Positions 1 to 64,000 of a stretch of 64,000 nucleotides of DNA are shown here, piece after piece. Each line of letters starts with the position of its first letter. Position 1 is the stretch's first letter. Location of the stretch: positions 310,001-374,000 of the forward strand of contig CAILMF010000054.1 in the NCBI GenBank assembly GCA_903835235.1, written 5' to 3'. Origin of the DNA: an uncultured Rhodospirillales bacterium. GTDB taxonomy: Bacteria > Pseudomonadota > Alphaproteobacteria > Acetobacterales > Acetobacteraceae. The position numbers and the translations under genes were made by a program. The notes under the pieces were generated by a model, which was not told the DNA's origin, made no database searches, and saw nothing but the letters and a program-made list of their open reading frames with translations.

Positions 1-10
1 CAAGGTCTAC

Positions 11-34
11 CGCACCCGCACCCGCACCCGCACC
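11..34. repeat. Hexamer tandem repeat (cgcacc x4)
   Basis: Four consecutive perfect copies of cgcacc. It is a simple microsatellite-like repeat with no visible coding role. Confidence 0.8.
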
Positions 35-136
35 CACGACCAGGCTCGGGCCAGGGCTCCATGCGCTCTCACTGAAGCAGTGTGAGTAGAATTTGCGCGG
101 TACGTTCAATGGGTTGCCGGCAAGAAGTCCGAACTG

Positions 137-159
137 AATATTCCGTCTGAACGGATATT
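137..159. repeat. Imperfect inverted repeat
   Basis: The left arm AATATTCCGT and right arm ACGGATATT pair over nine positions around the loop CTGA, with one bulged T. The AT-rich arms stand out in this GC-rich DNA. It may be a regulator site or a weak hairpin; nothing in the sequence decides this. Confidence 0.35.
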
Positions 160-393
160 GTCCTGGACGCTGGCCAGCCAGGAGCGCGGCACCTCGGTGC
201 AGGGCAGGACGCGGCGCTCGGCCTCATGGCAGCCCGACCGGCTTGCGGGTCCAGGCCGAAACCGGACGTAGCCTCGATGCGGGTGGCTTCGGCGCGGGCG
301 GAACCGGCGGGGTGGCTCCCCCCCGGGGGGCCAACAGCCGGAAAGGGGGGTAAACCGTGGGGCGCGGCGAAACGGCTGAGAAGCCTCGGAAAA

Positions 394-470
394 TGGTCGG
401 AGTGGCGGGATTTGAACCCACGACCCCTTGTCCCCCAGACAAGTGCGCTACCAGGCTGCGCTACACTCCG
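394..470 (-). tRNA. tRNA-Pro (anticodon GGG)
   Basis: Reads on the minus strand as a full cloverleaf: 7-bp acceptor stem CGGAGTG/CACTCCG, D arm, anticodon arm with loop CTGGGGG giving anticodon GGG, a T arm containing TTCAAAT, discriminator A, and an encoded CCA at 394-396. Decodes CCC proline codons. Confidence 0.95.
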
Positions 471-568
471 ACAGGGCGCCGCATGTAGCACTGGCTTTCG
501 CCGGGCGCCAGCCCCATGGCCGAAGCGTTTCAGCCTGCCTAAGCTGCGCCGTGCGGAGGGGCGTGGCG

Positions 569-1732
569 ATGCGGGTGGATTGCTTGATCATCGGCGGCGG
601 GGTCATCGGCTCGGCCGCGGCGTGGTGGCTGACACGGCAGCAGCCGGGTGGGCGCGTGGTGGTGGTGGAGCCGGACCCGCTGTACCGCCAGGCGGCCTCG
701 CCCAAGGCTTCCGGCGGGGTCAGGCGGCTGTTCTCGCGGGCCGAGAATATCGAGATGTCGAACTTCTCGATCCCGTTCTACCGCGACTTCAACCGGCTGA
801 TGGCGGTGGATGGCGAGGCGCCGGAGATCGGCTTCAAGCAGCAGGGCTACCTGTTCATCATGCCGCCGGAAGGCGTGGCCATTCTGGAAGGCAATGCGCG
901 GCTGCAGCGCAGCCTGGGCGTTCAGGTGGACGTGCTGGACGGCCCGGCCTTGCGGCGCCGATTCCCCAGCCTGCACGTGGCGGATATCGGCGCCGCCGCG
1001 CATTCCCCGGAAGATGGCTGCCTGGACCCCAACGCGGCCTTGCAGGGGTTCCGCCGCAAGGCGCGTGCCCAGGGCGCCGAGTACTTGCAGGACCGCGTGG
1101 TGGCGCTGGAGGCCAGCGGTGGCCAGGTGCGCGCCGCCACGCTGGCGAGCGGCCAGGTGATCCAGCCGCAGCACGTCATCTGCGCCGCCGGCACCTGGAA
1201 TGCCGGGCTGGCCGCCATGGTCGGCATGCCCCTGCCGGTGGAGCCGATGCAGCGGCACGACCATTACTGGGAATGCCCGGCGGGGATCGAACCGCTGCCC
1301 TTCATCAAGGACCTGAATGGCCTGGGCATGCACAGCTGGGACCAGGGCTTCACCGGCAGCCTGGTCGATTTCAACATCGCCGCCGGGCATAACTGGCAGG
1401 TGGACCACGGGTATTTCCAGCGGGTCACCTGGCCGGCCATTGCCCACCGCATTCCGCGCATGGCTGAGCTGAAGGAAGGCCAGAGCTGGGTCGGCCACTA
1501 CGACCGCAACACGCTGGACGGCAACATGATTTTGGGCAACTGGCCTGGCCGGGTGGAGAACTTCCATATCGCCGCCGGCTTTACCGGGCATGGGCTGATG
1601 CATGCGCCGGCGGTGGGCCGCGCCCTGGCCGAGTTGGTGCTGCACGGCCGGTATGAGACGCTGGACCTCTCGCGCATGGGCTATGCCCGGGTGCCCGACA
1701 ACAAGCCCTACCCGGAACTGGGCATCCGTTAG
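569..1732 (+). CDS. FAD-dependent oxidoreductase (DAO/FOXRED1-like family)
   Basis: A 387-residue flavoprotein predicted to oxidise an amine or amino acid substrate with FAD in the cytoplasm. The N-terminus carries the dinucleotide-binding fingerprint GGGVIGS (residues 9-15). The C-terminus has the FAD-contacting stretch FTGHGLMHAP typical of the glycine/D-amino-acid oxidase fold. Length fits the family. I chose the ATG at 569 because it puts the Rossmann strand at the N-terminus and has GGAGG-like bases about ten bases upstream; the open frame runs further upstream, over the tRNA. It is followed after about 70 bp by an aldo/keto reductase gene on the same strand. The substrate cannot be read from sequence. 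Confidence 0.85.
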   Translation: MRVDCLIIGGGVIGSAAAWWLTRQQPGGRVVVVEPDPLYRQAASPKASGGVRRLFSRAENIEMSNFSIPFYRDFNRLMAVDGEAPEIGFKQQGYLFIMPPEGVAILEGNARLQRSLGVQVDVLDGPALRRRFPSLHVADIGAAAHSPEDGCLDPNAALQGFRRKARAQGAEYLQDRVVALEASGGQVRAATLASGQVIQPQHVICAAGTWNAGLAAMVGMPLPVEPMQRHDHYWECPAGIEPLPFIKDLNGLGMHSWDQGFTGSLVDFNIAAGHNWQVDHGYFQRVTWPAIAHRIPRMAELKEGQSWVGHYDRNTLDGNMILGNWPGRVENFHIAAGFTGHGLMHAPAVGRALAELVLHGRYETLDLSRMGYARVPDNKPYPELGIR

Positions 1733-1801
1733 AGCAAACGCCGCTCGGATGGCTTCATCCAACCGGCGTAATGTGCTCGATCAAATCCGAAGGAATAGAG
1801 C

Positions 1802-2812
1802 ATGGAATATCGGGTTCTCGGCCGCAGCGGCCTGAAGGTCAGCCGGCTCTGCCTCGGCACCATGATGTTCGGGGGCGCGACGGATGCGCCTACCAGCGAG
1901 CGGCTGATCGCCCGTGCCGCCGATGCCGGCTGCAACTTCCTCGACACCGCGGACAACTACAATGGCGGCAAGTCCGAGGAGGTGGTCGGCGCCGCCATCG
2001 CCGCCAACCGCCACCATTGGGTGCTGGCGACCAAGCTGGCCAACCCGATGGGGCGCGGGCTGAACGAACGCGGCCTGTCCCGCGCCTGGGTAATGCGGGA
2101 GGCCGAGGCCAGCCTGCGCCGGCTGAAGACCGACTGCATCGACGTGCTGTACCTGCACAAGGAAGACCACGAGACCCCGCTGGAGACCACGGTGGCGGCG
2201 CTGGGCGACCTGGTGCGGGCCGGCAAGATCCGCCACTTCGGCCTGTCCAACTACCGGGCCTGGCGGATCGCGGCGATCTGCGCCATCTGCGACCGGCTGG
2301 GGATCGACCGGCCGGTGGTGTGCCAGCCCTACTACAACATCATGAACCGCCAGCCGGAGGTGGAGGTGATCCCGGCCTCCGTCGCGCATGGCATGGCCGT
2401 GGTGCCGTACAGCCCGCTGGCGCGCGGCGTGCTGACGGCCAAGTACCAGCCGGACGCGCCGCCGCCGAATGACAGCCGCGCGGCCCGCCAGGACAAGCGG
2501 ATGATGGAGACGGAGTGGCGGCCGGAGTCCCTGGCGATAGCCCAGCGCATCAAGGCGCATGCGGCGGCGCACGGTATCAGCCCCGGGCATTTCGCCATCG
2601 GCTGGGTGCTGGCCAACAAGCTGGTCACCAGCACCATCTGCGGCCCGCGCACCGAGGAACACCTGGAGGACTACCTGGCCGCGCTGGCCTATCGCTTCAC
2701 GCCGGCGGACGAGGCGCTGGTGGAGGAGCTGGTGGCGCCGGGGCATCCTTCCTCGCCTGGCTTCAACGACCCGCAATACCCGATCGAAGGGCGAATCGCC
2801 GCGACGGCCTGA
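1802..2812 (+). CDS. Aldo/keto reductase
   Basis: A 336-residue NADPH-dependent oxidoreductase of the (beta/alpha)8 AKR superfamily. The catalytic tetrad is in place: Asp48 (LDTADNY), Tyr53, Lys78 (LATK) and His119 (LYLHK). The C-terminal half keeps the cofactor-binding region (SPLARGVL). An AGGA-like site lies just before the ATG. It shares strand with the flavoenzyme upstream and the Bug-type binding protein downstream. The substrate is unknown; members reduce sugars, aldehydes or ketosteroids. Confidence 0.9.
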   Translation: MEYRVLGRSGLKVSRLCLGTMMFGGATDAPTSERLIARAADAGCNFLDTADNYNGGKSEEVVGAAIAANRHHWVLATKLANPMGRGLNERGLSRAWVMREAEASLRRLKTDCIDVLYLHKEDHETPLETTVAALGDLVRAGKIRHFGLSNYRAWRIAAICAICDRLGIDRPVVCQPYYNIMNRQPEVEVIPASVAHGMAVVPYSPLARGVLTAKYQPDAPPPNDSRAARQDKRMMETEWRPESLAIAQRIKAHAAAHGISPGHFAIGWVLANKLVTSTICGPRTEEHLEDYLAALAYRFTPADEALVEELVAPGHPSSPGFNDPQYPIEGRIAATA

Positions 2813-2904
2813 GCCGCCGGGCCATGGCCGCCCCGGAGCGAAACGGCGTTTCCGTCCGCGGCGATCTGGCTCTAGCATCGCCGCCAAATGAGGGAGGGTT
2901 CAGG

Positions 2905-3894
2905 ATGGCCAATCTGGTCCAGCGTCGCCAGGCGTTTGCCCTGGCCGCGGCTGCGCTGCCGTTCGCGACGCACGCCCAAGGCGGCTACCCCGACAGGCCG
3001 ATCCGGCTGATCGTGCCCTTCGCGCCCGGCGGCTCCTCGGACTTCGTGGCGCGCATCATCCAGCAGCCCTTGGGCGAGGCACTGGGCCAGCCCGTGGTCA
3101 TCGAGAACCGCACCGGCGCGGCCGGCAATGTCGGCATGGAAGCGGCGGCGCGGGCGGCGCCGGATGGCTACAGCGTCTTCGTCGGCAATGTCGGCACGCT
3201 GGCGATAAACCCGGCGGTGTTCGGCGAACGCCTGCGCGTGGTGCCGGCGCGGGATTTTGCCCCCATTGGCCTGGTTTCGTTGACACCGGACGTGCTGGTG
3301 GTGCGGGAGGACTTCCCCGTGCGCAGCGTGCGGGAGCTGGTGGCCTATGCCAAGGCCAACCCGGGCAAGGTCAATTACGGCTCTCCCGGCAGCGGCAGCG
3401 CCAACCGGCTGGAGATGGAGTTGCTGCGCGAGGCCGCCGGCGGGCTGGACATGGTGCATGTGCCATACCCGGCGGGCGCCGGCCAGGCGGTGACGGCGCT
3501 GGTGGCGGGGGATGTGCACTGCCTCTACGTCACGCTGTCCTCGGCGTTTGGGCAGATCCAGGCGGGCAAGCTGCGGGCCTTGGCTGTCACCATCGGCCAA
3601 CGCGTAAAAGTGCTGCCGGAGGTGCCGACCATGCGGGAGGCCGGCTTCCCGGACTACGTCGCGGGGTCCTGGACCGGCATGGCGATGCCGGCCGGGACGC
3701 CGCCGCCGATCATCGCGCGTTGGGCGGCGCTGCTGCACCAGGTGATGGCGCAGCCGGAGGTGGCGCGGCGCCTGCGCGAGAGCGGGACGGAGCCGGAGGT
3801 GAGCGCCACGCCGGATGCGTTTGCCAGCTACATCGCGGAGGAAGCGCGGCGCTGGGGCGGCGTGGTGCGGCGCGTGGGGGCAACGGTGGAGTAG
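2905..3894 (+). CDS. Tripartite tricarboxylate transporter substrate-binding protein (Bug/TctC family)
   Basis: A 329-residue periplasmic solute-binding protein. Residues 1-25 form a signal peptide that carries a twin arginine (QRRQAF) and ends near HAQG. The Bug signature YPDRPIRLIVPFAPGG follows directly, then ENRTGAAGN, the usual ligand-domain segment. The start at 2905 has GAGGG upstream and leaves exactly the signal peptide at the front; the open frame extends 130 codons further but would bury it. The cognate TctA/TctB membrane subunits are not in the window, as is common for the many orphan Bug genes in Roseomonas-like and Bordetella-like genomes. Ligands are usually organic or aromatic acids. 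Confidence 0.9.
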   Translation: MANLVQRRQAFALAAAALPFATHAQGGYPDRPIRLIVPFAPGGSSDFVARIIQQPLGEALGQPVVIENRTGAAGNVGMEAAARAAPDGYSVFVGNVGTLAINPAVFGERLRVVPARDFAPIGLVSLTPDVLVVREDFPVRSVRELVAYAKANPGKVNYGSPGSGSANRLEMELLREAAGGLDMVHVPYPAGAGQAVTALVAGDVHCLYVTLSSAFGQIQAGKLRALAVTIGQRVKVLPEVPTMREAGFPDYVAGSWTGMAMPAGTPPPIIARWAALLHQVMAQPEVARRLRESGTEPEVSATPDAFASYIAEEARRWGGVVRRVGATVE

Positions 3895-3949
3895 CGAGCG
3901 TCCGGCGCCGGCCAGGCGGCGCTGCCCGGATCGGGCGGCTGAACCCGGC

Positions 3950-3990
3950 AACCCGGCGTGGTCACACGCGTAAACCGGGCGTGGTCACAC
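3950..3990. repeat. Direct repeat spanning the stop codon of the SDR gene
   Basis: Two 18-bp copies (3950-3967 and 3973-3990) with one mismatch, offset by 23 bp. The right copy contains the last codons and the TGA stop of the minus-strand SDR gene; the left copy lies downstream of the stop and repeats the same TGA context. Confidence 0.8.
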
Positions 3991-4752
3991 CACGCTGGTC
4001 ATGCCGCCATCCACGTACAGCAGGTGGCCGTTGATGTAGCTGCTGGCGTCGCTGGCCAGGAAGACGGCGGCGCCCATCAGCTCCGGCAGCTCGCCCCAGC
4101 GGCCCGCGGGGGTGCGGGCGCAGAGCCAGTCGTTGAACTGGGCGTTGGCCTTCAGCGGCGCGGTGAGTTCCGTGCTGAAGAACCCCGGCGCGATGCCGTT
4201 GCACTGGATGTTGTGGCGCGCCCAGTCGGCGCACATCGCCTTGGTCAGCATGCCCAGCGCGCCCTTGGTGGCGGTATAGGGGCCGGTGGTGGCGCGGCCC
4301 ATCATGCTCATGACCGAGCAGGTGTTGATGATCTTGCCACGGCCACGGGGGATCATCCGCTTGGCCACGGACCGCGCGCAATAAAAGGCGCTGTGCAGGT
4401 TGGTGGCGATGACGGTGTGCCAGGTCTCGTCCGGCATCTGGTCCAGCGCGCCACGCAGGTTCACCCCGGCGTTGTTGCAGAGGATGTCGATGGGGCCGCT
4501 CTCGGCCTCGATCCGCGCCACGGCGGCTTCCACGGCGGCGCTGTCGGTCACGTCGAAGCTGGCGACTTCCACCGTATGGCCCTGGGCGCGCAGGGTGGAG
4601 GCGGCTTCAGCCAGCTTGGCCTGGTTGCGGGCGTTCAGCACCACGGTGGCGCCGGCTTCCGCCAGGCCGCCGGCCAGGGCCAGGCCGATGCCCTGGCTGG
4701 AGCCGGTGACCAGGGCGCGCCGGCCGGTGAGGTCGAACAGTTTGGACGGCAT
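3985..4752 (-). CDS. SDR family oxidoreductase (gluconate 5-dehydrogenase-like)
   Basis: A 255-residue classical short-chain dehydrogenase. The NAD(P)-binding motif TGSSQGIG is at 16-23 and NNAG at 93-96. The catalytic triad is Ser146, Tyr159 and Lys163 (YTATK). The opening FDLTGRRALVTGSSQGIG and the closing YVDGG resemble the gluconate 5-dehydrogenase branch, but substrate assignment is inference. I start at 4752; an upstream extension of the frame would translate a 24-bp tandem repeat array as Pro/Arg-rich protein and is rejected. Divergent from the MDR gene at 4956. Its stop codon lies inside a short direct repeat. Confidence 0.9.
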   Translation of the reverse strand: MPSKLFDLTGRRALVTGSSQGIGLALAGGLAEAGATVVLNARNQAKLAEAASTLRAQGHTVEVASFDVTDSAAVEAAVARIEAESGPIDILCNNAGVNLRGALDQMPDETWHTVIATNLHSAFYCARSVAKRMIPRGRGKIINTCSVMSMMGRATTGPYTATKGALGMLTKAMCADWARHNIQCNGIAPGFFSTELTAPLKANAQFNDWLCARTPAGRWGELPELMGAAVFLASDASSYINGHLLYVDGGMTSVV

Positions 4753-4798
4753 GGGCGCGCTCCGCTTGGTTGGACGTTGCCCTGCCAGTAGCATCGGC

Positions 4799-4894
4799 GC
4801 CCCGCGCCGGGGAGGGGGCTTCGCCCCGCGCCGGGGAGGGGGCTTCGCTGCGCGCCGGGGAGGGGGCTTCGCCCCGGGCCGGGGAGGGGGCTTG
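4799..4894. repeat. 24-bp tandem array (4 units) in the SDR/MDR divergent region
   Basis: Four head-to-tail 24-bp units (4799, 4823, 4847, 4871). The first two are identical and the others differ by one to a few bases. Each contains CCCCGCGCCGGGG or close to it, able to form a small hairpin. The array fills most of the 203 bp between the two divergent genes, so it may affect their promoters. In-frame translation gives Pro/Arg-rich nonsense. Confidence 0.9.
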
Positions 4895-4955
4895 CCGCTT
4901 TGACCTTCCGCGGCGGCTGGCGTTATCTGCCCACCGGATTCCGCAAGACGAGGTG

Positions 4956-5975
4956 ATGATGTCCGCAACGATGCGCGCGATGGTGCTGCGAGAGCACGGC
5001 GACCTGGATGTTCTGAAGGTTGAGGAGAGCTATCCCCGCCCGGTGGCCGGCCCCGGCCAGGTGGTGCTGCGGGTGCGGGCTTCCTCCTTCAACTACCACG
5101 ACGTCTTCACCGTGAAGGGCATGCCCGGCATCAAGGTGCCGATGCCCGTGGTCATCGGCCTGGACCTGGCCGGTGAAGTGGCCGAGTGCGGCGAGGGTGT
5201 CTCCGGCTGGGAAGCCGGGGCGCGGGTGATGGTGAACCCGATCAACCGCCAGAAGGGCCTGATGGGCGAGATGCTCGACGGCGGCATGGCGGAATATTGT
5301 GTGTGCAATGCCGACCAGCTGATCCGCCTGCCGGCCGAGGTCTCCTTCGAGACGGCGGCCTCGCTGCCGGTGGCCTATGGCACCGCGCACCGCATGATCG
5401 TCACGCACAACACCATCAAGAAGGGTGACGTGGTGATGATCCTCGGCGCCAGCGGTGGCGTCGGGACGGGTTCCGTGCTGCTGGCCAAGAAGCTGGGCGC
5501 CCATGTGGTGGCCTGCGCCGGCGGTCCGGAGAAATGCCAGGCGATGCTGGATATCGGCGCCGACGAGGCGGTCGATTACCTGGCCGTCGATTTCAGCAAG
5601 TGGGCGCAGGAACGCTTCGGCAAGCCGCAGCGTCGCAGCTATGAGGGCGGCGTCGATGTCCTCATCAACTACACCGGCGGCGATACCTGGACCAAGGGCC
5701 TGCGCATTGTGAAGCGCGGCGGCAAGGTGCTGGTCTGCGGCGCGACGGCTGGCTTCGACCCGAAGGAAGACCTGCGCTTCATCTGGACCTTCGAGCTCCA
5801 GATCATCGGCAGCAACAGCTTCTACAACGAGGACTTCGACAGCCTGCTGTCGATGTGCGCCAAGGGCGAGATCACGCCGCTGATCGACAAGGTGCTGCCG
5901 CTGGACCAGGCCGCCGAAGGGCTGGCGCTGATCCGCGACCGAAAGGTCATCGGCAAGGTGGTGGTGACGCCCTAG
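4956..5975 (+). CDS. Zinc-type alcohol dehydrogenase-like protein (MDR superfamily)
   Basis: A 339-residue medium-chain dehydrogenase/reductase. An N-terminal GroES-like domain (about 25-135) with SFNYHDVFTVKG and GLDLAGEV is followed by a Rossmann domain with the glycine-rich LGASGGVGTGSV near 163-174. The zinc ligands of true alcohol dehydrogenases are not evident, so it fits the quinone-oxidoreductase/enoyl-reductase side of the family. Two ATGs (4956 and 4959) follow a GAGG at about 4950; I give the first, but 4959 has better spacing. Followed after 52 bp by a thioesterase and acyl-CoA synthetase, which suggests acyl or aromatic catabolism. Confidence 0.85.
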   Translation: MMSATMRAMVLREHGDLDVLKVEESYPRPVAGPGQVVLRVRASSFNYHDVFTVKGMPGIKVPMPVVIGLDLAGEVAECGEGVSGWEAGARVMVNPINRQKGLMGEMLDGGMAEYCVCNADQLIRLPAEVSFETAASLPVAYGTAHRMIVTHNTIKKGDVVMILGASGGVGTGSVLLAKKLGAHVVACAGGPEKCQAMLDIGADEAVDYLAVDFSKWAQERFGKPQRRSYEGGVDVLINYTGGDTWTKGLRIVKRGGKVLVCGATAGFDPKEDLRFIWTFELQIIGSNSFYNEDFDSLLSMCAKGEITPLIDKVLPLDQAAEGLALIRDRKVIGKVVVTP

Positions 5976-5992
5976 CCTCCGATGATCGGAGG
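5976..5992 (+). terminator. Hairpin directly after the MDR stop codon
   Basis: Perfect 6-bp stem CCTCCG/CGGAGG with loop ATGAT, beginning at the base after the stop. No T-run follows, so it is a weak or attenuating terminator at best. Confidence 0.4.
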
Positions 5993-6027
5993 GCGAAGCA
6001 CGGAGATCTGAATCGGATGGCAAATAC

Positions 6028-6450
6028 ATGAGCGAGAGCACCGCACTGACCGCCGAGCAGCTGCAGGAACGCCTGCTGCGCGCGCCCTATCACCAGTGGC
6101 TGGGCCTGAAGGTGGAGGATGTCGGCAAGGACACCGTCACCATCCGCGCCACCTGGCGCGAGGAATGGGTGGTGAACCCGGACCGCCGCTACACCCATGG
6201 CGGCATCCTGGCCGCGCTGGTGGACCTGACCGCCGATTGGGCGCTGGGCGCGCAGTTAGGCCGTGGCATCCCGACCATCGACATGCGGGTGGACTATCAC
6301 CGCGTGGCGCTGCCGGGGGACCTGGTCTGCAAGGGCAAGATCATCAAGCAGGGCAGCCAGTTCAGCGTCGCCGAGGCCGAGATCTTCGACCTCGACGGCA
6401 AGCTCTGCGCCTCCGGCCGCGGCGTCTATCTGACCGCGGCGCCGAAGTAA
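6028..6450 (+). CDS. PaaI family thioesterase (hotdog fold)
   Basis: A 140-residue single hotdog-domain protein expected to hydrolyse acyl- or aryl-CoA. The diagnostic HGG turn is at 57-59 (YTHGGILAALVDL), followed by Asp66, as in PaaI-like enzymes. Full length for the family. Its stop overlaps the start of the next gene, an acyl-CoA synthetase, by one base (TAATG). The thioesterase and ligase are therefore translationally coupled and probably act on the same CoA ester pool. Confidence 0.9.
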   Translation: MSESTALTAEQLQERLLRAPYHQWLGLKVEDVGKDTVTIRATWREEWVVNPDRRYTHGGILAALVDLTADWALGAQLGRGIPTIDMRVDYHRVALPGDLVCKGKIIKQGSQFSVAEAEIFDLDGKLCASGRGVYLTAAPK

Positions 6451-7949
6451 TGGGCTTCCCGTTCCGCAACCTCGGCGACCTGATCGACCGGGGCGCTGAT
6501 CTTTCCAAGCCGGCGCTGATCGACCTGGCCGGAGCTGCGGCGCGGGTGGTCAGCTATGGCGAGCTGGATGCGCTGTGTTGCGCCGTGGCGCGGGGCCTGC
6601 TGCGGCGGGGCCTGAAGCGCGGCGACCGCGTGGGCATCCTGGCCGGCAACAGCACGGAATACCTTGCGGCGCTGTATGGCGCGCAGCGGGCCGGGCTGGT
6701 GCCGGTGCCGGTGAACTGGCGCTTTCCGGCCGCCACGGTGGACTACGTGCTGCGCGACAGCGGCGCGACCGTGGTGTTCTGCGACCAGGCGCGGCTGGCG
6801 GCGGTGCCGGAGGGCATGCACGGCATCGCCTTCGGCAGCGCCGAGTGGGACGCCTTCCTCGACCCCGGCGCCTTCGAGACCGTGATGCCCCAGGCGGCCG
6901 AGCCGGCGATCTTTCTCTACACGTCGGGCAGCACCGGGCGGCCGAAGGGTGTGATCCTGTCCCACCAGTCGCATCTGTGGGTGGTGGAGCAGCGGCTGGC
7001 CGGGCCGGATATCTCCTGCGAGCGCTGCCTGATCGCGGCGCCGCTGTACCACATGAACGGCCTGGCGCTGGCGCAGCTGGCCAGCGCCGCCGGCATCACC
7101 GTGGTGCTGATGCCGCAGTTCGATGCGCGCGGCTATCTGCACGCCATTGCCGACCACAAGGTGACGTGGATAACCGGCGTGCCGCCGATGATGGCGATGC
7201 TGCTGCAACACCGCGACCTGGTGGAGAGCCTGAACCTCAGCAGCGTGCGGCATGTGCGCTGCGGCTCGGCGCCGGTCTCCCCCGCGCTGCTGGCCTCGAT
7301 CAAGCGGGCCTTCCCGAATGCCGGCTTCGTCAACGGCTATGGCACCACGGAAGCCGGGCCGGTGGTGTTTGGCCCGCACCCGCAGAAGCTGCCGGCGCCG
7401 CCGCTCAGCGTGGGCTACGCGCACCCGGCGGTGCAGTTGCGGCTGCGCGGCGCCGATGGGGCGCTGGGCAATGATGGCGTGCTCGAACAGAAATGCCCGG
7501 GCCAGATGAACGGCTACTGGAACCGGCCGGACCTGAAGCCGCCGCTGACCGCAGATGGCTTCTACATCACCGGGGACGTGTTCCACCGCGACGAGAATGG
7601 CTTCCACTACGTGGTCGGGCGCGTCGACGACATGTTCATCTGTGGCGGCGAGAACATCTTCCCGAGTGAAGTGGAAAAGGTGCTGGAGACCCATCCGGCG
7701 GTGGAGCAATCCGCCGTGGTGCCCATTGATGACGACATCAAGGGCATGAAGCCCGTCGCCTTCGTGGTGAAGCGCGCGGGGGCCGAGGTGGATGAGGCGG
7801 CGCTGAAGCAGCACGCGCTGACCAATGCGCCGGCCTATATGCATCCGCGCCGTGTCTGGTTCCTGGACGCGCTGCCGCTGGCCGGCACCAACAAGATCGA
7901 CAAGGCGCGCCTGGTGGCCATGGCCAAGGCAGCGGGCGGGGAGGGCTAG
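6450..7949 (+). CDS. Class I adenylate-forming acyl-CoA synthetase
   Basis: A 499-residue acid:CoA ligase that makes an acyl-adenylate and then the CoA thioester. The P-loop-like motif YTSGSTGRPKG is at 157-167. GYGTTEAGP (A5 motif) lies near residue 295 and the hinge Asp region ITGDVFHRDENG near 372. The C-terminal catalytic lysine is in GTNKIDKARL. The start at 6450 overlaps the thioesterase stop; the longer open frame upstream only covers that gene. The GRVDDMFICGGENIFPSEVE segment is typical of fatty or aromatic acid ligases. Confidence 0.92.
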   Translation: MGFPFRNLGDLIDRGADLSKPALIDLAGAAARVVSYGELDALCCAVARGLLRRGLKRGDRVGILAGNSTEYLAALYGAQRAGLVPVPVNWRFPAATVDYVLRDSGATVVFCDQARLAAVPEGMHGIAFGSAEWDAFLDPGAFETVMPQAAEPAIFLYTSGSTGRPKGVILSHQSHLWVVEQRLAGPDISCERCLIAAPLYHMNGLALAQLASAAGITVVLMPQFDARGYLHAIADHKVTWITGVPPMMAMLLQHRDLVESLNLSSVRHVRCGSAPVSPALLASIKRAFPNAGFVNGYGTTEAGPVVFGPHPQKLPAPPLSVGYAHPAVQLRLRGADGALGNDGVLEQKCPGQMNGYWNRPDLKPPLTADGFYITGDVFHRDENGFHYVVGRVDDMFICGGENIFPSEVEKVLETHPAVEQSAVVPIDDDIKGMKPVAFVVKRAGAEVDEAALKQHALTNAPAYMHPRRVWFLDALPLAGTNKIDKARLVAMAKAAGGEG

Positions 7950-7953
7950 GGCC

Positions 7954-8850
7954 ATGCAGGTTGGTGTCATCGGCCTGGGCAGCATGGGCATGGGCGCCGC
8001 GCTCAACCTGCTGAAGGCCAGCGGCGTGAGCGTAACGGGCGTGGACCCGCGAGAGGTGGCTCGCGCCGAGTTCACCGCGGCCGGCGGCAGCGCCGTGGCC
8101 AGCACCGCCGAGTTGCCGGAGGGTACCGACGCCGTGCTGGTGATGGTGGTCAACGCCAAGCAGGCCGAGGCCGCGCTGTTTGGCCCGCAGGGCGCGCTGC
8201 CGCGGCTGGCGAAAGGGGCGGTGATGGTGGTTTCCGCCACCATGTCGCCGGAGGATGCCCGCCGGTTGGCCGCCCGCGCGACTGAGGCCGGGATGCTCTA
8301 CCTGGACGCGCCGATGAGCGGTGGCTCGGTCGGCGCGCGGTCTGGCCAATTGACCTACATGGCCAGCGGTGAGGACGCCGCCTTCGCCAAGGCCAAGCCG
8401 CTGCTGGACGCCACGGCGAAGACGGTGTGGCGGCTGGGCGACACGGCCGGGCTGGGCGCCACGATGAAGGTGGTGCACCAGTTGCTGGCGGGCGCCCATA
8501 TCGCGGTGGCGGCGGAGGCGATGGCGCTGGGCATCAAGGCCGGGCTGGAGCCGCAGCAGCTCTACGACATCGTGACCACGGCGGCGGGCAATTCCTGGAT
8601 GTTCGAGAACCGCATGGCGCATGTGCTGGCGGGCGACGAGACGCCGACCTCGGCGGTGGACATCTTCGTGAAGGATCTGGGCCTGGTGACGGATCTGGCG
8701 CGGGAGGCGAGTTTCCCCGCACCGATGGCGGCGCAGGCCATGCAGTTGTTCATCGCCGCCAGCGCCCAGGGCCATGGCGGCAAGGACGACGCCTTCGTGA
8801 TCCGCGCCTACCAGGCGCTGACCGGCATCAAGCTGCCGAAGGAAGGCTGA
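7954..8850 (+). CDS. NAD-binding 2-hydroxy/3-hydroxy acid dehydrogenase, L-threonate dehydrogenase-like
   Basis: A 298-residue beta-hydroxyacid dehydrogenase. GLGSMG at 7-12 binds NAD. The substrate loop DAPMSGGSVGARSG lies at about 116-129, and the catalytic lysine is in GATMKVVHQLLAG. The stretch AAGNSWMFENR is characteristic of the LtnD branch (L-threonate 2-dehydrogenase); general 3-hydroxyisobutyrate dehydrogenases are the alternative. It begins 4 bp after the acyl-CoA synthetase, so it is in the same transcript. The last 34 bp of the gene, including the stop, are repeated downstream. Confidence 0.88.
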   Translation: MQVGVIGLGSMGMGAALNLLKASGVSVTGVDPREVARAEFTAAGGSAVASTAELPEGTDAVLVMVVNAKQAEAALFGPQGALPRLAKGAVMVVSATMSPEDARRLAARATEAGMLYLDAPMSGGSVGARSGQLTYMASGEDAAFAKAKPLLDATAKTVWRLGDTAGLGATMKVVHQLLAGAHIAVAAEAMALGIKAGLEPQQLYDIVTTAAGNSWMFENRMAHVLAGDETPTSAVDIFVKDLGLVTDLAREASFPAPMAAQAMQLFIAASAQGHGGKDDAFVIRAYQALTGIKLPKEG

Positions 8851-8930
8851 GGCAGCGCCGGCCGGCAGCGGGCTGACCGGCAAGGGCCGGCAGCGGGCTG
8901 ACCGGCATCAAGCTGCCGAAGGAAGGCTGA
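8817..8930. repeat. Duplicated 3' end of the ltnD-like gene
   Basis: A 34-bp segment at 8817-8850 (last ten codons plus TGA) recurs at 8897-8930, offset 80 bp. Between them a 22-bp unit (8861-8882 and 8886-8907) is also repeated. The second copy overlaps the second gene-end copy, so the structure is nested. No other gene is disrupted. Confidence 0.9.
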
Positions 8931-8973
8931 CGCGGCGCTACCCCCGGCGCCGCGCCGGGGGTAGATACGGGGC

Positions 8974-10281
8974 ATGGAAATCACCCTGGAAATTGCCGTC
9001 CTCCTGGTGCTGGTGCTGCTGAACGGTGCCTTCGCCATGAGCGAACTGGCCATCGTCTCGGCCCGCCGCGGCCGGTTGATGGCGATGGACCGCGCCGGCG
9101 TGCCAGGTGCCGCCGCCGCCCTGGCCCTGGCCGACGACCCCGACCGCTTCCTGCCCACGGTGCAGGTGGGCATCAGCCTGGTCGGTATATTCGCCGGCGT
9201 CTTCGGTGGTGCGCAGCTGGCCACGCCGCTGGGCGACGTGCTGGACCAACAGCCCTGGATGTACGGCTTCGGGCACGAGGTCGCCTTCACCGTTGTCGTG
9301 CTGGCCATCGCCTATGCCAACCTGATCGTGGGCGAGCTGGTGCCGAAGCAATTGGCGCTGCGCAACCCCGAAGGCATTGCCTGCCGCGTCGCCCGGCCGA
9401 TGGCCTGGCTGTCGCGCATCACCGCGCCGATGATCTGGCTGATGAGCGCTTCCTCCAACCTGGTGCTGGGGCTGTTCGGGCGGCACGACCCCTCCGAGAA
9501 CGCGGTCACGGAAGAGGAAGTGAAGGCGGTGGTGGCCGAGGGCGCCGAGGCCGGCGCGCTGGAGCACGAGGAACGCCACATGATCGAGCGCGTGCTGCGC
9601 CTGGCGGACCGCCCGGTGCGCGCGCTGATGACGCCGCGGACGGAAGTGGCCTGGATCGACCGCAGCGCCGGGGCGGAGGAGATCAACGCCCAGCTGCGGG
9701 CCAAGCCGGTGACGCGCTTCGTGGTGGCGGACCGGCGGATCGACAACGTGGTGGGCATTGTCGCCGCCAAGGACCTGCTGGACCAGGCCCTGGCCGGGGA
9801 GCCGCTTTCCATCGCCAAGGCGTTGCGCCAGCCGCTGGTGCTGCCGGACAACCTGAGCGGGCTGGATGCGCTGGAGCGGCTGCGGCACGACGCCGTGGGG
9901 CTGGCGCTGGTGCTGGACGAATACGGCAGTTTTGAAGGTGTGGTCAGCGAGAGCGACCTGCTGGAGGCGATTGTCGGCGAGTTGGGGCCGGAGGCCAGCG
10001 CCAGCGCGCCGGGCAATGTGCTGAAGCGGGCCGATGGCAGCCTGCTGCTGGACGGCATGATGCCGAGCGACGAGTTGCGGCTGCGCCTGGACCTGCCGCC
10101 GCTGCCCTATCCCGGCACCTACCACACCGTGGCCGGGCTGATGCTGGCGCTGCTGCAACGGGTGCCGAAGGAGGGCGACCGGATCGTCTGGAGCGGCTGG
10201 CGCTTCGAGATCGTGGATATGGATGGCCGGCGGGTGGACAAGGTGCTGGCGATGCGGGAGGAGGCGGCGGCCGCGACTTGA
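8974..10281 (+). CDS. Hemolysin family / CNNM transporter protein (HlyC/CorC family)
   Basis: A 435-residue inner-membrane protein. The DUF21/CNNM membrane domain (about 1-190) has three to four hydrophobic segments, starting with the very hydrophobic residues 5-25. A CBS-pair region follows (about 205-330, with MTPRTEVAWID and the second repeat ALVLDEYGSFEGVVSESDLLEAI). A CorC/HlyC C-terminal domain ends the protein (about 345-430). Members are implicated in Mg2+ or Co2+ efflux; the historic name hemolysin is misleading. The predicted start lies 43 bp past the duplicated ltnD end. Single gene, convergent with gpt. Confidence 0.92.
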   Translation: MEITLEIAVLLVLVLLNGAFAMSELAIVSARRGRLMAMDRAGVPGAAAALALADDPDRFLPTVQVGISLVGIFAGVFGGAQLATPLGDVLDQQPWMYGFGHEVAFTVVVLAIAYANLIVGELVPKQLALRNPEGIACRVARPMAWLSRITAPMIWLMSASSNLVLGLFGRHDPSENAVTEEEVKAVVAEGAEAGALEHEERHMIERVLRLADRPVRALMTPRTEVAWIDRSAGAEEINAQLRAKPVTRFVVADRRIDNVVGIVAAKDLLDQALAGEPLSIAKALRQPLVLPDNLSGLDALERLRHDAVGLALVLDEYGSFEGVVSESDLLEAIVGELGPEASASAPGNVLKRADGSLLLDGMMPSDELRLRLDLPPLPYPGTYHTVAGLMLALLQRVPKEGDRIVWSGWRFEIVDMDGRRVDKVLAMREEAAAAT

Positions 10282-10313
10282 GGGCTGCTTAACTCGAACA
10301 GGCCCTGCCGCGA

Positions 10314-10790
10314 TCAGCCCCGCCCGCCCTTGATGATCGGCGCGATGAATTGCGGCTCGGTATCCCAGGGAAACAGGATCCAGGTGTCCTGGCTGACCTC
10401 GGTGACGAAGCTGTCCACCAGGCTGCGGCCCTGCGGCTTGGCGTAGACCGTGGCGAAATGTGCCTTGGGCAGCAGGGCGCGCACCACCCGCGCGGTGGTT
10501 CCGGTATCCACCAGGTCGTCGACCAGCAGCCAGCCCTCGCCATCGCCGGCGGCGATGGGCTGCTTGGTCACGCGCGGCTCGCCCTTGATCTCCTCGTCAT
10601 AGGTCTCCACGCAGACCGTCTCCACCACCCGGCAGGCCAGTTCGCGGGCAATGATGGCGGCCGGGATCAGCCCGCCGCGGGTGATGGCGACGACCCCCTG
10701 GAAGGGCGCGCGTTCGGCCAGCCGCCAGGCCAGCGCCTTGCTGTCGCGGTGCAGCTGGTCCCAGCCGACGGTGAAGTATTTCTGGCTCAT
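10314..10790 (-). CDS. gpt: Xanthine-guanine phosphoribosyltransferase
   Basis: A 158-residue purine-salvage enzyme that converts xanthine, guanine or hypoxanthine with PRPP to the nucleotide. The PRPP-binding signature LLVDDLVDTGTT is at 88-99. ITRGGLIPAAIIARE (37-51) and the C-terminal WILFPWDTEPQF are typical of the enterobacterial-type Gpt rather than Hpt. Full length. A gap of about 70 bp separates it from the tRNA-binding protein gene further left on the same strand. Confidence 0.95.
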   Translation of the reverse strand: MSQKYFTVGWDQLHRDSKALAWRLAERAPFQGVVAITRGGLIPAAIIARELACRVVETVCVETYDEEIKGEPRVTKQPIAAGDGEGWLLVDDLVDTGTTARVVRALLPKAHFATVYAKPQGRSLVDSFVTEVSQDTWILFPWDTEPQFIAPIIKGGRG

Positions 10791-10863
10791 GTTCGCGCTG
10801 CCTCCCTCCGCGGCGGCAGGGTCGCGCCTGCTGGCGCGGCGGCGCTCCGTCGGGCGGCCGCGC

Positions 10864-11202
10864 TCAATATACCTTGCCCCCGTCCGGCACCTTCAGGTCC
10901 GGGCGCAGCAGCACCACGTCGCCATTCTCATCCGGCAGGCCCAGTACCAGCACCTGGCTTTCAAAGCCGGCGATCTTGCGCGGCGGCAGGTTGACCACCG
11001 CCAGTACCTGGCGGCCGATCAGCCGGTCCGGCGAGTAGTGGACCGTCACCTGGGCCGAGCTTTGCCGGGTGCCCAGCGCGCCGCCGAAGTCGACCCACAG
11101 CTTCAGTGCGGGCTTGCGCGCCTCGGGGAAGGGCTGGGCGTCCACCACCGTGCCGACCCGGACCTCCACCCGCTCGAAATCGTCGATGCCGATGTTTGCC
11201 AT
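10864..11202 (-). CDS. CsaA-like tRNA-binding domain protein
   Basis: A 112-residue stand-alone OB-fold tRNA-binding domain, as in CsaA and the C-terminus of methionyl-tRNA synthetase. Diagnostic parts are FERVEVRVGTV near the start, KLWVDFG, and the CsaA-type VVNLPPRKIAGFESQVLVLG in the second half. CsaA has been described as an export-related chaperone in Bacillus; here the function is inferred from family only. The frame stays open for more than 1.6 kb upstream in antisense to ggt, but the ATG at 11202 gives the canonical family N-terminus. Confidence 0.9.
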   Translation of the reverse strand: MANIGIDDFERVEVRVGTVVDAQPFPEARKPALKLWVDFGGALGTRQSSAQVTVHYSPDRLIGRQVLAVVNLPPRKIAGFESQVLVLGLPDENGDVVLLRPDLKVPDGGKVY

Positions 11203-11331
11203 GCCTGCACCATGAACCCGGCCCAGGCGGCGGGGAAGGGCCGTATTTGCGAGGCCGGCGCAGGGGTGTAAGAGCACCGTCATGGAAACGGCCCGGTCCC
11301 CGGACCGCGTTGCCAACGAAAGACGTTCCCG

Positions 11332-12945
11332 ATGAAGCGCGACTTCCACGCCCCCGGCCGCAGCGCGGTCTATTCCAACCACGGCATGGCCGCCACCAGC
11401 ATGCCGATCGCGACCTTCGCGGCGCTGGAAGTGCTGCAGAAGGGCGGCAATGCGCTGGATGCCGCCATCGCCGCGGTCGCGACCTTGTGCGTGGTGGAGC
11501 CGCAATCCACCGGCATCGGCGGCGACTGTTTTTGTCTGTACGCCCCGGCCGGCAGCGGCAAGGTCATCGCGCTGAATGGCTCCGGCCGGGCGCCGGCGGG
11601 TGCCACGCCGGAAGCGCTGCGGTCGCGCCAGGTGACCAGCATCGTCAATACCTCCGCCCATGCCGTGACCGTGCCGGGCGCCATTTCCGCCTGGGCCAAG
11701 CTGAACGCCACCTATGGCCGCAAGCCGCTGGGCGAGTTGCTCCAGCGCGCCATCACCTGCGCCGAGGAAGGTTTCGCCGTGACCCCGCGCGTGGCGGTGG
11801 ACTGGGCCGATGCGGCGCCGAAGCTGCGGCTGCATGAGGCCAGCGCCCGCCGCTTCCTGCCGGGCGGCGAGACGCCGCGCGTCGGCGACCGCTTCACCCA
11901 GCCGGAACTGGGCAAGACGCTCCGCGCCATCGCCGAGCACGGCCCGCGCGCCTTCTATGAGGGCGAGATCGCCGCCGACATGGTGGCGACCCTGCGTGCC
12001 GCCGGCGGCCTGCACACCGAGGAAGACTTCCACAACGGCCTGACCGTGGCTGAGTTCGTCGAGCCGATCAGCATCGACTGGCGCGGCATGAAGGTGTGGC
12101 AGTGCCCGCCCAACGGCTCCGGCCTGCATGTGCTGATGCTGCTGGGCATCCTGGAAGGCTTCGAGACCCCCGAGCAGGGGCCGATGAGCGCCGAGCGCTA
12201 TCACCGCCACATCGAGGCCGCCCGCCTGGTCTACCGCGACCGCGACGCCTTCCTGGCCGACCCGGCCTACATGGACCGCTCGGTGGCCGAGCTGACCAGC
12301 AAGGAATACCTGGGCAAGCTGCGCGGCATCATCCGCGACGACCAGGCGATGAAGACGCTGCCGCCCGCCGGCACCGCCGAATGGGTCAAGCACAAGGACA
12401 CGGTCTACCTCTGCGTGGTGGATGCCGAGGGCAATGCCTGCTCCTTCATCAACAGCCTGTTCGAGAGCTTCGGCTGCGGCATGCTGGCCGAGAAGTCCGG
12501 CGTGATGCTGCAGAACCGCGGCTTCGGCTTCCGCCTGCAGGAAGGCCATGTGAACTGCATCGGGCCGAACAAGCGGCCGCTGCACACCATCATCCCGGGC
12601 ATGGTGACCAAGGACGACCAGTGCATCATGCCCTACGGCGTGATGGGCGGGCATTTCCAGCCGATGGGCCAGACCCTGGTGCTGAGCAACATGTTCGAGT
12701 TCGGCATGGACCCGCAGGAAGCCATCGATTGCCCGCGGCTCTACCCGCACCCCTTCGGCAACGTGGTGGAATTGGAAGCCGGCATTCCCGCCAGCGTCGT
12801 GGACCGGCTGCAGCGCCTGGGCCACACCGTGAAGCTGGCGCCGAAGCCGCATGGCGGTGGCCAGGCCATCTTCATGGACCGCAAGCGCGGCATCCTCATC
12901 GGCGGGTCGGACCCGCGCAAGGACGGGCTGGCGCTGGGCTGGTAA
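11332..12945 (+). CDS. Gamma-glutamyltransferase family protein (copy 1)
   Basis: A 537-residue Ntn hydrolase of the gamma-glutamyltranspeptidase family. The processing and nucleophile threonine is Thr357 in KHKDTVYLCVVD, and the GGDCF motif near residue 63 is typical. There is no signal peptide, so it probably acts in the cytoplasm, unlike classical Ggt that processes periplasmic glutathione. Such cytoplasmic forms often hydrolyse gamma-glutamyl or other acylated metabolites. A second, quite different copy lies at 29824. A small GGGCG/CGCCC hairpin (12969-12982) follows the stop. Confidence 0.9.
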   Translation: MKRDFHAPGRSAVYSNHGMAATSMPIATFAALEVLQKGGNALDAAIAAVATLCVVEPQSTGIGGDCFCLYAPAGSGKVIALNGSGRAPAGATPEALRSRQVTSIVNTSAHAVTVPGAISAWAKLNATYGRKPLGELLQRAITCAEEGFAVTPRVAVDWADAAPKLRLHEASARRFLPGGETPRVGDRFTQPELGKTLRAIAEHGPRAFYEGEIAADMVATLRAAGGLHTEEDFHNGLTVAEFVEPISIDWRGMKVWQCPPNGSGLHVLMLLGILEGFETPEQGPMSAERYHRHIEAARLVYRDRDAFLADPAYMDRSVAELTSKEYLGKLRGIIRDDQAMKTLPPAGTAEWVKHKDTVYLCVVDAEGNACSFINSLFESFGCGMLAEKSGVMLQNRGFGFRLQEGHVNCIGPNKRPLHTIIPGMVTKDDQCIMPYGVMGGHFQPMGQTLVLSNMFEFGMDPQEAIDCPRLYPHPFGNVVELEAGIPASVVDRLQRLGHTVKLAPKPHGGGQAIFMDRKRGILIGGSDPRKDGLALGW

Positions 12946-12993
12946 CGCAGCCAGCGCATTTCCACGCAGGGCGATAACGCCCGGAGGGTTAGC

Positions 12994-13014
12994 ATGTCTG
13001 GCCTTTTGCCATGA
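12994..13014 (+). CDS. Possible leader mini-ORF (MSGLLP) coupled to the macrodomain gene
   Basis: An ATG at 12994 follows a strong GGAGGG Shine-Dalgarno sequence (12983-12988) with good spacing. It encodes six residues, MSGLLP, before a TGA that overlaps the macrodomain start (ATGATG at 13011). The macrodomain ATGs have no purine-rich site of their own just upstream. Terminating ribosomes could reinitiate on the macrodomain gene. Too short to prove by sequence alone. Confidence 0.4.
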
Positions 13015-13511
13015 TGCGGGCGGTCCAGGCCGACATCACCATGCTGCCGGTGGATGCGGTGGTGAATGCGGCCAACGACCAGTTGCTGGCCGGCGGTGGC
13101 GTCTGCGGCGCCATTTTTCGCGCTGCCGGCAGCCACGCCCTGGCCGCCGCGTGCAAGCCGTTGGCCCCGTGCCCAACTGGGGATGCGCGGACCACGCCGG
13201 GGTTCAACCTGCCGGCGCGCTTCATCATCCACGCCGTCGGCCCGGTTTGGCAGGGCGGCGGCAAGGATGAGGCGGAGCTGCTGGCCAGCGCCTATCGCGC
13301 GGCGATGCGGGAGCTGCATGTGGTGGGCGGGCGCAGCATCGCCTTTCCCGCCATCTCCACCGGCATCTATGGCTTCCCGAAGGACCAGGCGGCTGTGATC
13401 GCGGTCGCCAGCGTGCGGGAGAGCCTGCGCGTGCAGGGCGATGTCGCCGTGACCTTCGCCTGCTTCGACACCGAAACCCTTGCCCTGCATGAACGGGAAC
13501 TCGCCGCATGA
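13011..13511 (+). CDS. Macrodomain protein (O-acetyl-ADP-ribose deacetylase-like)
   Basis: A 166-residue single Appr-1-p processing (macro) domain. It shows the canonical features [16 protein letters not shown] near the N-terminus and [13 protein letters not shown] for ADP-ribose binding. The segment [18 protein letters not shown] binds the distal phosphate. MacroD-type members remove acetyl or ADP-ribose groups from ADP-ribose derivatives and proteins. Either ATG at 13011 or 13014 may be used; both overlap the stop of a six-codon ORF that carries the only good ribosome site. Its own stop overlaps the amidase start (ATGA), so the two are coupled. Confidence 0.92.
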
Positions 13512-15004
13512 CCGAACCCTGCGAACTCTCCGCCATCGAGTCCCGCCGGTTGATCGGCGAGAAGAAGCTCTCCCCGGTGGAGTTGCTGGAAAGCTGCCTG
13601 AAGCGGATCGAGACCTACCAGCCCGCCATCAACGCCATGGCGGCGATGGACACCGAACGTGCCCGCGCCGGCGCCAAGGCCGCTGAGGCCGCGGTGATGC
13701 GCGGCGACAGGCTGGGCGTGCTGCATGGCCTGCCCGTGGGCATCAAGGACCTTGACCCGACGGCGGGGCTGCGCACCACCTGGGGCAGCCCGATCTTCCG
13801 CGACCATGTGCCGACCGAGGATGCCGGCATGGTGGCGCGGGTGAAGGCGGCCGGCGGCATCGTCATCGGCAAGACCAACGTGCCGGAATTCGGCCTGGGG
13901 GCGAATACCCGCAACACCGTCTTCGGCGCCACCGGCAACCCCTTCGACAATACCCGCTCGGCCGCCGGTTCCTCCGGTGGGTCGGCCGCCGCGCTGGCGG
14001 TGGACATGGCGCCGATCTGCAGCGGCAGCGATACGGGTGGGTCGCTCCGCAACCCCGCGGCCTTCTGCGGCGTGGTCGGCTTCCGTCCCTCCGCCGGGCT
14101 GGTGAGCAGCGAGCGCCGGCCGCATGGCTGGTCCTGCCTGCCGGTGGTGGGGCCGATGGGCCGCGACGTGGCGGATACCGCGCTGCTGCTCTCCGCCCAG
14201 GCTGGCGATGACGGGCGCGACCCGCTTTCCTATACCCTGCCGGGCGAGCCGGTGCGCGGCATCGCCAGCCGCTACCACCCGGCGCCGCGGGTCGACCTGG
14301 CCAGCCTGCGCCTGGCTTTCTCCGAAGACTTCGGCCAGGCGCCGACCGAGAACCTGGTGCGCGAGGCCTTCCGCAGCCGGCTCTCCGCCATTGCCCCGAT
14401 GTTCGCCCGGGCCGAGGCAGCCCACCCGGATGTCAGCGGTGGCGACGAAGTCTTCGAGGTTCTGCGCGCGGCCAACGTGCTGTCCTCCCACCTGGAGAAG
14501 TCGCGCAGCCGGCCGCAGGATTGCGGGCCGAACCTGATCGCCAATGTGGAGGAAGGGCTGCGCTACAGCCTGGCCGACTACGCCGTGGCGGCCCAGCGCC
14601 AGACCGAGATCTACCGCAACTTCCTCGGCTTCTTCGAGCGGCACGACGTGTTGGTGACGCCGGGCATCTGCTGCTCGCCGCGGTCCTGGCGGGAGCTTTA
14701 CCCGGCGGAGATCGACGGCAAGCCGACCCGGACCTACTTCCACTGGTTGAGCCTGGCCTACTACGTGACCATCGCCGGCCACCCCGCGCTGTGCCTGCCC
14801 ATGGGCAAGGACGCGCAGGGCATGCCCTTCGGCTTGCAGATCGTCGGCCCGCGCGGCGGCGATGCGCTGGTGCTGGGCGTGGCGCTGGCGATCGAGCAGG
14901 CCTGCCTGGGCGACGCGCTGCTGGCCCGGCCGAAGCCGGACCTGGCGGCGTTGCGCGCGGCCAAGCCGATCAGCCAGATGGAAGGCTTCCTCGGCTTCGG
15001 CTGA
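13508..15004 (+). CDS. Amidase (amidase signature family)
   Basis: A 498-residue hydrolase of the amidase signature family. The catalytic triad is visible: Lys80 (GLPVGIKD), the cis-Ser in [13 protein letters not shown] (about 155) and nucleophile Ser179 in GSDTGGSLR. Length and motif order are normal. Members hydrolyse small amides; GatA is excluded by the lack of gatB/gatC neighbours and by the divergent C-terminus. It overlaps the macrodomain gene by 4 bp and ends before a strong bidirectional hairpin shared with the convergent lipoprotein gene. Confidence 0.92.
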
Positions 15005-15053
15005 GGTGCCCTGGAGCCTGGTCGGCCAGGGCGGTGACTAAGCCTGTCGAAAA

Positions 15054-15082
15054 CGGCTGAAGCGGGATCACCGCTTCAGCCG
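15054..15082. terminator. Bidirectional hairpin between amidase and lipoprotein genes
   Basis: A perfect 12-bp stem (15054-15065 with 15071-15082) closes a 5-base loop GATCA between convergent genes. It lacks a T-run on either side. Part of it repeats sequence around the lipoprotein stop codon at 15097-15099 (imperfect 21-bp direct repeat with TGA in both copies), so the hairpin may have arisen from that duplication. Confidence 0.6.
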
Positions 15083-15096
15083 GCGGTGATCATGCT

Positions 15097-15498
15097 TCAG
15101 CGGTGGTGCCAGTCCCGCCCGCCACCGCTGCGTGGCGGCGGGCCGGAGGGTGCCGGCCGGCCGGGCGGCGGGGGCGCCGGGCGATAGCCACCGCCCCAAC
15201 CGCCCCCCTGCGGCGGACGATACCCACCGCTGCCGCCACCCCAATACGGGCGCGGCGGGGGCGGCCGATAGCCGAAGCCACCGCCGCCCCAGACCGGCGC
15301 CGGCGCCACGTAGTAGCCGCTGCCATAGCCACCGCCGTAGGTGCCGTTGCCGGCATAGGGCTCGGGGTAGTAGCCGGCGGCCGGGGCGGGCTTGCCGGGG
15401 TAATAGGGTGCCGGCGCTTGCTGGTACGCCACTGGCGCGCAGCCGGCGGCCAGCAGGACCAGGCCGAGGGTCGCCGCCCGGGCGGCGCTCAACGCCAA
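15097..15498 (-). CDS. Gly/Tyr/Pro-rich lipoprotein
   Basis: A 133-residue secreted protein with no recognised domain. The N-terminus is a lipoprotein signal (hydrophobic GLVLLAAGC, lipidated Cys near residue 19). The mature part is low-complexity, rich in Gly, Tyr and Pro (PAPYYPGKPAP, GGGYGSGYYV, PPPPRPYWGGG) with a basic His/Arg tail. It overlaps the end of the next lipoprotein gene by 10 bp, so the pair is co-transcribed. A cell-envelope structural or matrix role is a guess from composition. Confidence 0.75.
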   Translation of the reverse strand: MALSAARAATLGLVLLAAGCAPVAYQQAPAPYYPGKPAPAAGYYPEPYAGNGTYGGGYGSGYYVAPAPVWGGGGFGYRPPPPRPYWGGGSGGYRPPQGGGWGGGYRPAPPPPGRPAPSGPPPRSGGGRDWHHR

Positions 15499-15779
15499 CC
15501 GCCGCGGCCGCCGTAGCCGCCACCATATCCGCCGCCGCCGTAGCCACCGCCGCCGTAACCGCCGCCGCCGTAGCCACCGCCATAGCCGCCGCGGCCGCCG
15601 CGCGGATAGGCGTAGTTGTCGTGGTGACTATTGAAGGCGCCGCCCATGGCCAGGCCGGCAGCCACGCCGATGGCACCGCCCAGCACGGCGGTGCCCACAG
15701 GGTCCGGGCGGCCATATTGGTCGGTGCAACCGGCAGCCAGCAGCAGGGTGGTCAGGCCGAGGGCGGGCAGCAGGCGCAT
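15489..15779 (-). CDS. Small lipoprotein with glycine-zipper-like segment and Gly-Tyr repeats
   Basis: A 96-residue lipoprotein with signal MRLLPALGLTTLLLAAGC and lipidated Cys18. A Gly/Ala-rich hydrophobic stretch follows (GTAVLGGAIGVAAGLAMGG, about 29-47), similar to glycine-zipper segments of envelope proteins. It ends with GGGGY-type pentapeptide repeats. The start at 15779 has GGGAG about nine bases upstream; a longer frame adds 14 unlikely residues. First gene of a two-gene minus-strand unit. Function unknown. Confidence 0.75.
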   Translation of the reverse strand: MRLLPALGLTTLLLAAGCTDQYGRPDPVGTAVLGGAIGVAAGLAMGGAFNSHHDNYAYPRGGRGGYGGGYGGGGYGGGGYGGGGYGGGYGGRGGWR

Positions 15780-15871
15780 TGGTTGAAACTCCCGGAGGCT
15801 ATTGCAGCGACACCATGGCACAGCCGCGTGGCGATATCACGGCATGCCGGCACCGCCGCCGTCCGTAGGCT

Positions 15872-16126
15872 TCAGCCCTTGCCGGCGCCGAAGGCGTTGA
15901 AGGTCTGCAGCGTGTAGGTGTCCTTCACGCCCGCCACGGTCTGGATGCGGTCCACCACGAACAGGCCGATATCCTGGTCTGCCGCCAGGTAGAACTTGCC
16001 CAGCAGGTCGTATTGGCCGGAGGTGGAGTGCATCTCGGACAATTCCTCGATGCTGTCGGCCATTTCCCGCGCCACGCGATAGGCTTGGCCCATCTCGCAT
16101 TTGATCATCACGAAAATCGCACGCAT
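15872..16126 (-). CDS. Stand-alone AsnC/Lrp-type ligand-binding (RAM) domain protein
   Basis: An 84-residue protein matching only the C-terminal regulatory domain of Lrp/AsnC regulators. It opens MRAIFVMIKCEMGQAYRVA, has the SGQYDLLGKFYL strand, and ends with QTVAGVKDTYTLQTFNAF. No DNA-binding helix-turn-helix is present. Such stand-alone domains bind amino acids or small effectors and can form mixed oligomers with full Lrp proteins. The ATG at 16126 gives the family N-terminus; a GTG nine bases upstream is an alternative. Single gene. Confidence 0.8.
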   Translation of the reverse strand: MRAIFVMIKCEMGQAYRVAREMADSIEELSEMHSTSGQYDLLGKFYLAADQDIGLFVVDRIQTVAGVKDTYTLQTFNAFGAGKG

Positions 16127-16191
16127 CGGCGGCACCCCTTTGTAGGGGCGATCATGCCTGCGGCGGTGGCGGCTTGGCTACCCCGCCGGGG

Positions 16192-16965
16192 TCAGGCGCC
16201 GTCCTCGACCACGATCTGCACCCGCCCCGCGGCATAGGTGCACAGCGTGAAGTCCACGGGTTGGCCGGCCGCGTCGGTGTTGATCGCCTCGCTGGCCAGG
16301 ATCGGCCGGGTGCGGGCCTGTTCCAGCAGGCTGGCTTCCTCCGGCGTCGGCATGCGCGCGGTCACCCGGGTGACGCGGCGGCGGTAATCCGGCACGCCGC
16401 AGGCAGCCAGGGCGGCGGTGATCGAAGGATCGGTCCGCAGGTGCTCGCCCAGCCGGTCGAAGCGCGGCAGCGGGAAGTGGTGCGTGCCGACCAAAATGGG
16501 CCGGCCATCGGCCAGGCCGAGCCGCACCAGCCGCACCACCGGCCGGCCACGCTTCAGGCCCAGCGCCTCGGCAACCTGGCTGTCGGCCGCAATCTCCTGA
16601 ATTTGGATCACGCGGCCCTGCGGCTCGCGGTTCTGGCGCCGGATCGTCTCGGAAAAGCGGGTCCGGCCGCCGAGGGGATAGTCCAGGACATCCTCGGCGA
16701 CGAAGCTGCCGCGCCCCTGTTCCACCCGCACCAGGCCGCGGGCGCTCAGCGCTTCCAGCGCGCGGCGCACGGTGTGGCGGTTGACGTTGAACTGCGCGCT
16801 CAGCGCCGCTTCGGTCGGCAGCTTGTCGCCGGCCACACGGGCGCCGCTGGTGATCTCGTGTTCCAGCGTGCTGGCGATCTGGCGCCACAGCGCCAGGCCC
16901 TGACCGCGGTCGAGCCGGTCCGCTGTCATCGAAGTTTCAATCGGAATGTCAGGAGGAGGTGTCAT
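16192..16965 (-). CDS. phnF: Phosphonate metabolism GntR-family regulator PhnF
   Basis: A 257-residue repressor-type protein. It has an N-terminal winged helix of the GntR family (about 20-90, LPTEAALSAQFNVNRHTVRRAL) and a C-terminal UTRA effector domain (about 105-250). It is transcribed divergently from phnG with only 67 bp between the starts, the usual position for PhnF. An operator-like palindrome lies next to phnG. Alternative start: an internal Met at 16929. It probably represses the C-P lyase operon. Confidence 0.92.
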   Translation of the reverse strand: MTPPPDIPIETSMTADRLDRGQGLALWRQIASTLEHEITSGARVAGDKLPTEAALSAQFNVNRHTVRRALEALSARGLVRVEQGRGSFVAEDVLDYPLGGRTRFSETIRRQNREPQGRVIQIQEIAADSQVAEALGLKRGRPVVRLVRLGLADGRPILVGTHHFPLPRFDRLGEHLRTDPSITAALAACGVPDYRRRVTRVTARMPTPEEASLLEQARTRPILASEAINTDAAGQPVDFTLCTYAAGRVQIVVEDGA

Positions 16966-16998
16966 TTTCGCCGTTGACGGTAGCCCGCTGGATATCTA

Positions 16999-17030
16999 GT
17001 TGTCTAGACATATTGAGGTCGCCAGACAAC
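16999..17030. promoter_or_regulatory. Probable PhnF operator in the phnF-phnG intergenic region
   Basis: The 10-bp palindrome TGTCTAGACA (17001-17010) is nested in a longer inverted repeat: GTTGTCT at 16999-17005 and its complement AGACAAC at 17024-17030. So there are three TGTCT-type half sites just upstream of the phnG ATG (17033). A TTGACG at 16974-16979 could be the -35 box of the phn promoter. Site assignment to PhnF is inference from position and symmetry. Confidence 0.6.
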
Positions 17031-17032
17031 CC

Positions 17033-17491
17033 ATGAGCATGGCTGAACCAACCCCTGAAGACCGTCGCCACTGGATGGGCGTTCTGGCCCGCGCCACGCT
17101 GGGCGAAATCGCCGCCCGGCTGGAGGCGGCGCCGCCCTTGCCAACCCATACCCGGCTGCGCGGGCCCGAAAGCGGGCTGGTGATGGTGCGGGGACGCCAA
17201 GGCGGTGATGGCGGGCCGTTCAACCTGGGCGAGATGACGGTCACCCGGTGCAGCGTGCGGCTGGCCGATGGCACGCTCGGCCATGCCTATGTGGCCGGGC
17301 GGGATTTGCGCCAGGCCGAGCTGGCGGCGCTGCTGGATGCCTGCCTGCAACGGCCGGAGCTGCGCGGCGTGTTGCTGGCCGAGGTGGTGCAGCCGCTGGC
17401 CGCACGCCAGGCGGAAGCGGCGGCGCTGGTGGCGCGCAAGGCGGCGGCGACGAAAGTGGAGTTCTTCACCATGGCGAACATGCGGTCATGA
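17033..17491 (+). CDS. phnG: Phosphonate C-P lyase system protein PhnG
   Basis: A 152-residue subunit of the carbon-phosphorus lyase core complex (PhnGHIJ), which with PhnI moves the phosphonate onto ribose of ATP/GTP. It shows the family N-terminus RRHWMGVLARAT, the central GEMTVTRCSVRL and GHAYVAGRD, and the C-terminal AARKAAATKVEFFTM-like segment. The ATG at 17033 sits directly after the operator; a TTG start at 17000 would place the operator inside the gene. The stop overlaps phnH (ATGA). Confidence 0.93.
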   Translation: MSMAEPTPEDRRHWMGVLARATLGEIAARLEAAPPLPTHTRLRGPESGLVMVRGRQGGDGGPFNLGEMTVTRCSVRLADGTLGHAYVAGRDLRQAELAALLDACLQRPELRGVLLAEVVQPLAARQAEAAALVARKAAATKVEFFTMANMRS

Positions 17492-18057
17492 TCGGCGCCG
17501 GATTCGCCGACCCGGTGCAGGACAGCCAGCGCTGTTTTCGCAGCGTGCTGGAGGCGATGTCGCGCCCTGGCCGCATCTTCCAGCTACCGCCGCTGGCCGA
17601 GCCGCCGACCCCGCTGCACAGCGCCACGGCTGCGGTGCTGCTGACCCTGGCCGATGCCGATACGCCGGTCTGGCTGGACCGCGCCGAGCCGCTGGACTGG
17701 CTGCGCTTCCATTGCGGCTGCCCGGTGGTGGCGGAAGCCGGCGCGGCGCAGTTCGTCGTTGCCGTGGGCGCCATGCCGGCATTGGCCGGGCTGGCGCTGG
17801 GCACCGAGGAAGAGCCGCACCTGGCCGCAACCCTGCTGGTGCAGGTGCAGGGCTTGCAGGCCGGGCAGGGCTGGCGGCTGACCGGCCCGGGCATCGAGCA
17901 TGCGCATCGGCTGGCGGTGCAGGGGCTGCCGGCGGATTTCCTGGCGCAGTGGGCGGCCAATCGGGCGCGCTTCCCGCAGGGCGTGGATATCGTGCTCTGC
18001 GCCGGCGACAGCCTGGCCTGCCTGCCCCGCACCGTCCGCATTGAGGAAGCCGGCTGA
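17488..18057 (+). CDS. phnH: Phosphonate C-P lyase system protein PhnH
   Basis: A 189-residue subunit of the C-P lyase core complex. It has the typical opening GFADPVQDSQRCFRSVLEAMSRPG, then LPPLAEPPTPL and LLTLADADTPVWL. It ends with ARFPQGVDIVLCAG and LPRTVRIEE. The family is PLP-transferase-like in fold but catalytically unclear. Overlaps phnG by 4 bp and phnI by 1 bp, giving tight translational coupling. Confidence 0.95.
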   Translation: MIGAGFADPVQDSQRCFRSVLEAMSRPGRIFQLPPLAEPPTPLHSATAAVLLTLADADTPVWLDRAEPLDWLRFHCGCPVVAEAGAAQFVVAVGAMPALAGLALGTEEEPHLAATLLVQVQGLQAGQGWRLTGPGIEHAHRLAVQGLPADFLAQWAANRARFPQGVDIVLCAGDSLACLPRTVRIEEAG

Positions 18058-19121
18058 TGTATGTCGCGGTGAAGGGTGGCGAACGCGCCATCGGCAATGC
18101 CCATGCCTGGCTGGATGAGACGCGGCGCGGCGACCCCGCGCTGCCGGAGCTCAGCGTGGAGCAGGTGGAGCAGCAGCTTGGCCTGGCGGTGGACCGGGTG
18201 ATGGCGGAGGGCAGTTGCCACGACCGCGGCCTGGCGGCGCTGGCGGTGAAGCAGGCGCGCGGCGACCTGATCGAGGCGGCCTTCCTGCTGCGGGCCTACC
18301 GGACCACGCTGGCGCGCTTCGGCGCGAGCGAGCCGGTGGAGACCGGCGCGATGCGCATCCAGCGGCGGATCAGCGCCACTTACAAGGATCTGCCGGGCGG
18401 CCAGGTGCTGGGGCCGACCTACGACTACACCCACCGCTTGCTGGACTTCGCCCTGGCGGCGGAACGCGAGGCGGTGGCGCCGGCGCCCGAGGGCGTGGCC
18501 GACCCCACGCCGATGCCGCGGGTGACGGAGTTGCTGGCCAAGGAAGGCCTGATGCGGCGCGAGACGACCAGCGAAGCCGAGCCGCCCGACCTGACCCGAG
18601 ACCCGCTGAACTTCCCGGTGCCGCGCGCCGCCTGGTTGCAAGCCCTGGCGCGGGGCGATGAGGGCTTCCTGCTCGGCCTCGGCTATTCCACCCAGCGCGG
18701 CTACGGCAACAGCCACCCCTTCGCCGGCGAAATCCGCATGGGCGAGGTGACGGTGGAGTTCACCCCGCCGGAGCTGGGCTTCGCCATCGAGTTGGGCGAG
18801 ATCGTACTCACAGAGTGCCAGATGGTGAACCAGTTCGCCGGCTCGAAGTCCGAGCCGCCGCAGTTCACCCGCGGCTATGGCCTGGTCTTCGGCCATGGCG
18901 AGCGCAAGGCGATGGCGATGGCGCTGGTGGATCGTGGCCTGCGCGCGGAGGAGCTGGGCGAGCCGGTCGATGCGCCGGCGCAGAGCCAGGAATTCGTGCT
19001 GTATCACTGCGACAATGTCGAGGCGACCGGCTTCGTCGAGCACCTGAAGCTGCCGCACTACGTCGATTTCCAGAGTGAGCTGGAAAAGCTGCGATCGCTG
19101 CGGCAGGAGGCCGGTCGATGA
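18057..19121 (+). CDS. phnI: Alpha-D-ribose 1-methylphosphonate 5-triphosphate synthase subunit PhnI
   Basis: A 354-residue core subunit of C-P lyase with the nucleosidase activity that displaces the base of ATP/GTP by methylphosphonate, aided by PhnG, H and L. Recognised by the opening MYVAVKGGERAI, the LGYSTQRGYGNSHPFAGEIR block and YHCDNVEATGFVEHLKLPHYVDFQ near the end. Full length (E. coli 354). Overlaps phnH (TGATG) and phnJ (ATGA). Confidence 0.97.
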   Translation: MYVAVKGGERAIGNAHAWLDETRRGDPALPELSVEQVEQQLGLAVDRVMAEGSCHDRGLAALAVKQARGDLIEAAFLLRAYRTTLARFGASEPVETGAMRIQRRISATYKDLPGGQVLGPTYDYTHRLLDFALAAEREAVAPAPEGVADPTPMPRVTELLAKEGLMRRETTSEAEPPDLTRDPLNFPVPRAAWLQALARGDEGFLLGLGYSTQRGYGNSHPFAGEIRMGEVTVEFTPPELGFAIELGEIVLTECQMVNQFAGSKSEPPQFTRGYGLVFGHGERKAMAMALVDRGLRAEELGEPVDAPAQSQEFVLYHCDNVEATGFVEHLKLPHYVDFQSELEKLRSLRQEAGR

Positions 19122-19966
19122 TCGAAGCCGGTTATAATTTCGGCTACCTGGACGAGAACACCAAGCGGATGATCCGCCGCGCGCTGCTGCAGGCGGTGGC
19201 GCTGCCGGGCTACCAGGTGCCGTTCGGCAGCCGCGAGATGCCGCTGCCCTATGGCTGGGGTACCGGCGGCATCCAGGTGACGGCCAGCATCATCGGCGCC
19301 GACGACACGCTGAAGGTGATCGACCAGGGCGCCGACGATACGACGAACGCGGTCTCGATCCGGCGTTTCTTCAACCGCGTCACCGGCGTGGCCACCACGG
19401 AACACACGGCAGAGGCGACGATCATCCAGACCCGCCACCGGGTGCCGGAGGCGAAGCTGCGCGAGGGCCAGGTGCTGGTCTACCAGGTGCCGATGCCGGA
19501 GCCGCTGTTCCGGCTGGAGCCGCGCGTCGCCGAGACCAAGCGGATGCACGCGCTGGCCGATTACGGGCTGATGCATGTGAAGCTGTACGAGGACATCGCC
19601 CAGCATGGCGCGGCGACCACCAGCTACAACTACCCGGTGCTGGTGAATGGGCGCTACCTGATGTCGCCCAGCCCGATCCCGGCCTTCGACAACCCGAAGC
19701 TGGACATGATGCCGGCGCTTCAGCTGTTCGGCGCCGGGCGGGAAAAGCGCATCTACGCGGTGCCGCCCTATACCGAGGTCAGGAGCCTCGACTTCGAGGA
19801 TCATCCGTTCCAGCCGGCCCGCGCCGATGCGGCCTGCGTGATCTGCGGGGCGCGCGACAGCTACCTGGATGAGCTGATCGTGGACGATGGCGGCAAGCGG
19901 CACTTCGTGTGCAGCGACACCGACTATTGCGCCAGCCGGCCGCCCCTGGTGGAGGCCGCGGCATGA
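19118..19966 (+). CDS. phnJ: Alpha-D-ribose 1-methylphosphonate 5-phosphate C-P lyase PhnJ
   Basis: A 282-residue radical SAM enzyme that cleaves the carbon-phosphorus bond, releasing alkane and ribose cyclic phosphate. The cluster and catalytic cysteines occur at 240, 243, 265 and 271 in the unusual C-x2-C-x21-C-x5-C order of PhnJ (E. coli 241, 244, 266, 272). The N-terminal glycine region LPGYQVPFGSREMP (29-42), where the glycyl radical forms in E. coli, is also conserved. It therefore looks fully functional. Coupled by ATGA overlaps to phnI and phnK. Confidence 0.97.
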   Translation: MIEAGYNFGYLDENTKRMIRRALLQAVALPGYQVPFGSREMPLPYGWGTGGIQVTASIIGADDTLKVIDQGADDTTNAVSIRRFFNRVTGVATTEHTAEATIIQTRHRVPEAKLREGQVLVYQVPMPEPLFRLEPRVAETKRMHALADYGLMHVKLYEDIAQHGAATTSYNYPVLVNGRYLMSPSPIPAFDNPKLDMMPALQLFGAGREKRIYAVPPYTEVRSLDFEDHPFQPARADAACVICGARDSYLDELIVDDGGKRHFVCSDTDYCASRPPLVEAAA

Positions 19967-20718
19967 GCGCGCTGCTGACGGCCGAGGGGCTGCACCTGCA
20001 CTTCGGCAAGGTGGCGGCGCTGGATGATGTGGCGCTGGAAATCCACCCCGGCGAGGTGGTGGCGATTGTTGGCGAAAGCGGATCGGGCAAGACCACGCTG
20101 CTGCGCGTGCTCGCGGGCATGATGGCGCCGCAGCAGGGCCAGGTGCTCTATGCCGGCGAGGATGTGCACGCCATGGGCGAAGCGGCACGGCGCCGGCTGA
20201 TGCGGAGCGACTGGGGCTTCGTGCACCAGAACCCGCGCGACGGGCTGCGGCTGCGCGTCTCCGCCGGCGGCAATGTCGGCGAAAGGCTGATGGCGGCGGG
20301 CGCGCGGCACTACGGCAATATCCGCGCGGAAGCCACCGAATGGCTGAAGCGCGTGGAGATCGACCCGGCGCGGATCGACGACATGCCCTTGCAGTTCTCG
20401 GGCGGCATGCAGCAGCGATTGCAGATCGCCCGCACGCTGGTGACGCGGCCGAAGCTGGTGTTCATGGACGAACCCACGGGCGGGCTGGATGTCTCCGTGC
20501 AGGCGCGGCTGCTGGACCTGATCCGCGCGCTTGTGGCGGAGCTTGGGTTGGCGGTGCTGATCGTGACGCATGACATCGCCGCCGCCAGGTTGCTGGCGCA
20601 TCGGATGCTGGTGATGCGCCGCGGCCAGGTGGTGGAGCAGGGGCTGACCGACCGCGTGCTGGACGACCCGCAGCATCCCTATACGCAGTTGCTGGTTTCC
20701 TCGGTGCTGGCGGCATGA
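19963..20718 (+). CDS. phnK: Phosphonate C-P lyase system ATP-binding protein PhnK
   Basis: A 251-residue ABC-type ATPase that docks on the C-P lyase core complex rather than on a membrane permease. Walker A GESGSGKT at 37-44, signature FSGGMQQRLQIAR, Walker B LVFMDEPTGGLD and the switch His in VTHD are all present. The LRLRVSAGGNVGERLM segment is typical for PhnK. Coupled to phnJ and phnL by ATGA overlaps. Confidence 0.95.
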   Translation: MSALLTAEGLHLHFGKVAALDDVALEIHPGEVVAIVGESGSGKTTLLRVLAGMMAPQQGQVLYAGEDVHAMGEAARRRLMRSDWGFVHQNPRDGLRLRVSAGGNVGERLMAAGARHYGNIRAEATEWLKRVEIDPARIDDMPLQFSGGMQQRLQIARTLVTRPKLVFMDEPTGGLDVSVQARLLDLIRALVAELGLAVLIVTHDIAAARLLAHRMLVMRRGQVVEQGLTDRVLDDPQHPYTQLLVSSVLAA

Positions 20719-21410
20719 GCGCGATCCGGACCGAAGGTCTTTCCAAGGACTTCACGCTGCATTTGCAGGGCGGTATCCGCATTCCCGTGCTGCGGGATGT
20801 GGACCTGGCCGTGGCGCCCGGCGAATGCGTGGCGTTGGCGGGGCCTTCGGGTGCCGGCAAATCGACGTTGATGCGCTGCCTCTACGGCAATTACGGCGCC
20901 GGCAGCGGGCATGTCTGGGTCAGCCATGACGGCCGCGAGGTGGACATCACCAACGCCGATGCGCGCGAGGTGCGCGCGGTGCGGCGGGATACGCTGGGCT
21001 ATGTCAGCCAGTTCCTCCGCGTCATCCCGCGCGTACCGACGCAGCAGATCGTCGCCGAGCCACTGATGGCGCGCGGCGCCGGGCGCGAGGAAGCCATGGC
21101 GCATGCGGCGGCGCTGCTGAAGCGGCTGAACCTGCCGGCGACGTTGCACGGCCTGCCGCCGGCCACCTTCTCGGGTGGTGAGCAGCAGCGGGTGAACCTG
21201 GCGCGCGGCTTCGCCCCCGGCTATCCGGTGCTGCTGCTGGACGAGCCGACCGCGAGCCTGGATGCCGCGAACCGCGAGGTGGTGGTGGCGCTGATCGCCG
21301 AGGCCAAGCGCGCCGGCACCGCCATCATCGGGATTTTCCACGACACCGAAGTGCGCGACCGCGTGGCCGACCGGCTATACGAAGTCGCCCCGTTGCAGGA
21401 CGCCGCATGA
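20715..21410 (+). CDS. phnL: Phosphonate C-P lyase system ATP-binding protein PhnL
   Basis: A 231-residue ABC-type ATPase of the C-P lyase system, shown in E. coli to be needed with PhnGHI for the nucleotide displacement step. Walker A GPSGAGKS at 43-50, signature FSGGEQQRVNLARG, Walker B LLLDEPTASLD and IGIFHD switch are intact. The family marker VSQFLRVIPRVP is present. Starts in the phnK stop (ATGA) and ends in the phnM start. Confidence 0.95.
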   Translation: MSAIRTEGLSKDFTLHLQGGIRIPVLRDVDLAVAPGECVALAGPSGAGKSTLMRCLYGNYGAGSGHVWVSHDGREVDITNADAREVRAVRRDTLGYVSQFLRVIPRVPTQQIVAEPLMARGAGREEAMAHAAALLKRLNLPATLHGLPPATFSGGEQQRVNLARGFAPGYPVLLLDEPTASLDAANREVVVALIAEAKRAGTAIIGIFHDTEVRDRVADRLYEVAPLQDAA

Positions 21411-22549
21411 CGCCCGAGACCATTCTGACCAACGCCCAGCTGGTGCTGCCGAACGAGGTGGTGCCGGGCACGCTGGTGTTCCGCGACGGCCGGCTGGCCG
21501 AGGTGCAGCCAGGCCGCAGCCACGCCGCCGGCGCCGAGGATTGCGGCGGCGACCACCTGATCCCCGGCCTGGTGGACCTGCATACCGACAATCTGGAACG
21601 CCAGGTGCTGCCGCGCAGCAATGCGCGCTGGCCCAGCCGCTCCGCCATGCTGGCGCATGATGCGCAATGCGCCGCCGCCGGCGTGACCACGGTGCTGGAT
21701 GCGCTGTGCCTGGGCGACCTCGGCTTCGACCCCGGCCGCGGCCAGACCTTCCGTGACGGCGTGCGCGACCTGGACGAGATGACCGCGGCCGATGCGCTGA
21801 AGTGCGAGCACCTGCTGCACCTGCGCTGCGAGCTGCCGGCGCCGGACCTGCTGGCGGCGCTAGACAGCGTGGCCAATCATGCGCGCGTGGTGATGGTCAG
21901 CCTGATGGATCACTCGCCCGGCGTAGGCCAGTACCGCGATATCGAGCGCTACCGCGACATGCGCATGCGGCAGAAGGGCCTGGATGTGCAGGACGTGGAT
22001 GCCCGCATCGAGGAGTTGCTGGCCCAGCGCGAGCGCCTGCGTGAGCCGCAGCGCCGCGTGGTGCTGGACATGTTCGGCCCGCGCGGCATTCCGCTGGCCA
22101 GCCATGACGACGACCATGCCGACGAGGTCGCGCGCAACGCCCGCGACGGCATCATGATCAGCGAGTTCCCGGTGGCGATGGAAGCCGCCCATGCCACGCG
22201 GGCGCTGGGCGTCACTGTCATCGGCGGGGCGCCGAACATCGTCCGCGGCGGCAGCCATTCCGGCAACCTGGCGGTGGCGGACCTGGTGCGGGACGGCCTG
22301 CTGGACGCCTTCGCCAGCGACTACGTGCCGTCAGCGATGATCGAGGCCTGCTGGCGCACCGCGGCCATGCCCGGCGTGACCTTGCCGCAGGCGGTGGCGA
22401 TGGTCAGCGACGCCCCGGCGCGCATGGCCAGGCTGACGGATCGCGGCCGGCTGCAAGCGGGGCTGCGCGCCGATGTGGTGCGCGTGCGTACCATCGTCGG
22501 GCTGCCGGTGCTGCGCGGGGTCTGGTGCCAGGGCGAGCGCGTGTCGTGA
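21407..22549 (+). CDS. phnM: Alpha-D-ribose 1-methylphosphonate 5-triphosphate diphosphatase PhnM
   Basis: A 380-residue amidohydrolase-fold enzyme that removes pyrophosphate from ribose 1-methylphosphonate 5-triphosphate, giving the PhnJ substrate. The metal motif is GLVDLHTDNLE (His59), and SHDDDHADEV, GAPNIVRGGSHSGN and ASDYVPSAMI also match PhnM. Coupled to phnL by ATGA. Its last codons and stop open a 24-bp tandem array that separates it from the next gene of the cluster. Confidence 0.95.
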   Translation: MTPETILTNAQLVLPNEVVPGTLVFRDGRLAEVQPGRSHAAGAEDCGGDHLIPGLVDLHTDNLERQVLPRSNARWPSRSAMLAHDAQCAAAGVTTVLDALCLGDLGFDPGRGQTFRDGVRDLDEMTAADALKCEHLLHLRCELPAPDLLAALDSVANHARVVMVSLMDHSPGVGQYRDIERYRDMRMRQKGLDVQDVDARIEELLAQRERLREPQRRVVLDMFGPRGIPLASHDDDHADEVARNARDGIMISEFPVAMEAAHATRALGVTVIGGAPNIVRGGSHSGNLAVADLVRDGLLDAFASDYVPSAMIEACWRTAAMPGVTLPQAVAMVSDAPARMARLTDRGRLQAGLRADVVRVRTIVGLPVLRGVWCQGERVS

Positions 22550-22636
22550 CGATGCCCGGGATAAGTGGCGTGACAACGCCCGGGACAAGTGGCGTGACGA
22601 CGCCTGGGACAAGTGGCGTGACGACGCCTGGGACAA
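22541..22636. repeat. 24-bp tandem array (4 units) spanning the phnM stop codon
   Basis: Four exact-length 24-bp units start at 22541, 22565, 22589 and 22613; units 3 and 4 are identical. The first unit contains the last two sense codons and TGA stop of phnM. Because the unit is a multiple of three, each copy repeats an in-frame TGA. A nine-base partial copy runs into the next gene's start region. Confidence 0.92.
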
Positions 22637-22645
22637 GTGCCTGAC

Positions 22646-23323
22646 ATGAGCGCCCGCATTGCCCTGTACTGGGCCCCCGAGCTGGACGACCCGCTGCATC
22701 AACTGGGCAGCGCCTGGCTGGGGCGGGATGCCGAGACCGGCGCCACGCTGCCGCAGCCGGAGGTGGCCGGCCTGGATCTGGCCGAGATCACGGCGGAGGC
22801 GCGTGGCTACGGCCTGCACGCCACGCTGAAGGCGCCGTTCCGCTTCGACGCGCCCTATGCGGAGGTGCGTGCCGCCTGCATGGCGCTGGCCGCCCGCACC
22901 CGCGGCTTCGAACTGCCGCCCTTGGCGCCGGTCGACCTCGGCGGCTTCATCGCGCTGCGGGAAACCTTGCCCAGCGTGGTGTTGAACGGCTTCGCTGATG
23001 CCTGCGTCGGCGAGTTGGACCGCTTCCGCCTGCCGCCGACCGAGGCGGAATACGCCCGCCGCCGGCCGGAGCGGCTGACGCCACGCCAGCGCGAGATGCT
23101 GGACGCCTGGGGCTACCACTACGTCTTCGAGGAGTGGATGTTCCACGTCACGCTCAGCCGCCGCGTCAGCGAGGCCGAGCGCGCGACGCTGATGCCGGCG
23201 ATCGAGGCGCATTTCGCCCCAGCCCTGGTGCGGCCGCGCTTTGTCCGGGCGCTCTGCCTGTTCACCCAGGCGGCACCTGGCGCGCCCTTCCTGGTCGCGG
23301 AGCGGCTGCCCCTGCTGGGCTGA
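22646..23323 (+). CDS. DUF1045 phosphonate-operon protein, 2H phosphoesterase-like
   Basis: A 225-residue member of the DUF1045 (putative phosphonate metabolism protein) family. Two HxT motifs, His58-Ala-Thr60 (LHATLKAPF) and His167-Val-Thr169 (FHVTLSRRV), are the catalytic pair of 2H phosphoesterases, which act on cyclic phosphates or 2',3'-type bonds. The C-P lyase pathway produces a ribose 1,2-cyclic phosphate and no phnP is in this window, so a role on that intermediate is plausible but unproven. ATG at 22646 is preferred over a GTG nine bases upstream in the repeat remnant. Confidence 0.88.
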   Translation: MSARIALYWAPELDDPLHQLGSAWLGRDAETGATLPQPEVAGLDLAEITAEARGYGLHATLKAPFRFDAPYAEVRAACMALAARTRGFELPPLAPVDLGGFIALRETLPSVVLNGFADACVGELDRFRLPPTEAEYARRRPERLTPRQREMLDAWGYHYVFEEWMFHVTLSRRVSEAERATLMPAIEAHFAPALVRPRFVRALCLFTQAAPGAPFLVAERLPLLG

Positions 23324-23346
23324 AGCAGGGCGAGAAATCGGCAGAA

Positions 23347-23363
23347 TGCCTATTTGTTAGGCA
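23347..23363. promoter_or_regulatory. Small hairpin before the peptide-ABC ATPase genes
   Basis: Perfect 6-bp inverted repeat TGCCTA/TAGGCA with loop TTTGT, in a locally AT-richer stretch between the DUF1045 stop and the ABC ATPase start. Could be the end of the phn transcript or a regulator site. No T-run follows. Confidence 0.35.
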
Positions 23364-23419
23364 AGTATCCGGGCGACTCGCGGCAAAGCCCTGGCATGTG
23401 CCTTGCTGGTCTGCCGGGC

Positions 23420-24454
23420 ATGAGCGCATCCCCGAAGTCCCCTGTTGACCGTGGCGGCCCGGCCCAGCCCCTGCTGACGGTCCGTGACCTGAAGAAGCAT
23501 TTTCCCATCTCCCGTGCCGTCGTGCGCGCCGTGGATGGCGTGACCTTCAACGTGCTGAAGGGCGAGACGCTGGGCATTGTCGGCGAAAGCGGCTGCGGCA
23601 AGTCCACCACCGCCCGCCTGCTGATGCGCCTGCTGGACCCCGATGGCGGCGAGATGCTGTTCGACGGCGAGACCGTGGGCGGCAACAACAACAGCGGCGG
23701 CGTGGCGATGAAGGAATATCGTCGCCAGGTGCAGATGGTGTTCCAGGACAGCTATGCCTCGCTGAACCCGCGCCTGCCCATTGAGGACAGCATCGGCTTC
23801 GCGCCCAAGGTGCATGGCGTCAGCGCCGGCCAGGCGCGGGAGCGGGCGCACGAGTTGCTGGCCGCGGTGGGCCTGGCGCCGAACCAATATGCCCGGCGCT
23901 ACCCGCACGAGCTTTCCGGTGGCCAGCGCCAGCGGGTGAACATCGCCCGCGCCTTGGCGCTTTACCCGCGCCTGGTGGTGCTGGACGAGCCGGTTTCCGC
24001 GCTGGACAAGTCGGTCGAAGCGCAGGTGCTGAACCTGTTGATGGACCTGAAGGAAAAATTCGGCCTCACCTACGTGTTCATCAGCCACGACCTGAACGTG
24101 GTGCAGTACATCAGCGACCGGGTGATGGTGATGTATCTGGGCCTGGTGGTGGAACAGGGGCCGGTGGACGCGATCTACGACCGCCCGGCGCACCCCTATA
24201 CCCGCGCGCTGCTGGCCAGCCGGCCCTCCATGGACCCCGACAAGCGCCGCTCCGAGCCGCCGCTGACCGGCGACCCGCCGAACCCGGTGAACCCGCCGAG
24301 CGGCTGCCGCTTCCGCACCCGCTGCCCGTTCAGCGAGAAGGTCTGCGAGACCACGCCACCGCCGGCCACCGACCTGGGCGGCGGCCACCTGGCCGCCTGC
24401 CACATGGCGGCAGATGGCAGCGGGCATTCCAAGGCCGGGGGGATCGCGGCATGA
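23420..24454 (+). CDS. Dipeptide/oligopeptide ABC transporter ATP-binding protein (DppF/OppF type)
   Basis: A 344-residue ATPase. Walker A GESGCGKST, signature LSGGQRQRVNIARAL, Walker B LVVLDEPVSALD and switch SHDLN are intact. The C-terminal oligopeptide-transporter extension carries the cysteine pattern CRFRTRCPFSEKVC (cluster-like motif of OppF/DppF). It should energise a peptide-type importer, but no permease or binding protein gene is adjacent. I place the start at 23420; the frame extends another 22 codons upstream. Partner ATPase gene follows after 61 bp. Confidence 0.9.
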   Translation: MSASPKSPVDRGGPAQPLLTVRDLKKHFPISRAVVRAVDGVTFNVLKGETLGIVGESGCGKSTTARLLMRLLDPDGGEMLFDGETVGGNNNSGGVAMKEYRRQVQMVFQDSYASLNPRLPIEDSIGFAPKVHGVSAGQARERAHELLAAVGLAPNQYARRYPHELSGGQRQRVNIARALALYPRLVVLDEPVSALDKSVEAQVLNLLMDLKEKFGLTYVFISHDLNVVQYISDRVMVMYLGLVVEQGPVDAIYDRPAHPYTRALLASRPSMDPDKRRSEPPLTGDPPNPVNPPSGCRFRTRCPFSEKVCETTPPPATDLGGGHLAACHMAADGSGHSKAGGIAA

Positions 24455-24515
24455 GCCGGGCGGGCAGAACCGCTGCTGGAAACGAGTTGCGCAGCGTGGA
24501 TCGGATCATCGGACA

Positions 24516-25499
24516 ATGAGCGCGGCTTTGAAGATGCAACCCGCGGCGCCACTCGTAAAACTGCGGGACCTGACGGTGCGCTTCGTCTCGCGCGATTCCA
24601 ATGTCAGCGCGGTGAATGGCGTGGACCTGGACCTGGCCGCAGGTGAATCGCTGTGCATCCTCGGCGAGTCCGGCTCGGGCAAGTCGGTCACGCTGCGGGC
24701 GCTGATGAAGCTGCTGCCGAAGAAGGCCGTGGTGGAAGGCGGCATCGAGGTTGCCGGCCGCGACGTCCAGGCGATGAACGAACGCCAGTTGCAGGACTTC
24801 CGCGGCAGCACGGTGGCGATGATCTTCCAGGAGCCGATGACGGCGCTGGACCCGGTCTTCACCATCGGCACGCAAATTGCGGAGACGGTGTGCCGGCATG
24901 AGGGCATCTCTCGGAGTGCCGGCATGGCGCGGGCGCTGGAACTGCTGGAACTCGTGCAGATTCCCAGCGCCAAGCGGCGCCTGGCGGCCTATCCGCATGA
25001 GCTCTCCGGCGGGCTGCGCCAGCGCGCGATGATCGCCGTGGCGCTGGCCTGCCGGCCGAAGCTGCTGCTGGCGGACGAGCCCACCACGGCGCTGGATGCC
25101 ACGGTGCAGATCCAGGTGCTGCTGCTGCTGCGGGAGTTGCAGGAAAAGCTGGGCATGGGCGTGATCTTCGTCACCCATGATCTTGGCGTGGCTGGCGAGA
25201 TCGCCGACCGCGTGGCGGTGATGTATGCCGGCCGCGTGGTGGAGGAGGGGCCGGTTGGCGCCGTGATGCGTCGCCCGCTGCACCCCTATCCGCAGGGGTT
25301 GCTGGGCGCCACGGTGCATGCCGGGCTGCGCGGCCAGCGCCTGACCACCATTCCCGGTGCACCGCCCAGCCTGGAGAACCTGCCGCCAGGTTGCGCCTTC
25401 GCGCCGCGCTGTTCCCTGGCGGAGCCGGCCTGCACCGTCGCAGTGCCGGAAGCCCGCAAGGTCGGCGCCGACCGGATGGCCCGCTGCATCAAGGTGTAA
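24516..25499 (+). CDS. Dipeptide/oligopeptide ABC transporter ATP-binding protein (DppD/OppD type)
   Basis: A 327-residue ATPase. Walker A GESGSGKSV, signature LSGGLRQRAMIAVAL, Walker B LLLADEPTTALD and VTHDLG switch are present. The C-terminal CAFAPRCSLAEPAC motif marks the OppD/DppD family. With the gene upstream it forms the usual heterodimeric ATPase pair. The gene order here is F then D, and the membrane and binding subunits must come from elsewhere if the transporter is real. Confidence 0.9.
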   Translation: MSAALKMQPAAPLVKLRDLTVRFVSRDSNVSAVNGVDLDLAAGESLCILGESGSGKSVTLRALMKLLPKKAVVEGGIEVAGRDVQAMNERQLQDFRGSTVAMIFQEPMTALDPVFTIGTQIAETVCRHEGISRSAGMARALELLELVQIPSAKRRLAAYPHELSGGLRQRAMIAVALACRPKLLLADEPTTALDATVQIQVLLLLRELQEKLGMGVIFVTHDLGVAGEIADRVAVMYAGRVVEEGPVGAVMRRPLHPYPQGLLGATVHAGLRGQRLTTIPGAPPSLENLPPGCAFAPRCSLAEPACTVAVPEARKVGADRMARCIKV

Positions 25500-25578
25500 C
25501 AATGCTGCCGGCCGGGTGACGCTGCCGCCGGCCCGCGCTACACAGCCCCTCGCATGAATTGAGTGGGAGGGGTTTGGC

Positions 25579-27381
25579 ATGGCCGAGGCAAAGCGGGCGC
25601 AGGTACAGCCGCGTCCGGGTGGCAAGATTCTGGCGGATGCGCTGGTGGCCCAGGGGTGCAGCCATGTGTTCTGCGTCCCCGGCGAAAGCTACCTGGACCT
25701 GCTGGACGGGCTTTATGCCGTGCGCAACCAGATCCAGCTGGTGACCTGCCGGTTTGAGGCCGGTGCCGTCCACATGGCGGAAGCCCATGCCAAGCTGACC
25801 GGCAAGCCCGGGGTCGCCATCGTCACGCGCGGCCCCGGCGCCTGCCATGCCGCCATCGGGGTGCATGTGGCCTTCCAGGACAGCACACCGCTGGTGCTGC
25901 TGGTCGGGCAGATCCCGTTCGAGGAAACCGACCGCGAGAGCTTCCAGGAGGTCGATTATCGCAAGATGTTCGGTCCGCTGGCCAAGTGGGTCACCCAGAT
26001 CGACGACGCCAAGCGCATTCCGGAACTGATGGCGCATGCCTTCGACGTTGCGACCAGCGGCCGGCCCGGCCCGGTGGTGGTGGCGATCTCGGAGGAGATG
26101 CAGAAGGAACTGGCCTCGGTGCCGGATATCGGCCCGGCGCATGTGCTACCGCCGCACCCGGCGCCGGATGCGCTGCCGCAGTTGATGGCGATGCTGGAGA
26201 AGGCGAAGCGCCCGCTGGCCGTGCTGGGCGGCGGTGCCTGCTGGACCGCCGAGGGCCGCGAGGCGATCCGCGACTGGCTGGTGGGCAACGACATTCCCGT
26301 CGCGGTCAGCTTCCGCCGGCAGGGGTTGTTCGATGGCACCAACGCCAACTTCGTCGGTGACCTGGGCGTTGGCGCGGATGCCACGCTGGTGGCCAAGGCG
26401 CGCGAGAGCGACCTGTTCCTGGCCATCGGCACCCGCATGGGCGAGCCGATCAGCCAGGGGTACACGCTGTTCGACATGGCCGGCGCGACGCCTATCGTGC
26501 AGGTCTATCCGGACCAGGCCGAGATTGGCCGGGTGTACCGCCCGGCGCTGGGGATCGTTTCCGACGTCAACGCCTTCGCCTTCGCCGCCCGCAACATGGA
26601 ACCGCTGCGTCGCCCAGCCTGGAGCAGCTGGACGCGCGAGTTGCGCGCCGCCCGCGTGGCGCAGGCCCAGGCGCCGCAATACGACGGCCCGCTGAACCTG
26701 GCCGTGGCCTTGCAGGAACTGGAGAAGGTGCTGCCGGCGGACACCATCTACACCACCGATGCCGGCAACTTCGCGACCTGGCCGACCCGCTTCATGCATG
26801 TGAAGGAAGGCCAGGACTTCCTTGGCCCGACCAACGGCGCCATGGGCTACGGCGTGCCGGCCGCGATCGGCGCCAAGATCACCGCGCCGGAGCGCACCGT
26901 GGTGTGCTTCGTCGGTGATGGCGGCTTCCTTATGACGGGGCAGGAGCTGGCGACGGCGTTCCATCACTCGGTTGCGCCGATCATCCTGGTGTTCAACAAC
27001 CAGATGTACGGCACCATCCGCATGCATCAGGAAAAGACCTATCCAGGCCGCGTTTCCGGCACTGCGCTGACCAACCCGGACTTCGCCAAGTTCATCGAGG
27101 CCTATGGCGGCCACGGCGAGATCGTGGAGAAGACCGAGGAGCTGGTGCCGGCGGTGAAGCGGGCCATCGCCAGCGGCAAGCCGGCGCTGGTGGAAGTGCG
27201 CACCAACCCTGAGCAGATCACCAACCGCGCCACGGTGGCGCAGTTGCGCGCCCAGGCCGGGGCCGCTGCCGCCCCTGCCGCCGCCGCGGAGCCGGCGCCG
27301 AAGAAGGCCAAGGCGAAGGAACCTGCCCAGGCTGCGCGCGCCGCCACCACCACTCGCAGCGCCACGCCCCGCAAGCGCTGA
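25579..27381 (+). CDS. Thiamine-pyrophosphate-dependent enzyme, acetolactate synthase-like
   Basis: A 600-residue TPP enzyme with the three-domain layout of the acetolactate synthase/oxo-acid decarboxylase family. The catalytic glutamate is Glu60 in CRFEAGAVHMAEA. The central FAD/nucleotide-type domain follows, and the TPP-Mg motif runs from GDG at 446-448 to the FNNQ near 474. It is not obviously IlvB: no small subunit gene is near, and the branched-chain gene ilvD lies 20 kb away. An Ala/Lys-rich tail of about 40 residues after the last domain is unusual. Followed by an aromatic hydroxylase gene. Confidence 0.88.
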   Translation: MAEAKRAQVQPRPGGKILADALVAQGCSHVFCVPGESYLDLLDGLYAVRNQIQLVTCRFEAGAVHMAEAHAKLTGKPGVAIVTRGPGACHAAIGVHVAFQDSTPLVLLVGQIPFEETDRESFQEVDYRKMFGPLAKWVTQIDDAKRIPELMAHAFDVATSGRPGPVVVAISEEMQKELASVPDIGPAHVLPPHPAPDALPQLMAMLEKAKRPLAVLGGGACWTAEGREAIRDWLVGNDIPVAVSFRRQGLFDGTNANFVGDLGVGADATLVAKARESDLFLAIGTRMGEPISQGYTLFDMAGATPIVQVYPDQAEIGRVYRPALGIVSDVNAFAFAARNMEPLRRPAWSSWTRELRAARVAQAQAPQYDGPLNLAVALQELEKVLPADTIYTTDAGNFATWPTRFMHVKEGQDFLGPTNGAMGYGVPAAIGAKITAPERTVVCFVGDGGFLMTGQELATAFHHSVAPIILVFNNQMYGTIRMHQEKTYPGRVSGTALTNPDFAKFIEAYGGHGEIVEKTEELVPAVKRAIASGKPALVEVRTNPEQITNRATVAQLRAQAGAAAAPAAAAEPAPKKAKAKEPAQAARAATTTRSATPRKR

Positions 27382-27549
27382 CGCGGGGGCGGCCGGCGGC
27401 GACGCAGGCCGCCGGGCCGGTTCGCCAACAGGCAGGACCAGGAATGGTCCGGCTGGGCAGGGCGCCTTCCGCAGGGGGGGCGCCCTTGCTTTGGCTCAAG
27501 ATGATCCCTATGCTGATCATATCGAGAGCCGACAGCGCGGAGAACAGCC

Positions 27550-28743
27550 ATGGCCGACCCCATCCTCATCGCCGGTGGCGGTATTGGCGGGCTTTCCACC
27601 GCGCTGGCCCTGGCGGCCAAGGGTTTTCCCAGTGTGGTGCTGGAGAAGGCACCGGAGCTGGGGGAGATCGGCGCCGGCATCCAGCTGGGCCCCAACGCCT
27701 TCCATTGCTTCGACACGCTGGGCGTGGGCGACACCGCCCGCGCCATGGCGGTGTATGTGGACCGGCTGCGGCTGATGGACGCGATGTCGGGCGACGAGAT
27801 CTGCCAGATCGACCTGGGCGAGCGGTTTCGCGCCCGGTTCCGCAACCCCTATGCCGTCATCCATCGTGGCGATCTGCATGGCGTGCTGCTGCAGGGCTGC
27901 CGCGACAACCCGCTGATCGGCCTGCGCACCAGCGCCGAGGTGGTCGGCTACGACCAGGATGAGCGCGGCATCACCGCCCGCCTCGGCAATGGCGAGAGCC
28001 TGCGCGGCCAGTTGCTGGTGGGCGCCGACGGGCTGTGGAGCAAGGTTCGGCGCCAGGTCGTGGGCGATACCAGGCCGCGGGTCAGCGGCCACACCACCTA
28101 TCGCAGCGTCATCCCGGTGGAGCAGATGCCGGAAGACCTGCGTTGGAATGCCGCGACGCTCTGGGCCGGGCCGAAGTGCCACATCGTGCATTACCCGCTG
28201 AGTGGCTGGAAGGTGTTCAACCTGGTGGTCACCTACCACAACGACGCGCCGGAGCCGGTGGCCGGCCTGCCGGTGAGCCATGAGGAAGTGCTGCGCGGCT
28301 TCGGCCACATCCACCCCAAGGCGCAGCAGGTGATCCACATCGGCAGCAACTGGCGACTATGGGTGCTGTGCGACCGCGACCCCGTGGACAATTGGGTGGA
28401 CGGCCGCGCCGTGGTGCTGGGCGACGCCGCGCACCCGACGCTCCAATACATGGCCCAGGGCGCCTGTATGGCCATGGAGGACGCGGTGTGCCTGGCGCAT
28501 GTGCTGGACCAGCACGCCGGCGCCCATGAGACTGCTTTGGAAGCCTATCGCCAGCAGCGTGTGCTGCGCACGGCCCGGGTGCAGTTGCAGAGCCGCGCCA
28601 TCGGCGACCATGTCTACCATCCCGCCGGTGTCCACGCGCAGCTGCGCAATGCCATCATGGCCGCCAAGAGCCAGGACCAGTGGATGGACACGTTGAACTG
28701 GCTCTACGGCAGCAACGGCCTGGCCAGCGACGCGACGGGCTGA
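27550..28743 (+). CDS. FAD-dependent monooxygenase, 3-hydroxybenzoate 6-hydroxylase-like
   Basis: A 397-residue class A flavoprotein monooxygenase. The GGGIGG fingerprint is at 9-14, the DG motif GADGLWSKVRR in the middle and the GD motif VVLGDAAHPTLQYMAQGA near 300. The segment YVDRLRLMDAMSGDEI and FRNPYAVIHRGDLH closely match 3-hydroxybenzoate 6-hydroxylases, which make gentisate. Salicylate hydroxylases are the alternative. Its stop overlaps the start of a MarR regulator (TGATG), a common local control arrangement. No gentisate dioxygenase is in the window. Confidence 0.85.
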   Translation: MADPILIAGGGIGGLSTALALAAKGFPSVVLEKAPELGEIGAGIQLGPNAFHCFDTLGVGDTARAMAVYVDRLRLMDAMSGDEICQIDLGERFRARFRNPYAVIHRGDLHGVLLQGCRDNPLIGLRTSAEVVGYDQDERGITARLGNGESLRGQLLVGADGLWSKVRRQVVGDTRPRVSGHTTYRSVIPVEQMPEDLRWNAATLWAGPKCHIVHYPLSGWKVFNLVVTYHNDAPEPVAGLPVSHEEVLRGFGHIHPKAQQVIHIGSNWRLWVLCDRDPVDNWVDGRAVVLGDAAHPTLQYMAQGACMAMEDAVCLAHVLDQHAGAHETALEAYRQQRVLRTARVQLQSRAIGDHVYHPAGVHAQLRNAIMAAKSQDQWMDTLNWLYGSNGLASDATG

Positions 28744-29213
28744 TGCAGGACCTCCACGCCAAGCCGGGGCACCTGATCCGACGCTGCCAGCAAATCGCGG
28801 TGGCGCTGTTCCTGGAAGCCTGCGCGCCGCAAGACCTGACGCCGATGCAATACGCGCTGCTGAAGGCGGCCGAAGCCGAGCCGGGGCTGGACCAGATCAC
28901 CCTGGCGGGCCTGGTCGCGCTGGACCGTTCCAACGCCGCGCGGCTCTGCGCCGGGCTGGAGGTACGCGGCCTGCTGCAACGGGCGCCGGACCCGCTGGAC
29001 CGGCGGGCGCGGCGGCTGTCCCTCACCCCCGCCGGCGCGGCGCTGCTGCGGGCGGCGGAGCCGGCGGTGGCAGCGGTGCAGCAGGCGCTGCTGGCGCCGC
29101 TGGCGGAGGCCGAGCGGGCGCCCTTCATGGCCGCGCTGGCCGCCATCGCCGCCGCCCATAACGGTGCCTCGCGGGCGCCGCTGCGGCCGGTGGAGGATCA
29201 GCTCCGCGGTTGA
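28743..29213 (+). CDS. MarR family transcriptional regulator
   Basis: A 156-residue winged-helix regulator: N-terminal dimer helix, then TPMQYALLKAAEAEPGLDQITLAGLVALDRSNAARLCAGLE as the helix-turn-helix region (split here only in description), and the beta-wing RAPDPLDRRARRLSLTPAG. Coupled by TGATG to the hydroxybenzoate monooxygenase, so it probably senses the aromatic substrate and controls that gene. Convergent with the small secreted protein gene, overlapping its 3' end by 16 bp. Confidence 0.9.
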   Translation: MQDLHAKPGHLIRRCQQIAVALFLEACAPQDLTPMQYALLKAAEAEPGLDQITLAGLVALDRSNAARLCAGLEVRGLLQRAPDPLDRRARRLSLTPAGAALLRAAEPAVAAVQQALLAPLAEAERAPFMAALAAIAAAHNGASRAPLRPVEDQLRG

Positions 29214-29470
29214 CGCACGGCGCGGGCGACGGCGCGACGCTGGCGAGCATCCATGGCGTCCCAACGCGGGCCGGCCTCGGCCGCGGTGGGGGCAGGGGTG
29301 CCGAAACCGGGCAACAGGCGGGCGTGCTGGCGCGCGTTCATCTCGGCCCAGCTGCGCTCGATCAGTTTCTTGCGGGCGGCGGCCGGGGCGGCGGGGCTGG
29401 TCTGCGCCAGCGCCGGCAGGGCGGCGAGGGGGGCCAGCAGGGCGGCCAGGGTGAAGCTGCGACGGTTCAT
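29198..29470 (-). CDS. Small secreted protein of unknown function
   Basis: A 90-residue protein with a clear signal peptide, MNRRSFTLAALLAPLAALPALAQ, cut after about residue 23. The mature part is helical and basic, with WAEMNARQHARLLPGF and WDAMDARQRRAVARAVR, possibly two copies of a W-x-M-x-A/D-R-Q-x-R motif. No family recognised. The start at 29470 begins with the signal; the longer frame upstream runs through the 24-bp array. Its 3' end overlaps the MarR gene on the other strand. Confidence 0.65.
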   Translation of the reverse strand: MNRRSFTLAALLAPLAALPALAQTSPAAPAAARKKLIERSWAEMNARQHARLLPGFGTPAPTAAEAGPRWDAMDARQRRAVARAVRQPRS

Positions 29471-29646
29471 GCGTGGGTACTCCGGTGATGCGTGAACGCT
29501 TCCGCTCGAAGCGCTCGCCACCTGGCCCTTGGGCCGGCGAGCCGGGGTTGCGCCGTCCGAGGGTTCCGGCGCGGGCGACCTGGCTCTGGGCGAGGCGCCC
29601 TGTTTGCGCTCCACGCGGCCAGGCGGCAACTTAAGCGCCGGTAACG
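29471..29646. other. Non-coding stretch between the small secreted gene and the 24-bp array
   Basis: Together with the following array this makes a 353-bp gap. No start with a good ribosome site opens a gene here. A short inverted repeat (GCGCTCGCC...GGCGAGCC type) lies near 29510-29545. It presumably holds the minus-strand promoter of the secreted protein. Confidence 0.4.
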
Positions 29647-29838
29647 CGCCGCGGGCTGACGCCAACACGCCTCCGCGGGTCATTGCGACGTTGCCCCCCT
29701 GGGCTACCGCCACTTTCCTCCCGCGGGCTAACGCGACCTTCCTCCCGTGGGCTACCGCGACCTTCCTCCCGTGGGCTACCGCCACCGTCCTCCCGCGGGT
29801 TATCGCCACCTTCCTTCCGCGGGCTATCGCCCGACGGC
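29647..29838. repeat. 24-bp tandem array (8 units) spanning the stop codon of ggt copy 2
   Basis: Eight head-to-tail 24-bp units start at 29647 and every 24 bp to 29815. The rightmost unit contains the TAG stop (29826-29824) of the minus-strand gamma-glutamyltransferase gene. Reading on in the same frame, the next units give TAA, TAG, TAG, TAG, TAG, TGA and finally CAG. Units diverge away from the gene, as if the array grew from its 3' end. Confidence 0.93.
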
Positions 29839-31611
29839 ATAGCCCTGCATGCCCCGCGGGTTGGCACCGGCAAAAATCTGGCCATCCGGTTCCAGCCGGG
29901 CGCCGGTCAGGCGGCCTTCGCTCCATTCGCCGCCCATTTCCGCCTTGTGGCCGCGGGCGTTCAGCGCCGCCAGCACCTCCGGCGGGTAGCGGCCTTCGAT
30001 CACCAGCTTGCCCGGGCGGGCGCCGCGGGGCCAGAAGCTGCTGACCCAGTGTTCGCTGTGGAAGCTGGGCATATCGATGGCCTGCTGGATGTTCAGGCCA
30101 TGGTGCAGCATGCGCATCAGCATGGTGGTCTGCCACTGGTCCTGCTGCTCGCCGCCGGGGGTGCCGAAGCTCATCCAGGGCTTGCCGTCGCGCAGCACCA
30201 TGCTGGGGGAAAGCGTGGTGCGCGGGCGCTTGCCGGGCTTCAGGCCGTTGGGCAGCGATTCGTCCAGCCAGAACATCTGGCAGCGCGACCCCAGGCAGAA
30301 GCCCAGCTCCGGAATGGTCGGCGAGGATTGCAGCCAGCCGGCGCTCGGCGTCGCGCTGACCATGTTGCCCCAGCGGTCGATCACATCCACGTGGCAGGTA
30401 TCGCCGCCGGAGGCGCCGAGGCGGGAGACGGTCGGCTCCCCGGTGCCGGCGGCCATGGCCATTTCGGTGCTGCGGCGCACGGCGGCGGCGTAGTCGGTGC
30501 GCGGCGCGATGCCATCGGGGCTGCCCGGGCGGAACTCGTTGTTCGCGGCCTGCCCGATCAGCGCACGGCGGGCGTCGTTGTAGGCGTCGCTCAGCAGCGT
30601 CGCCATCGGCACATCGGTGAAGTTGGGGTCGCCATAGAAGGCTTCGCGGTCGGCGAAGGCAAGCTTCTGCGTTTCCACCACGGTGTGGATGAACTGCTCG
30701 CCCATCGGGTCCATGGCGCCGAGGTCGAAGCCCTTCAGCAGCGCGAGCGTTTGCAGCAGGGCAGGGCCCTGGCTCCAGGGGCCGCACTTCAGCACGGTGT
30801 GGCCGTGGTAGTCGTAGGTCAGCGGCGCTTCCACGCTGGCGCGCCAGCCGGCCATGTCATGTGCCGTCAGCAGGCTGGTGTGGCGGCGGCCAGAGGTGTC
30901 CAGCGCCGCGAACTCGCGGCCGAACCTGTCCACCGCCTCGGCGACGAAGCCATTGTACCAGGCGTTGCGCGCGGCCTCGATCTGCGCGTCACGGTCGCCG
31001 CCGACGGCCTCGGCCTCGCGGAGCACGCGCTCATACGTGTCGGCCAGCCAGGGGTTGGTGTAGAGCTTGCCGGGCCGGGGGCCGCCTTCGCGCAGCCACA
31101 GCGCGGCGCTGGTCGGCCAGGCGGTCTCGAACAGCGGGCGCACCGTCTCGATGGTGGCGCAGATGCGCGGCACCACATGGGCGCCGTTGCGGGCGTAGCC
31201 GATGGCGTATTCCAGCACGTCGCGGATCCGCCAGGTGCCGTGTTCCAGCAGCATCCGCGCCCAGGCGTCGAAGGCGCCGGGAATGGGGGTGCAGAGGAAG
31301 CCGGTGCCGGGGACGATATCCAGCCCCAGCTCGCCCTTCAGCTTCGCCACGCTCATGGCCGCCGGCGCCGGCCCCTGGCCGCAGATCACGCTCTGCGTGC
31401 CGGTCTTGGCGCTGTGCAGGATGATCGGCGCGTCGCCGCCCGGGCCGTTCAGGTGCGGCTCCACGATGTGAAGGGTGAAGCCGGCGGCGCAGGCGGCGTC
31501 GAAGGCGTTGCCGCCGCGCTCCAGCACGGCCATGCCGACCTGGCTGGCCAGCCAATGGGTGGTGGCGACGGCACCGAAGGTGCCGGCGATCTCGGGGCGG
31601 GTGGTGAACAT
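29824..31611 (-). CDS. Gamma-glutamyltransferase family protein (copy 2)
   Basis: A 595-residue Ntn hydrolase, longer than and divergent from copy 1. The predicted nucleophile is Thr405 in GGDTCHVDVIDRWGN. The N-terminal GGNAFDAA and NGPGGDAPII blocks match the family. No signal peptide is seen. It is divergent from a PhnM-like amidohydrolase gene, with 161 bp between starts. Substrate unknown; related proteins act as cephalosporin acylases or gamma-glutamyl hydrolases. Its 3' end runs into an eight-unit 24-bp array. Confidence 0.9.
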   Translation of the reverse strand: MFTTRPEIAGTFGAVATTHWLASQVGMAVLERGGNAFDAACAAGFTLHIVEPHLNGPGGDAPIILHSAKTGTQSVICGQGPAPAAMSVAKLKGELGLDIVPGTGFLCTPIPGAFDAWARMLLEHGTWRIRDVLEYAIGYARNGAHVVPRICATIETVRPLFETAWPTSAALWLREGGPRPGKLYTNPWLADTYERVLREAEAVGGDRDAQIEAARNAWYNGFVAEAVDRFGREFAALDTSGRRHTSLLTAHDMAGWRASVEAPLTYDYHGHTVLKCGPWSQGPALLQTLALLKGFDLGAMDPMGEQFIHTVVETQKLAFADREAFYGDPNFTDVPMATLLSDAYNDARRALIGQAANNEFRPGSPDGIAPRTDYAAAVRRSTEMAMAAGTGEPTVSRLGASGGDTCHVDVIDRWGNMVSATPSAGWLQSSPTIPELGFCLGSRCQMFWLDESLPNGLKPGKRPRTTLSPSMVLRDGKPWMSFGTPGGEQQDQWQTTMLMRMLHHGLNIQQAIDMPSFHSEHWVSSFWPRGARPGKLVIEGRYPPEVLAALNARGHKAEMGGEWSEGRLTGARLEPDGQIFAGANPRGMQGYAVGR

Positions 31612-31772
31612 GGGGCGTTCCTTCGTCTTGTCACTGGCATACCACGAACCGGGGCCTGGGCCAGCCTGGGGCCTGCCATGGAACTGTCATGCAGGCCGCG
31701 GAGGAGGTCAGCGCTTGTCCGGTTGACCGCCGGCGCCCCAGCGGCGAAGCAGGCGGCATAGAGGGACCGGCG

Positions 31773-32906
31773 ATGGACTGGACGATCACCAATGGCAGCG
31801 CCCTGCTGGACGGGCGGCTGCAGCCGGCGGATGTGGCGCTCTCCGGCGGCTGCGTGGCCACGGGGGGCGGCGGCCGGCGGTTGGACGCCTCGGGGCTGCT
31901 GGTGCTGCCGGGCCTGGTGGACATCCACGGCGACGCGCATGAGCGCTGCCTGCAACCGCGGCCGGGCATCAACTTCGCGCCGGATATCGCGCTGCGCGAC
32001 ACGGCGGCGCAACTGCTGGCCAATGGCATCACCACCGCCTTCCTCGGCGTCACGCTGTCCTGGGAACCCGGCCTGCGCTCGCTGGACATGTGGCGGGCGC
32101 TGATGGCGGCGCTGGATGCCGAACGCCCGCGCGCCGCGGCTGATCTGCGGGTGCACCTGCGGTTCGAGGCCTACAACCTGGCGGCGCTGGAGGATGCGTT
32201 GGCGGATATCGCGGCCGGGCGGGTGCATCTGCTGGGCTTCAACGACCATACGCCGAGCATTTTGAAAAAGCTGGCTGAGCCGAAGGAGCTGGCCAAGTAC
32301 GCGGGCCGCGCGGGCATGAAGAACGAGGAATTCGCCGCGCTGACGCATCAGGTGGCGGAATGCGCCCCGGCGGTGCCGGCAGCGCGGGAAAAACTGGCCG
32401 CCGCCGCCCGTGCCGCCGGGCTGCCGATGCTCTCGCATGACGACTACACCGCCGAGGACCGCCACCTGTTCCGCGCGCTCGGCGCCACGATCTGCGAGTT
32501 CCCCACCGCCGAATCCGTCGCCCGCATGGCCGCCGCGGATGGCGAGCCGGTGGTGATGGGCGCGCCGAACGTGGTGCGCGGCGGCAGCCATCTCGGCTGG
32601 GCCAGCGCGGCGCCGCTGGCGGAACAGGGCGTGGTTGCCGTGCTGGCCAGCGACTACCACTGGCCCGCCATGCTGAATGCCGCCTTCGCCATGGTGCGGC
32701 GCGGCGTGCTGGACCTGCCGGCGGCCTGGGCGCTGGTCTCGCTGAACCCGGCGCGGGCCTGCGGGCTGCTGGACCGGGGCGAGCTGGCGGCGGGGCAGCG
32801 CGGCGACGTGGTGCTGGTGGACCCGGCCGGGCCGGGCGTGGTGGCGGTGTTCGCCGGCGGCCGGCTGGCGCATCTCAGCGCCGAGGGTGCTGCACGGCTG
32901 GGGTAG
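31773..32906 (+). CDS. PhnM-like amidohydrolase (second paralog)
   Basis: A 377-residue metal-dependent hydrolase of the PhnM branch, outside the phn operon. The metal motif is PGLVDIHGDAHER (His52, Asp54, His56), differing from HTDN in the operon copy. LSHDDYTAED, APNVVRGGSHLGWASA and LASDYHWPAML are shared with PhnM. It is usually annotated as ribose 1-methylphosphonate triphosphate diphosphatase, but the changed motif suggests another substrate. It is the only gene on this strand between ggt copy 2 and the convergent membrane protein gene. Confidence 0.82.
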   Translation: MDWTITNGSALLDGRLQPADVALSGGCVATGGGGRRLDASGLLVLPGLVDIHGDAHERCLQPRPGINFAPDIALRDTAAQLLANGITTAFLGVTLSWEPGLRSLDMWRALMAALDAERPRAAADLRVHLRFEAYNLAALEDALADIAAGRVHLLGFNDHTPSILKKLAEPKELAKYAGRAGMKNEEFAALTHQVAECAPAVPAAREKLAAAARAAGLPMLSHDDYTAEDRHLFRALGATICEFPTAESVARMAAADGEPVVMGAPNVVRGGSHLGWASAAPLAEQGVVAVLASDYHWPAMLNAAFAMVRRGVLDLPAAWALVSLNPARACGLLDRGELAAGQRGDVVLVDPAGPGVVAVFAGGRLAHLSAEGAARLG

Positions 32907-32912
32907 CGTCGT

Positions 32913-34535
32913 TCAGCCGCCCTCGATGCTCCAGCTGAAGTGGCGCAGGTCCAGCCCGCACAGGCCCTCCAGCCGATGCGCCGCGGCATAGGCGCGCACC
33001 GCGGCGGCGTAGGCCGGCGTGCCCGGCAGGCCGTCCGGCCACAGCGGCGGGTTGAAGGTGGAAATGCCGTTGATCGTCGGCAGCCCGATCACCTCCGCGA
33101 CCAGCATGGCTTCGGTATTGTGGTTGTAGACGTTGTCGACTTCCTCGCCGAAGCGGCTTTCGGTGCGGGCGGCGGTGACGAAGAAGCTGCGGCAGGTGGC
33201 GGGCGGCGGCGGCACGGCACGCAGCCGGGCCAGCTCATGCGGGCGGTCGAGGAAGGTGGGCGCGTAGCCGTTCAACTGCTCCACCAGCAGCAGCGCCACC
33301 AGCAGGCCGAGCGAGAGGCGTGACATCAGCGGCGCGAAGCGCGCCAGCGCCGCCACCGCCAGCAGCGTGACCGGCAGCGCCAGGAAGATCTGGTAGCGCG
33401 CCACCACCCGGGCAGCGCGGGCGCCGGGGAAGGCCTCATACACCAGCCACCAGGCCGAGACCGGGCCGAAGCGCAGCGTCAGCAGCCAGGTCAGCGCCGT
33501 CGCCAGCGCCAGGGCCTTCACCACCACGCCACCCGGCGGCCGCCACAGCGCGGCGGCGAACAGCGCCAGCAGGGCGAGGGGAAAGCCGGTCATCTGCTCG
33601 GACCAGGCGGGCATCTCCGGCCGAAACGCGAAGTTGAGCAGCCGCACCAGCCAGCCCCAGGCAAGGTTGCGCTCGCCGACGTTCAGCATATCCAGCGGAG
33701 AGGGCGTGTATTGCCGCACCATGGTCCAGGCGTGCATGCCGGTCTCCGCTGCCTTCGGCAGGTAGACCAGCAGGAAGGGCAGGTTGAGCAGTGCCGCCAG
33801 CGCGCCCAGCCCGGCCAGGGGCAGCGCCTGCGCGCGCAATGCCCGCCACAGCCCGGCGCGGGCCGGCCGGCCGGCCAGCACCAGCCAGCAGGCCAGCGCC
33901 GCGGTGCAGAAGAACACGAAGTACCAGGCCATGTAGAAGCCGCTGAGCAGCCACACCGCGAAGCCGGCGACGAAGCCCGCGCCCCAGCCCAGCAGCGCGC
34001 GGCGCCGACCGGCCAGCAGCGCCCGCACGGCTTCGGCCAGCAGCAGCGCAAGGCCGGGCGCCAGGGAGACGCAGAACAGCTGCGCATGGCTGGCGCGGAT
34101 GGCCAGGTTGTTGGCCAGCGTGAACAGCGCCGCCGCCAGCAGCGCCCAGCCCAGCCCCAGCCCCAACAGCCGTCGCGCCAGGGCGTGCATGCCCAGGAAG
34201 CCCAGCGCCCGCAGCGCCATGTTCACCAGCTCGCCCGAAAGGAACGGGTCCGCCCCCAGCCCGCGGAACACCACGTGCAGCAGGCCGAAGGCGAGGTAGC
34301 CGTCATTGTAGCCAAGCGTGCCCGGCACCGGCCAGAAATAGGCGGTGCGGTTCCAGGCCTCGGTCCCTCGGAACACGTTGCGCCAGTGTTCCAGGATCGA
34401 GAGTTCGATCACGCCATCGTGGCGGTCCCCCAGCAGCAGGGTGAAGCCGTCCAGGACCTGGCCGCGGAAGAACACGGCCAGGCAGGCGGCGCAGGCCAGG
34501 GCCACCAGCAGGCTGTCGCGCGGGCGATTGGGCAT
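32913..34535 (-). CDS. Multi-pass membrane protein, GT-C glycosyltransferase-like
   Basis: A 540-residue inner-membrane protein with about eleven to thirteen hydrophobic helices. An early charged loop (GDRHDGVIELSILEHW, about 36-51) sits where GT-C glycosyltransferases have their acidic catalytic residues. A soluble C-terminal part of about 120 residues follows. Length and layout suggest a polyprenyl-phosphate sugar transferase or YfhO-like protein. Ends 6 bp from the convergent PhnM-like gene. Opens an accessory block of glycan-type genes running to 41384. Confidence 0.7.
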   Translation of the reverse strand: MPNRPRDSLLVALACAACLAVFFRGQVLDGFTLLLGDRHDGVIELSILEHWRNVFRGTEAWNRTAYFWPVPGTLGYNDGYLAFGLLHVVFRGLGADPFLSGELVNMALRALGFLGMHALARRLLGLGLGWALLAAALFTLANNLAIRASHAQLFCVSLAPGLALLLAEAVRALLAGRRRALLGWGAGFVAGFAVWLLSGFYMAWYFVFFCTAALACWLVLAGRPARAGLWRALRAQALPLAGLGALAALLNLPFLLVYLPKAAETGMHAWTMVRQYTPSPLDMLNVGERNLAWGWLVRLLNFAFRPEMPAWSEQMTGFPLALLALFAAALWRPPGGVVVKALALATALTWLLTLRFGPVSAWWLVYEAFPGARAARVVARYQIFLALPVTLLAVAALARFAPLMSRLSLGLLVALLLVEQLNGYAPTFLDRPHELARLRAVPPPPATCRSFFVTAARTESRFGEEVDNVYNHNTEAMLVAEVIGLPTINGISTFNPPLWPDGLPGTPAYAAAVRAYAAAHRLEGLCGLDLRHFSWSIEGG

Positions 34536-34624
34536 GAGCTTCCCCTAGCCGATTCTCGCCCGGGCGTCATGCAACCTGCCAGTGAAGGCGGCGTTGCGCC
34601 GGCGACGCTCAGGGATTTCAAGCG

Positions 34625-35230
34625 ATGACGGCCGCACCGCCGGTGGATGCCTGGCAGCTGCAACGGATCAAACGCCGGCTGGATGCGCTGCCGCACTGGT
34701 TGGGTGACGACCGCCAGGTGTGCCTGGCCGGCGAGCCGCCGCTGGAGGATATCGAGGGCCAGTTCCGCCTGGCCGGGCTGCGTTGCCTGCTGGCCGCCCT
34801 GGGCGCCCGCATCGGGCAGGGGGCCACGGCCACGACGATCTGGCTGGGCCATGGGCAGGTGCCGCTCGCCCCACGCCTGCTGCTGTGGCCGGCACCGGGG
34901 CAGGTGCTGGCTTCCGGCATCGCCCTGCCGCTGCCTGACCCGATGCATGCGCTGTGGGGGCTGCTGGAGCATCACCCGCCCGGCACCGGCACGCTGCATC
35001 TGCCGACGCTGCCGGATTGGCGCCCGCTGCTGCCTCTGCTGCAACGCCTGCCGCCCTGGATGCCGCTGCCGGCGCGGCTGCGTCGCGCCGTGCTGAGCCG
35101 CGCCCAGCGCCTGGTGCGCGCCCATGCGGAGGTCGTGGCGCCGCGCCCGGCCGGGAGCATCCTGGCGGCCATCCTGGGCCGCGACTTCCTGCTGACGCCG
35201 GCGACCCAGGCCTATTGGCAGCAATGGTAG
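34625..35230 (+). CDS. Hypothetical protein in glycosyltransferase cluster
   Basis: A 201-residue protein I do not recognise. It is Leu/Pro/Arg-rich, without signal peptide or clear membrane helix. Notable parts are QRIKRRLDALPHWLGDD near the N-terminus, GLRCLLAALGARIGQG in the middle and an Arg-rich helix PARLRRAVLSRAQRLVRAH near 147-165. Its stop overlaps the start of the GT14 gene by 7 bp, so the two are translationally coupled and probably act together. Confidence 0.65.
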   Translation: MTAAPPVDAWQLQRIKRRLDALPHWLGDDRQVCLAGEPPLEDIEGQFRLAGLRCLLAALGARIGQGATATTIWLGHGQVPLAPRLLLWPAPGQVLASGIALPLPDPMHALWGLLEHHPPGTGTLHLPTLPDWRPLLPLLQRLPPWMPLPARLRRAVLSRAQRLVRAHAEVVAPRPAGSILAAILGRDFLLTPATQAYWQQW

Positions 35231-36129
35231 CGCCCGCATCGCCGCCGCTGGCCGGCTTCGCCTGCCTGGTGCTGGCGCACGACAACCCGGCGCAACTGCT
35301 GCTGCTGCTGCGCTGGCTGGGCGAAAACGGCGCGACCTGCCACCTGCACCTGGACCCCCGTGCGGCTCCGGTGCGTGCCGCCGTGGAGGCCACCGCGCTG
35401 CCCGGCGTAGCACTGCTGCCGGTGGCGGAGTCCTTCCGCATCGAATGGGGCGGCTATGCCATGGTCCGCGCCACGCTGGCGCTGCTGCGCGCGGCGCTGG
35501 CGCAGCCCGGGGTGCAGCAGGTTTGCCTGCTTTCCGGCACCCACCTGCCGCTGCTGCCGGCCGAGGCGCTGGCGCGGCGGCTGGGCGATGGCCGCAACCA
35601 CCTGGACCTGCGGTTCGCCTGCATGGAACCGCCGGACCGCGAGAGCCTGCATCGCTTCTGGTTCCGCGGTGTGCCCGGCCGGCAGGAGACCCGCCCGCTG
35701 GTGCGCTGGCTGAACCGCCACGCCTGGCGGCTGGGCCCGCGGGACCTGGCGCGTGGCCTGCGCGGGCTGACGCCCATGGTCGGCAGCCAATGGTGGCACC
35801 TGACCGCGCCGGCTGCGTTGGAGATGCTGGCCTTCCTGGACGCCAACCCCTGGTACGAAGCCTTCTTCCTCCATGCCCGCATCCCCGATGAGAGCTTCTT
35901 CCAGACCCTGCTTGGGGCCACGCCTGGAATCGCCGCGCTGGGGCCGCCGATGAGCTTCCAGTGCATGCGCGGCTACAGCCCTGCGGTGCTGGAAGCCGCC
36001 GACCTGCCAGCTGCCCTGGCCAGTGGCGCCGCCTTCGCGCGGAAATTCGACCAGCGGACCCAGCCCGAAGCCGTGCGCCTCGCCCTGCTGGCGGCCCAGG
36101 CCGAGGGGGCGCTGACCCGTGCCGGATGA
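35224..36129 (+). CDS. GT14-family glycosyltransferase (core-2/I-branching type)
   Basis: A 301-residue soluble transferase resembling beta-1,6-N-acetylglucosaminyl- or xylosyltransferases of family GT14. The N-terminus has FACLVLAHDNPAQL and LHLDPRA. The donor/acceptor region has VCLLSGTHLPL and SQWWHL, and an acidic PDESFFQTLL supplies the typical base (Glu near 221). No membrane segment, so cytoplasmic. Coupled to the genes on both sides (7-bp and 11-bp overlaps). Confidence 0.8.
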   Translation: MVAPASPPLAGFACLVLAHDNPAQLLLLLRWLGENGATCHLHLDPRAAPVRAAVEATALPGVALLPVAESFRIEWGGYAMVRATLALLRAALAQPGVQQVCLLSGTHLPLLPAEALARRLGDGRNHLDLRFACMEPPDRESLHRFWFRGVPGRQETRPLVRWLNRHAWRLGPRDLARGLRGLTPMVGSQWWHLTAPAALEMLAFLDANPWYEAFFLHARIPDESFFQTLLGATPGIAALGPPMSFQCMRGYSPAVLEAADLPAALASGAAFARKFDQRTQPEAVRLALLAAQAEGALTRAG

Positions 36130-37168
36130 CCTGCCGGACGGCCTGGCCTGGCTCGGCGCCCCGCCGCAGCCGCGGCCGGGCGAGGTCATCGCCCTGCTGG
36201 TGACGCGCAACGAGGCGCTGCGCCTGCCGGCCTGCCTGGCGCATCTGCGCGCCCAGGGGGTGGACCGCGCCTATGTCATCGACAATCGGTCCAGCGACGC
36301 CACGCGAGAGATCGCGGCGCGCGAGCCCTGGGTGCATGTGATGGACGCGCCGGGCAGCTATGCCGGCTCCGGGTTCGGGATTTCCTGGACCAACGCGGTA
36401 CTGGACCGCCACGCCCGCAACCATTGGGCGCTGGTGGTGGATGCCGATGAGCTGCTGGTCTTCCCGGGCTGCGAGACCCAGGGGCTGCCGGCGCTGTGCG
36501 CGCACCTGGCGGCCATCGGCGCCGAGGCGTTCCGCACCATCCTGCTGGACTGTTTCCCGGATGGCCCGCTGCACCGCCTGGCCTATGCCCCCGGCGACCC
36601 ACTGCCCCAGGCGGCGCCCTGTTTCGAGCCGCCACGGCTGCGGGCTGAGTCGGTGTCGAACTTCCCGTACGATCAGCAATATGGCGGCGTGCGCGAGCGC
36701 CTGTTCTTTGCCGAGACCGACCCGGCCAGGTTGCGGCGCAGGCTGCACCAGAAGGCGTGGAATGCCGGGGTGAAGCTGGGCGTTTCGGCGCGGCTGGCGC
36801 GCTTCGTGCCGCGGCGGTCGCCCACCGTCACCAAACTGCCGCTGGTGTTCTGGCGGGAAGGCGCGGCGTTGCTGGCCTCCACCCACCAGCTGGCACCGAT
36901 GCGGCTGGTGGCGGGCCAGCCCAGCGGCGTGCTGCTGCACTACAAGTTCCTGCAGGACTTCCATGAGCGTGCGCTGGACGCGGTGCGGCGCGATGCGCAT
37001 TGGGATGGCTCGCGCGAGTATCGGCGTTACCTGGCAGCGCTGGCGCGGGACCCGGATTTCGGCTTGAACGGGCCGTTGAGCCTGCGCTTCGAGGGGCCGG
37101 ACCAGCTCACCGCGATGGGGCTGATGCAGGACAGCCCTGGCTGGCTGGCGGCGCGGCAGGGGGCCTGA
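36119..37168 (+). CDS. Glycosyltransferase family 2-like protein
   Basis: A 349-residue GT-A transferase of the Glyco_tranf_2_4/GT92-like kind. It has the nucleotide-sugar strand EVIALLVTRNEALRLPACL, IDNRSSDATREIA, and the metal motif VVDADELLVF (DAD). The start is GTG at 36119, inside the 3' end of the GT14 gene (11-bp overlap); no in-frame ATG exists before the first beta strand. Probably adds a sugar to the same glycan as GT14. Confidence 0.82.
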   Translation: MPDDLPDGLAWLGAPPQPRPGEVIALLVTRNEALRLPACLAHLRAQGVDRAYVIDNRSSDATREIAAREPWVHVMDAPGSYAGSGFGISWTNAVLDRHARNHWALVVDADELLVFPGCETQGLPALCAHLAAIGAEAFRTILLDCFPDGPLHRLAYAPGDPLPQAAPCFEPPRLRAESVSNFPYDQQYGGVRERLFFAETDPARLRRRLHQKAWNAGVKLGVSARLARFVPRRSPTVTKLPLVFWREGAALLASTHQLAPMRLVAGQPSGVLLHYKFLQDFHERALDAVRRDAHWDGSREYRRYLAALARDPDFGLNGPLSLRFEGPDQLTAMGLMQDSPGWLAARQGA

Positions 37169-37227
37169 CCTTGCCGGCGGCCGGTGATGCGGGGATCATG
37201 CGCGCCGCATCACAGGAAACCCGCCGC

Positions 37228-38196
37228 ATGCTGCCGACCAAGGACGCGCTGACCATCTGCTTCGCCCATGCCGCCTATCGCATGCAGGACCGCTTCCAGG
37301 CCCGCAACACGGGCATCCGCAGCGTCGAGGTGCGTGACCGTTCGGCACTTGAAGGTGCGATAGCTGGCGCCGATGTGCTGGTGGTCAGCGGGTTGTGGAA
37401 GAACGACCTGATCCCGCTGGCGCCGAAGCTGCGCTTCGTGCAGTCGATCAGCGCCGGGGTGGACCAGTACGGCAAGCCGGAGATGGCCGCCGCCGGCATC
37501 CGCTTGGCCAGCGCCCAGGGCGCCAATGCCCGCGCGGTTTCGGAACACGCGCTGGCGCTGATTTTGGCGCTGTCCCGCCTGCTGCCGGAAGCGCGCGACA
37601 ACCAGGCCAAGCGGCACTGGCGCGGCATGATCGGCGACCTGACCAAGCGCGAGGACGAGTTGGGCGGCAAGACGCTGCTTATCGTCGGGCTGGGTCGCAT
37701 CGGTGGCCGGCTGGCGCAACTGGCCAAGGCCTTCGACATGACGGTCATCGGCATCCGCCGCGACCCCGCCGGCGGCGCCGGTGCGGCCGATGAGGTGCAT
37801 GGGCTGGACAAGCTGAAGTCGCTGCTGCCGCGCGCCGATTTCGTCGCGCTGACCTGCCCGCTGACGCCGGAGACCGAGGGCCTGATCGACGCCGAGGCGC
37901 TGGCGCTGATGCGGCCCGACAGCTACCTGGTGAACGTGGCGCGCGGCCGGGTCTGCGTGGAAAGCGCCGTGGTCGCGGCGATGGCGCGTGGCCAGATCGC
38001 CGGCGCGGCGCTGGACTGCACCGAGGTGGAGCCGCTTGCGCCCGACAGCCCGCTCTGGGCCATGCCGAACGTGCTGATCACGCCGCATACCGCCGGCGAG
38101 ACCCGGCGCTATGAGGATAACGTGCTGGACCTGCTGATGGAGAATCTGGGCCGGATATGGCGCGGCGAGACGGCGCTGAAGAACCAGATCGTCTGA
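37228..38196 (+). CDS. D-2-hydroxyacid dehydrogenase (NAD-dependent)
   Basis: A 322-residue formate/glycerate dehydrogenase-family enzyme. NAD motif GLGRIGG is at 154-160. The catalytic Arg is in VNVARGRVC, and the His is in LITPHTAGE. AGGAAA about eight bases upstream supports the ATG at 37228; an in-frame ATG at 37198 is possible. Substrate undetermined (glyoxylate, hydroxypyruvate or another 2-oxoacid). It lies among glycan genes but may be unrelated to them. Confidence 0.88.
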   Translation: MLPTKDALTICFAHAAYRMQDRFQARNTGIRSVEVRDRSALEGAIAGADVLVVSGLWKNDLIPLAPKLRFVQSISAGVDQYGKPEMAAAGIRLASAQGANARAVSEHALALILALSRLLPEARDNQAKRHWRGMIGDLTKREDELGGKTLLIVGLGRIGGRLAQLAKAFDMTVIGIRRDPAGGAGAADEVHGLDKLKSLLPRADFVALTCPLTPETEGLIDAEALALMRPDSYLVNVARGRVCVESAVVAAMARGQIAGAALDCTEVEPLAPDSPLWAMPNVLITPHTAGETRRYEDNVLDLLMENLGRIWRGETALKNQIV

Positions 38197-38545
38197 GCGT
38201 TACGCCTGCGCCTCAGTACAGCCGGCAGTAAGGTTCCGGGTGGGCCTGCGCGTCGGCGAGGCTCACCCCCGAGGGGTGGCCTGCCGCAGGGACAGGTCGG
38301 CGCCGTTGCCGCCGATTGCCGGCTGGCTGGACGGGGTGGCCACACCGAAGACGGTTGCCGTGCAGCCGGATCGGTGCAGGACCGCGCCGGCATCCTGTCC
38401 CGCGGCAGCCGAAGATTCTTCCAGTCACGCTTGGAGCAGCGGATAATTACTTCTAGATTTCCGTTTGTATTTCCCAATCGGGCACCGCTTTGCCTCGAAG
38501 CCCCAAGGTCTCACCACCCATGATCCTGGCCGGCTGGTTCGCAAG
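38197..38545. other. 349-bp gap before the SLGxxC gene
   Basis: No convincing gene. A minus-strand frame (38213-38428) lacks a ribosome site and has Arg-rich composition typical of antisense frames. A hairpin of CACCCC/GGGGTG type lies near 38265-38278, possibly ending the dehydrogenase transcript. An AT-rich island at about 38440-38475 contrasts with the surroundings and may carry the promoter of the next gene (TTGGAG, 17 bp, TAGATT as a weak candidate). Confidence 0.4.
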
Positions 38546-39577
38546 ATGCACCCCCTGACGCGCGGTGCCGTACCCTCCCAGGGGCCGCTTTGGCTTGAAG
38601 TCGATGGGCGGCGCCTGGAGCCGGTTCAGTTGGGGCCGCATGAAGTGCTGTTCCGTTGCCACTTGCCACTGAACCGGCTGGTGCTCTGCTCCGCGGCCGC
38701 ACGCCCGGCGCAACTCGGCCTGGGGCCGGACCAGCGGCTGCTGGGGGTGCAGGTCCTTGGCCTGGTGTGGGAGCAGGACGGCAACAGCTTCATCCCCGGG
38801 CTGCACCAGCCCGACTGCGGACAAGGCTTCCACGACCTGGAGCAAGGCCAGTTTCGCTGGACCGATGGCCGCGCCACCTTTGGCCCCGGCCTGGTGCCAT
38901 CCTGGCAGGGCGAGGCCCGGCTGCGCATCCAGGCGGTGCCGCTGCTGCGCGCCGCCCTGGCGGTGCCGGCCATGCCGGCGCCGGCGGCAGACCTGCTGCG
39001 TGGCTTCGAAAGCCTGGGCGAGGATTGCGAGTTCGGCTTCGTGCAGAAGCACTACGATGCCACCCCGCCGCTCGGCCTGTTCCGCTGGGCCAGTACCGAC
39101 CTGGCACGCCTGCTGGAAGGGCTCGGCAATGGCTTCGCCGGCATCGCCGAGCCCGAAAGCCTGGCCATTTCGGCGGGGGAGACCGACTGGCGGCTGCAGA
39201 CACGCTACGCGCGGCTGCATACCTTCCATGCCCAGGACCCGGCGGCCGACCCGGACTGGCGCCATCGCAACGCCCTGCTGCTGGGGTTGCTGCGGCGAAA
39301 GCTGATGCGCGAGTTGGCGGAAGCCACGCGGTTCTTCGTGTTCAAGTCCGCCACCGAGGGTTTTGGCCCCGGGGAGATGCGCGGGTTGCACGCCGCCATG
39401 GCGCGGCTCGGGCCGGCGCCGCTGCTCTGCGTCACCCAAGGACCGGCGGCCGGGCAGGTGGAGCGGATCGCGCCCGGGCTGTATCATGGCCAGGTCAGCC
39501 GGTTTGTCCTGGGCGCTGGGCCCTACGAGGAGTGGCTGGCGCTATGCCGGAAGGCGCGGGCCCTGCATGACGCCTGA
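38546..39577 (+). CDS. Unknown protein with SLGxxC motif (DUF1796-like cysteine-enzyme signature)
   Basis: A 343-residue protein with two parts. The first about 145 residues include VDGRRLEPVQLGPHEV and FRWTDGRATFGPGL and look like an accessory beta domain. The second begins ESLGEDCEFGFVQKHYD with Cys161, then PPLGLFRWAST, ending in a helical region. The order SLGxxC, then FRW, recalls DUF1796 (putative papain-like cysteine enzymes), a comparison from memory. Start chosen at ATG 38546; an upstream TTG (38465) is possible. It overlaps the acyl carrier protein gene by 11 bp. Function unknown. Confidence 0.7.
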   Translation: MHPLTRGAVPSQGPLWLEVDGRRLEPVQLGPHEVLFRCHLPLNRLVLCSAAARPAQLGLGPDQRLLGVQVLGLVWEQDGNSFIPGLHQPDCGQGFHDLEQGQFRWTDGRATFGPGLVPSWQGEARLRIQAVPLLRAALAVPAMPAPAADLLRGFESLGEDCEFGFVQKHYDATPPLGLFRWASTDLARLLEGLGNGFAGIAEPESLAISAGETDWRLQTRYARLHTFHAQDPAADPDWRHRNALLLGLLRRKLMRELAEATRFFVFKSATEGFGPGEMRGLHAAMARLGPAPLLCVTQGPAAGQVERIAPGLYHGQVSRFVLGAGPYEEWLALCRKARALHDA

Positions 39578-39809
39578 GGCCCAAGACTTCGGCCAGCTGG
39601 CAAGCCTGCTGCGTCGCCTGTGCGAACAGCCGCTGCCTGACCTGGCGCCCGACACCCCGCTGGTCGAGATCGACGGGCTGGACAGCATTCGGCTGCTGGA
39701 AGCGGTGGCGCTGCTGGAGGAAGCCTTGGGCGTGGAATTCCCGACCCAGGCACTGGACGGATTGGAAACCGTCGCCGACCTGCTGCGGCTGATGGCCGCG
39801 GCCAGGTAG
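39567..39809 (+). CDS. Stand-alone acyl carrier protein
   Basis: An 80-residue acidic four-helix carrier domain. The phosphopantetheine site is Ser40 in IDGLDSIRLLEAVALLEE, and VEFPTQALDGLETVADLL forms helix 3, typical of ACP/PCP domains. It is not the fatty acid synthase AcpP: no fab genes are near, and the site reads GLDSIRL rather than GADSLDTV. Translationally coupled to the SLGxxC gene. It ends 3 bp from the convergent adenylation enzyme, its likely loading partner. Confidence 0.88.
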   Translation: MTPEAQDFGQLASLLRRLCEQPLPDLAPDTPLVEIDGLDSIRLLEAVALLEEALGVEFPTQALDGLETVADLLRLMAAAR

Positions 39810-39812
39810 GGC

Positions 39813-41384
39813 TCAGCCGCCGGCCATCCGGCGCAGCGCCACCAGGTCCAGCTTGCCGTTGGCCGGCAGGCGCGGCAGGTCGGGCAGTACCTCCAGGGTG
39901 GAGGGCCGGAACGGGCTGGGCAGGGCGTCGGCCAGGCGGCGGCGCAGCGCCGGCAGCAACGCCGCGGCATCCTGCCCTGGCGCGGCGACAAAGCCGTGCA
40001 GCGTCACGCGCGTGGCCGCGCCCAGCGCCAGCACAGCGGCCTCGGTCACGCCGGGTTCGGCGCGCAGGATCGCCTCGATCTCGCTGGGGTCCACCCGCAC
40101 GCCGTTGATCTTCACCTGGCGGTCGGCCCGGCCCAGCATCTGCACCAGGCCATCGGGGAGAATCCGGGCCAGGTCCCCGGTGTGGAATCGGCGCCAGCCG
40201 GGGCGGTCGGGTTCCGCCGCCATGCGACCGGGGACCAGGCGCCCGGCCTGCCATTCCCCCAGCGCCAGGTAGGGGCCGCGCAGGGTCAGTTCGCCGGCCT
40301 CGCCAGGCGGCACCGGCGCGCCATCGGGGTCCAGCAGCGCCATCTCGTGGATCGGCTCGGCGTGGCCGGCAGGGATGGGGCCGGGCGGGAGCGGTTCGAG
40401 GGGCAGTCGCCATTGCGCGATGACCTGCGCTTCGGTCGAGGCGAAGGTGTGTTGCAGGGCGCAGCCGGGCGGCAGGACCGCGCGCCAGGCGGCGACATCC
40501 TCGGCCAGGACCGGGGAGTTGCCGGACCGTTGCAGGCGCAGCGTGGCGAAGCTGGCACGGGCTTCCTCGCGCTGGAGCAGCAGCCGCCACAGCGTCGGCC
40601 CGGCCGCCGCGCAGGTCACGCCCTCGCGCAAGGCCAGGCGCAGGACGGCACGGGCGCCTTCCAGCCCCAGCTGCGTCAGCACGGCCCGCGCCCCGCTGAA
40701 CAGCGTGGCGAGCAGGAAGGCCATGCCGGAACTGGTGGTGGGCAGGGAGGTGACCATGACCCGGTCGGTCGGCCCCAACTGCCAGTGCTGCATCACCTCC
40801 AGCACGCGGGCCAGCAGGCCGCGCGCGTTCAGCACGATGCCCTTGGGCCGGCCGGTGCTGCCGGAGGTGAAGTGCACGGTCAGCGGCGCGTCGGGGCTCC
40901 AGGCGTGGTCCAGCCGCCAGTCCTCCACCGGGCCGGACAACAGGTCCGGCAGCAGCAGCACGGGGGCAGCACAGGGCAGCTCCGGCGGCGTCGCCGCCAG
41001 GATCGCGGCAGGCACGGCTTCCGCCAGCAAGCCGCGCAGACGTTCAGGTGGGTCCAGCGGGTTCAAGACCAGCGCCACCCGGCCGGAAATCACGCAGCCG
41101 AGGAGGCCGGCGATGGCATCGGGCCGGTGCGGCAGCAGGCAGGCGATGGCGGCGCCGGGCGGTACCCGGGCGGCCAGCGCAGCCGCTACCTGCTGGGACT
41201 GGCGCAGCAGGGTGGCGTGATCCAGGGCGCCTGCCTGGCCGGCAATGGCGGTCGCGACCGGGTCGATCGCCGCGCCTTGGCGGAGCAGGTCGATAGGCGG
41301 GGTTTCGACGAAGCTTTCAAGGCCTTCCAGCGGAGCGGACCAGCGGGCGCCAGGCAGTCCCCAGGCGAGATTCGGCACGTTCAT
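39813..41384 (-). CDS. Stand-alone NRPS-like adenylation enzyme (AMP-dependent ligase)
   Basis: A 523-residue class I adenylate-forming enzyme. Core motif HFTSGSTGRPKG is at 171-182. A TGDLARILPDG-type hinge is followed by GRADRQVKINGVRVDPSEIE, close to the A8 motif of NRPS adenylation domains, and the A10 lysine is in LPANGKLD at the end. No carrier, condensation or thioesterase domain is fused. With the adjacent free carrier protein it probably activates an amino, hydroxy or fatty acid and loads the carrier. The substrate code cannot be judged reliably by eye. Confidence 0.85.
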   Translation of the reverse strand: MNVPNLAWGLPGARWSAPLEGLESFVETPPIDLLRQGAAIDPVATAIAGQAGALDHATLLRQSQQVAAALAARVPPGAAIACLLPHRPDAIAGLLGCVISGRVALVLNPLDPPERLRGLLAEAVPAAILAATPPELPCAAPVLLLPDLLSGPVEDWRLDHAWSPDAPLTVHFTSGSTGRPKGIVLNARGLLARVLEVMQHWQLGPTDRVMVTSLPTTSSGMAFLLATLFSGARAVLTQLGLEGARAVLRLALREGVTCAAAGPTLWRLLLQREEARASFATLRLQRSGNSPVLAEDVAAWRAVLPPGCALQHTFASTEAQVIAQWRLPLEPLPPGPIPAGHAEPIHEMALLDPDGAPVPPGEAGELTLRGPYLALGEWQAGRLVPGRMAAEPDRPGWRRFHTGDLARILPDGLVQMLGRADRQVKINGVRVDPSEIEAILRAEPGVTEAAVLALGAATRVTLHGFVAAPGQDAAALLPALRRRLADALPSPFRPSTLEVLPDLPRLPANGKLDLVALRRMAGG

Positions 41385-41596
41385 GGTCTCCGGCTACCCG
41401 ACCTTTTGCCGCAAACCGGGTTGCCCAACCACGGCAAACCGCTGCGCCAGGTGCCGGCAACAGCAGGCCTGTGCGGGGCAGCGATTGCCGCCGAAGGGTG
41501 AGGTGACTGGTTTTCGGACGGCCCCTGGACGCAGTTACGCGGAGACCTTTACCGCGGGCGGACGACGTCAGGCGGACTGGATGACGGGGGAGAGAA

Positions 41597-41671
41597 TGGC
41601 TCCGGCGGTTGGATTCGAACCAACGACCAACGGATTAACAGTCCGCTGCGCTACCGCTGCGCCACGCCGGA
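41597..41671 (-). tRNA. tRNA-Asn (anticodon GTT)
   Basis: Minus-strand cloverleaf with acceptor TCCGGCG/CGCCGGA, anticodon loop CTGTTAA giving GTT, T loop TTCGAAT, discriminator G and an encoded CCA at 41597-41599. Confidence 0.95.
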
Positions 41672-41800
41672 ATACCAAGTCTGCCGCACCTGAACCTTAC
41701 GGCCCGGGTGCAGCCAGGGCGGCGCCTATAGCAACCGCCGAGGCAGGTCGCAAGCACCGGGCCGCAGGGAAATGCCCTTTGGCCAGGAAAAACCGCAGCC

Positions 41801-41874
41801 TGGAGGTCCGGGGCGGAATTGAACCGCCGTAGCAGGTTTTGCAGACCTGTGCCTGACCACTCGGCCACCGGACC
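41801..41874 (-). tRNA. tRNA-Cys (anticodon GCA)
   Basis: Minus-strand cloverleaf with acceptor GGTCCGG/CCGGACC, anticodon loop CTGCAAA giving GCA, discriminator T (U73, typical for tRNA-Cys) and an encoded CCA at 41801-41803. It lies 129 bp upstream of tRNA-Asn on the same strand, so both may share a transcript. Confidence 0.95.
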
Positions 41875-41997
41875 ACCAAAAGGCGGGGCGCTTCTATCCT
41901 TCGCCTGCGCCTCCGGGTCAAGCCGGTAAGCTGGTGCTTGGCGCAGCGCAGCAACGGACCTTATATGGCGCGCAGTTGCGAAGAGGTTGGCGGGGCA

Positions 41998-42663
41998 ATG
42001 GACTACGCAGAAGCGCGCACGCGGATGGTCGACGGCCAGATCCGGCCGAACAGGGTTACGGAGCCTCGGCTGTTGGAAGCCCTGCGCCTGACCCCGCGGG
42101 AGGCTTTCGTCCCCGCGGCGGCGGCCAGCCGGGCCTACACGGATGAGGAAGTGCCGCTGCCTGGGGGCCGCGCCCTGATGCAGCCCATGATCTTGGCCAA
42201 GCTGCTGCAACTCGCCGCCATTCGGCCGGATGAGCGGGTGCTGGTGGTCTGCGCCGGCACGGGTTACGGCGCAGCCCTGGTGGCGCGACTCGGCGCCCGC
42301 GTGGTGGCGCTGGAGCCTGATGCCGGGCTGCGCGCCATCGCCACCGCCGCACTGGCCGCCGAGGCCGCCGGTTCGCTGCGGCTTGAGGCTGGCGACCCGA
42401 CCGAGGGCTTTGCCGCCGCCGCGCCCTACGACGTCATCCTGGTGGAAGGCGAGATTCCCGCGGTGCCCGAAGCCTTGTCCGCGCAGCTGGCGGAAGGCGG
42501 CCGCCTGGTCGCGGTGCTGGCCCAAGGAAGGGGCCAAGGAAGGGGCCAGGGCGTTGCCATGCTGGGCCGTCGGCTCGGCGGCGCGCTGACGCTGACGGCG
42601 GCCTTCGACGCCGCGGTGGCGCCGCTTCCCGCCTTCCAGCCGGCACCGGGCTTCGTGTTCTGA
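41998..42663 (+). CDS. pcm: Protein-L-isoaspartate O-methyltransferase family protein
   Basis: A 221-residue SAM-dependent methyltransferase of the PCMT family, in its usual alphaproteobacterial place upstream of tolC. The N-terminus DYAEARTRMVDGQIRPNRV and RLTPREAFVP are typical. The SAM motif reads VLVVCAGTGYGAALVA (81-96), deviating from the usual GxGSGY. A 12-bp tandem repeat near 42527-42552 encodes QGRGQGRGQG in a surface loop. It may act as a methyltransferase with altered substrate. ATG at 41998 matches the family start. Confidence 0.85.
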   Translation: MDYAEARTRMVDGQIRPNRVTEPRLLEALRLTPREAFVPAAAASRAYTDEEVPLPGGRALMQPMILAKLLQLAAIRPDERVLVVCAGTGYGAALVARLGARVVALEPDAGLRAIATAALAAEAAGSLRLEAGDPTEGFAAAAPYDVILVEGEIPAVPEALSAQLAEGGRLVAVLAQGRGQGRGQGVAMLGRRLGGALTLTAAFDAAVAPLPAFQPAPGFVF

Positions 42664-42783
42664 TGGCTTGTTCATTTGGCGCAACAACGGTGCAGCGCGC
42701 CGGTGTCGCTAACCGTTCTTTGCGTTATGCTGAAGCAAGTTGAGCCGAGACAGATGCCGCTGCGTCAAAAGGACCAGGTCCAC

Positions 42784-44229
42784 ATGATCCCGAACCGCGC
42801 CGCCTTTGCGCTGACTGCCGCCTTCGTCGTCGCCGGAGCGGCCCTTCCCGCCCGGGCGCAGACCCTGCAGGAGGCGCTGTCCTATGCCTATTCGAACAAC
42901 CCGACGCTGCTGACCGCCCGCGCCCAGCTGCGTGCCACCGATGAAAACGTGCCGCAGGCCCTGGCAGGCTGGCGGCCGACCGTCACGTCGAGCACCAGCA
43001 CCGGCTATGTGGACCAGCACACCAGGGCGCTCTCGGTCAGTGCCATCCGCACCGGGCCCGAGGCTGGCCGGCAGTTCTTCACCCAGGGCGACGGCTTGAC
43101 GTCCCACACCCACCAGGACCGCGCCACGCTCAGCGCCACCGTGACGGCCACCCAGCCGATCTACCGCGGTGGCCGCACCGTCGCCTCGATCCGCCGGGCG
43201 GAGAACCAAGTCTTCGGCCAGCGGGCACGTCTGATGGCGACCGAGCAGCAGGTCTTCGGCGATACCGTCAACGCCTATGTCAACGTGGTGCAGAACCAGG
43301 AACTGCTCCGGCTCAACATCAACAATGAACAGGTGCTGACCGAGCAGCTGCGCGCCACGAATGAACGCTTCCGCGTCGGCGAGATCACCCGCACCGACGT
43401 GGCCCAGGCCGAAGCCCGCCTGGCCGGCGCCAAGGCCAGCCGGCAGCAGGCCGAGGGCAATCTCAGCACTGCCCGCGCCACCTTCATGCGCCTGGTCGGC
43501 GTTGCCGCCCAGCGCCTGACCGCGCCGCAGCCGTTGCGCCAGGCGGTACGGAGCGCCGAGGAAGCGGGTCAGCTCGCCGCCACCAACAACCCCAATGTCG
43601 TCGCCGCGCTGTTCGACGAATCGGCGGCGCGCGACAACATCGACATCCAGGTCTCGGCGCTTCTGCCGCAGCTCAGCGCCCAGGCGCAGGGCTTCCGGAC
43701 CGACAATGCCTCGTCCAACCACACGCGCATTACCGGTGGCCAGGCCACGCTGAACCTCTCGGTGCCGATTTACCAGGGCGGTGCGGAATACGCCGCCGTG
43801 CGTCAGGCGCGGCAGCAGGCGCAGCAGGCCCGCGGCGTGGTGGACGACCAGCGCCGCCAGGTCATGCAGCAGGCGGCTTCCGCCTGGTCCACGCTGGCTT
43901 CCGCCCGTGCTCAGGTCGAATCGACCCGGGTGCAGATTCGCGCCAACGAGGTGGCCTTGGACGGCGTGCAGCGCGAGGCCATCGTCGGCAGCCGTACCAC
44001 GCTGGAAGTGCTGAACGCCGAGCAGGAGTTGCTGAACTCCCGCACCAGCCTGGTGCAGGCGCTGTCGAACGTGGTGTCGGCCTCCTACTCCGTGGCGGCC
44101 GCGGTTGGCCGACTGAACGCGATCGACCTGGCGCTGCCGGTGCAGCTGTACGACGCGCGGGCCTACTACGCCGCCGTCCGTGACCGCTGGTTCGGCATGG
44201 GCGACTACGCCCAGACGGCCGGCCGCTGA
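42784..44229 (+). CDS. tolC: TolC family outer membrane efflux protein
   Basis: A 481-residue outer-membrane channel. The signal peptide MIPNRAAFALTAAFVVAGAALPARAQ is cut after about residue 26. The mature protein starts TLQEALSYAYSNNPTLL, the classic first helix of TolC-type factors. Two outer-membrane-efflux repeats follow (about 30-235 and 250-450), ending in AAVGRLNAIDLALPVQLYD. AAGGA lies about 12 bases before the ATG. Serves type I secretion and multidrug efflux. Only 2 bp separate it from popZ. Confidence 0.95.
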   Translation: MIPNRAAFALTAAFVVAGAALPARAQTLQEALSYAYSNNPTLLTARAQLRATDENVPQALAGWRPTVTSSTSTGYVDQHTRALSVSAIRTGPEAGRQFFTQGDGLTSHTHQDRATLSATVTATQPIYRGGRTVASIRRAENQVFGQRARLMATEQQVFGDTVNAYVNVVQNQELLRLNINNEQVLTEQLRATNERFRVGEITRTDVAQAEARLAGAKASRQQAEGNLSTARATFMRLVGVAAQRLTAPQPLRQAVRSAEEAGQLAATNNPNVVAALFDESAARDNIDIQVSALLPQLSAQAQGFRTDNASSNHTRITGGQATLNLSVPIYQGGAEYAAVRQARQQAQQARGVVDDQRRQVMQQAASAWSTLASARAQVESTRVQIRANEVALDGVQREAIVGSRTTLEVLNAEQELLNSRTSLVQALSNVVSASYSVAAAVGRLNAIDLALPVQLYDARAYYAAVRDRWFGMGDYAQTAGR

Positions 44230-44231
44230 CC

Positions 44232-44792
44232 ATGGCCGAGGATCCCCGCACACCCCCGCCGGCCGCCGCCGGCGCGGACCCGAGCATGGAGGATATCCTT
44301 GCTTCGATTCGGCGGATCCTCAACGAAGACGAACCCGGCGCGGCGCCTGGCCCGGCGCCCAATCCGGACCCCAACGAGCCGCTGGCGCTGACCGAGGCGA
44401 TGCTGGTGAACGAGCCCGCCAAGCCAGCCGCCCCGCCTGAACCGGCGCCCCCGCTGCCGGTGGTGGCCCCCGTGGTCGCGCCGCCCCCGCCACCGCCCCC
44501 GCCGATGCAGCCGGCGCCTGTCGCCGCCGAACCGCCTCCATTGGCGGCCGACGCGCTGATGGCCCCGGCCGCCGCTGCCGCGGCCACGGCTGCGATGAGC
44601 CAGCTGATGCGCGCCGTCTCCCAGGACCGTGGTGCCCCGGTCCATCGCTCCGGCGGCCCGAGCATCGAGGATGTGGTGCGCGAGGAACTGCGCCCGCTGC
44701 TGAAGCAGTGGCTGGACCAGAACCTGCCACCCATGGTCGAACGCCTGGTGCGGGCCGAGATCGAGCGCGTCGTCGGCCGCGCCCTCAGCTGA
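44232..44792 (+). CDS. popZ: Polar organizing protein PopZ (DUF2497 family)
   Basis: A 186-residue polar scaffold protein. It has the N-terminal short helix SMEDILASIRRILNEDE (18-34), a Pro/Ala-rich disordered middle (about 35-130) and C-terminal oligomerisation helices (IEDVVREELRPLLKQWLDQNLPPMVERLV). In Caulobacter PopZ anchors the chromosome origin at the pole. The layout tolC-popZ-valS is typical of alphaproteobacteria. It is followed by a 26-bp repeat array rather than directly by valS. Confidence 0.9.
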   Translation: MAEDPRTPPPAAAGADPSMEDILASIRRILNEDEPGAAPGPAPNPDPNEPLALTEAMLVNEPAKPAAPPEPAPPLPVVAPVVAPPPPPPPPMQPAPVAAEPPPLAADALMAPAAAAAATAAMSQLMRAVSQDRGAPVHRSGGPSIEDVVREELRPLLKQWLDQNLPPMVERLVRAEIERVVGRALS

Positions 44793-44813
44793 CCTGGTAA
44801 CGGTGCCGCGGCA

Positions 44814-45047
44814 CCCAGCCTTGGCGCGGCACCCGCCAAGCCGCGCGAGACGCGGCATACGCGCGCCACTCTTGACGCGGCTGCCGCCTGTCGGCTCTTC
44901 ACGCGGCTGCCGCCAAGCGGCGCTTGACGCGGCCCCCGCCAACCGGCTCTTGACGCGGCCCCCGCCAACCGGCTCTTGACGCGGCTTCCGCCAACTCACT
45001 CTTGACGCGGCCCCCGCCAACTCACTCTTGACGCGGCTTCCGCCGCG
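44814..45047. repeat. 26-bp tandem array in the valS leader (7 clear units plus 2 decayed)
   Basis: Seven clear 26-bp units start at 44866 and every 26 bp to 45022; two degraded copies (44814, 44840) precede them. Units vary mainly at two spots (CCCCC or CTTCC or CTGCC; CGGC or TCAC), giving alternating subtypes. Six of the seven contain TTGACG, a -35-like hexamer. The array ends 14 bp before the valS start codon, so it forms most of the popZ-valS spacer. Confidence 0.92.
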
Positions 45048-45061
45048 ATGGACGAGACGGC

Positions 45062-47782
45062 ATGCTCGACAAGAACCTGACCCCCGCCGAATTCGAACCC
45101 CGCCTCTACGAGGGCTGGGAGAAGTCGGGCGCCTTCGCCTGCCACCCGGAAAGTCCGGCGCAGCCCTACACCATCATGATTCCGCCGCCGAACGTGACCG
45201 GCAGCCTGCACATGGGTCACGCGCTGACCTTCACGCTGCAGGACGCGCTGATCCGCTGGCGCCGCATGCAGGGCCGCGACGCGCTGTGGCAGCCGGGCAC
45301 CGACCATGCCGGCATCGCCACGCAGATGGTGGTGGAGCGCCTGCTGGCGACCGAGAAGAAGGACCGCCGCGAGATGGGCCGCGAGGCGTTTCTTGAGCGC
45401 GTCTGGCAATGGAAGGCCGAGAGCGGCGGCACCATCACCACGCAGCTGCGCCGCCTGGGCGCCAGCCTGGACTGGCCACGCGAGCGCTTCACCATGGATG
45501 AGGGCCTGTCCAAGGCGGTCCGTGAAGTCTTCGTGACGCTGCACGGCCAGGGGCTGATCTATCGCGACCGCCGCCTGGTGAACTGGGACCCCAAGCTGCT
45601 GACCGCCATCTCCGACCTTGAGGTCGAGAACAAGGAGATGAAGGGCAGCCTGTGGTACCTGCGCTATCCGGTGGAGGGGCTGCCCGGCGAGCATATCGTG
45701 GTGGCGACGACCCGGCCGGAGACGATGTTGGGCGATACCGCCGTGGCGGTGCATCCGGAGGATGCGCGGTACACCCACCTGGTCGGGCGCCACGTGGTGC
45801 TGCCACTGACCGGGCGGCGCATTCTCATCGTGGCGGATGAGTATTCCGACCCGGAGAAGGGCAGCGGCGCGGTGAAGATCACCCCGGCGCATGACTTCAA
45901 CGACTTCAACGTCGGCAAGCGGCACAACCTGGCCATGCCGAGCGTGCTGGACGCCGAGGCGCGCGTCACCCTGGCCGAAATCGACCTGGCCGAGGCCGAG
46001 GGGATCAGCGACCTCGACTTCGTGCGCGGGCTTGAGGGCCAGGACCGCTTTGCCGCGCGCCGCGCCATCATCGCCCGGCTGGAAGAAATGGAGCTGCTCG
46101 AAAAGATCGAGCCGCACACCAACCAGGTGCCGCATGGCGACCGTGGCGGCGTGCCGATCGAGCCGCGGCTGACCTGGCAGTGGTACGCGGATGCCGCGAC
46201 TCTCGCAAAACCGGCCATCGAGGCGGTGGAGACCGGCAAGACCCAGTTCGTGCCGAAGCAGTGGGAGAACACCTTCTTCAGTTGGATGCGCGACATCCAG
46301 CCCTGGTGCATTTCCCGCCAGCTGTGGTGGGGCCACCAGATCCCCGCCTGGTACGCGCCAAATGGCGAAATCTTCGTCGCCCGTACCGAGGAAGAGGCGC
46401 TGGCCCAGGCCCGCGCCAAGCTGGGCGAGGGCGTGACCCTGCAGCGCGACCCCGACGTGCTGGACACTTGGTTCAGCAGCGCGCTGTGGCCGTTCAGCAC
46501 GCTGGGCTGGCCGGACAAGGTGCCGGAAGTGGCGCGCTACTATCCCGGTGACGTGCTGGTGACCGGCTTCGACATCATCTTCTTCTGGGTGGCCCGGATG
46601 ATGATGATGGGCTGCCACTTCATGGGCGAGGTGCCGTTCCACACCGTCTACATCCATGGCCTGGTCCGCGACGAGAAGGGCCAGAAGATGTCGAAGTCCA
46701 AGGGCAACGTCATCGACCCGCTGGAACTGATCGACGCCTATGGCGCCGACGCGCTGCGCTTCACCATCTGTTCGCTGGCCGGGCCGGGGCGGGACATCAA
46801 GCTGGGGCGGAAGCGGGTGGAGGACCATCGCAGCTTCGGCACCAAGCTGTGGAACGCGGCGCGCTTCTGCGAGATGAACGGCATTGCGCCGCGGGCGGAC
46901 TTCGACCCGGGCAGCGTGGCCCTGCCGCTGTCACGCTGGCTGCTGGACGCCGCCAACAAGGCCACCGCGGAGGCGACGGCGGCGCTGGAGGCGTATCGCT
47001 TCGATGAATACGCGGCGGCCTGCTACCGCTTCACCTGGGGCAGCTTCTGCGACTGGTTCCTGGAGTTCGCCAAGCCGGTCTTCATGGGGCTGGACGGGGC
47101 GGAGAAGGAAGAAATCCGCGGCGTGGCGCAGCACGTGCTGGGCACCATCCTGCGGCTGCTGCACCCGGCCATGCCCTATGTGACCGAGGAGTTGTGGGAC
47201 CGCTTCGGCTATGGCGCCGAATGCAGCTTGATCGGCGAAAGCTGGCCGGTCGCGGTGGCCGTGCCAGGGGCGGAAGAGGCGCGAGCCGAGTTGGACTGGG
47301 TGGTGCAGTTCATCACCGAAGTCCGCTCCGTGCGCTCCGAACTCGGCGTGCCGGTGGCGGCGAAGCCGGCTGTGGTGGGGCTGCCGGGCGGCGAACCCGC
47401 AATGCAGGCGCTGGCGGTGCAATGGCAGGCGGGCCACCAGGAAGCGCTGCTGCGCTATGCCCGGCTTTCCACGATCAGCGCCCAGCAGGGCGAGGCGCCA
47501 ACCGAAGACGACGCCGCCGGGCTGGTCGCGTTCAGCGTCGGCGGTGTGCCGTTCAGCATGGATCTGCGCGGCCACATCGACCTCGGCGCCGAACGCGCCC
47601 GCCTGGCCAAGGCCCGCGCCACCGCTGAAGCCGAAGCCGCGAAGGTCCAGGCCAAGCTGTCCAACGCGGACTTCGTCAGCCGCGCCAAGCCCGAGGTGGT
47701 GGAGGAGAACCAGGAGCGCCTGGCCAGCTTCCAGGCCGAGATGGCCCGGCTGGACGCCGCCATCGCCCGCATCGGCGGGTAA
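45062..47782 (+). CDS. valS: Valyl-tRNA synthetase
   Basis: A 906-residue class Ia aminoacyl-tRNA synthetase charging tRNA-Val. HMGH (HIGH) is at 50-53 in PPPNVTGSLHMGHAL and KMSKS at 542-546. The CP1 editing domain with TTRPETMLGDTAV is intact. The anticodon-binding region ends in a C-terminal coiled coil (about 840-905, rich in Ala/Glu/Lys). No strong ribosome site precedes the ATG (GACGAGA). The upstream spacer is a repeat array. Confidence 0.97.
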   Translation: MLDKNLTPAEFEPRLYEGWEKSGAFACHPESPAQPYTIMIPPPNVTGSLHMGHALTFTLQDALIRWRRMQGRDALWQPGTDHAGIATQMVVERLLATEKKDRREMGREAFLERVWQWKAESGGTITTQLRRLGASLDWPRERFTMDEGLSKAVREVFVTLHGQGLIYRDRRLVNWDPKLLTAISDLEVENKEMKGSLWYLRYPVEGLPGEHIVVATTRPETMLGDTAVAVHPEDARYTHLVGRHVVLPLTGRRILIVADEYSDPEKGSGAVKITPAHDFNDFNVGKRHNLAMPSVLDAEARVTLAEIDLAEAEGISDLDFVRGLEGQDRFAARRAIIARLEEMELLEKIEPHTNQVPHGDRGGVPIEPRLTWQWYADAATLAKPAIEAVETGKTQFVPKQWENTFFSWMRDIQPWCISRQLWWGHQIPAWYAPNGEIFVARTEEEALAQARAKLGEGVTLQRDPDVLDTWFSSALWPFSTLGWPDKVPEVARYYPGDVLVTGFDIIFFWVARMMMMGCHFMGEVPFHTVYIHGLVRDEKGQKMSKSKGNVIDPLELIDAYGADALRFTICSLAGPGRDIKLGRKRVEDHRSFGTKLWNAARFCEMNGIAPRADFDPGSVALPLSRWLLDAANKATAEATAALEAYRFDEYAAACYRFTWGSFCDWFLEFAKPVFMGLDGAEKEEIRGVAQHVLGTILRLLHPAMPYVTEELWDRFGYGAECSLIGESWPVAVAVPGAEEARAELDWVVQFITEVRSVRSELGVPVAAKPAVVGLPGGEPAMQALAVQWQAGHQEALLRYARLSTISAQQGEAPTEDDAAGLVAFSVGGVPFSMDLRGHIDLGAERARLAKARATAEAEAAKVQAKLSNADFVSRAKPEVVEENQERLASFQAEMARLDAAIARIGG

Positions 47783-47791
47783 CGCGGCGGC

Positions 47792-47819
47792 AAAAAGGGC
47801 AGGGCGCCTTGCCCTGCCC
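47792..47819 (-). terminator. Rho-independent terminator pointing to the minus strand
   Basis: A perfect 9-bp GC stem (47797-47805 with 47811-47819) with a 5-base loop. On the minus strand it is followed by TTTTT (47796-47792), the classic terminator layout. On the plus strand no T-run follows. Both flanking genes, valS and ilvD, are on the plus strand, so it faces against them. Confidence 0.7.
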
Positions 47820-47866
47820 GCCGGATGCGCCAACATTCCTCGAAACCACCCGAGGGAGCGCACGCC

Positions 47867-49585
47867 ATGACCACCTGGGACAAGTCCCGCCTGCCCAGCC
47901 GCCACGTCTCGGTCGGGCCAGAGCGTGCGCCGCATCGCAGCTACTACTACGCCATGGGCATGACGGCGGAGGAGATCGCCGCCCCGCTGGTCGGCGTGGC
48001 CACCTGCTGGAACGAGGCGGCGCCCTGCAACACCGCGCTGTCCAGACAGGCGCAGTCTGCCAAGCGCGGCGTCAAGGAAGCCGGCGCCAGCCCGCGGGAG
48101 TTCACCACCATCACGGTGACGGATGGCATCGCCATGGGCCACCAGGGCATGAAGTCCTCGCTGGTCTCGCGCGAGGTCATCGCCGATTCGGTCGAACTGA
48201 CCATGCGCGGCCATTGCTATGACGCGCTGGTCGGCCTGGCCGGCTGCGACAAGTCCCTGCCGGGCATGATGATGGCGATGCTGCGACTGAACGTGCCCAG
48301 CGTCTTCATGTATGGCGGCTCGATCATGCCCGGCCATTTCCACGGCAAGGACGTCACGGTCATCGACGTGTTCGAGGCGGTGGGCAAGCACGCCACCGGT
48401 GAGATGTCGGACGCTGAGCTGGCCGAGTTGGAAAGCCTGGCCTGCCCCGGGGAGGGCGCCTGCGGCGGCCAGTACACCGCCAACACCATGGCCTGCATCT
48501 CCGAGGTCATTGGCCTGGCCCTGCCGCATTCCGCCGGCGCCCCGGCGCCGGACCACGCCCGCGACCATTGGGCGGTGGAATCCGGCAAGGCGGTGGTGGA
48601 ACTGCTGCGCCGCAACCTGCGCCCGCGCGACATCGTCACCCGGAAGGCGCTGGAGAATGCCGCCGTCATCGTCGGCGCCACCGGCGGTTCCACCAATGCC
48701 GCGCTGCACCTGCCGGCCATGGCGCATGAGGCGGGCATCCGCTTCACCCTGCAGGACGTGGCGGAGATCATGCGCCGCACGCCGCTGATCGCGGACCTGA
48801 AGCCCGGCGGGCGCTATGTGGCGGCCGATGTCCACAAGGTCGGCGGCGTGCCGGTCATCATCAAGGCGCTGCTGGATGGCGGCTTGCTGCATGGCGACTG
48901 CATGACCGTCACCGGCCGGACGCTGGCCGAGAACCACGCAGACATCGTCTTCCCGAAAGACCAGGACGTGGTGCGCCCGGTCAGCAACCCGATGACCGCC
49001 ATCGGTGGCGTGGTCGGGCTGGGCGGCAACCTGGCGCCGGAGGGCGCGCTCGTGAAGATCGCCGGGCTGCATTCCCTGCGGTTCGAGGGCACCGCGCTCT
49101 GCTTCGACAGCGAGGAGGAAGCCTTTGCCGCCGTGGATGCCCGCGCCTACAAGGCCGGCGACGTCATCATCATCCGCTATGAAGGCCCCAAGGGCGGGCC
49201 GGGCATGCGGGAGATGCTTTCCACCACCAGCGCCATCTACGGCCAGGGCATGGGGGAAAGCGTCGCGCTGATCACCGATGGGCGGTTCAGCGGCGCGACG
49301 CGCGGCTTCTGCATCGGCCATGTCGGGCCGGAAGCCGCCGTGGGCGGGCCCATCGCGCTGCTGCGCAATGGCGACCGCATCGTCATCGATGCTGGCGCCG
49401 GCACCATCGACGCGCAGCTGAGCGATGCCGAATGGGCGGCCCGCCGCGCCGCCTGGCAGCCGCGGCGGACAGACTACAATTCCGGCGCGCTATGGAAGTA
49501 CGCGCAGACCGTGGGTCCCGCCTATCTGGGCGCCGTCACCCAGCCAGGTGCGGCGGCGGAAACCCATTGCTACGCCGACATCTGA
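47867..49585 (+). CDS. ilvD: Dihydroxy-acid dehydratase
   Basis: A 572-residue Fe-S enzyme of valine/isoleucine and pantothenate synthesis; it dehydrates 2,3-dihydroxy-acids to 2-oxoacids. The three cluster cysteines are Cys54 (CWNEAAPCN), Cys127 (AGCDKSLPG) and Cys199 (GACGGQYTANTM). Motifs GGSTNAALHLPA and DGRFSGATRGFCIGH are present. GAGGGAG about eight bases upstream fixes the start at 47867. It stands alone here, without ilvB/C. IlvD/EDD sugar-acid dehydratases are the alternative, but the motif set and length favour IlvD. Confidence 0.94.
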   Translation: MTTWDKSRLPSRHVSVGPERAPHRSYYYAMGMTAEEIAAPLVGVATCWNEAAPCNTALSRQAQSAKRGVKEAGASPREFTTITVTDGIAMGHQGMKSSLVSREVIADSVELTMRGHCYDALVGLAGCDKSLPGMMMAMLRLNVPSVFMYGGSIMPGHFHGKDVTVIDVFEAVGKHATGEMSDAELAELESLACPGEGACGGQYTANTMACISEVIGLALPHSAGAPAPDHARDHWAVESGKAVVELLRRNLRPRDIVTRKALENAAVIVGATGGSTNAALHLPAMAHEAGIRFTLQDVAEIMRRTPLIADLKPGGRYVAADVHKVGGVPVIIKALLDGGLLHGDCMTVTGRTLAENHADIVFPKDQDVVRPVSNPMTAIGGVVGLGGNLAPEGALVKIAGLHSLRFEGTALCFDSEEEAFAAVDARAYKAGDVIIIRYEGPKGGPGMREMLSTTSAIYGQGMGESVALITDGRFSGATRGFCIGHVGPEAAVGGPIALLRNGDRIVIDAGAGTIDAQLSDAEWAARRAAWQPRRTDYNSGALWKYAQTVGPAYLGAVTQPGAAAETHCYADI

Positions 49586-49775
49586 AGGCGGAAGCGGGCG
49601 GCGGCGTGGCGGCAACAAGGCCGGCGTAACCGGCGCGTCACGCTGTCTTTCCGTAGTTTCACCGGGTGCCGACGCCTGCCGTTAGCCGAAACATGCTCTA
49701 TTGTGGCCATAGCGTTACCGGCCTGGCACCCCGCCCCCCGCGGATGCCGGGACCCACCCAGCAGGAGGAACCACC

Positions 49776-49934
49776 ATGCTCGCCCGTCTCGCCGCCCTGG
49801 GCATTGCCCTGACCACGCTGGCCGGGTGCTATGTGGCCCCGGCGCCGCCGCGCCCCTATGGCTACTACGCGCCGCGCTACTACGCCCCGGCCTACCGGCC
49901 GCACTATGGCGGCTGGGGCTATCGCCACTGGTAG
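49776..49934 (+). CDS. Small Tyr/Pro-rich lipoprotein
   Basis: A 52-residue protein with a very good AGGAGG site seven bases before the ATG. Lipoprotein signal MLARLAALGIALTTLAGC, lipidated Cys18. The mature part is Tyr/Pro/Arg-rich (APAPPRPYGYYAPRYYAPAY) and ends GYRHW. It resembles in composition the lipoprotein pair at 15.1-15.8 kb. Single gene ending 76 bp before the convergent xth gene. Function unknown. Confidence 0.75.
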   Translation: MLARLAALGIALTTLAGCYVAPAPPRPYGYYAPRYYAPAYRPHYGGWGYRHW

Positions 49935-50010
49935 AGGGTGCCGCCGGCGCCGACCATAAAGGTGCGGTTGGCTGACCGGTTCAGGTGATGCGGTAGCGCC
50001 GCGCGAAGCG

Positions 50011-50778
50011 CTACCGCAGGTCGCACCATACCGGGGCGTGGTCGCTGGGCTGGTCCTCGGCCCGCGCCTCGGTATCCACGCCGCAGCCCACCAGCCGCTC
50101 CGCCAGTTCCGCCGAAAGCAGGATGTGGTCGATTCGCAGGCCGCGATTGGCGTTGAAGGCGGCGCCATAGTCCCAATAGGTGTAGGGCGCGTCGGCCGGA
50201 TGCAGCGCCGCCAGCGCATCGGTCATGCCGAGGTGGCACAGCGCGCGGAAGCGGGCGCGGCTTTCGGGGCGTACCAGGGCGTCGGTGATGGGCAGGGCGC
50301 CCGGGGCCAGGTCGGCATCGGTCGGGCAGACATTCCAGTCGCCCAGCACGGCGGTGGGCTGGAAATGCTCCAGCCGCTCGGCGGTCCAGTCCACCAGGCG
50401 GTCCATCCAGCGCAGCTTGTACTGGAAGCCTTCGGCGCCGCCGGAATTGCCGTTGGGCAGGTAGATGCCCGCCAGCGCCATGCCCTCGGCCCGCACGCCG
50501 ATGAAGCGGGCATGGTCGTCCGCGGCCTCGCCGGGCAGGGCTTCCTCGGTCACCTCGAAGGGGTGTTTGGCCAGGATCGCGACGCCGTTGCGGCCGCCAT
50601 GCTGGCCGACCACGTGCAGCCGGTAGCCGCTGGTGGCGAACTCCGCGGCGGGGAATTCCTCGGCCTTGCAGCGGGTTTCCTGCAGGAACAGGTAGTCCGG
50701 CTGGTGGCGTTCCAGAAAGCGCAGCACATGCGCGCTGCGCTTGCGGACGGAATTGACGTTGAAGGTGGCCAGCCTCAC
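50011..50778 (-). CDS. xth: Exodeoxyribonuclease III
   Basis: A 255-residue Mg-dependent AP endonuclease/3'-5' exonuclease for base-excision repair. Family motifs are RLATFNVNSVRKR, the metal-binding Glu in FLQETRCKAEEFP, YLPNGNSGG, VLGDWNVCPTDAD and the catalytic SDHAPVW near the C-terminus. The GTG start at 50778 gives the canonical XthA N-terminus and overlaps the stop of the upstream HesB-type gene (GTGA), so they are coupled. Confidence 0.95.
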   Translation of the reverse strand: MRLATFNVNSVRKRSAHVLRFLERHQPDYLFLQETRCKAEEFPAAEFATSGYRLHVVGQHGGRNGVAILAKHPFEVTEEALPGEAADDHARFIGVRAEGMALAGIYLPNGNSGGAEGFQYKLRWMDRLVDWTAERLEHFQPTAVLGDWNVCPTDADLAPGALPITDALVRPESRARFRALCHLGMTDALAALHPADAPYTYWDYGAAFNANRGLRIDHILLSAELAERLVGCGVDTEARAEDQPSDHAPVWCDLR

Positions 50779-51122
50779 GCGACGGCGAAGCTCGCGCCGC
50801 AGCCGCAGCCGCTGACCGCCTGCGGGTTCTTCACGGTGAAATGCGCGCCGATCAGCGCCTCGTTCCAATCCAGCTCGCTGCCCGCCAGCAGGTCCAGCGA
50901 GACCTGGTCGACGAAGACCCTGGCCGCGCCGGCGTCGATCACCAGGTCGTCCTCGGCTGCGGTATCCTCCAGCGCGAAGCGGTACTGGAAGCCGGAACAG
51001 CCGCCGGCATCCACCGCCACGCGCAGGCCGGCGGCGGGCTTGCCTTCGCGGGCGGCAATCTCGGCCACCTGCTCGGCAGCGCGGGGGGTGACGCGGAAGG
51101 CAATGGTGGCGGCTTCGGACAT
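50775..51122 (-). CDS. HesB/IscA/ErpA-type iron-sulfur assembly protein
   Basis: A 115-residue A-type carrier. The three cluster cysteines are Cys42 (DAGGCSGFQY), Cys106 and Cys108 (SGCGCGASF). It delivers Fe-S clusters to target proteins; the ErpA-like form is the usual one next to xth and dgt in alphaproteobacteria. I chose the ATG at 51122 because it gives the family length; the frame continues upstream as low-complexity sequence. Divergent from dgt. Confidence 0.93.
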   Translation of the reverse strand: MSEAATIAFRVTPRAAEQVAEIAAREGKPAAGLRVAVDAGGCSGFQYRFALEDTAAEDDLVIDAGAARVFVDQVSLDLLAGSELDWNEALIGAHFTVKNPQAVSGCGCGASFAVA

Positions 51123-51283
51123 CGGCGGTACTCCTGGCGCGAGAACGCCTGAGACGGGTTCTTCGGAAAGCCGCGCAGCCCCTGCCCGGTCGAGGGCAGG
51201 AGCGACGCGTCGATCCCTGGCCAACAAGATAGGCGCAGCGGGCGCGGCTTCCAACCGTCACGGCTGGCGTGCTAGGCCGGCGC

Positions 51284-52441
51284 ATGTCCAGCGAAGCGCT
51301 TGCGCCTTGGGCGGTCAGCCCCTCCACCTCCCGCGGCCGGCTGCATCCGGAACCCGGCGGCGACGCCCGCAGCCCGTACCAGCGGGACCGCGACCGCATC
51401 ATCCACGCCGCGGCCTTCCGCCGGCTGCAATACAAGACCCAGGTCTTCGTCTTCCATGAGGGCGATTATTTCCGCACCCGGCTGACCCATTCCATCGAGG
51501 TGGCGCAGATCGCGCGCTCCATCGCCCGCCGGCTGCGGCTAGACGAGGACCTGGCCGAGGCGCTGGCGCTGGCGCATGACCTGGGGCACCCGCCCTTCGG
51601 CCACGCCGGGGAGGAGGCGTTGGACGCGCAGATGCGCCCCTATGGCGGCTTCGACCACAATGCGCAGTCGCTCAAGGTGGTGACCCAGCTGGAGACGCGC
51701 TATGCCGCCTTCGACGGGCTGAACCTGACCTGGGAGACGCTGGAGGGCCTGGCCAAGCACAACGGCCCGCTGCGCCGCCCCAGCCCCTATATTGTCGAAT
51801 ACGACCGCCGCCACCCGCTGGAGCTGACCACCCATGCCAGCGCCGAGGCCCAGGTGGCCGCGATTTCCGATGACATCGCCTACAACAACCACGACCTGGA
51901 CGACGGCGTCCGCGCCCGGCTGTTCACGCTGGAGGAAGCGGCGACGCTGCCCTTGATCGGCGAGTGCTTCGAGGAGGCGCAGGCCCACCACCCCGGCATG
52001 GGGCGGGAACGCCTGATCAGCGAGACGGTGCGCCGCGTGATCAATCGCATGGTGCAGGACGTGGTGGACGAGGCCGAGCGCCGGATCGGGGCACTGAACC
52101 CGCGCAGCGCCGATGACATCCGCGCCGCCAGCGGCCCGATGGTGGTGTTCTCGGCCAGGATGCAGGAGGCGAACCAGGCGATTCGCGGCTTCCTGTTCGA
52201 GCGGATGTACCGGCATTGGCGGGTCAACCGGCAGATCCAGAAGTCCAAGCGGGTGAGCCAGTTGCTGTTCCAGCTGCTGCATGGCGGGCCGCAGATGCTG
52301 CCGGATGAATGGCGCCGCCGCGCCGGGGAGCCGGGCAGCGCCGAATGCGCCCGGTTGGTCTGCGACTACATCGCCGGCATGACCGACCGCTATGCGCTGG
52401 AGGAACACAAGCGGCTGACCGACCCAAACGTGCCGGGGTAG
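51284..52441 (+). CDS. dgt: Deoxyguanosinetriphosphate triphosphohydrolase-like protein
   Basis: A 385-residue HD-domain dNTP triphosphohydrolase. HD-site residues are His69 (RLTHSIEVAQIAR), His98-Asp99 (LAHDLGHPPFGHAGEEAL) and a later Asp in ISDDIAYNNHDLDDG. FRRLQYKTQVF near the N-terminus is the standard dGTPase-like block. It trims dNTP pools. Standing upstream of argS is its typical alphaproteobacterial position. Its stop codon starts a 29-bp direct repeat. Confidence 0.92.
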   Translation: MSSEALAPWAVSPSTSRGRLHPEPGGDARSPYQRDRDRIIHAAAFRRLQYKTQVFVFHEGDYFRTRLTHSIEVAQIARSIARRLRLDEDLAEALALAHDLGHPPFGHAGEEALDAQMRPYGGFDHNAQSLKVVTQLETRYAAFDGLNLTWETLEGLAKHNGPLRRPSPYIVEYDRRHPLELTTHASAEAQVAAISDDIAYNNHDLDDGVRARLFTLEEAATLPLIGECFEEAQAHHPGMGRERLISETVRRVINRMVQDVVDEAERRIGALNPRSADDIRAASGPMVVFSARMQEANQAIRGFLFERMYRHWRVNRQIQKSKRVSQLLFQLLHGGPQMLPDEWRRRAGEPGSAECARLVCDYIAGMTDRYALEEHKRLTDPNVPG

Positions 52442-52500
52442 CGTGTCCGGTGCCGCAGGCACCGGGGCGGCATGACCGATGCAGCAGGCACCGGGGTAGG
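52430..52500. repeat. 29-bp direct repeat (2.4 units) spanning the dgt stop codon
   Basis: Units at 52430-52458 and 52459-52487 plus a 13-base partial copy at 52488. The first 12 bases of unit 1 are the last three codons and TAG of dgt. Copies are imperfect, with conserved blocks CCGGGG and GCAG at the same offsets. Confidence 0.75.
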
Positions 52501-52535
52501 AAGCCGGGGCGCGACCGGCTAAACCCCTGGCCATC

Positions 52536-54389
52536 ATGAGCACCCACGACATCTTCGCCACGCTGCGCGCCCGCACCGTCGGCATCCTGGCGGAATTGCT
52601 GCCCGAGCTGCCCGCCGACAGTTTCGCGCGCGTGCAGATGGAGCCGCCGCGCGACGCCAGCCATGGCGACATGGCCACCAACGCCGCCATGGTGGTGGCC
52701 AAGCTGGCCAAGTTGCCTCCCCCAAAGCTGGCGGCGCAGTTGGCCGAGCGCCTGGCCGCCCTGCCGGAAGTGGCGGAAGCGGCGCCGGCCGGCCCCGGCT
52801 TCGTCAACCTGCGGCTGGAGGAAGGCTTTGTCCGCGCCCAGGTCGCCAGCGTGCTGGCGGCCGGCGAAGCCTATGGCGACAGCACGCTGGGCGGCGGGCT
52901 GAAGGTGAACCTGGAATACGTCTCGGCCAACCCGACTGGGCCGATGCATGTCGGCCATTGCCGCGGCGCGGTGGTGGGGGATGCGCTGGCGAACCTGCTG
53001 GCCAAGGCCGGCTATGCCGTGACCAAGGAATACTACATCAACGACGCCGGCGCGCAGGTGCAGGCGCTGGCCTGGGCCAGCTACTGGCGGTATTTGCAGG
53101 CGCTGCTGGCCACGCCGGAAGGCGCCGCGCTGGCCGCCGCCGGCCCAGCCAACCTGCGCGATTTCGCTGCTTCGCCGCGGGAGCGGGAGGATTTCGAGCG
53201 CGCCTTCGCGACCACCCTGCAATATGGCGGCGACTACCTGGTGCCGGTGGGGCAAGCCCTGGTGGCGCAGCGCGGCACGGCGCTGGTCCCGGGCGCCGAT
53301 GGCCAGCCGGGCGCCGCCGTCCTGGCGGAAATCCAGGCCACCACGGTGGCGATGATGATGGTCGATATCCGCGCCGACCTGGCCGCGCTGGGTGTGCAGC
53401 AGGACGTCTTCACCTCGGAACTCGCCCTGGTGCAGGCGCAGGCGGTCAGCACCGCCATCGCCACGCTCAGCGACAAGGGCCTGGTCTATGAAGGCGTGCT
53501 GGAGCCGCCCAAGGGCAAGACGCCGGACGACTGGGAAGCCCGCGAGCAGACCCTGTTCCGCTCCACCCAGTTCGGCGACGACGTGGACCGCCCGCTGCGC
53601 AAGAGCGACGGCAGCAACACCTACTTCGCCAACGACATCGCCTGCCACGCCGACAAGATCGCCCGCGGCGAGGCGCTGCTGATCGACGTGTGGGGCGCCG
53701 ACCATGGCGGCTATGTGAAGCGCATGCAGGCGGCGGTGAAGGCGCTGTCCGGCGGCGCCGTGCCGCTGGATGTGGTGCTGTGCCAGATCGTCCGCGTCAT
53801 GCGGAACGGCGAGCCGGTGCGGATGAGCAAGCGCGCCGGCACCTTCGTGACCCTGCGGGACCTGCTGGACGACCTGGCGGAGATGACCGGCAGCCAGTCG
53901 GCGGCGCGCGATGCGGTGCGCTTCACCATGCTGACCCGCAAGGCCGACGCGCAGATGGATTTCGACCTGGACCGCGCGGTGGAACAATCCCGCGAGAACC
54001 CGGCCTTCTACGTGCAATACGCCCATGCCCGCTGCCGTTCCGTGCTGCGCAGCGCCGGGGAACCCGCGGACCTGGCCAGCTCCCCGCTGGAAGCCCTGAC
54101 CGACCCGGCGGAATTGGCGCTGATCCGCCGCATCGCCACCTGGCCGCGCACGGTGGAAGCCGCCGCCCTGGCCCGCGAACCTCACCGGATCGCGTTTTTT
54201 CTCCATGACTTGGCGGGCGACTTTCATGTACTGTGGAACAAGGGGCGCGAGGACGCGACCCTGCGTTTCATTCGGGATGACGAGCCGGAGGCGACCCGGG
54301 CGCGGCTTGCGCTGGTTGCCGCCACGGCCACCGTCATCCGGTCCGGCTTGCAGGTGATGGGCGTGGAGGCGGTGCAGGAAATGCGCTGA
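52536..54389 (+). CDS. argS: Arginyl-tRNA synthetase
   Basis: A 617-residue class I synthetase charging tRNA-Arg. It has the N-terminal Add-1 domain, HVGH at 138-141 (SANPTGPMHVGHCRG), EYYINDAGAQ, and a MSKRAGTF KMSKS-like loop in the second half. The anticodon-binding all-helical C-terminal domain is complete. It begins about 95 bp after dgt, beyond the 29-bp repeat, and ends 20 bp before the SPOR gene. Confidence 0.97.
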   Translation: MSTHDIFATLRARTVGILAELLPELPADSFARVQMEPPRDASHGDMATNAAMVVAKLAKLPPPKLAAQLAERLAALPEVAEAAPAGPGFVNLRLEEGFVRAQVASVLAAGEAYGDSTLGGGLKVNLEYVSANPTGPMHVGHCRGAVVGDALANLLAKAGYAVTKEYYINDAGAQVQALAWASYWRYLQALLATPEGAALAAAGPANLRDFAASPREREDFERAFATTLQYGGDYLVPVGQALVAQRGTALVPGADGQPGAAVLAEIQATTVAMMMVDIRADLAALGVQQDVFTSELALVQAQAVSTAIATLSDKGLVYEGVLEPPKGKTPDDWEAREQTLFRSTQFGDDVDRPLRKSDGSNTYFANDIACHADKIARGEALLIDVWGADHGGYVKRMQAAVKALSGGAVPLDVVLCQIVRVMRNGEPVRMSKRAGTFVTLRDLLDDLAEMTGSQSAARDAVRFTMLTRKADAQMDFDLDRAVEQSRENPAFYVQYAHARCRSVLRSAGEPADLASSPLEALTDPAELALIRRIATWPRTVEAAALAREPHRIAFFLHDLAGDFHVLWNKGREDATLRFIRDDEPEATRARLALVAATATVIRSGLQVMGVEAVQEMR

Positions 54390-54409
54390 TCCCGCCCGGG
54401 GGAAGTACC

Positions 54410-55129
54410 ATGAGCGACATGCCGCTGCCGTCCTGGCGTTCGCAATCCGAGTCTCCCGCGGTGTCGCGGCGCATGCTTGTCGTGGCGGGTTCGCTGCTGG
54501 CCGGCATTGTGGCGCTGGGCCTGCTGGGCTGGGGCGTCAGCAAGCTGGGGCCGCGCGCCGTGCCGGTGGTGGAAGCCGAGACGACGCCGCTGAAGGTCCG
54601 CCCTGCCGCCCCCGGTGGCATGGTGGTGCCGAACCAGGACGAGACAATCTTCGACCGCCCCGGCGAGCGCCGGCAGGAACAGGTGTTGACGCCCGGGCGG
54701 GTCGCCCCTGGGCCGGAAGCGCCGCAGATGCAGTTGCTGCGCCAGCAGCAGCAGGCCGCCACCCAGCCGCGGCCGGAACCGGCGCCCGCCCCGCAGGCTC
54801 AGCAGCAGCAACTGGCCGTCGCGCCCCAGGCCGCCCGGCCAGCCGCGCCGGCACGCCCGGCCGCGACGCCGGCGGCTCCCGCCGGCCGTTGGCAGGTTCA
54901 GCTCGGCGCCCTTAACTCCGAGGCTTCGGCCCGCAGCGCCTGGGAAAGCGCGGTACGCAAGGTGCCTGAGCTGGCCAGCCGCCATCCGGTCATCACCGAA
55001 CTGAAGCGGGAGAACCAGCCGACCCTCTGGCGCCTGCGCGTGGGTGGCCTGGCGGATGTGGCGGCGGCCCGCGCCCTGTGCGATGCGGTCAAGGCCAAGG
55101 GCGGCAATTGCGTGGCCGTTTCGCCCTGA
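54410..55129 (+). CDS. SPOR domain-containing membrane protein
   Basis: A 239-residue bitopic protein. A short cytoplasmic N-terminus precedes one membrane helix (about 22-43), a Pro/Gln-rich periplasmic linker (about 60-155) and a C-terminal SPOR domain (about 157-239, starting WQVQLGALNSEASA). SPOR domains bind denuded peptidoglycan glycans at the septum. Its stop overlaps the nagZ start (TGATG), linking it to cell-wall turnover. Confidence 0.92.
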   Translation: MSDMPLPSWRSQSESPAVSRRMLVVAGSLLAGIVALGLLGWGVSKLGPRAVPVVEAETTPLKVRPAAPGGMVVPNQDETIFDRPGERRQEQVLTPGRVAPGPEAPQMQLLRQQQQAATQPRPEPAPAPQAQQQQLAVAPQAARPAAPARPAATPAAPAGRWQVQLGALNSEASARSAWESAVRKVPELASRHPVITELKRENQPTLWRLRVGGLADVAAARALCDAVKAKGGNCVAVSP

Positions 55130-56121
55130 TGAGCGCGCCGCGCGCCGCCATCGTCGGTGTCGCCGGCACCGTACTGACCGCTGACGAAATGGCGCTGTTC
55201 CGTGCCACCCCGCCGCTCGGCGCCATCCTGTTTGCCCGCAATGTCGCCACGCCAGAGCAGGTGAGGGCGCTGAACGCCAGCCTGCGCGACCTGCTGGGAG
55301 CCGAGGCGCCGATCCTGGTGGACCAGGAAGGCGGCCGCGTCGCCCGGCTGCGGCCGCCGCACTGGCCGGTCTTCCCGCCCGCCAGCACCTTCGAGAACCT
55401 GTCCGCGCCGGCCGCCGAGGCCAATGCCGCGCTGCTCGGCCTGACCTGCCGCGATGCCGGCTTCGACGTGGTCTGCGCCCCGGTGCTGGACCTGCGCCTG
55501 CCGGGCGCGCATGGCGTCATCGGTGACCGCGCCTTCAGCGCCGAGCCGGCCGAGGTTGCCCGGCTGGGCGCCGCCTGGGTGCGTGGGCTGCACAGCGCCG
55601 GCTGCATCCCCGTGGTCAAGCACATCCCAGGCCATGGCCGCGCCATGGTGGACAGCCACCTGGACCTGCCCCGGGTCAGCGCCAGCCGCGCCGAGCTGGC
55701 CGCGGACCTGGCGCCCTTCGCCGCGCTGGCGGCCAGCGGCGCCTGGGCGATGACGGCCCATATCCTCTACGAAGCGTTGGATGCCGTATTGCCGGCGACG
55801 CTTTCGCCCAGCGTCATCAGCGGCATCATCCGCGGCGAGATCGGCTTCGACGGGGTGCTGGTCAGCGACGACCTGGCGATGCAGGCGCTGCGCGGCCAGC
55901 CGGGCGCGCTGGCGGCGCAGTCCATCGCTGCCGGCTGCGACGTGGTGCTGCACTGCACCGGCGTGCTGGCGGAAACCGCCGACGCGCTGGCCGGCTGCCC
56001 CGTGCTGTCCGACCGCGCTGCCGCCCGCCTGGCGCAGGCCCGCGCCGCCGCTCGGCCGCAGCCGCTGGATGCCGCCGCCTTGTTGGCCCTGCGCGACGCT
56101 GAACTGGCCGCAGCCGCGTGA
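55129..56121 (+). CDS. nagZ: Beta-N-acetylhexosaminidase
   Basis: A 330-residue cytoplasmic GH3 enzyme that removes GlcNAc from recycled muropeptides. It has the NagZ loop KHIPGHGRAMVDSH (164-177) with the His-Asp pair. The catalytic nucleophile Asp is in VLVSDDLAM near 247. Short single-domain length is as usual. Coupled to the SPOR gene upstream (TGATG) and to an M50 protease gene downstream (GTGA). Confidence 0.94.
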   Translation: MSAPRAAIVGVAGTVLTADEMALFRATPPLGAILFARNVATPEQVRALNASLRDLLGAEAPILVDQEGGRVARLRPPHWPVFPPASTFENLSAPAAEANAALLGLTCRDAGFDVVCAPVLDLRLPGAHGVIGDRAFSAEPAEVARLGAAWVRGLHSAGCIPVVKHIPGHGRAMVDSHLDLPRVSASRAELAADLAPFAALAASGAWAMTAHILYEALDAVLPATLSPSVISGIIRGEIGFDGVLVSDDLAMQALRGQPGALAAQSIAAGCDVVLHCTGVLAETADALAGCPVLSDRAAARLAQARAAARPQPLDAAALLALRDAELAAAA

Positions 56122-56828
56122 CCTGGCTGCCCGAGTTCCTGGCGGCGGCGCTTGCCTCCATTTTGGCCATCACCCTGCATGAAGCCGCGCATGGCTACGC
56201 CGCCCTGTGGTTGGGCGACCCAACCGCCAAGCAGGCCGGCCGGCTGAGCCTGAACCCGATCCGCCATATCGACCCGGTGGGCACCATCCTGCTGCCGGCG
56301 GTGCTGGTGGTGGGGCAGTTGCTGACGCTGGGGCGGATCGAGTTCATGTTCGGCTGGGCCAAGCCGGTGCCGGTGAACGCCATGCTGCTGTGGCGCTCCC
56401 CCAGGCGCAGCGCACGCCTGGGCATGGCGCTGGTGGCGGCGGCGGGGCCGCTGATGAACTTCTTCCTGGCCTGGGCCAGTGGCCTGCTGGCCCACCCGGC
56501 GGGGGCGCTGGACGGATGGCTCTCGCCCGACTCGGTGGCGTGGGTCTATCGCTTCATCGGCCTGTCGATCCTGGCCAACCTTGTGCTTGGGATGTTCAAC
56601 CTGCTGCCCATTCCCCCCCTGGATGGCGGACGCATCATGGCCGGCGTGCTGCCGGCCCCCTTGGCCTGGCGCTTCATGCAACTGGAGCGCTGGGGCATTC
56701 TGATCGTGCTGCTTGGCGTCTTCATCCTGCCCCGCGTGGTGCCGGGGGTAGACCCCGTGGGCTGGGCGCTGCGGCATGTGGTCTCGGCCGCGTTCCAGGC
56801 GGTGCTCTGGGCCTCCGGCAATGTCTGA
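56118..56828 (+). CDS. Site-2 protease family (M50) zinc metalloprotease
   Basis: A 236-residue inner-membrane protease with about five to six helices. The zinc motif HEAAH is at 21-25, and the third ligand region is NLLPIPPLDGGRI near 160. GTG start at 56118 overlaps the nagZ stop; no better ATG precedes HEAAH. The small form lacks PDZ and CBS domains. It lies between nagZ and scpA and overlaps scpA by 8 bp, so it belongs to the operon, but its substrate is unknown. Confidence 0.9.
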   Translation: MTWLPEFLAAALASILAITLHEAAHGYAALWLGDPTAKQAGRLSLNPIRHIDPVGTILLPAVLVVGQLLTLGRIEFMFGWAKPVPVNAMLLWRSPRRSARLGMALVAAAGPLMNFFLAWASGLLAHPAGALDGWLSPDSVAWVYRFIGLSILANLVLGMFNLLPIPPLDGGRIMAGVLPAPLAWRFMQLERWGILIVLLGVFILPRVVPGVDPVGWALRHVVSAAFQAVLWASGNV

Positions 56829-57591
56829 ACCGACCCGCGAGGCCGACCCAGCCCTCGTCCTGCACCTCCAGGGCTTTGAAGGCCCGCTGGAACTGCTGTT
56901 GGAACTGGCGCGGGCGCAGAAAGTAGAGATCCGGCAGATCTCCATCCTGGCGCTGGTCGATCAATTCCTGGCGGTGGTCGAGGGCGCCCGGCGGATTCGG
57001 CTGGAGCTTGCGGCTGACTGGCTGGTGATGGCGGCCTGGCTGGCCTGGCTGAAGTCCCGCCTGCTGGTGCCCGAGGAAGCCACGCCGGAGGAAGACGCCG
57101 AAGCCCTGGCCATGGCGCTGACCGACCGGCTGGTGGTGCTGGAACAGATGCGCGCCGCCGCCGCCTGGCTCGGCGCCCGGCCGCAGCTGGGGCGTGAGAG
57201 CTTTGCCCGCGGCGCCGCCGAGAGCCTGAAGGTCGAGGACCGCAGCGGGATTTCCGCCGATCTTTCCAGCCTGCTGCAGGCCTATGCCGGCGCCCGTCGC
57301 CGTGCCCTGGCACAGCGCCCCTATGTGCCCAAGCACCGCAAGCTGTGGACGGTGCAGGAAGCGGTGGAGCGGCTTTCCCGGCTGGTCGGCAAGCTGCCGG
57401 GCTGGGAAGTGCTGCTGAGCTTCCTGCCGGAGGGGGTGTTCGACCCCATTGAGCAGCGCGCCGCCGTGGCCGCCACGCTGATCGCGGCGCTGGAAACCGC
57501 CCGTGGCGGCGCCATCGAGCTGCGCCAGGACCGCGCCTTCGGGCCGATCCTGCTGCGCCGGGCCGGGGAGGGGACGGCACATGCCGCCTGA
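56821..57591 (+). CDS. scpA: Segregation and condensation protein A
   Basis: A 256-residue kleisin that bridges the SMC heads in chromosome condensation. The N-terminus is diagnostic: LQGFEGPLELLLELARAQKVEI, then LVMAAWLAWLKSRLLVPE. A C-terminal winged-helix part begins near TAARGGAIELRQ-like sequence (ETARGGAIELRQDRAFG). Overlaps the M50 gene (8 bp) and scpB (11 bp). Confidence 0.94.
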   Translation: MSEPTREADPALVLHLQGFEGPLELLLELARAQKVEIRQISILALVDQFLAVVEGARRIRLELAADWLVMAAWLAWLKSRLLVPEEATPEEDAEALAMALTDRLVVLEQMRAAAAWLGARPQLGRESFARGAAESLKVEDRSGISADLSSLLQAYAGARRRALAQRPYVPKHRKLWTVQEAVERLSRLVGKLPGWEVLLSFLPEGVFDPIEQRAAVAATLIAALETARGGAIELRQDRAFGPILLRRAGEGTAHAA

Positions 57592-58267
57592 GGATTTCAC
57601 CGCCGAGGATATGCTGGACTGGGCCGAGGCGCCCATGGCAGCGCCCAGCCCCATGCCGGCGCATGCGCTGGCGCCGCCGGACCTGATCCCGGCCGACCCT
57701 GCCGCCTTTGAGCATGGGCTGCGCCTGGCCGAGGCGTTGATTTTTGCCAGCGATCGGCCGGTGACTGCGGCCCGGCTGCAACAGGTGCTGCCCGAGGGGC
57801 TTTCCGCCCAGGCGGTGCTGACCGCGCTGGTGGCCCGCAGCGCCGACCGCCCGGCGCAATGCGTGGAGGTGGCCGGCGGCTTCGCGTTTCGGACCGCGCC
57901 TGAGCTTGCTCCGGCGCTGACCCGCGTGGTGGAGGTGCCGCGCCGGCTGCCGCGCGTGGCCATGGAAACCCTGGCGATCATTGCCTACCACCAGCCGGTT
58001 ACCCGGGCCGAGGTGGAGGAAATCCGCGGCGCCAGCCTGTCTCAGCAAACCTTGGAGGCCCTGCTGGAAATGGGCTTGGTCGCCCCGCGCGGCCGCAAGG
58101 AGGTGCCGGGCCGGCCCAGCCTGTGGGGCACCACGCCGCGCTTCCTGGAGCAGTTCAGCCTGAAATCCCTGCAGGACCTGCCACGCAAGGAGGAATTGGT
58201 GAACGAACCAGGCCCCCTGCTGCGCGCCGTTGCCGCTACGGATAAAGACGCCGCCGAGGCGGCCTGA
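57581..58267 (+). CDS. scpB: Segregation and condensation protein B
   Basis: A 228-residue double winged-helix partner of ScpA. An N-terminal acidic, Pro-rich extension (1-40) precedes AEALIFASDRPVTAARL. The core signature AIIAYHQPVTRAEVEEIRG follows, then PGRPSLWGTTPRFLEQF. The start at 57581 lies inside scpA. A 94-bp gap follows before tatB. Confidence 0.94.
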   Translation: MPPEDFTAEDMLDWAEAPMAAPSPMPAHALAPPDLIPADPAAFEHGLRLAEALIFASDRPVTAARLQQVLPEGLSAQAVLTALVARSADRPAQCVEVAGGFAFRTAPELAPALTRVVEVPRRLPRVAMETLAIIAYHQPVTRAEVEEIRGASLSQQTLEALLEMGLVAPRGRKEVPGRPSLWGTTPRFLEQFSLKSLQDLPRKEELVNEPGPLLRAVAATDKDAAEAA

Positions 58268-58361
58268 AAAACCTTCTCGGTATCCCCACATTGTTGAGGC
58301 GGCGCCTTCCTGCTAACCCATTCGCCTTGCCGCTGCGGCGGCTTCTCCCATTGGGGACGGA

Positions 58362-58895
58362 ATGTTCGACCTCGCCTGGTCTGAAATTGCATTGATCGCC
58401 GTCGTGGCGGTCGTCGTCATCGGGCCCAAGGACCTGCCCGATGCGGTGCGGGGCGTTGCCCGCATGGTGCGCAAGGCGCGCCAGATGGCCGGCGAGTTTC
58501 GCGGCCAGGCCGACGAGCTTGTGCGCGAAGCGAACCTGCACGAGGTGCGGGATTCGCTGAACGAAATCCGCAACTTCAACGTCCGTGACACTTTCGAGAA
58601 GACGGTGGACGGCGACGGCACGCTGCGGAAATCCTTCGCGGACGACCCGCTGCGCGACCACCCGCACACCAGCTATGGCGACACCACGCCAGGGGCGGGG
58701 CTGGGCGCGTACAATGGCGGCGACAGCCTGGCCGGGGCGGACAGCCTGGCCGGCGCCGCGCCTGCCTTCGTGCCGCCGGAAACCGCCCACCCCGTGGCCG
58801 AGGCTCCGCCGGCCATCGCCGAACCGCCGGCACCGCCTGCCTTCATCCCGCCGGGGCAGACGCCGCCCTCGGGCGCGCCCACCCACAACGCCTGA
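58362..58895 (+). CDS. tatB: Sec-independent protein translocase protein TatB
   Basis: A 177-residue Tat receptor component. N-terminal membrane helix MFDLAWSEIALIAVVAVVVIG is followed by the GPKDLPDAVRG hinge and a long amphipathic helix (about 28-80). A Pro/Ala-rich tail (about 115-177) completes it. The length and FDLAWSE start mark TatB rather than TatA. No tatA gene lies between scpB and tatB. tatC follows after 9 bp. Confidence 0.93.
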   Translation: MFDLAWSEIALIAVVAVVVIGPKDLPDAVRGVARMVRKARQMAGEFRGQADELVREANLHEVRDSLNEIRNFNVRDTFEKTVDGDGTLRKSFADDPLRDHPHTSYGDTTPGAGLGAYNGGDSLAGADSLAGAAPAFVPPETAHPVAEAPPAIAEPPAPPAFIPPGQTPPSGAPTHNA

Positions 58896-58904
58896 GTATC
58901 GCCC

Positions 58905-59687
58905 GTGCCGCCTGAATCGGAAGACACGATCGACGACAAGCCGATGCCGTTGATCGACCACCTGCTGGAGTTGCGCCGGCGGTTGCTGTGGTCGGTCGGC
59001 GCCTTCGCAATCTGCTTCTCCGTCTGCTATTATTTCTCGGCCCAGATCTACGGCTTCCTGGCGCAACCGCTGGCCGACATTCTGGTGGCGCAGGGCGGCG
59101 GCGAGCGCCGCATGATCTTCACCGCGCTGTACGAGGCCTTCTTCACCTACCTGAAGGTGGCGTTCTTCGGCGCCGTCTTCTTCAGCTTCCCGATGTGGGC
59201 GACGCAGCTTTGGCTGTTCATCGCGCCGGGCCTGTACAAAAGCGAAAAGAAGGCGGTCACGCCGTTCCTGGTGGCCTCGCCCTTCCTGTTCGTGGCCGGG
59301 GCGGCGCTGGCCTACTACTTCATCTTCCCGCTGGCCTGGCAGTTCTTCATCAGCTTCGAGACCTCGCCGGGCGATGGCGGCATTCCGGTGCAGCTGGAAG
59401 CCAAGGTCAGCGAATACCTGTCGCTGGTCATGCAGATGATCCTGGCCTTCGGCCTCGCCTTCCAGATGCCGGTGGCGCTGACGCTGCTGTGCCGCGTGGG
59501 CATTCTGCAGGTGGAGACGCTGCGCAAGGGCCGGCGCTACGCCATCGTCGCCATTTTCGTGGTGGCCGCTGTGCTGACGCCGCCGGATATCATCAGCCAG
59601 GTCGGCTTGGCCGTGCCGATGATCATCCTGTACGAGCTGTCGATCTGGGCGGCGATCTGGATGACCCCGAAGAAGCCCAAGACCTAG
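58905..59687 (+). CDS. tatC: Sec-independent protein translocase protein TatC
   Basis: A 260-residue six-helix membrane protein that binds twin-arginine signal peptides. MPLIDHLLELRRRLLWSV is the canonical N-terminal region, with the conserved Glu in the first periplasmic/cytoplasmic loop segment YEAFFTYLKVAFF. Helix 6 region ends VPMIILYELSIW. Start is GTG at 58905. The short cytoplasmic tail is typical. serS follows after 12 bp. Confidence 0.95.
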   Translation: MPPESEDTIDDKPMPLIDHLLELRRRLLWSVGAFAICFSVCYYFSAQIYGFLAQPLADILVAQGGGERRMIFTALYEAFFTYLKVAFFGAVFFSFPMWATQLWLFIAPGLYKSEKKAVTPFLVASPFLFVAGAALAYYFIFPLAWQFFISFETSPGDGGIPVQLEAKVSEYLSLVMQMILAFGLAFQMPVALTLLCRVGILQVETLRKGRRYAIVAIFVVAAVLTPPDIISQVGLAVPMIILYELSIWAAIWMTPKKPKT

Positions 59688-59699
59688 GGTTTTTGTGAG

Positions 59700-60974
59700 A
59701 TGCACGATATTCGCCTGGTGCGGGCCGAGCCCGCCGCCTTCGATGCCGCCATGGCGCGGCGCGGCCTGGCCCCGCTGAGCGACCAGGTGCTGGCCTTGGA
59801 CAGCACCCGCCGCGCCGCCCAGGCTGCGGTGCAGGAAAAGCAGTCCCGCCGCAACGCGCTAGCCAAGGAGATTGGCCAGGGCAAGCGCGGCGGTGCCGAT
59901 ACCAGTGTGTTGGAGGCCGAGGCCACCAGCCTGCGCGACGATATGGCGGCGCTGGAGGGTGAGGCCAAGGCGGCGGACGAGGCGCAGCTGCGGCTGCTGG
60001 AAGCCCTGCCCAATATCCTCGACGCCGATGTGCCCGAGGGCCGCGACGAGGCCGACAACGTGGTGCTGCACCAGCATGGGGAGCCGGCCACGCTGCCCTT
60101 CGCCGCACGCCAGCACTTCGAACTGGGCGAAGCGCTGGGCATGATGGACTTCTCCAACGCCGCCAAGCTGGCCGGCGCCCGCTTCACCGTGCTGAAGGGC
60201 GCCCTGGCCCGCATGGAACGCGCGCTGGGCCAGTGGATGCTGACCCTGCACACCGACCAGCACGGCTATACCGAAACCCAGGTGCCGCTGCTGGTGAACG
60301 ACGCCACCATGTATGGCACCGGGCAGTTGCCGAAGTTCGAGGAAGACCTGTTCAAGACCACGGACGGCCGCTACCTGATCCCGACCGCCGAGGTGCCGCT
60401 GACCAACCTGGTGCGCGACGAGATCCTGGCCGAATCCGCGTTGCCGCTGCGCTACACCGCGCTCAGCCCCTGCTTCCGCAGCGAGGCCGGCAGCGCCGGG
60501 CGCGACACGCGGGGCATGCTGCGCCAGCACCAGTTCAACAAGGTGGAAATGGTTAGCATATGCCGGCCGCAGGACAGCGACGCCGAGCATGAGCGGATGA
60601 CCGCCTGCGCCGAGCGCGTGCTGACGGAACTGGGCCTGACCTGGCGCCGCCTGTTCCTCTGCGCCGGCGATACCGGCTTCGGCGCCGCCCGCACCTACGA
60701 CCTGGAGGTCTGGCTGCCGGGGCAGGGGATGTGGCGTGAGATTTCTTCATGCTCCAACTGCCGGGACTTCCAGGCGCGGCGGATGAACGCGCGCTACAAG
60801 CCGGCCGAGGGCAAGGGCAACATCTTCGCCCATACGCTGAACGGCAGCGGCGTGGCCGTGGGCCGCGCGCTGATCGCCGTGATGGAGACGCACCAGCAGG
60901 CCGATGGCAGTATATTGGTGCCGGAGGTGCTGGTGCCGTTCATGGGCGGGCTGGGGCGCATCGCGGCGGCCTGA
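59700..60974 (+). CDS. serS: Seryl-tRNA synthetase
   Basis: A 424-residue class II synthetase. The N-terminal antiparallel coiled-coil arm (about 25-110) contacts the long variable arm of tRNA-Ser. Class II motif 2 is in [28 protein letters not shown], and motif 3 is in [25 protein letters not shown] start fits the family. The stop codon lies at the edge of a 34-bp tandem array that fills the gap to the convergent ATPase gene. Confidence 0.96.
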
Positions 60975-61155
60975 TCCCGCCGCGTCCGGCTGCGGCATGG
61001 GGGGCTGATCCCGCCGCGTCCGGCTACGGCATGGCGGGTTGACCCCGCCGCGTCCGGCTACGGCATGGCGGGTTGACCCCGCCGCGTTCGGCTACGGCAT
61101 GGCGGCCTGACCCCGCCGCGTTCGGCTACGGCATGGCGGGTTGAACCCGCCATGC
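60973..61155. repeat. 34-bp tandem array (5 units plus partial) after serS, hairpin-forming
   Basis: Units start at 60973, 61007, 61041, 61075 and 61109, with a partial copy at 61143. Each carries CCCGCC near its start and GGCGGG-like bases near its end, so each can fold. The last junction gives a perfect 12-bp inverted repeat (61131-61142 with 61144-61155). The first unit begins at the second base of the serS TGA. It lies between convergent genes. Confidence 0.92.
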
Positions 61156-61165
61156 ACTTGCTGGC

Positions 61166-62026
61166 TCAGGCCGGTATCGCCACCCCATTGCGCCCCGCGA
61201 GGTCCTGGATGAACTGCCAGGCCACGCGGCCGCTGCGGCCACCGCGGGTCACGCTCCACTCATTGGCATCACGCCGCAGCTCGTCCTGGCTGATCGCGAT
61301 GCCCAGCGCCCTCGCATAGCCCTCGACCATCGCGAAGTAGGTCGGCTGGTCGCAGTTGTGGAAGCCGATCCACAGGCCGAAGCGGTCACTGAGGGAAACC
61401 TTCTCCTCCACCGCCTCCTGGCCGTGGATGGCGGTGCTGCGCTCATTCTCGATCATGTCGCGCGACATCAGGTGGCGTCGATTCGACGTGGCGTAGAACA
61501 GCACATTGGCCGGCCGGCCCTCGATGCCGCCATCCAGCACGCTCTTCAGCGCCTTGTAGTCGGCGTCCTCCTTCTCGAAGGAGAGGTCGTCGCAGAACAC
61601 CAGGGCGCGGCGGTCCTGGGCGCGCAGGTGGTTCAGCAGGTCCGGCAGGGTGCGGATGTCCTCGCGGTGGATTTCTATGAGTGCCAGCGCGCCGGGCACG
61701 TCTGCATTGGCTTGGGCGTGGGCGGCCTTGACCAGGCTGGACTTGCCCATGCCGCGGGCGCCCCACAGCATCACGTTGTTGGCCGGCAACCCGCGGGCGA
61801 AGCGCAGCGTGTTCTCCAGCAGCAGGCCGCGCTGGCGCTCAATGCCCTGGAGCAGGTCGATTTCCACCCGGGAGACCCTGGCCACCGGCGCCAGATGGGC
61901 GCGCGGGCCGGGGTGCCACACGAAGGCATCGGCGCCGGAAAGGGAAGGCGCGGCGGCCGGCGGCGGGGCCAGGCGCTCAAGCGCCTCGGCGATTCGCGTC
62001 AGCACCGGCTGCAGGGAATGGTCCAT
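61166..62026 (-). CDS. AAA-type ATPase, DUF815 family
   Basis: A 286-residue P-loop ATPase. Walker A is GARGMGKS at 89-96 (VMLWGARGMGKSSLVK) and Walker B is ALVFCDDLSFE. Arginine-rich sensor FYATSNRRHLMSRDM follows. The family is widespread in proteobacteria but its cellular role is not established. Convergent with serS and divergent from yajC. Confidence 0.9.
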   Translation of the reverse strand: MDHSLQPVLTRIAEALERLAPPPAAAPSLSGADAFVWHPGPRAHLAPVARVSRVEIDLLQGIERQRGLLLENTLRFARGLPANNVMLWGARGMGKSSLVKAAHAQANADVPGALALIEIHREDIRTLPDLLNHLRAQDRRALVFCDDLSFEKEDADYKALKSVLDGGIEGRPANVLFYATSNRRHLMSRDMIENERSTAIHGQEAVEEKVSLSDRFGLWIGFHNCDQPTYFAMVEGYARALGIAISQDELRRDANEWSVTRGGRSGRVAWQFIQDLAGRNGVAIPA

Positions 62027-62115
62027 TGTGATGTCCTGGTATTGACGGCAAGGGGGCGCAAGCTAGTTTCCGCGCCTGAGGCCGGCAACCCGGCTAAACC
62101 AAGGAAATACCAGCC

Positions 62116-62451
62116 ATGCTCATCTCCCCCGCCTACGCCCAGTCCGCCGATGGCGGTGCCATGGGCATGGTCATGCAGTTGGCGCCGCTGCTGCTGATCT
62201 TCGCCGTGTTCTACTTCCTGCTGATTCGCCCGCAGCAGAAGAAGCAGAAGGAACACCGCGAGATGATGGCCGGCCTGAAGCGCGGCGACCGCGTGCTGAC
62301 CGCCGGCGGCATCATCGGCAAGATCGTCACGGTGAAGGAAGGCGTCGACGAGGTCGAGGTCGAGATCTCGCAGAATGTGCGCGTGAGCGTGCTGCGCGGC
62401 ACGATCACCGACATTCTGAAGCCGGTTGTCGCCAACGACACCAAGGCCTGA
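62116..62451 (+). CDS. yajC: Preprotein translocase subunit YajC
   Basis: A 111-residue small inner-membrane protein of the SecDF-YajC complex. The single helix (about 15-38, MGMVMQLAPLLLIFAVFYFL) is followed by the signature LLIRPQQKKQKEHREM and a basic/beta cytoplasmic domain with GDRVLTAGGIIGKI. secD/secF are not next to it in the window. An inverted repeat after the stop probably ends its transcript. Confidence 0.95.
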   Translation: MLISPAYAQSADGGAMGMVMQLAPLLLIFAVFYFLLIRPQQKKQKEHREMMAGLKRGDRVLTAGGIIGKIVTVKEGVDEVEVEISQNVRVSVLRGTITDILKPVVANDTKA

Positions 62452-62459
62452 CGAGCCGA

Positions 62460-62485
62460 GCGGCGGAAGTCCGCGCTTCCGCCGC
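62460..62485 (+). terminator. Hairpin downstream of yajC
   Basis: A perfect 10-bp stem (62460-62469 with 62476-62485) with loop TCCGCG, eight bases after the yajC stop. It is followed by a weakly T-rich GGGTTCTC. A second, larger hairpin (62525-62558) lies further on, before the convergent sodB terminator. Confidence 0.6.
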
Positions 62486-62570
62486 AGGGTTCTCAGCCAG
62501 GCCGGGTTGGCGTGGTTGCCGCGCGCTGAAGGATGCCGCCATGGGGCGGCGCTTCAGCAGGCCCGTTGAA

Positions 62571-62605
62571 ACGGAAAGGGGCCGCTGCCCGAAGGCAACG
62601 GCCCC
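62571..62605 (-). terminator. Rho-independent terminator of sodB
   Basis: On the minus strand GGGGCCG and CGGCCCC (62605-62578) close a hairpin with an inner TGCC/GGCA extension and a TTCG tetraloop. The T-rich TTTCCGTTT follows. Located about 50 bp after the sodB stop. Confidence 0.75.
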
Positions 62606-62656
62606 TGAACCAGCATGCCGGTGCGAGCCTGGGCCCGCGCCGGTTCGAGGGGCTGC

Positions 62657-63295
62657 TTAGGCCGCCTGGCCGCTCTTCAGACCACCCGAGCCGAGCAGGC
62701 TGTCGACCACCGACCAGTCGACCAGCTTGTTCAGGAAGTTGTCGAGGTAGTTCGGGCGCACATTGCGGAAGTCCAGGTAATAGGCGTGCTCCCAGACGTC
62801 GGCGCCCAGGATCGGCTGGCCTTCGCCGGTGCTGATCGGGTTGGCGCCATTGGCGGTCTTGGTCACCTTCAGCTTGCCGTCGGTGCCGATGATCAGCCAG
62901 GCCCAGCCGGAGCCGAACTGGGTGACGCCGGCCGCCTTGAAGGCTTCCTTGAAGGCAGCCAGGCCGCCCAGGTCGCTGTCGATCTTCGCGGCCAGGCGGG
63001 CCGGCAGCTTGTCGCCGCCGCCGCTGGGCGACATGACCTGCCAGAACAGGATGTGGTTGTAGTGCTGTCCCGCCTGGTTCAGCACCGGGGCGCCATCGGC
63101 ACCGGCCTTGCCGGCTTCGGCGCAGATCTGCTCCAGCGACTTGCCGGCCAGGCCCTTGGCTTCGATCAGGCCGTTCAGCGCCGTCACATAGGCGTTGTGG
63201 TGCTTGCCGTGGTGCAGTTCCAGGGTCTCCTGGCACATGCTCTGGCCGGCAAGGGCGTTGGTGCTGTAAGGCAGCGCGGGCAGGCTGAAGGCCAT
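62657..63295 (-). CDS. sodB: Superoxide dismutase [Fe]
   Basis: A 212-residue enzyme converting superoxide to oxygen and hydrogen peroxide. Metal ligands are His28 (LELHHGKHH), His81 (YNHILFW), Asp166 and His170 (DVWEHAYYLDF). The Gln in AGQHYNH (Gln77) before the second His marks the iron type. Start at 63295 has GAGGGAGAG upstream; the frame continues ten codons further. It has no export signal. A T-tailed hairpin follows the stop. Confidence 0.95.
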   Translation of the reverse strand: MAFSLPALPYSTNALAGQSMCQETLELHHGKHHNAYVTALNGLIEAKGLAGKSLEQICAEAGKAGADGAPVLNQAGQHYNHILFWQVMSPSGGGDKLPARLAAKIDSDLGGLAAFKEAFKAAGVTQFGSGWAWLIIGTDGKLKVTKTANGANPISTGEGQPILGADVWEHAYYLDFRNVRPNYLDNFLNKLVDWSVVDSLLGSGGLKSGQAA

Positions 63296-63379
63296 GATGT
63301 CTCTCCCTCGGGGATGTTGGTGCACAACAGCTAGGCGGGGTGCCTGGATAGGTCAAGCAAGGCCGGGCATAAGCGGGCC

Positions 63380-64000
63380 ATGAATGCAGCGCCGCTTTCG
63401 CCAGCCCTGTCCCAGCTGGGCAGCTTCGTCCGCCAGCACGACCCGGACCGCTTCCTCTGCGCGCTGTTCGCACCGGCGATGCAGCGGGAGGCCCTGTTCG
63501 CGCTGCTGGCGTACAATCATGAACTGGCGCGGGCGCGGGAAGTTGCCAGCCAGCCGATGCTGGCGCTGATCCGCCTGCAATGGTGGCGGGAGGTGGTGGA
63601 GAACGCCGCCGAGGGCCGCCCCGCCCGCCAGCATGAGGTGGCGGCGCCGCTGCACGCCCTGGTGGCCGCAGGCACGCTGGCGGCGGAAGACCTGCTGGCC
63701 ATGGCCGATGCGCGGGAAGCCGAGGCCGAGGAGAGCATCCCGACGGGGGCGGCCTTTGCCGCGTATCTGCGCGGCAGCGCCGGCGGCGTGGCGCTGGCCA
63801 CGGCGCGGCTGCTGGGGGCGCAGGGCGCCGTGCTGGCGGCGGTGCAGCGGGCAGGGGCGCTGTATGGGCTGGCCGGCGTGCTGCGCAGCGTGGCGGCGCG
63901 GGCGGGGCAGGGCCGCTGCCTGCTGCCGGAGGATGCGCTGGCCGAAGCCGGGCTGACCCCGCATGACGTGATTGCCGAGCCCGCCAGGGCGTTGCCGGTG
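63380..64000 (+). CDS. Squalene/phytoene synthase family protein (cut by window edge)
   Basis: The first 207 residues of a plus-strand gene that runs off the window. The all-helical isoprenoid-synthase fold is suggested by RFLCALFAPAMQREALFALLAYNHELARAREVAS and IRLQWWREVVE (the latter matches the conserved RLxWWR block of the family). The aspartate-rich DxxxD motifs of true phytoene synthases are not clear in this part, so it may be the NDUFAF6-like branch. Divergent from sodB, with 84 bp between starts. Confidence 0.82.
   Translation, partial: MNAAPLSPALSQLGSFVRQHDPDRFLCALFAPAMQREALFALLAYNHELARAREVASQPMLALIRLQWWREVVENAAEGRPARQHEVAAPLHALVAAGTLAAEDLLAMADAREAEAEESIPTGAAFAAYLRGSAGGVALATARLLGAQGAVLAAVQRAGALYGLAGVLRSVAARAGQGRCLLPEDALAEAGLTPHDVIAEPARALPV

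Follow-up and report, generated by a model that had tools for sequence, protein, structure and literature searches.

Gene organization of the locus

The window, a 64,000-nucleotide stretch of one contig from an uncultured Rhodospirillales bacterium, contains three adjacent genes that encode a protein with an SLGxxC motif, a free carrier protein and a free adenylation enzyme (Table 1). The three-gene arrangement is as the first-pass annotation described it: by reading-frame coordinates, the SLGxxC and carrier genes overlap by exactly 11 bp, and exactly 3 bp separate the convergent adenylation gene from the stop codon of the carrier. All three genes were also picked by a codon-usage ORF caller, with a later start for the SLGxxC gene (38645); this agreement is weak support, because two of the three genes sat in the caller's training set. 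A promoter and terminator scan gave no match. The adenylation gene lies here on the strand opposite to the other two, which counts against reading the three as a module.

Table 1. Features of the three-gene locus and its upstream neighbours (positions in the window)
Feature	Position	Strand	Remarks
SLGxxC gene	38546-39577	+	343 aa protein
Carrier gene	39567-39809	+	80 aa; Pfam PP-binding 1.5e-11
Adenylation enzyme gene	39813-41384	-	523 aa; AMP-binding and AMP-binding_C in Pfam
N-domain of the SLGxxC protein	38576-38965	+	residues about 11-140, bounds approximate; beta strands at residues ~16-132
C-domain of the SLGxxC protein	residues ~146-343	+	Rossmann-like in the model; holds Cys161 and His225
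SLGEDCE motif with Cys161	39011-39031; Cys codon 39026-39028	+	from translation
Carrier Ser40 in DSI	codon 39684-39686	+	from translation
Core-2/I-branching (GT14-like; Branch) glycosyltransferase	35224-36129	+	Pfam; neighbour of the module
GT2-type glycosyltransferase	36119-37168	+	Pfam; neighbour of the module

The carrier and the adenylation enzyme

The module combines two traits of nonribosomal peptide synthetases (NRPSs), an adenylation (A) domain and a phosphopantetheine carrier. The carrier has the Ser40 attachment site assigned to it earlier, within a DSI motif and a Pfam PP-binding match (Table 1), and this serine is kept in 39 of 39 carriers compared. The enzyme matches AMP-binding (4.1e-50) and AMP-binding_C (2.4e-5) and carries the motifs TSGSTGRPKG, GRADRQVKINGVR and NGKLD, which we take to be A3, A8 and A10, respectively; the last two are the A8- and A10-type motifs that the first-pass annotation had claimed, and the enzyme is indeed free of a carrier. 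The absence of condensation domains claimed for the locus extends to the whole genome, with 0 profile matches (4 of 14 control genomes were positive). The same genome gave one phosphopantetheinyl transferase match, in a 221-aa frame, and six PP-binding matches, one of them inside a 2574-aa frame.

The proposed aminoacyl substrate fared less well. In NRPS A domains, Asp235 binds the alpha-amino group of the amino acid. The equivalent position in the window's enzyme is Ser in an alignment read by eye, and since the enzyme thus lacks this Asp, the term 'aminoacyl' is doubtful. FDxS was found in none of the relatives' free A enzymes, and among the fused A domains listed, FDV occurs in L033-L035, L064, L066, L069 and L072. 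Against TIGR01733 the A domain scores 231, below the cut-off of 317. Judged by these residues, the acid activated by the enzyme is probably not an ordinary alpha-amino acid.

Relatives and predicted fold of the SLGxxC protein

Searches with the SLGxxC protein against Pfam, NCBIfam and PDB sequences gave no match, and a search for it on plasmids likewise. The Pfam model of DUF1796 (PF08795), to which kinship had been proposed, left the window's protein unmatched at E 1 and matched 4 of 92 SLGxxC family members weakly (best 0.0092). Profile-profile comparison nevertheless bears the kinship out: hhalign of the C-domain against DUF1796 gave 94.1% (E 1.2e-7, 141 columns; nine of the 11 DUF1796 sequences used, L060 and L061 being left out) and 87% against the six DUF1796 sequences that keep the cysteine, versus at most 0.6% for 30 column-shuffled control profiles. 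The Cys motif is aligned and the His region only roughly so. By this comparison, the C-domain is a distant DUF1796 relative. DUF1796 itself was found in 0 of 120 genomes of a wider phylum sample, but as the control genomes were likewise without a match, this zero carries no information; one DUF1796 gene sits among type IV secretion genes. BtrH_N (PF14399) is not among the 20 Pfam families matched by any of the 92 members at E 1, and its profile matched 0 of 100 family genomes (1 of 14 control genomes, below the cut-off).

The predicted structure (pTM 0.91), read by eye, has a Rossmann-like strand-helix order; the C-domain fold of this model reads as Rossmann-like, with Cys161 placed after its first strand. 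The nearest solved fold is that of DUF1919 (PF08942, PDB 2g6t; Z 7.8, rmsd 4.0, 162 aligned), which stays below Z 8; the next-best match has Z 6.4. Kinship to DUF1919 by sequence gained no support from profile comparison with three sequences, one missing its N-end; the DUF1919 profile is present in 1 of 100 family genomes. The papain-like fold suggested by the first-pass annotation finds no support in the Rossmann-like model, and no papain-like chain is among the best 50 Foldseek or VIA matches listed for either model; the papain-like reading stays a candidate. Of the eight top viral fold matches, seven bear the name papain-like cysteine peptidase, the title that Pfam gives to DUF1796. When the full-length model was compared, SGNH esterases (CE2, CE20 and a deacetylase) scored Z 4.2-5.2; this reading was dropped because none is among the best 50 matches listed for the C-domain alone.

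Residue conservation was counted in an alignment from which SLGxxC matches below 160 bits and then five members (L108, L123, L129, the minus-strand L130 and L139) had been left out. Cys161 and His225 are kept in 21 of 21 proteins with both domains (two-domain proteins); copies with the C-domain only (C-only) keep Cys in 65/66 and His in 59/66, giving 86/87 and 80/87 overall. The Cys conservation is partly by construction, since Cys was part of the search pattern that yielded the loci; in a pattern-free search, 21 of the 22 rows taken have Cys and 20 have His (counted by eye).

Recurrence and linkage of the module

Using home-made profiles for the carrier, A, condensation-like, N and SLGxxC domains, built from the first-found loci, we found the two-domain protein in 20 of 80 loci from named genomes. 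A carrier accompanies it in all 20, fused or within 262 bp in 19: four are fused in one frame, one is fused but for a frame break, and 14 lie at most 36 bp away on the same strand. In the remaining locus the A gene stands between carrier and SLGxxC genes. An AMP-forming enzyme is present in the stretch of 16 of the 20 loci; the other four stretches have no A gene, with room for one in L067, L073 and L075 at least. The five fusions (one frame-broken) join A, carrier and SLGxxC domains in the order [C-like]-A-carrier-N-SLG. NRPSs often hold a release domain in the terminal place after the carrier, and given this order, the SLGxxC domain occupies that place.

After grouping at >75% identity, the two-domain protein represents 16 lineages, the window's included. 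The module co-occurs beyond close relatives, recurring across genera and at times fused, which was one of the points on which the first-pass annotation had staked its proposal. SLGxxC distances correlate with those of the carrier (r 0.84, 0/5000 permutations; 0.80 without the fusions) and of the free A enzyme (r 0.60, 9/5000 permutations); shared ancestry also gives such a correlation. In a genus-mate, one gene that flanks the SLGxxC-carrier pair lies to its opposite side, and the pair is 51-63% identical, compared with 82-96% for the neighbours. As the pair is thus outlying in both place and identity, its two genes were inserted or relocated together.

These patterns bear on whether the trio is a decaying NRPS remnant, or a set of chance neighbours without a common function. 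The convergent A gene, the genome's complete lack of condensation matches and the absence of HHxxxDG from the fused condensation-like domains of L066, L070 and L072 would fit such decay; however, the three frames are intact and keep their key residues, and the carrier is linked in 20/20 loci, so that we regard this reading as very improbable. On the comparative record, the arrangement is not due to chance.

A proposed route of acyl attachment

The sequence data show the genes and domains, their recurrent linkage and fusion and the conserved Ser, Cys and His. We favour the view that the trio is a stand-alone activation-carrier-transfer module with a transferase of a new type, which is probable, if well short of assured; from sequence, it looks like a real, hitherto undescribed route of acyl attachment. 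The adenylation enzyme would use ATP to activate a carboxylic acid, which would be loaded as a thioester onto the free carrier's phosphopantetheine arm. From there the SLGxxC protein would take over the acyl group, most likely as a thioester on Cys161 with the help of His225, and hand it to a putative acceptor, while its N-terminal beta domain may bind acceptor or carrier.

Three known systems offer parallels. In butirosin acylation, BtrJ and BtrI, as ligase and carrier, work alongside BtrH. BtrH is described as an ACP:aminoglycoside acyltransferase (PMC10318531). Butirosin acylation resembles the trio in its separate ligase, free carrier and acyltransferase working from the carrier; it differs in that BtrH_N is papain-like and has no match in the SLGxxC family. 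Lincosamide synthetase (LmbC, LmbN-CP, LmbD and others) comprises a stand-alone A domain and a carrier, with LmbD, which has no similarity to known proteins, helping to join the acid to an amino sugar (PMC4351081). It too shares a stand-alone A domain, a carrier and a protein of novel sequence with the trio, whereas its A enzyme activates a proline derivative and it has extra mycothiol-like subunits (PMC4351081). Finally, an amino acid:carrier-protein ligase, a carrier and an Atu2574-type protein, encoded near surface-sugar genes, are predicted to couple an amino acid with an amino sugar (PMC2922099); this set likewise has a free ligase, a carrier and an uncharacterised conserved protein, but the ligase is a class-II tRNA-synthetase homologue and the window's is an AMP-binding enzyme.

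In the literature searched, with subscription papers mostly beyond reach, DUF1796 or PF08795 is named nowhere, DUF1919 is named in three papers, no report has DUF1796 or DUF1919 acting with carriers, and the listings of the combined searches hold nothing on such a module. If the proposed route is correct, the DUF1796 superfamily, unexplained in that literature, would gain its first testable function, carrier-to-acceptor acyl transfer, and a new transferase type would join the few systems in which no condensation domain takes part when an acid passes from its carrier to an acceptor. The three-gene system is small enough for rebuilding in the test tube.

Neighbouring genes and the acceptor

The SLGxxC protein might instead process a glycan or small molecule held on the carrier (by tailoring, hydrolysis or release), with transfer left to another protein. 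Family-5 solute-binding proteins, absent from the window, occur in 11 of the 20 two-domain stretches; seven of the 11 belong to one close subfamily (at least 52.7% to the query, one match partial), and in at least five of those seven loci a second A enzyme lies beside them, which suggests a free small product. The C-only form points the same way: 41 of 60 C-only loci lack a carrier and six more are at least 240 bp from one (some stretches are short), so that carrier chemistry is not the sole role of the C-domain. Against processing, the conserved Cys and the terminal position after A and carrier in the fusions fit thioester release or transfer better than tailoring, and we judge it unlikely.

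As for the acceptor of the favoured transfer reaction, the upstream glycosyltransferases noted earlier are upheld by Pfam for the GT14-like (Branch) and GT2 genes, while the 540-aa 'GT-C-like' protein has no Pfam match. A glycan made by these GT14, GT2 and 540-aa membrane-like proteins, acylated on an amino sugar or a sugar hydroxyl, would be a special case of the transfer reading; for that acceptor as such, our estimate is a low one, somewhere between unlikely and improbable. Glycosyltransferase genes are next to the module, directly upstream of it, both in the window and in a genus-mate, and one is near the fused gene of L070. GT61 is carried by three of ten C-only proteins scanned, one N-domain protein bears a group-1 glycosyltransferase, and on one plasmid a DUF1919 gene is next to a glycosyltransferase gene; DUF1919 papers name exopolysaccharide in their titles and, in one abstract, capsule loci, and amino sugars are acylated in the known parallels. 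However, the glycosyltransferase block is kept independently of the module: two genus-mates have the module on opposite sides of the next gene. A tblastn search with the window's neighbours reached no third two-domain lineage apart from a weak dehydrogenase match (L065), and among nine other two-domain loci scanned, the neighbours include one glycosyltransferase (L070), the rest being a metabolic and transport mix. The DUF1796 gene amid type IV secretion genes also speaks against a glycan. The glycan acceptor that the first-pass annotation thought possible is therefore weakly supported, by the window, the genus-mate and L070, the solute-binding protein being the commoner neighbour.

The N-domain and Hint_2 proteins

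An unexpected link concerns the N-domain, which is common to the SLGxxC protein and to the stretch after Hint_2 in other, autoprocessing proteins. Ten regions with N-domain-only matches were fetched and nine proteins scanned, among them the one with the group-1 glycosyltransferase; a Hint_2 profile search of the window's own genome gave 0 matches. Hint domains turn a protein chain into a thioester and then pass the chain to a nucleophile. It is conceivable, though improbable, that the N-domain and the post-Hint_2 domain recognise the same acceptor, one domain then serving two unrelated thioester chemistries. Whole proteins or small acyl groups would in that case be attached to the same kind of molecule, and the common N-domain offers a handle on possible attachment targets of bacterial Hint_2 proteins.

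The module and its setting

The three reading frames proposed in the first-pass annotation were recovered exactly, as were the 11-bp overlap of the SLGxxC and carrier genes and the 3-bp gap between the carrier and adenylation (A) enzyme genes, and the carrier, with Ser40 as proposed, gave a PP-binding match. The SLGxxC protein itself had no match in Pfam, NCBIfam or PDB sequences, and none of 87 SLGxxC C-domains matched NCBIfam at 0.01. The window's genome gave no condensation-domain match, in agreement with the earlier reading, and contains six PP-binding matches and a single PPTase match in a 221-aa frame. One of the PP-binding matches lies inside a 2574-aa open frame (L172, contig C1 near 12390), perhaps a large synthase. 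The tRNA genes beyond the module are a possible insertion site.

Features of the module and of the adjoining tRNA genes in the window
Feature	Position	Strand	Evidence or remark
SLGxxC protein	38546-39577	+	reading frame exact
Carrier	39567-39809	+	PP-binding match 1.5e-11, Ser40 in DSI
Adenylation enzyme	39813-41384	-	AMP-binding 4.1e-50, also AMP-binding_C
tRNA-Asn and tRNA-Cys genes	41597-41671 and 41801-41874	-	0.2-0.5 kb past the module

Systems of this kind, which combine a free activating enzyme, a free carrier and a non-standard transferase, are already known; examples are lincosamide synthesis (PMC4351081), butirosin (for its acyltransferase BtrH, PMC10318531) and the tRNA-synthetase-like carrier ligases (PMC2922099). 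The novelty here appears to lie in the family of the putative transferase and in its N-domain.

Linkage to the carrier and the A enzyme

Named genomes were scanned in one pass with a profile built from ten full-length SLGxxC proteins, which yielded 181 stretches, 131 relatives and 80 kept loci; the carrier, A, condensation-like, N and SLGxxC domains were called with home-made profiles. The two-domain form (N-domain plus C-domain) occurs in 20 of the 80 loci, and the count of three-gene co-occurrence proposed in the first-pass annotation gave a carrier in all 20: within 36 bp on the same strand in 14, fused in one frame in four, fused save for a frame break in one (L069), and separated from the SLGxxC gene by the A gene in one (L080). 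An A domain is present in 16 of these stretches and absent from L063, L067, L073 and L075; L063, judging by equal length and equal match values, is apparently a contig of the genus-mate genome G015, and that genome has an A enzyme of 61% identity on another contig, 4.2 kb long. Among the 60 loci in which the C-domain stands without the N-domain (C-only), a carrier lies within 160 bp on the same strand in six, within 50 bp on the opposite strand in seven (four of these at only 24-26 bits) and further off in six, with none in 41. In total, 33 of the 39 carrier matches in 948 kb are either part of a fusion with SLGxxC or at most 262 bp away from it, and six lie elsewhere; all 39, as read from the list, have the DS serine. 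A same-strand order of second A enzyme, family-5 solute-binding protein, SLGxxC protein, carrier and first A enzyme recurs in L036/L077, L079, L076, L080, L081 and L090, with carrier and A swapped in L080 and the stretch ending before the first A in L076.

Pairwise distances of SLGxxC correlate with those of the carrier (r 0.84, 21 loci; r 0.80 in 16 loci without fusions) and of the A domain (r 0.79, 17 loci), values reached in none of 5000 permutations, and with those of free A enzymes (r 0.60, 12 loci; 9 of 5000 permutations). Shared ancestry contributes to these correlations, and a rearrangement in G015 is more telling evidence for inheritance as a unit. Neighbouring genes there are 82-96% identical to those of the window and in the same order, while the SLGxxC-carrier pair, only 51-63% identical, is placed between the GT2 and hydroxyacid dehydrogenase genes; in the window these two genes almost touch and the pair stands after the dehydrogenase. 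The pair was thus inserted or moved separately from the glycosyltransferase (GT) genes.

Fused forms and the activated acid

The fused proteins have the architecture [170-200 aa]-A-carrier-N-SLG (L033/L064) or condensation-like-A-carrier-N-SLG (L034/L066, L035/L072 and L070). Pfam recognises the condensation-like domains (1.3e-17 in L034, 2.1e-14 in L035), and a motif search of those in L066, L070 and L072 found no HHxxxDG. In L069 (4868-5287) the frame of a fused NRPS-SLGxxC gene breaks within the N-domain, either in reality or through an assembly error.

FDxS marks the place of the NRPS Asp, which the specificity rule ties to binding of alpha-amino acids. It is absent from all free A enzymes whose core was inspected, the window's enzyme having Ser in place of Asp; the fused A enzymes inspected carry FDV. 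By this rule, the free A enzymes probably bind no ordinary alpha-amino acid. In several loci there is also another A enzyme, different from the first.

Nature of the C-domain

A search of 150 genomes of the same family at 1e-4 found SLGxxC matches in 68, and these fall into three classes, full-length, residues about 10-130 and residues about 140-343, so that the protein has two parts. The C-part can stand by itself, in tandem or within a fusion: a Pfam scan of ten C-only proteins found GT61 in three, TPR in three and no family in four, and six more gave no Pfam family.

Cys161, Glu162, Gln167 and His225 are invariant in all 21 two-domain sequences. The 66 C-only copies keep Cys in 65, His in 59, and Glu and Gln in every case; LG..CE was part of the scan pattern, however, which biases the choice of sequences towards Cys and Glu. 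Counted by eye in 22 rows from a pattern-free search, Cys is kept in 21 and His in 20.

The likeness to DUF1796 noticed at first pass was borne out by profile comparison, in which an alignment of nine of eleven DUF1796 matches gave 94.1% (E 1.2e-7, 141 columns) and one of the six that keep the cysteine gave 87%; thirty column-shuffled controls reached at most 0.6%, and the N, A, carrier and condensation-like alignments at most 0.3%. Of the best eight matches in a viral fold library, seven, among them the top four, bear the name (putative) papain-like cysteine peptidase, which is also how Pfam titles DUF1796; the eighth is named glycosyltransferase. The predicted structures are confident (full length, pLDDT 90, pTM 0.69; C-domain, pLDDT 93.9, pTM 0.91), and the C-domain runs strand, Cys, helix, helix, three short strands up to His225, long helix, strand, helix, strand, an order that we read as Rossmann-like rather than papain-like. 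The nearest solved chain to the models is 2g6t (Z 7.8, 162-167 residues), and a DUF1919 protein has a sequence match to this chain (8.5e-8). Profile comparison gave no confirmation of a relation to DUF1919, Foldseek returned no solved chain at E-value 0.001, and a likeness at Z below 8 may reflect a common arrangement.

Proteins of L055, L057, L059 and L061 join a GT2-like start, recognised by eye, to a DUF1796-like end. They have SLGGDE or SLGGDG where SLGxxC is expected, so the cysteine is missing from this branch. On a conjugative Gluconobacter plasmid (L160, 451-1236), a DUF1796 gene has a transglycosylase gene and type IV secretion genes of the DotC/DotD type as neighbours. DUF1796 was named in none of the papers searched.

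The acceptor and the N-domain

The GT-C-like, GT14 and GT2 genes proposed upstream had suggested a glycan acceptor. The GT14-like and GT2 genes were confirmed, and the third, a 540-aa membrane-like protein, had no Pfam match. In the window and in G015 the module has GTs as its neighbours, and in L070 one is found past the ABC exporter that adjoins the fused gene. Elsewhere the scanned neighbours are mixed (xanthine-dehydrogenase-like, acyl-CoA dehydrogenase, aminotransferase, TauD, DctP, isocitrate dehydrogenase, luciferase-like and others). A family-5 solute-binding protein, not found in the window, occurs in 11 of 20 two-domain stretches (eight lineages when grouped at 75%) compared with 2 of 60 C-only stretches; seven of these proteins, one a partial match, belong to one close subfamily. 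Because of these mixed neighbours and the commoner solute-binding protein, a glycan acceptor is possible rather than likely.

In hedgehog proteins, the place after the Hint domain serves acceptor recognition. Hint_2, which has no match in the window's genome, precedes the N-domain in eight of nine N-domain-only proteins scanned (L161-L169), one of the eight also carrying a group-1 glycosyltransferase; the ninth has an alpha/beta hydrolase. We infer a common acceptor-recognition role for the N-domain in SLGxxC and Hint_2 proteins. Beyond these nine, L170 contains four further N-domain-only matches. Among the eight Hint_2 proteins, one has RTX repeats, one has PATR repeats and one is 2925 aa long.
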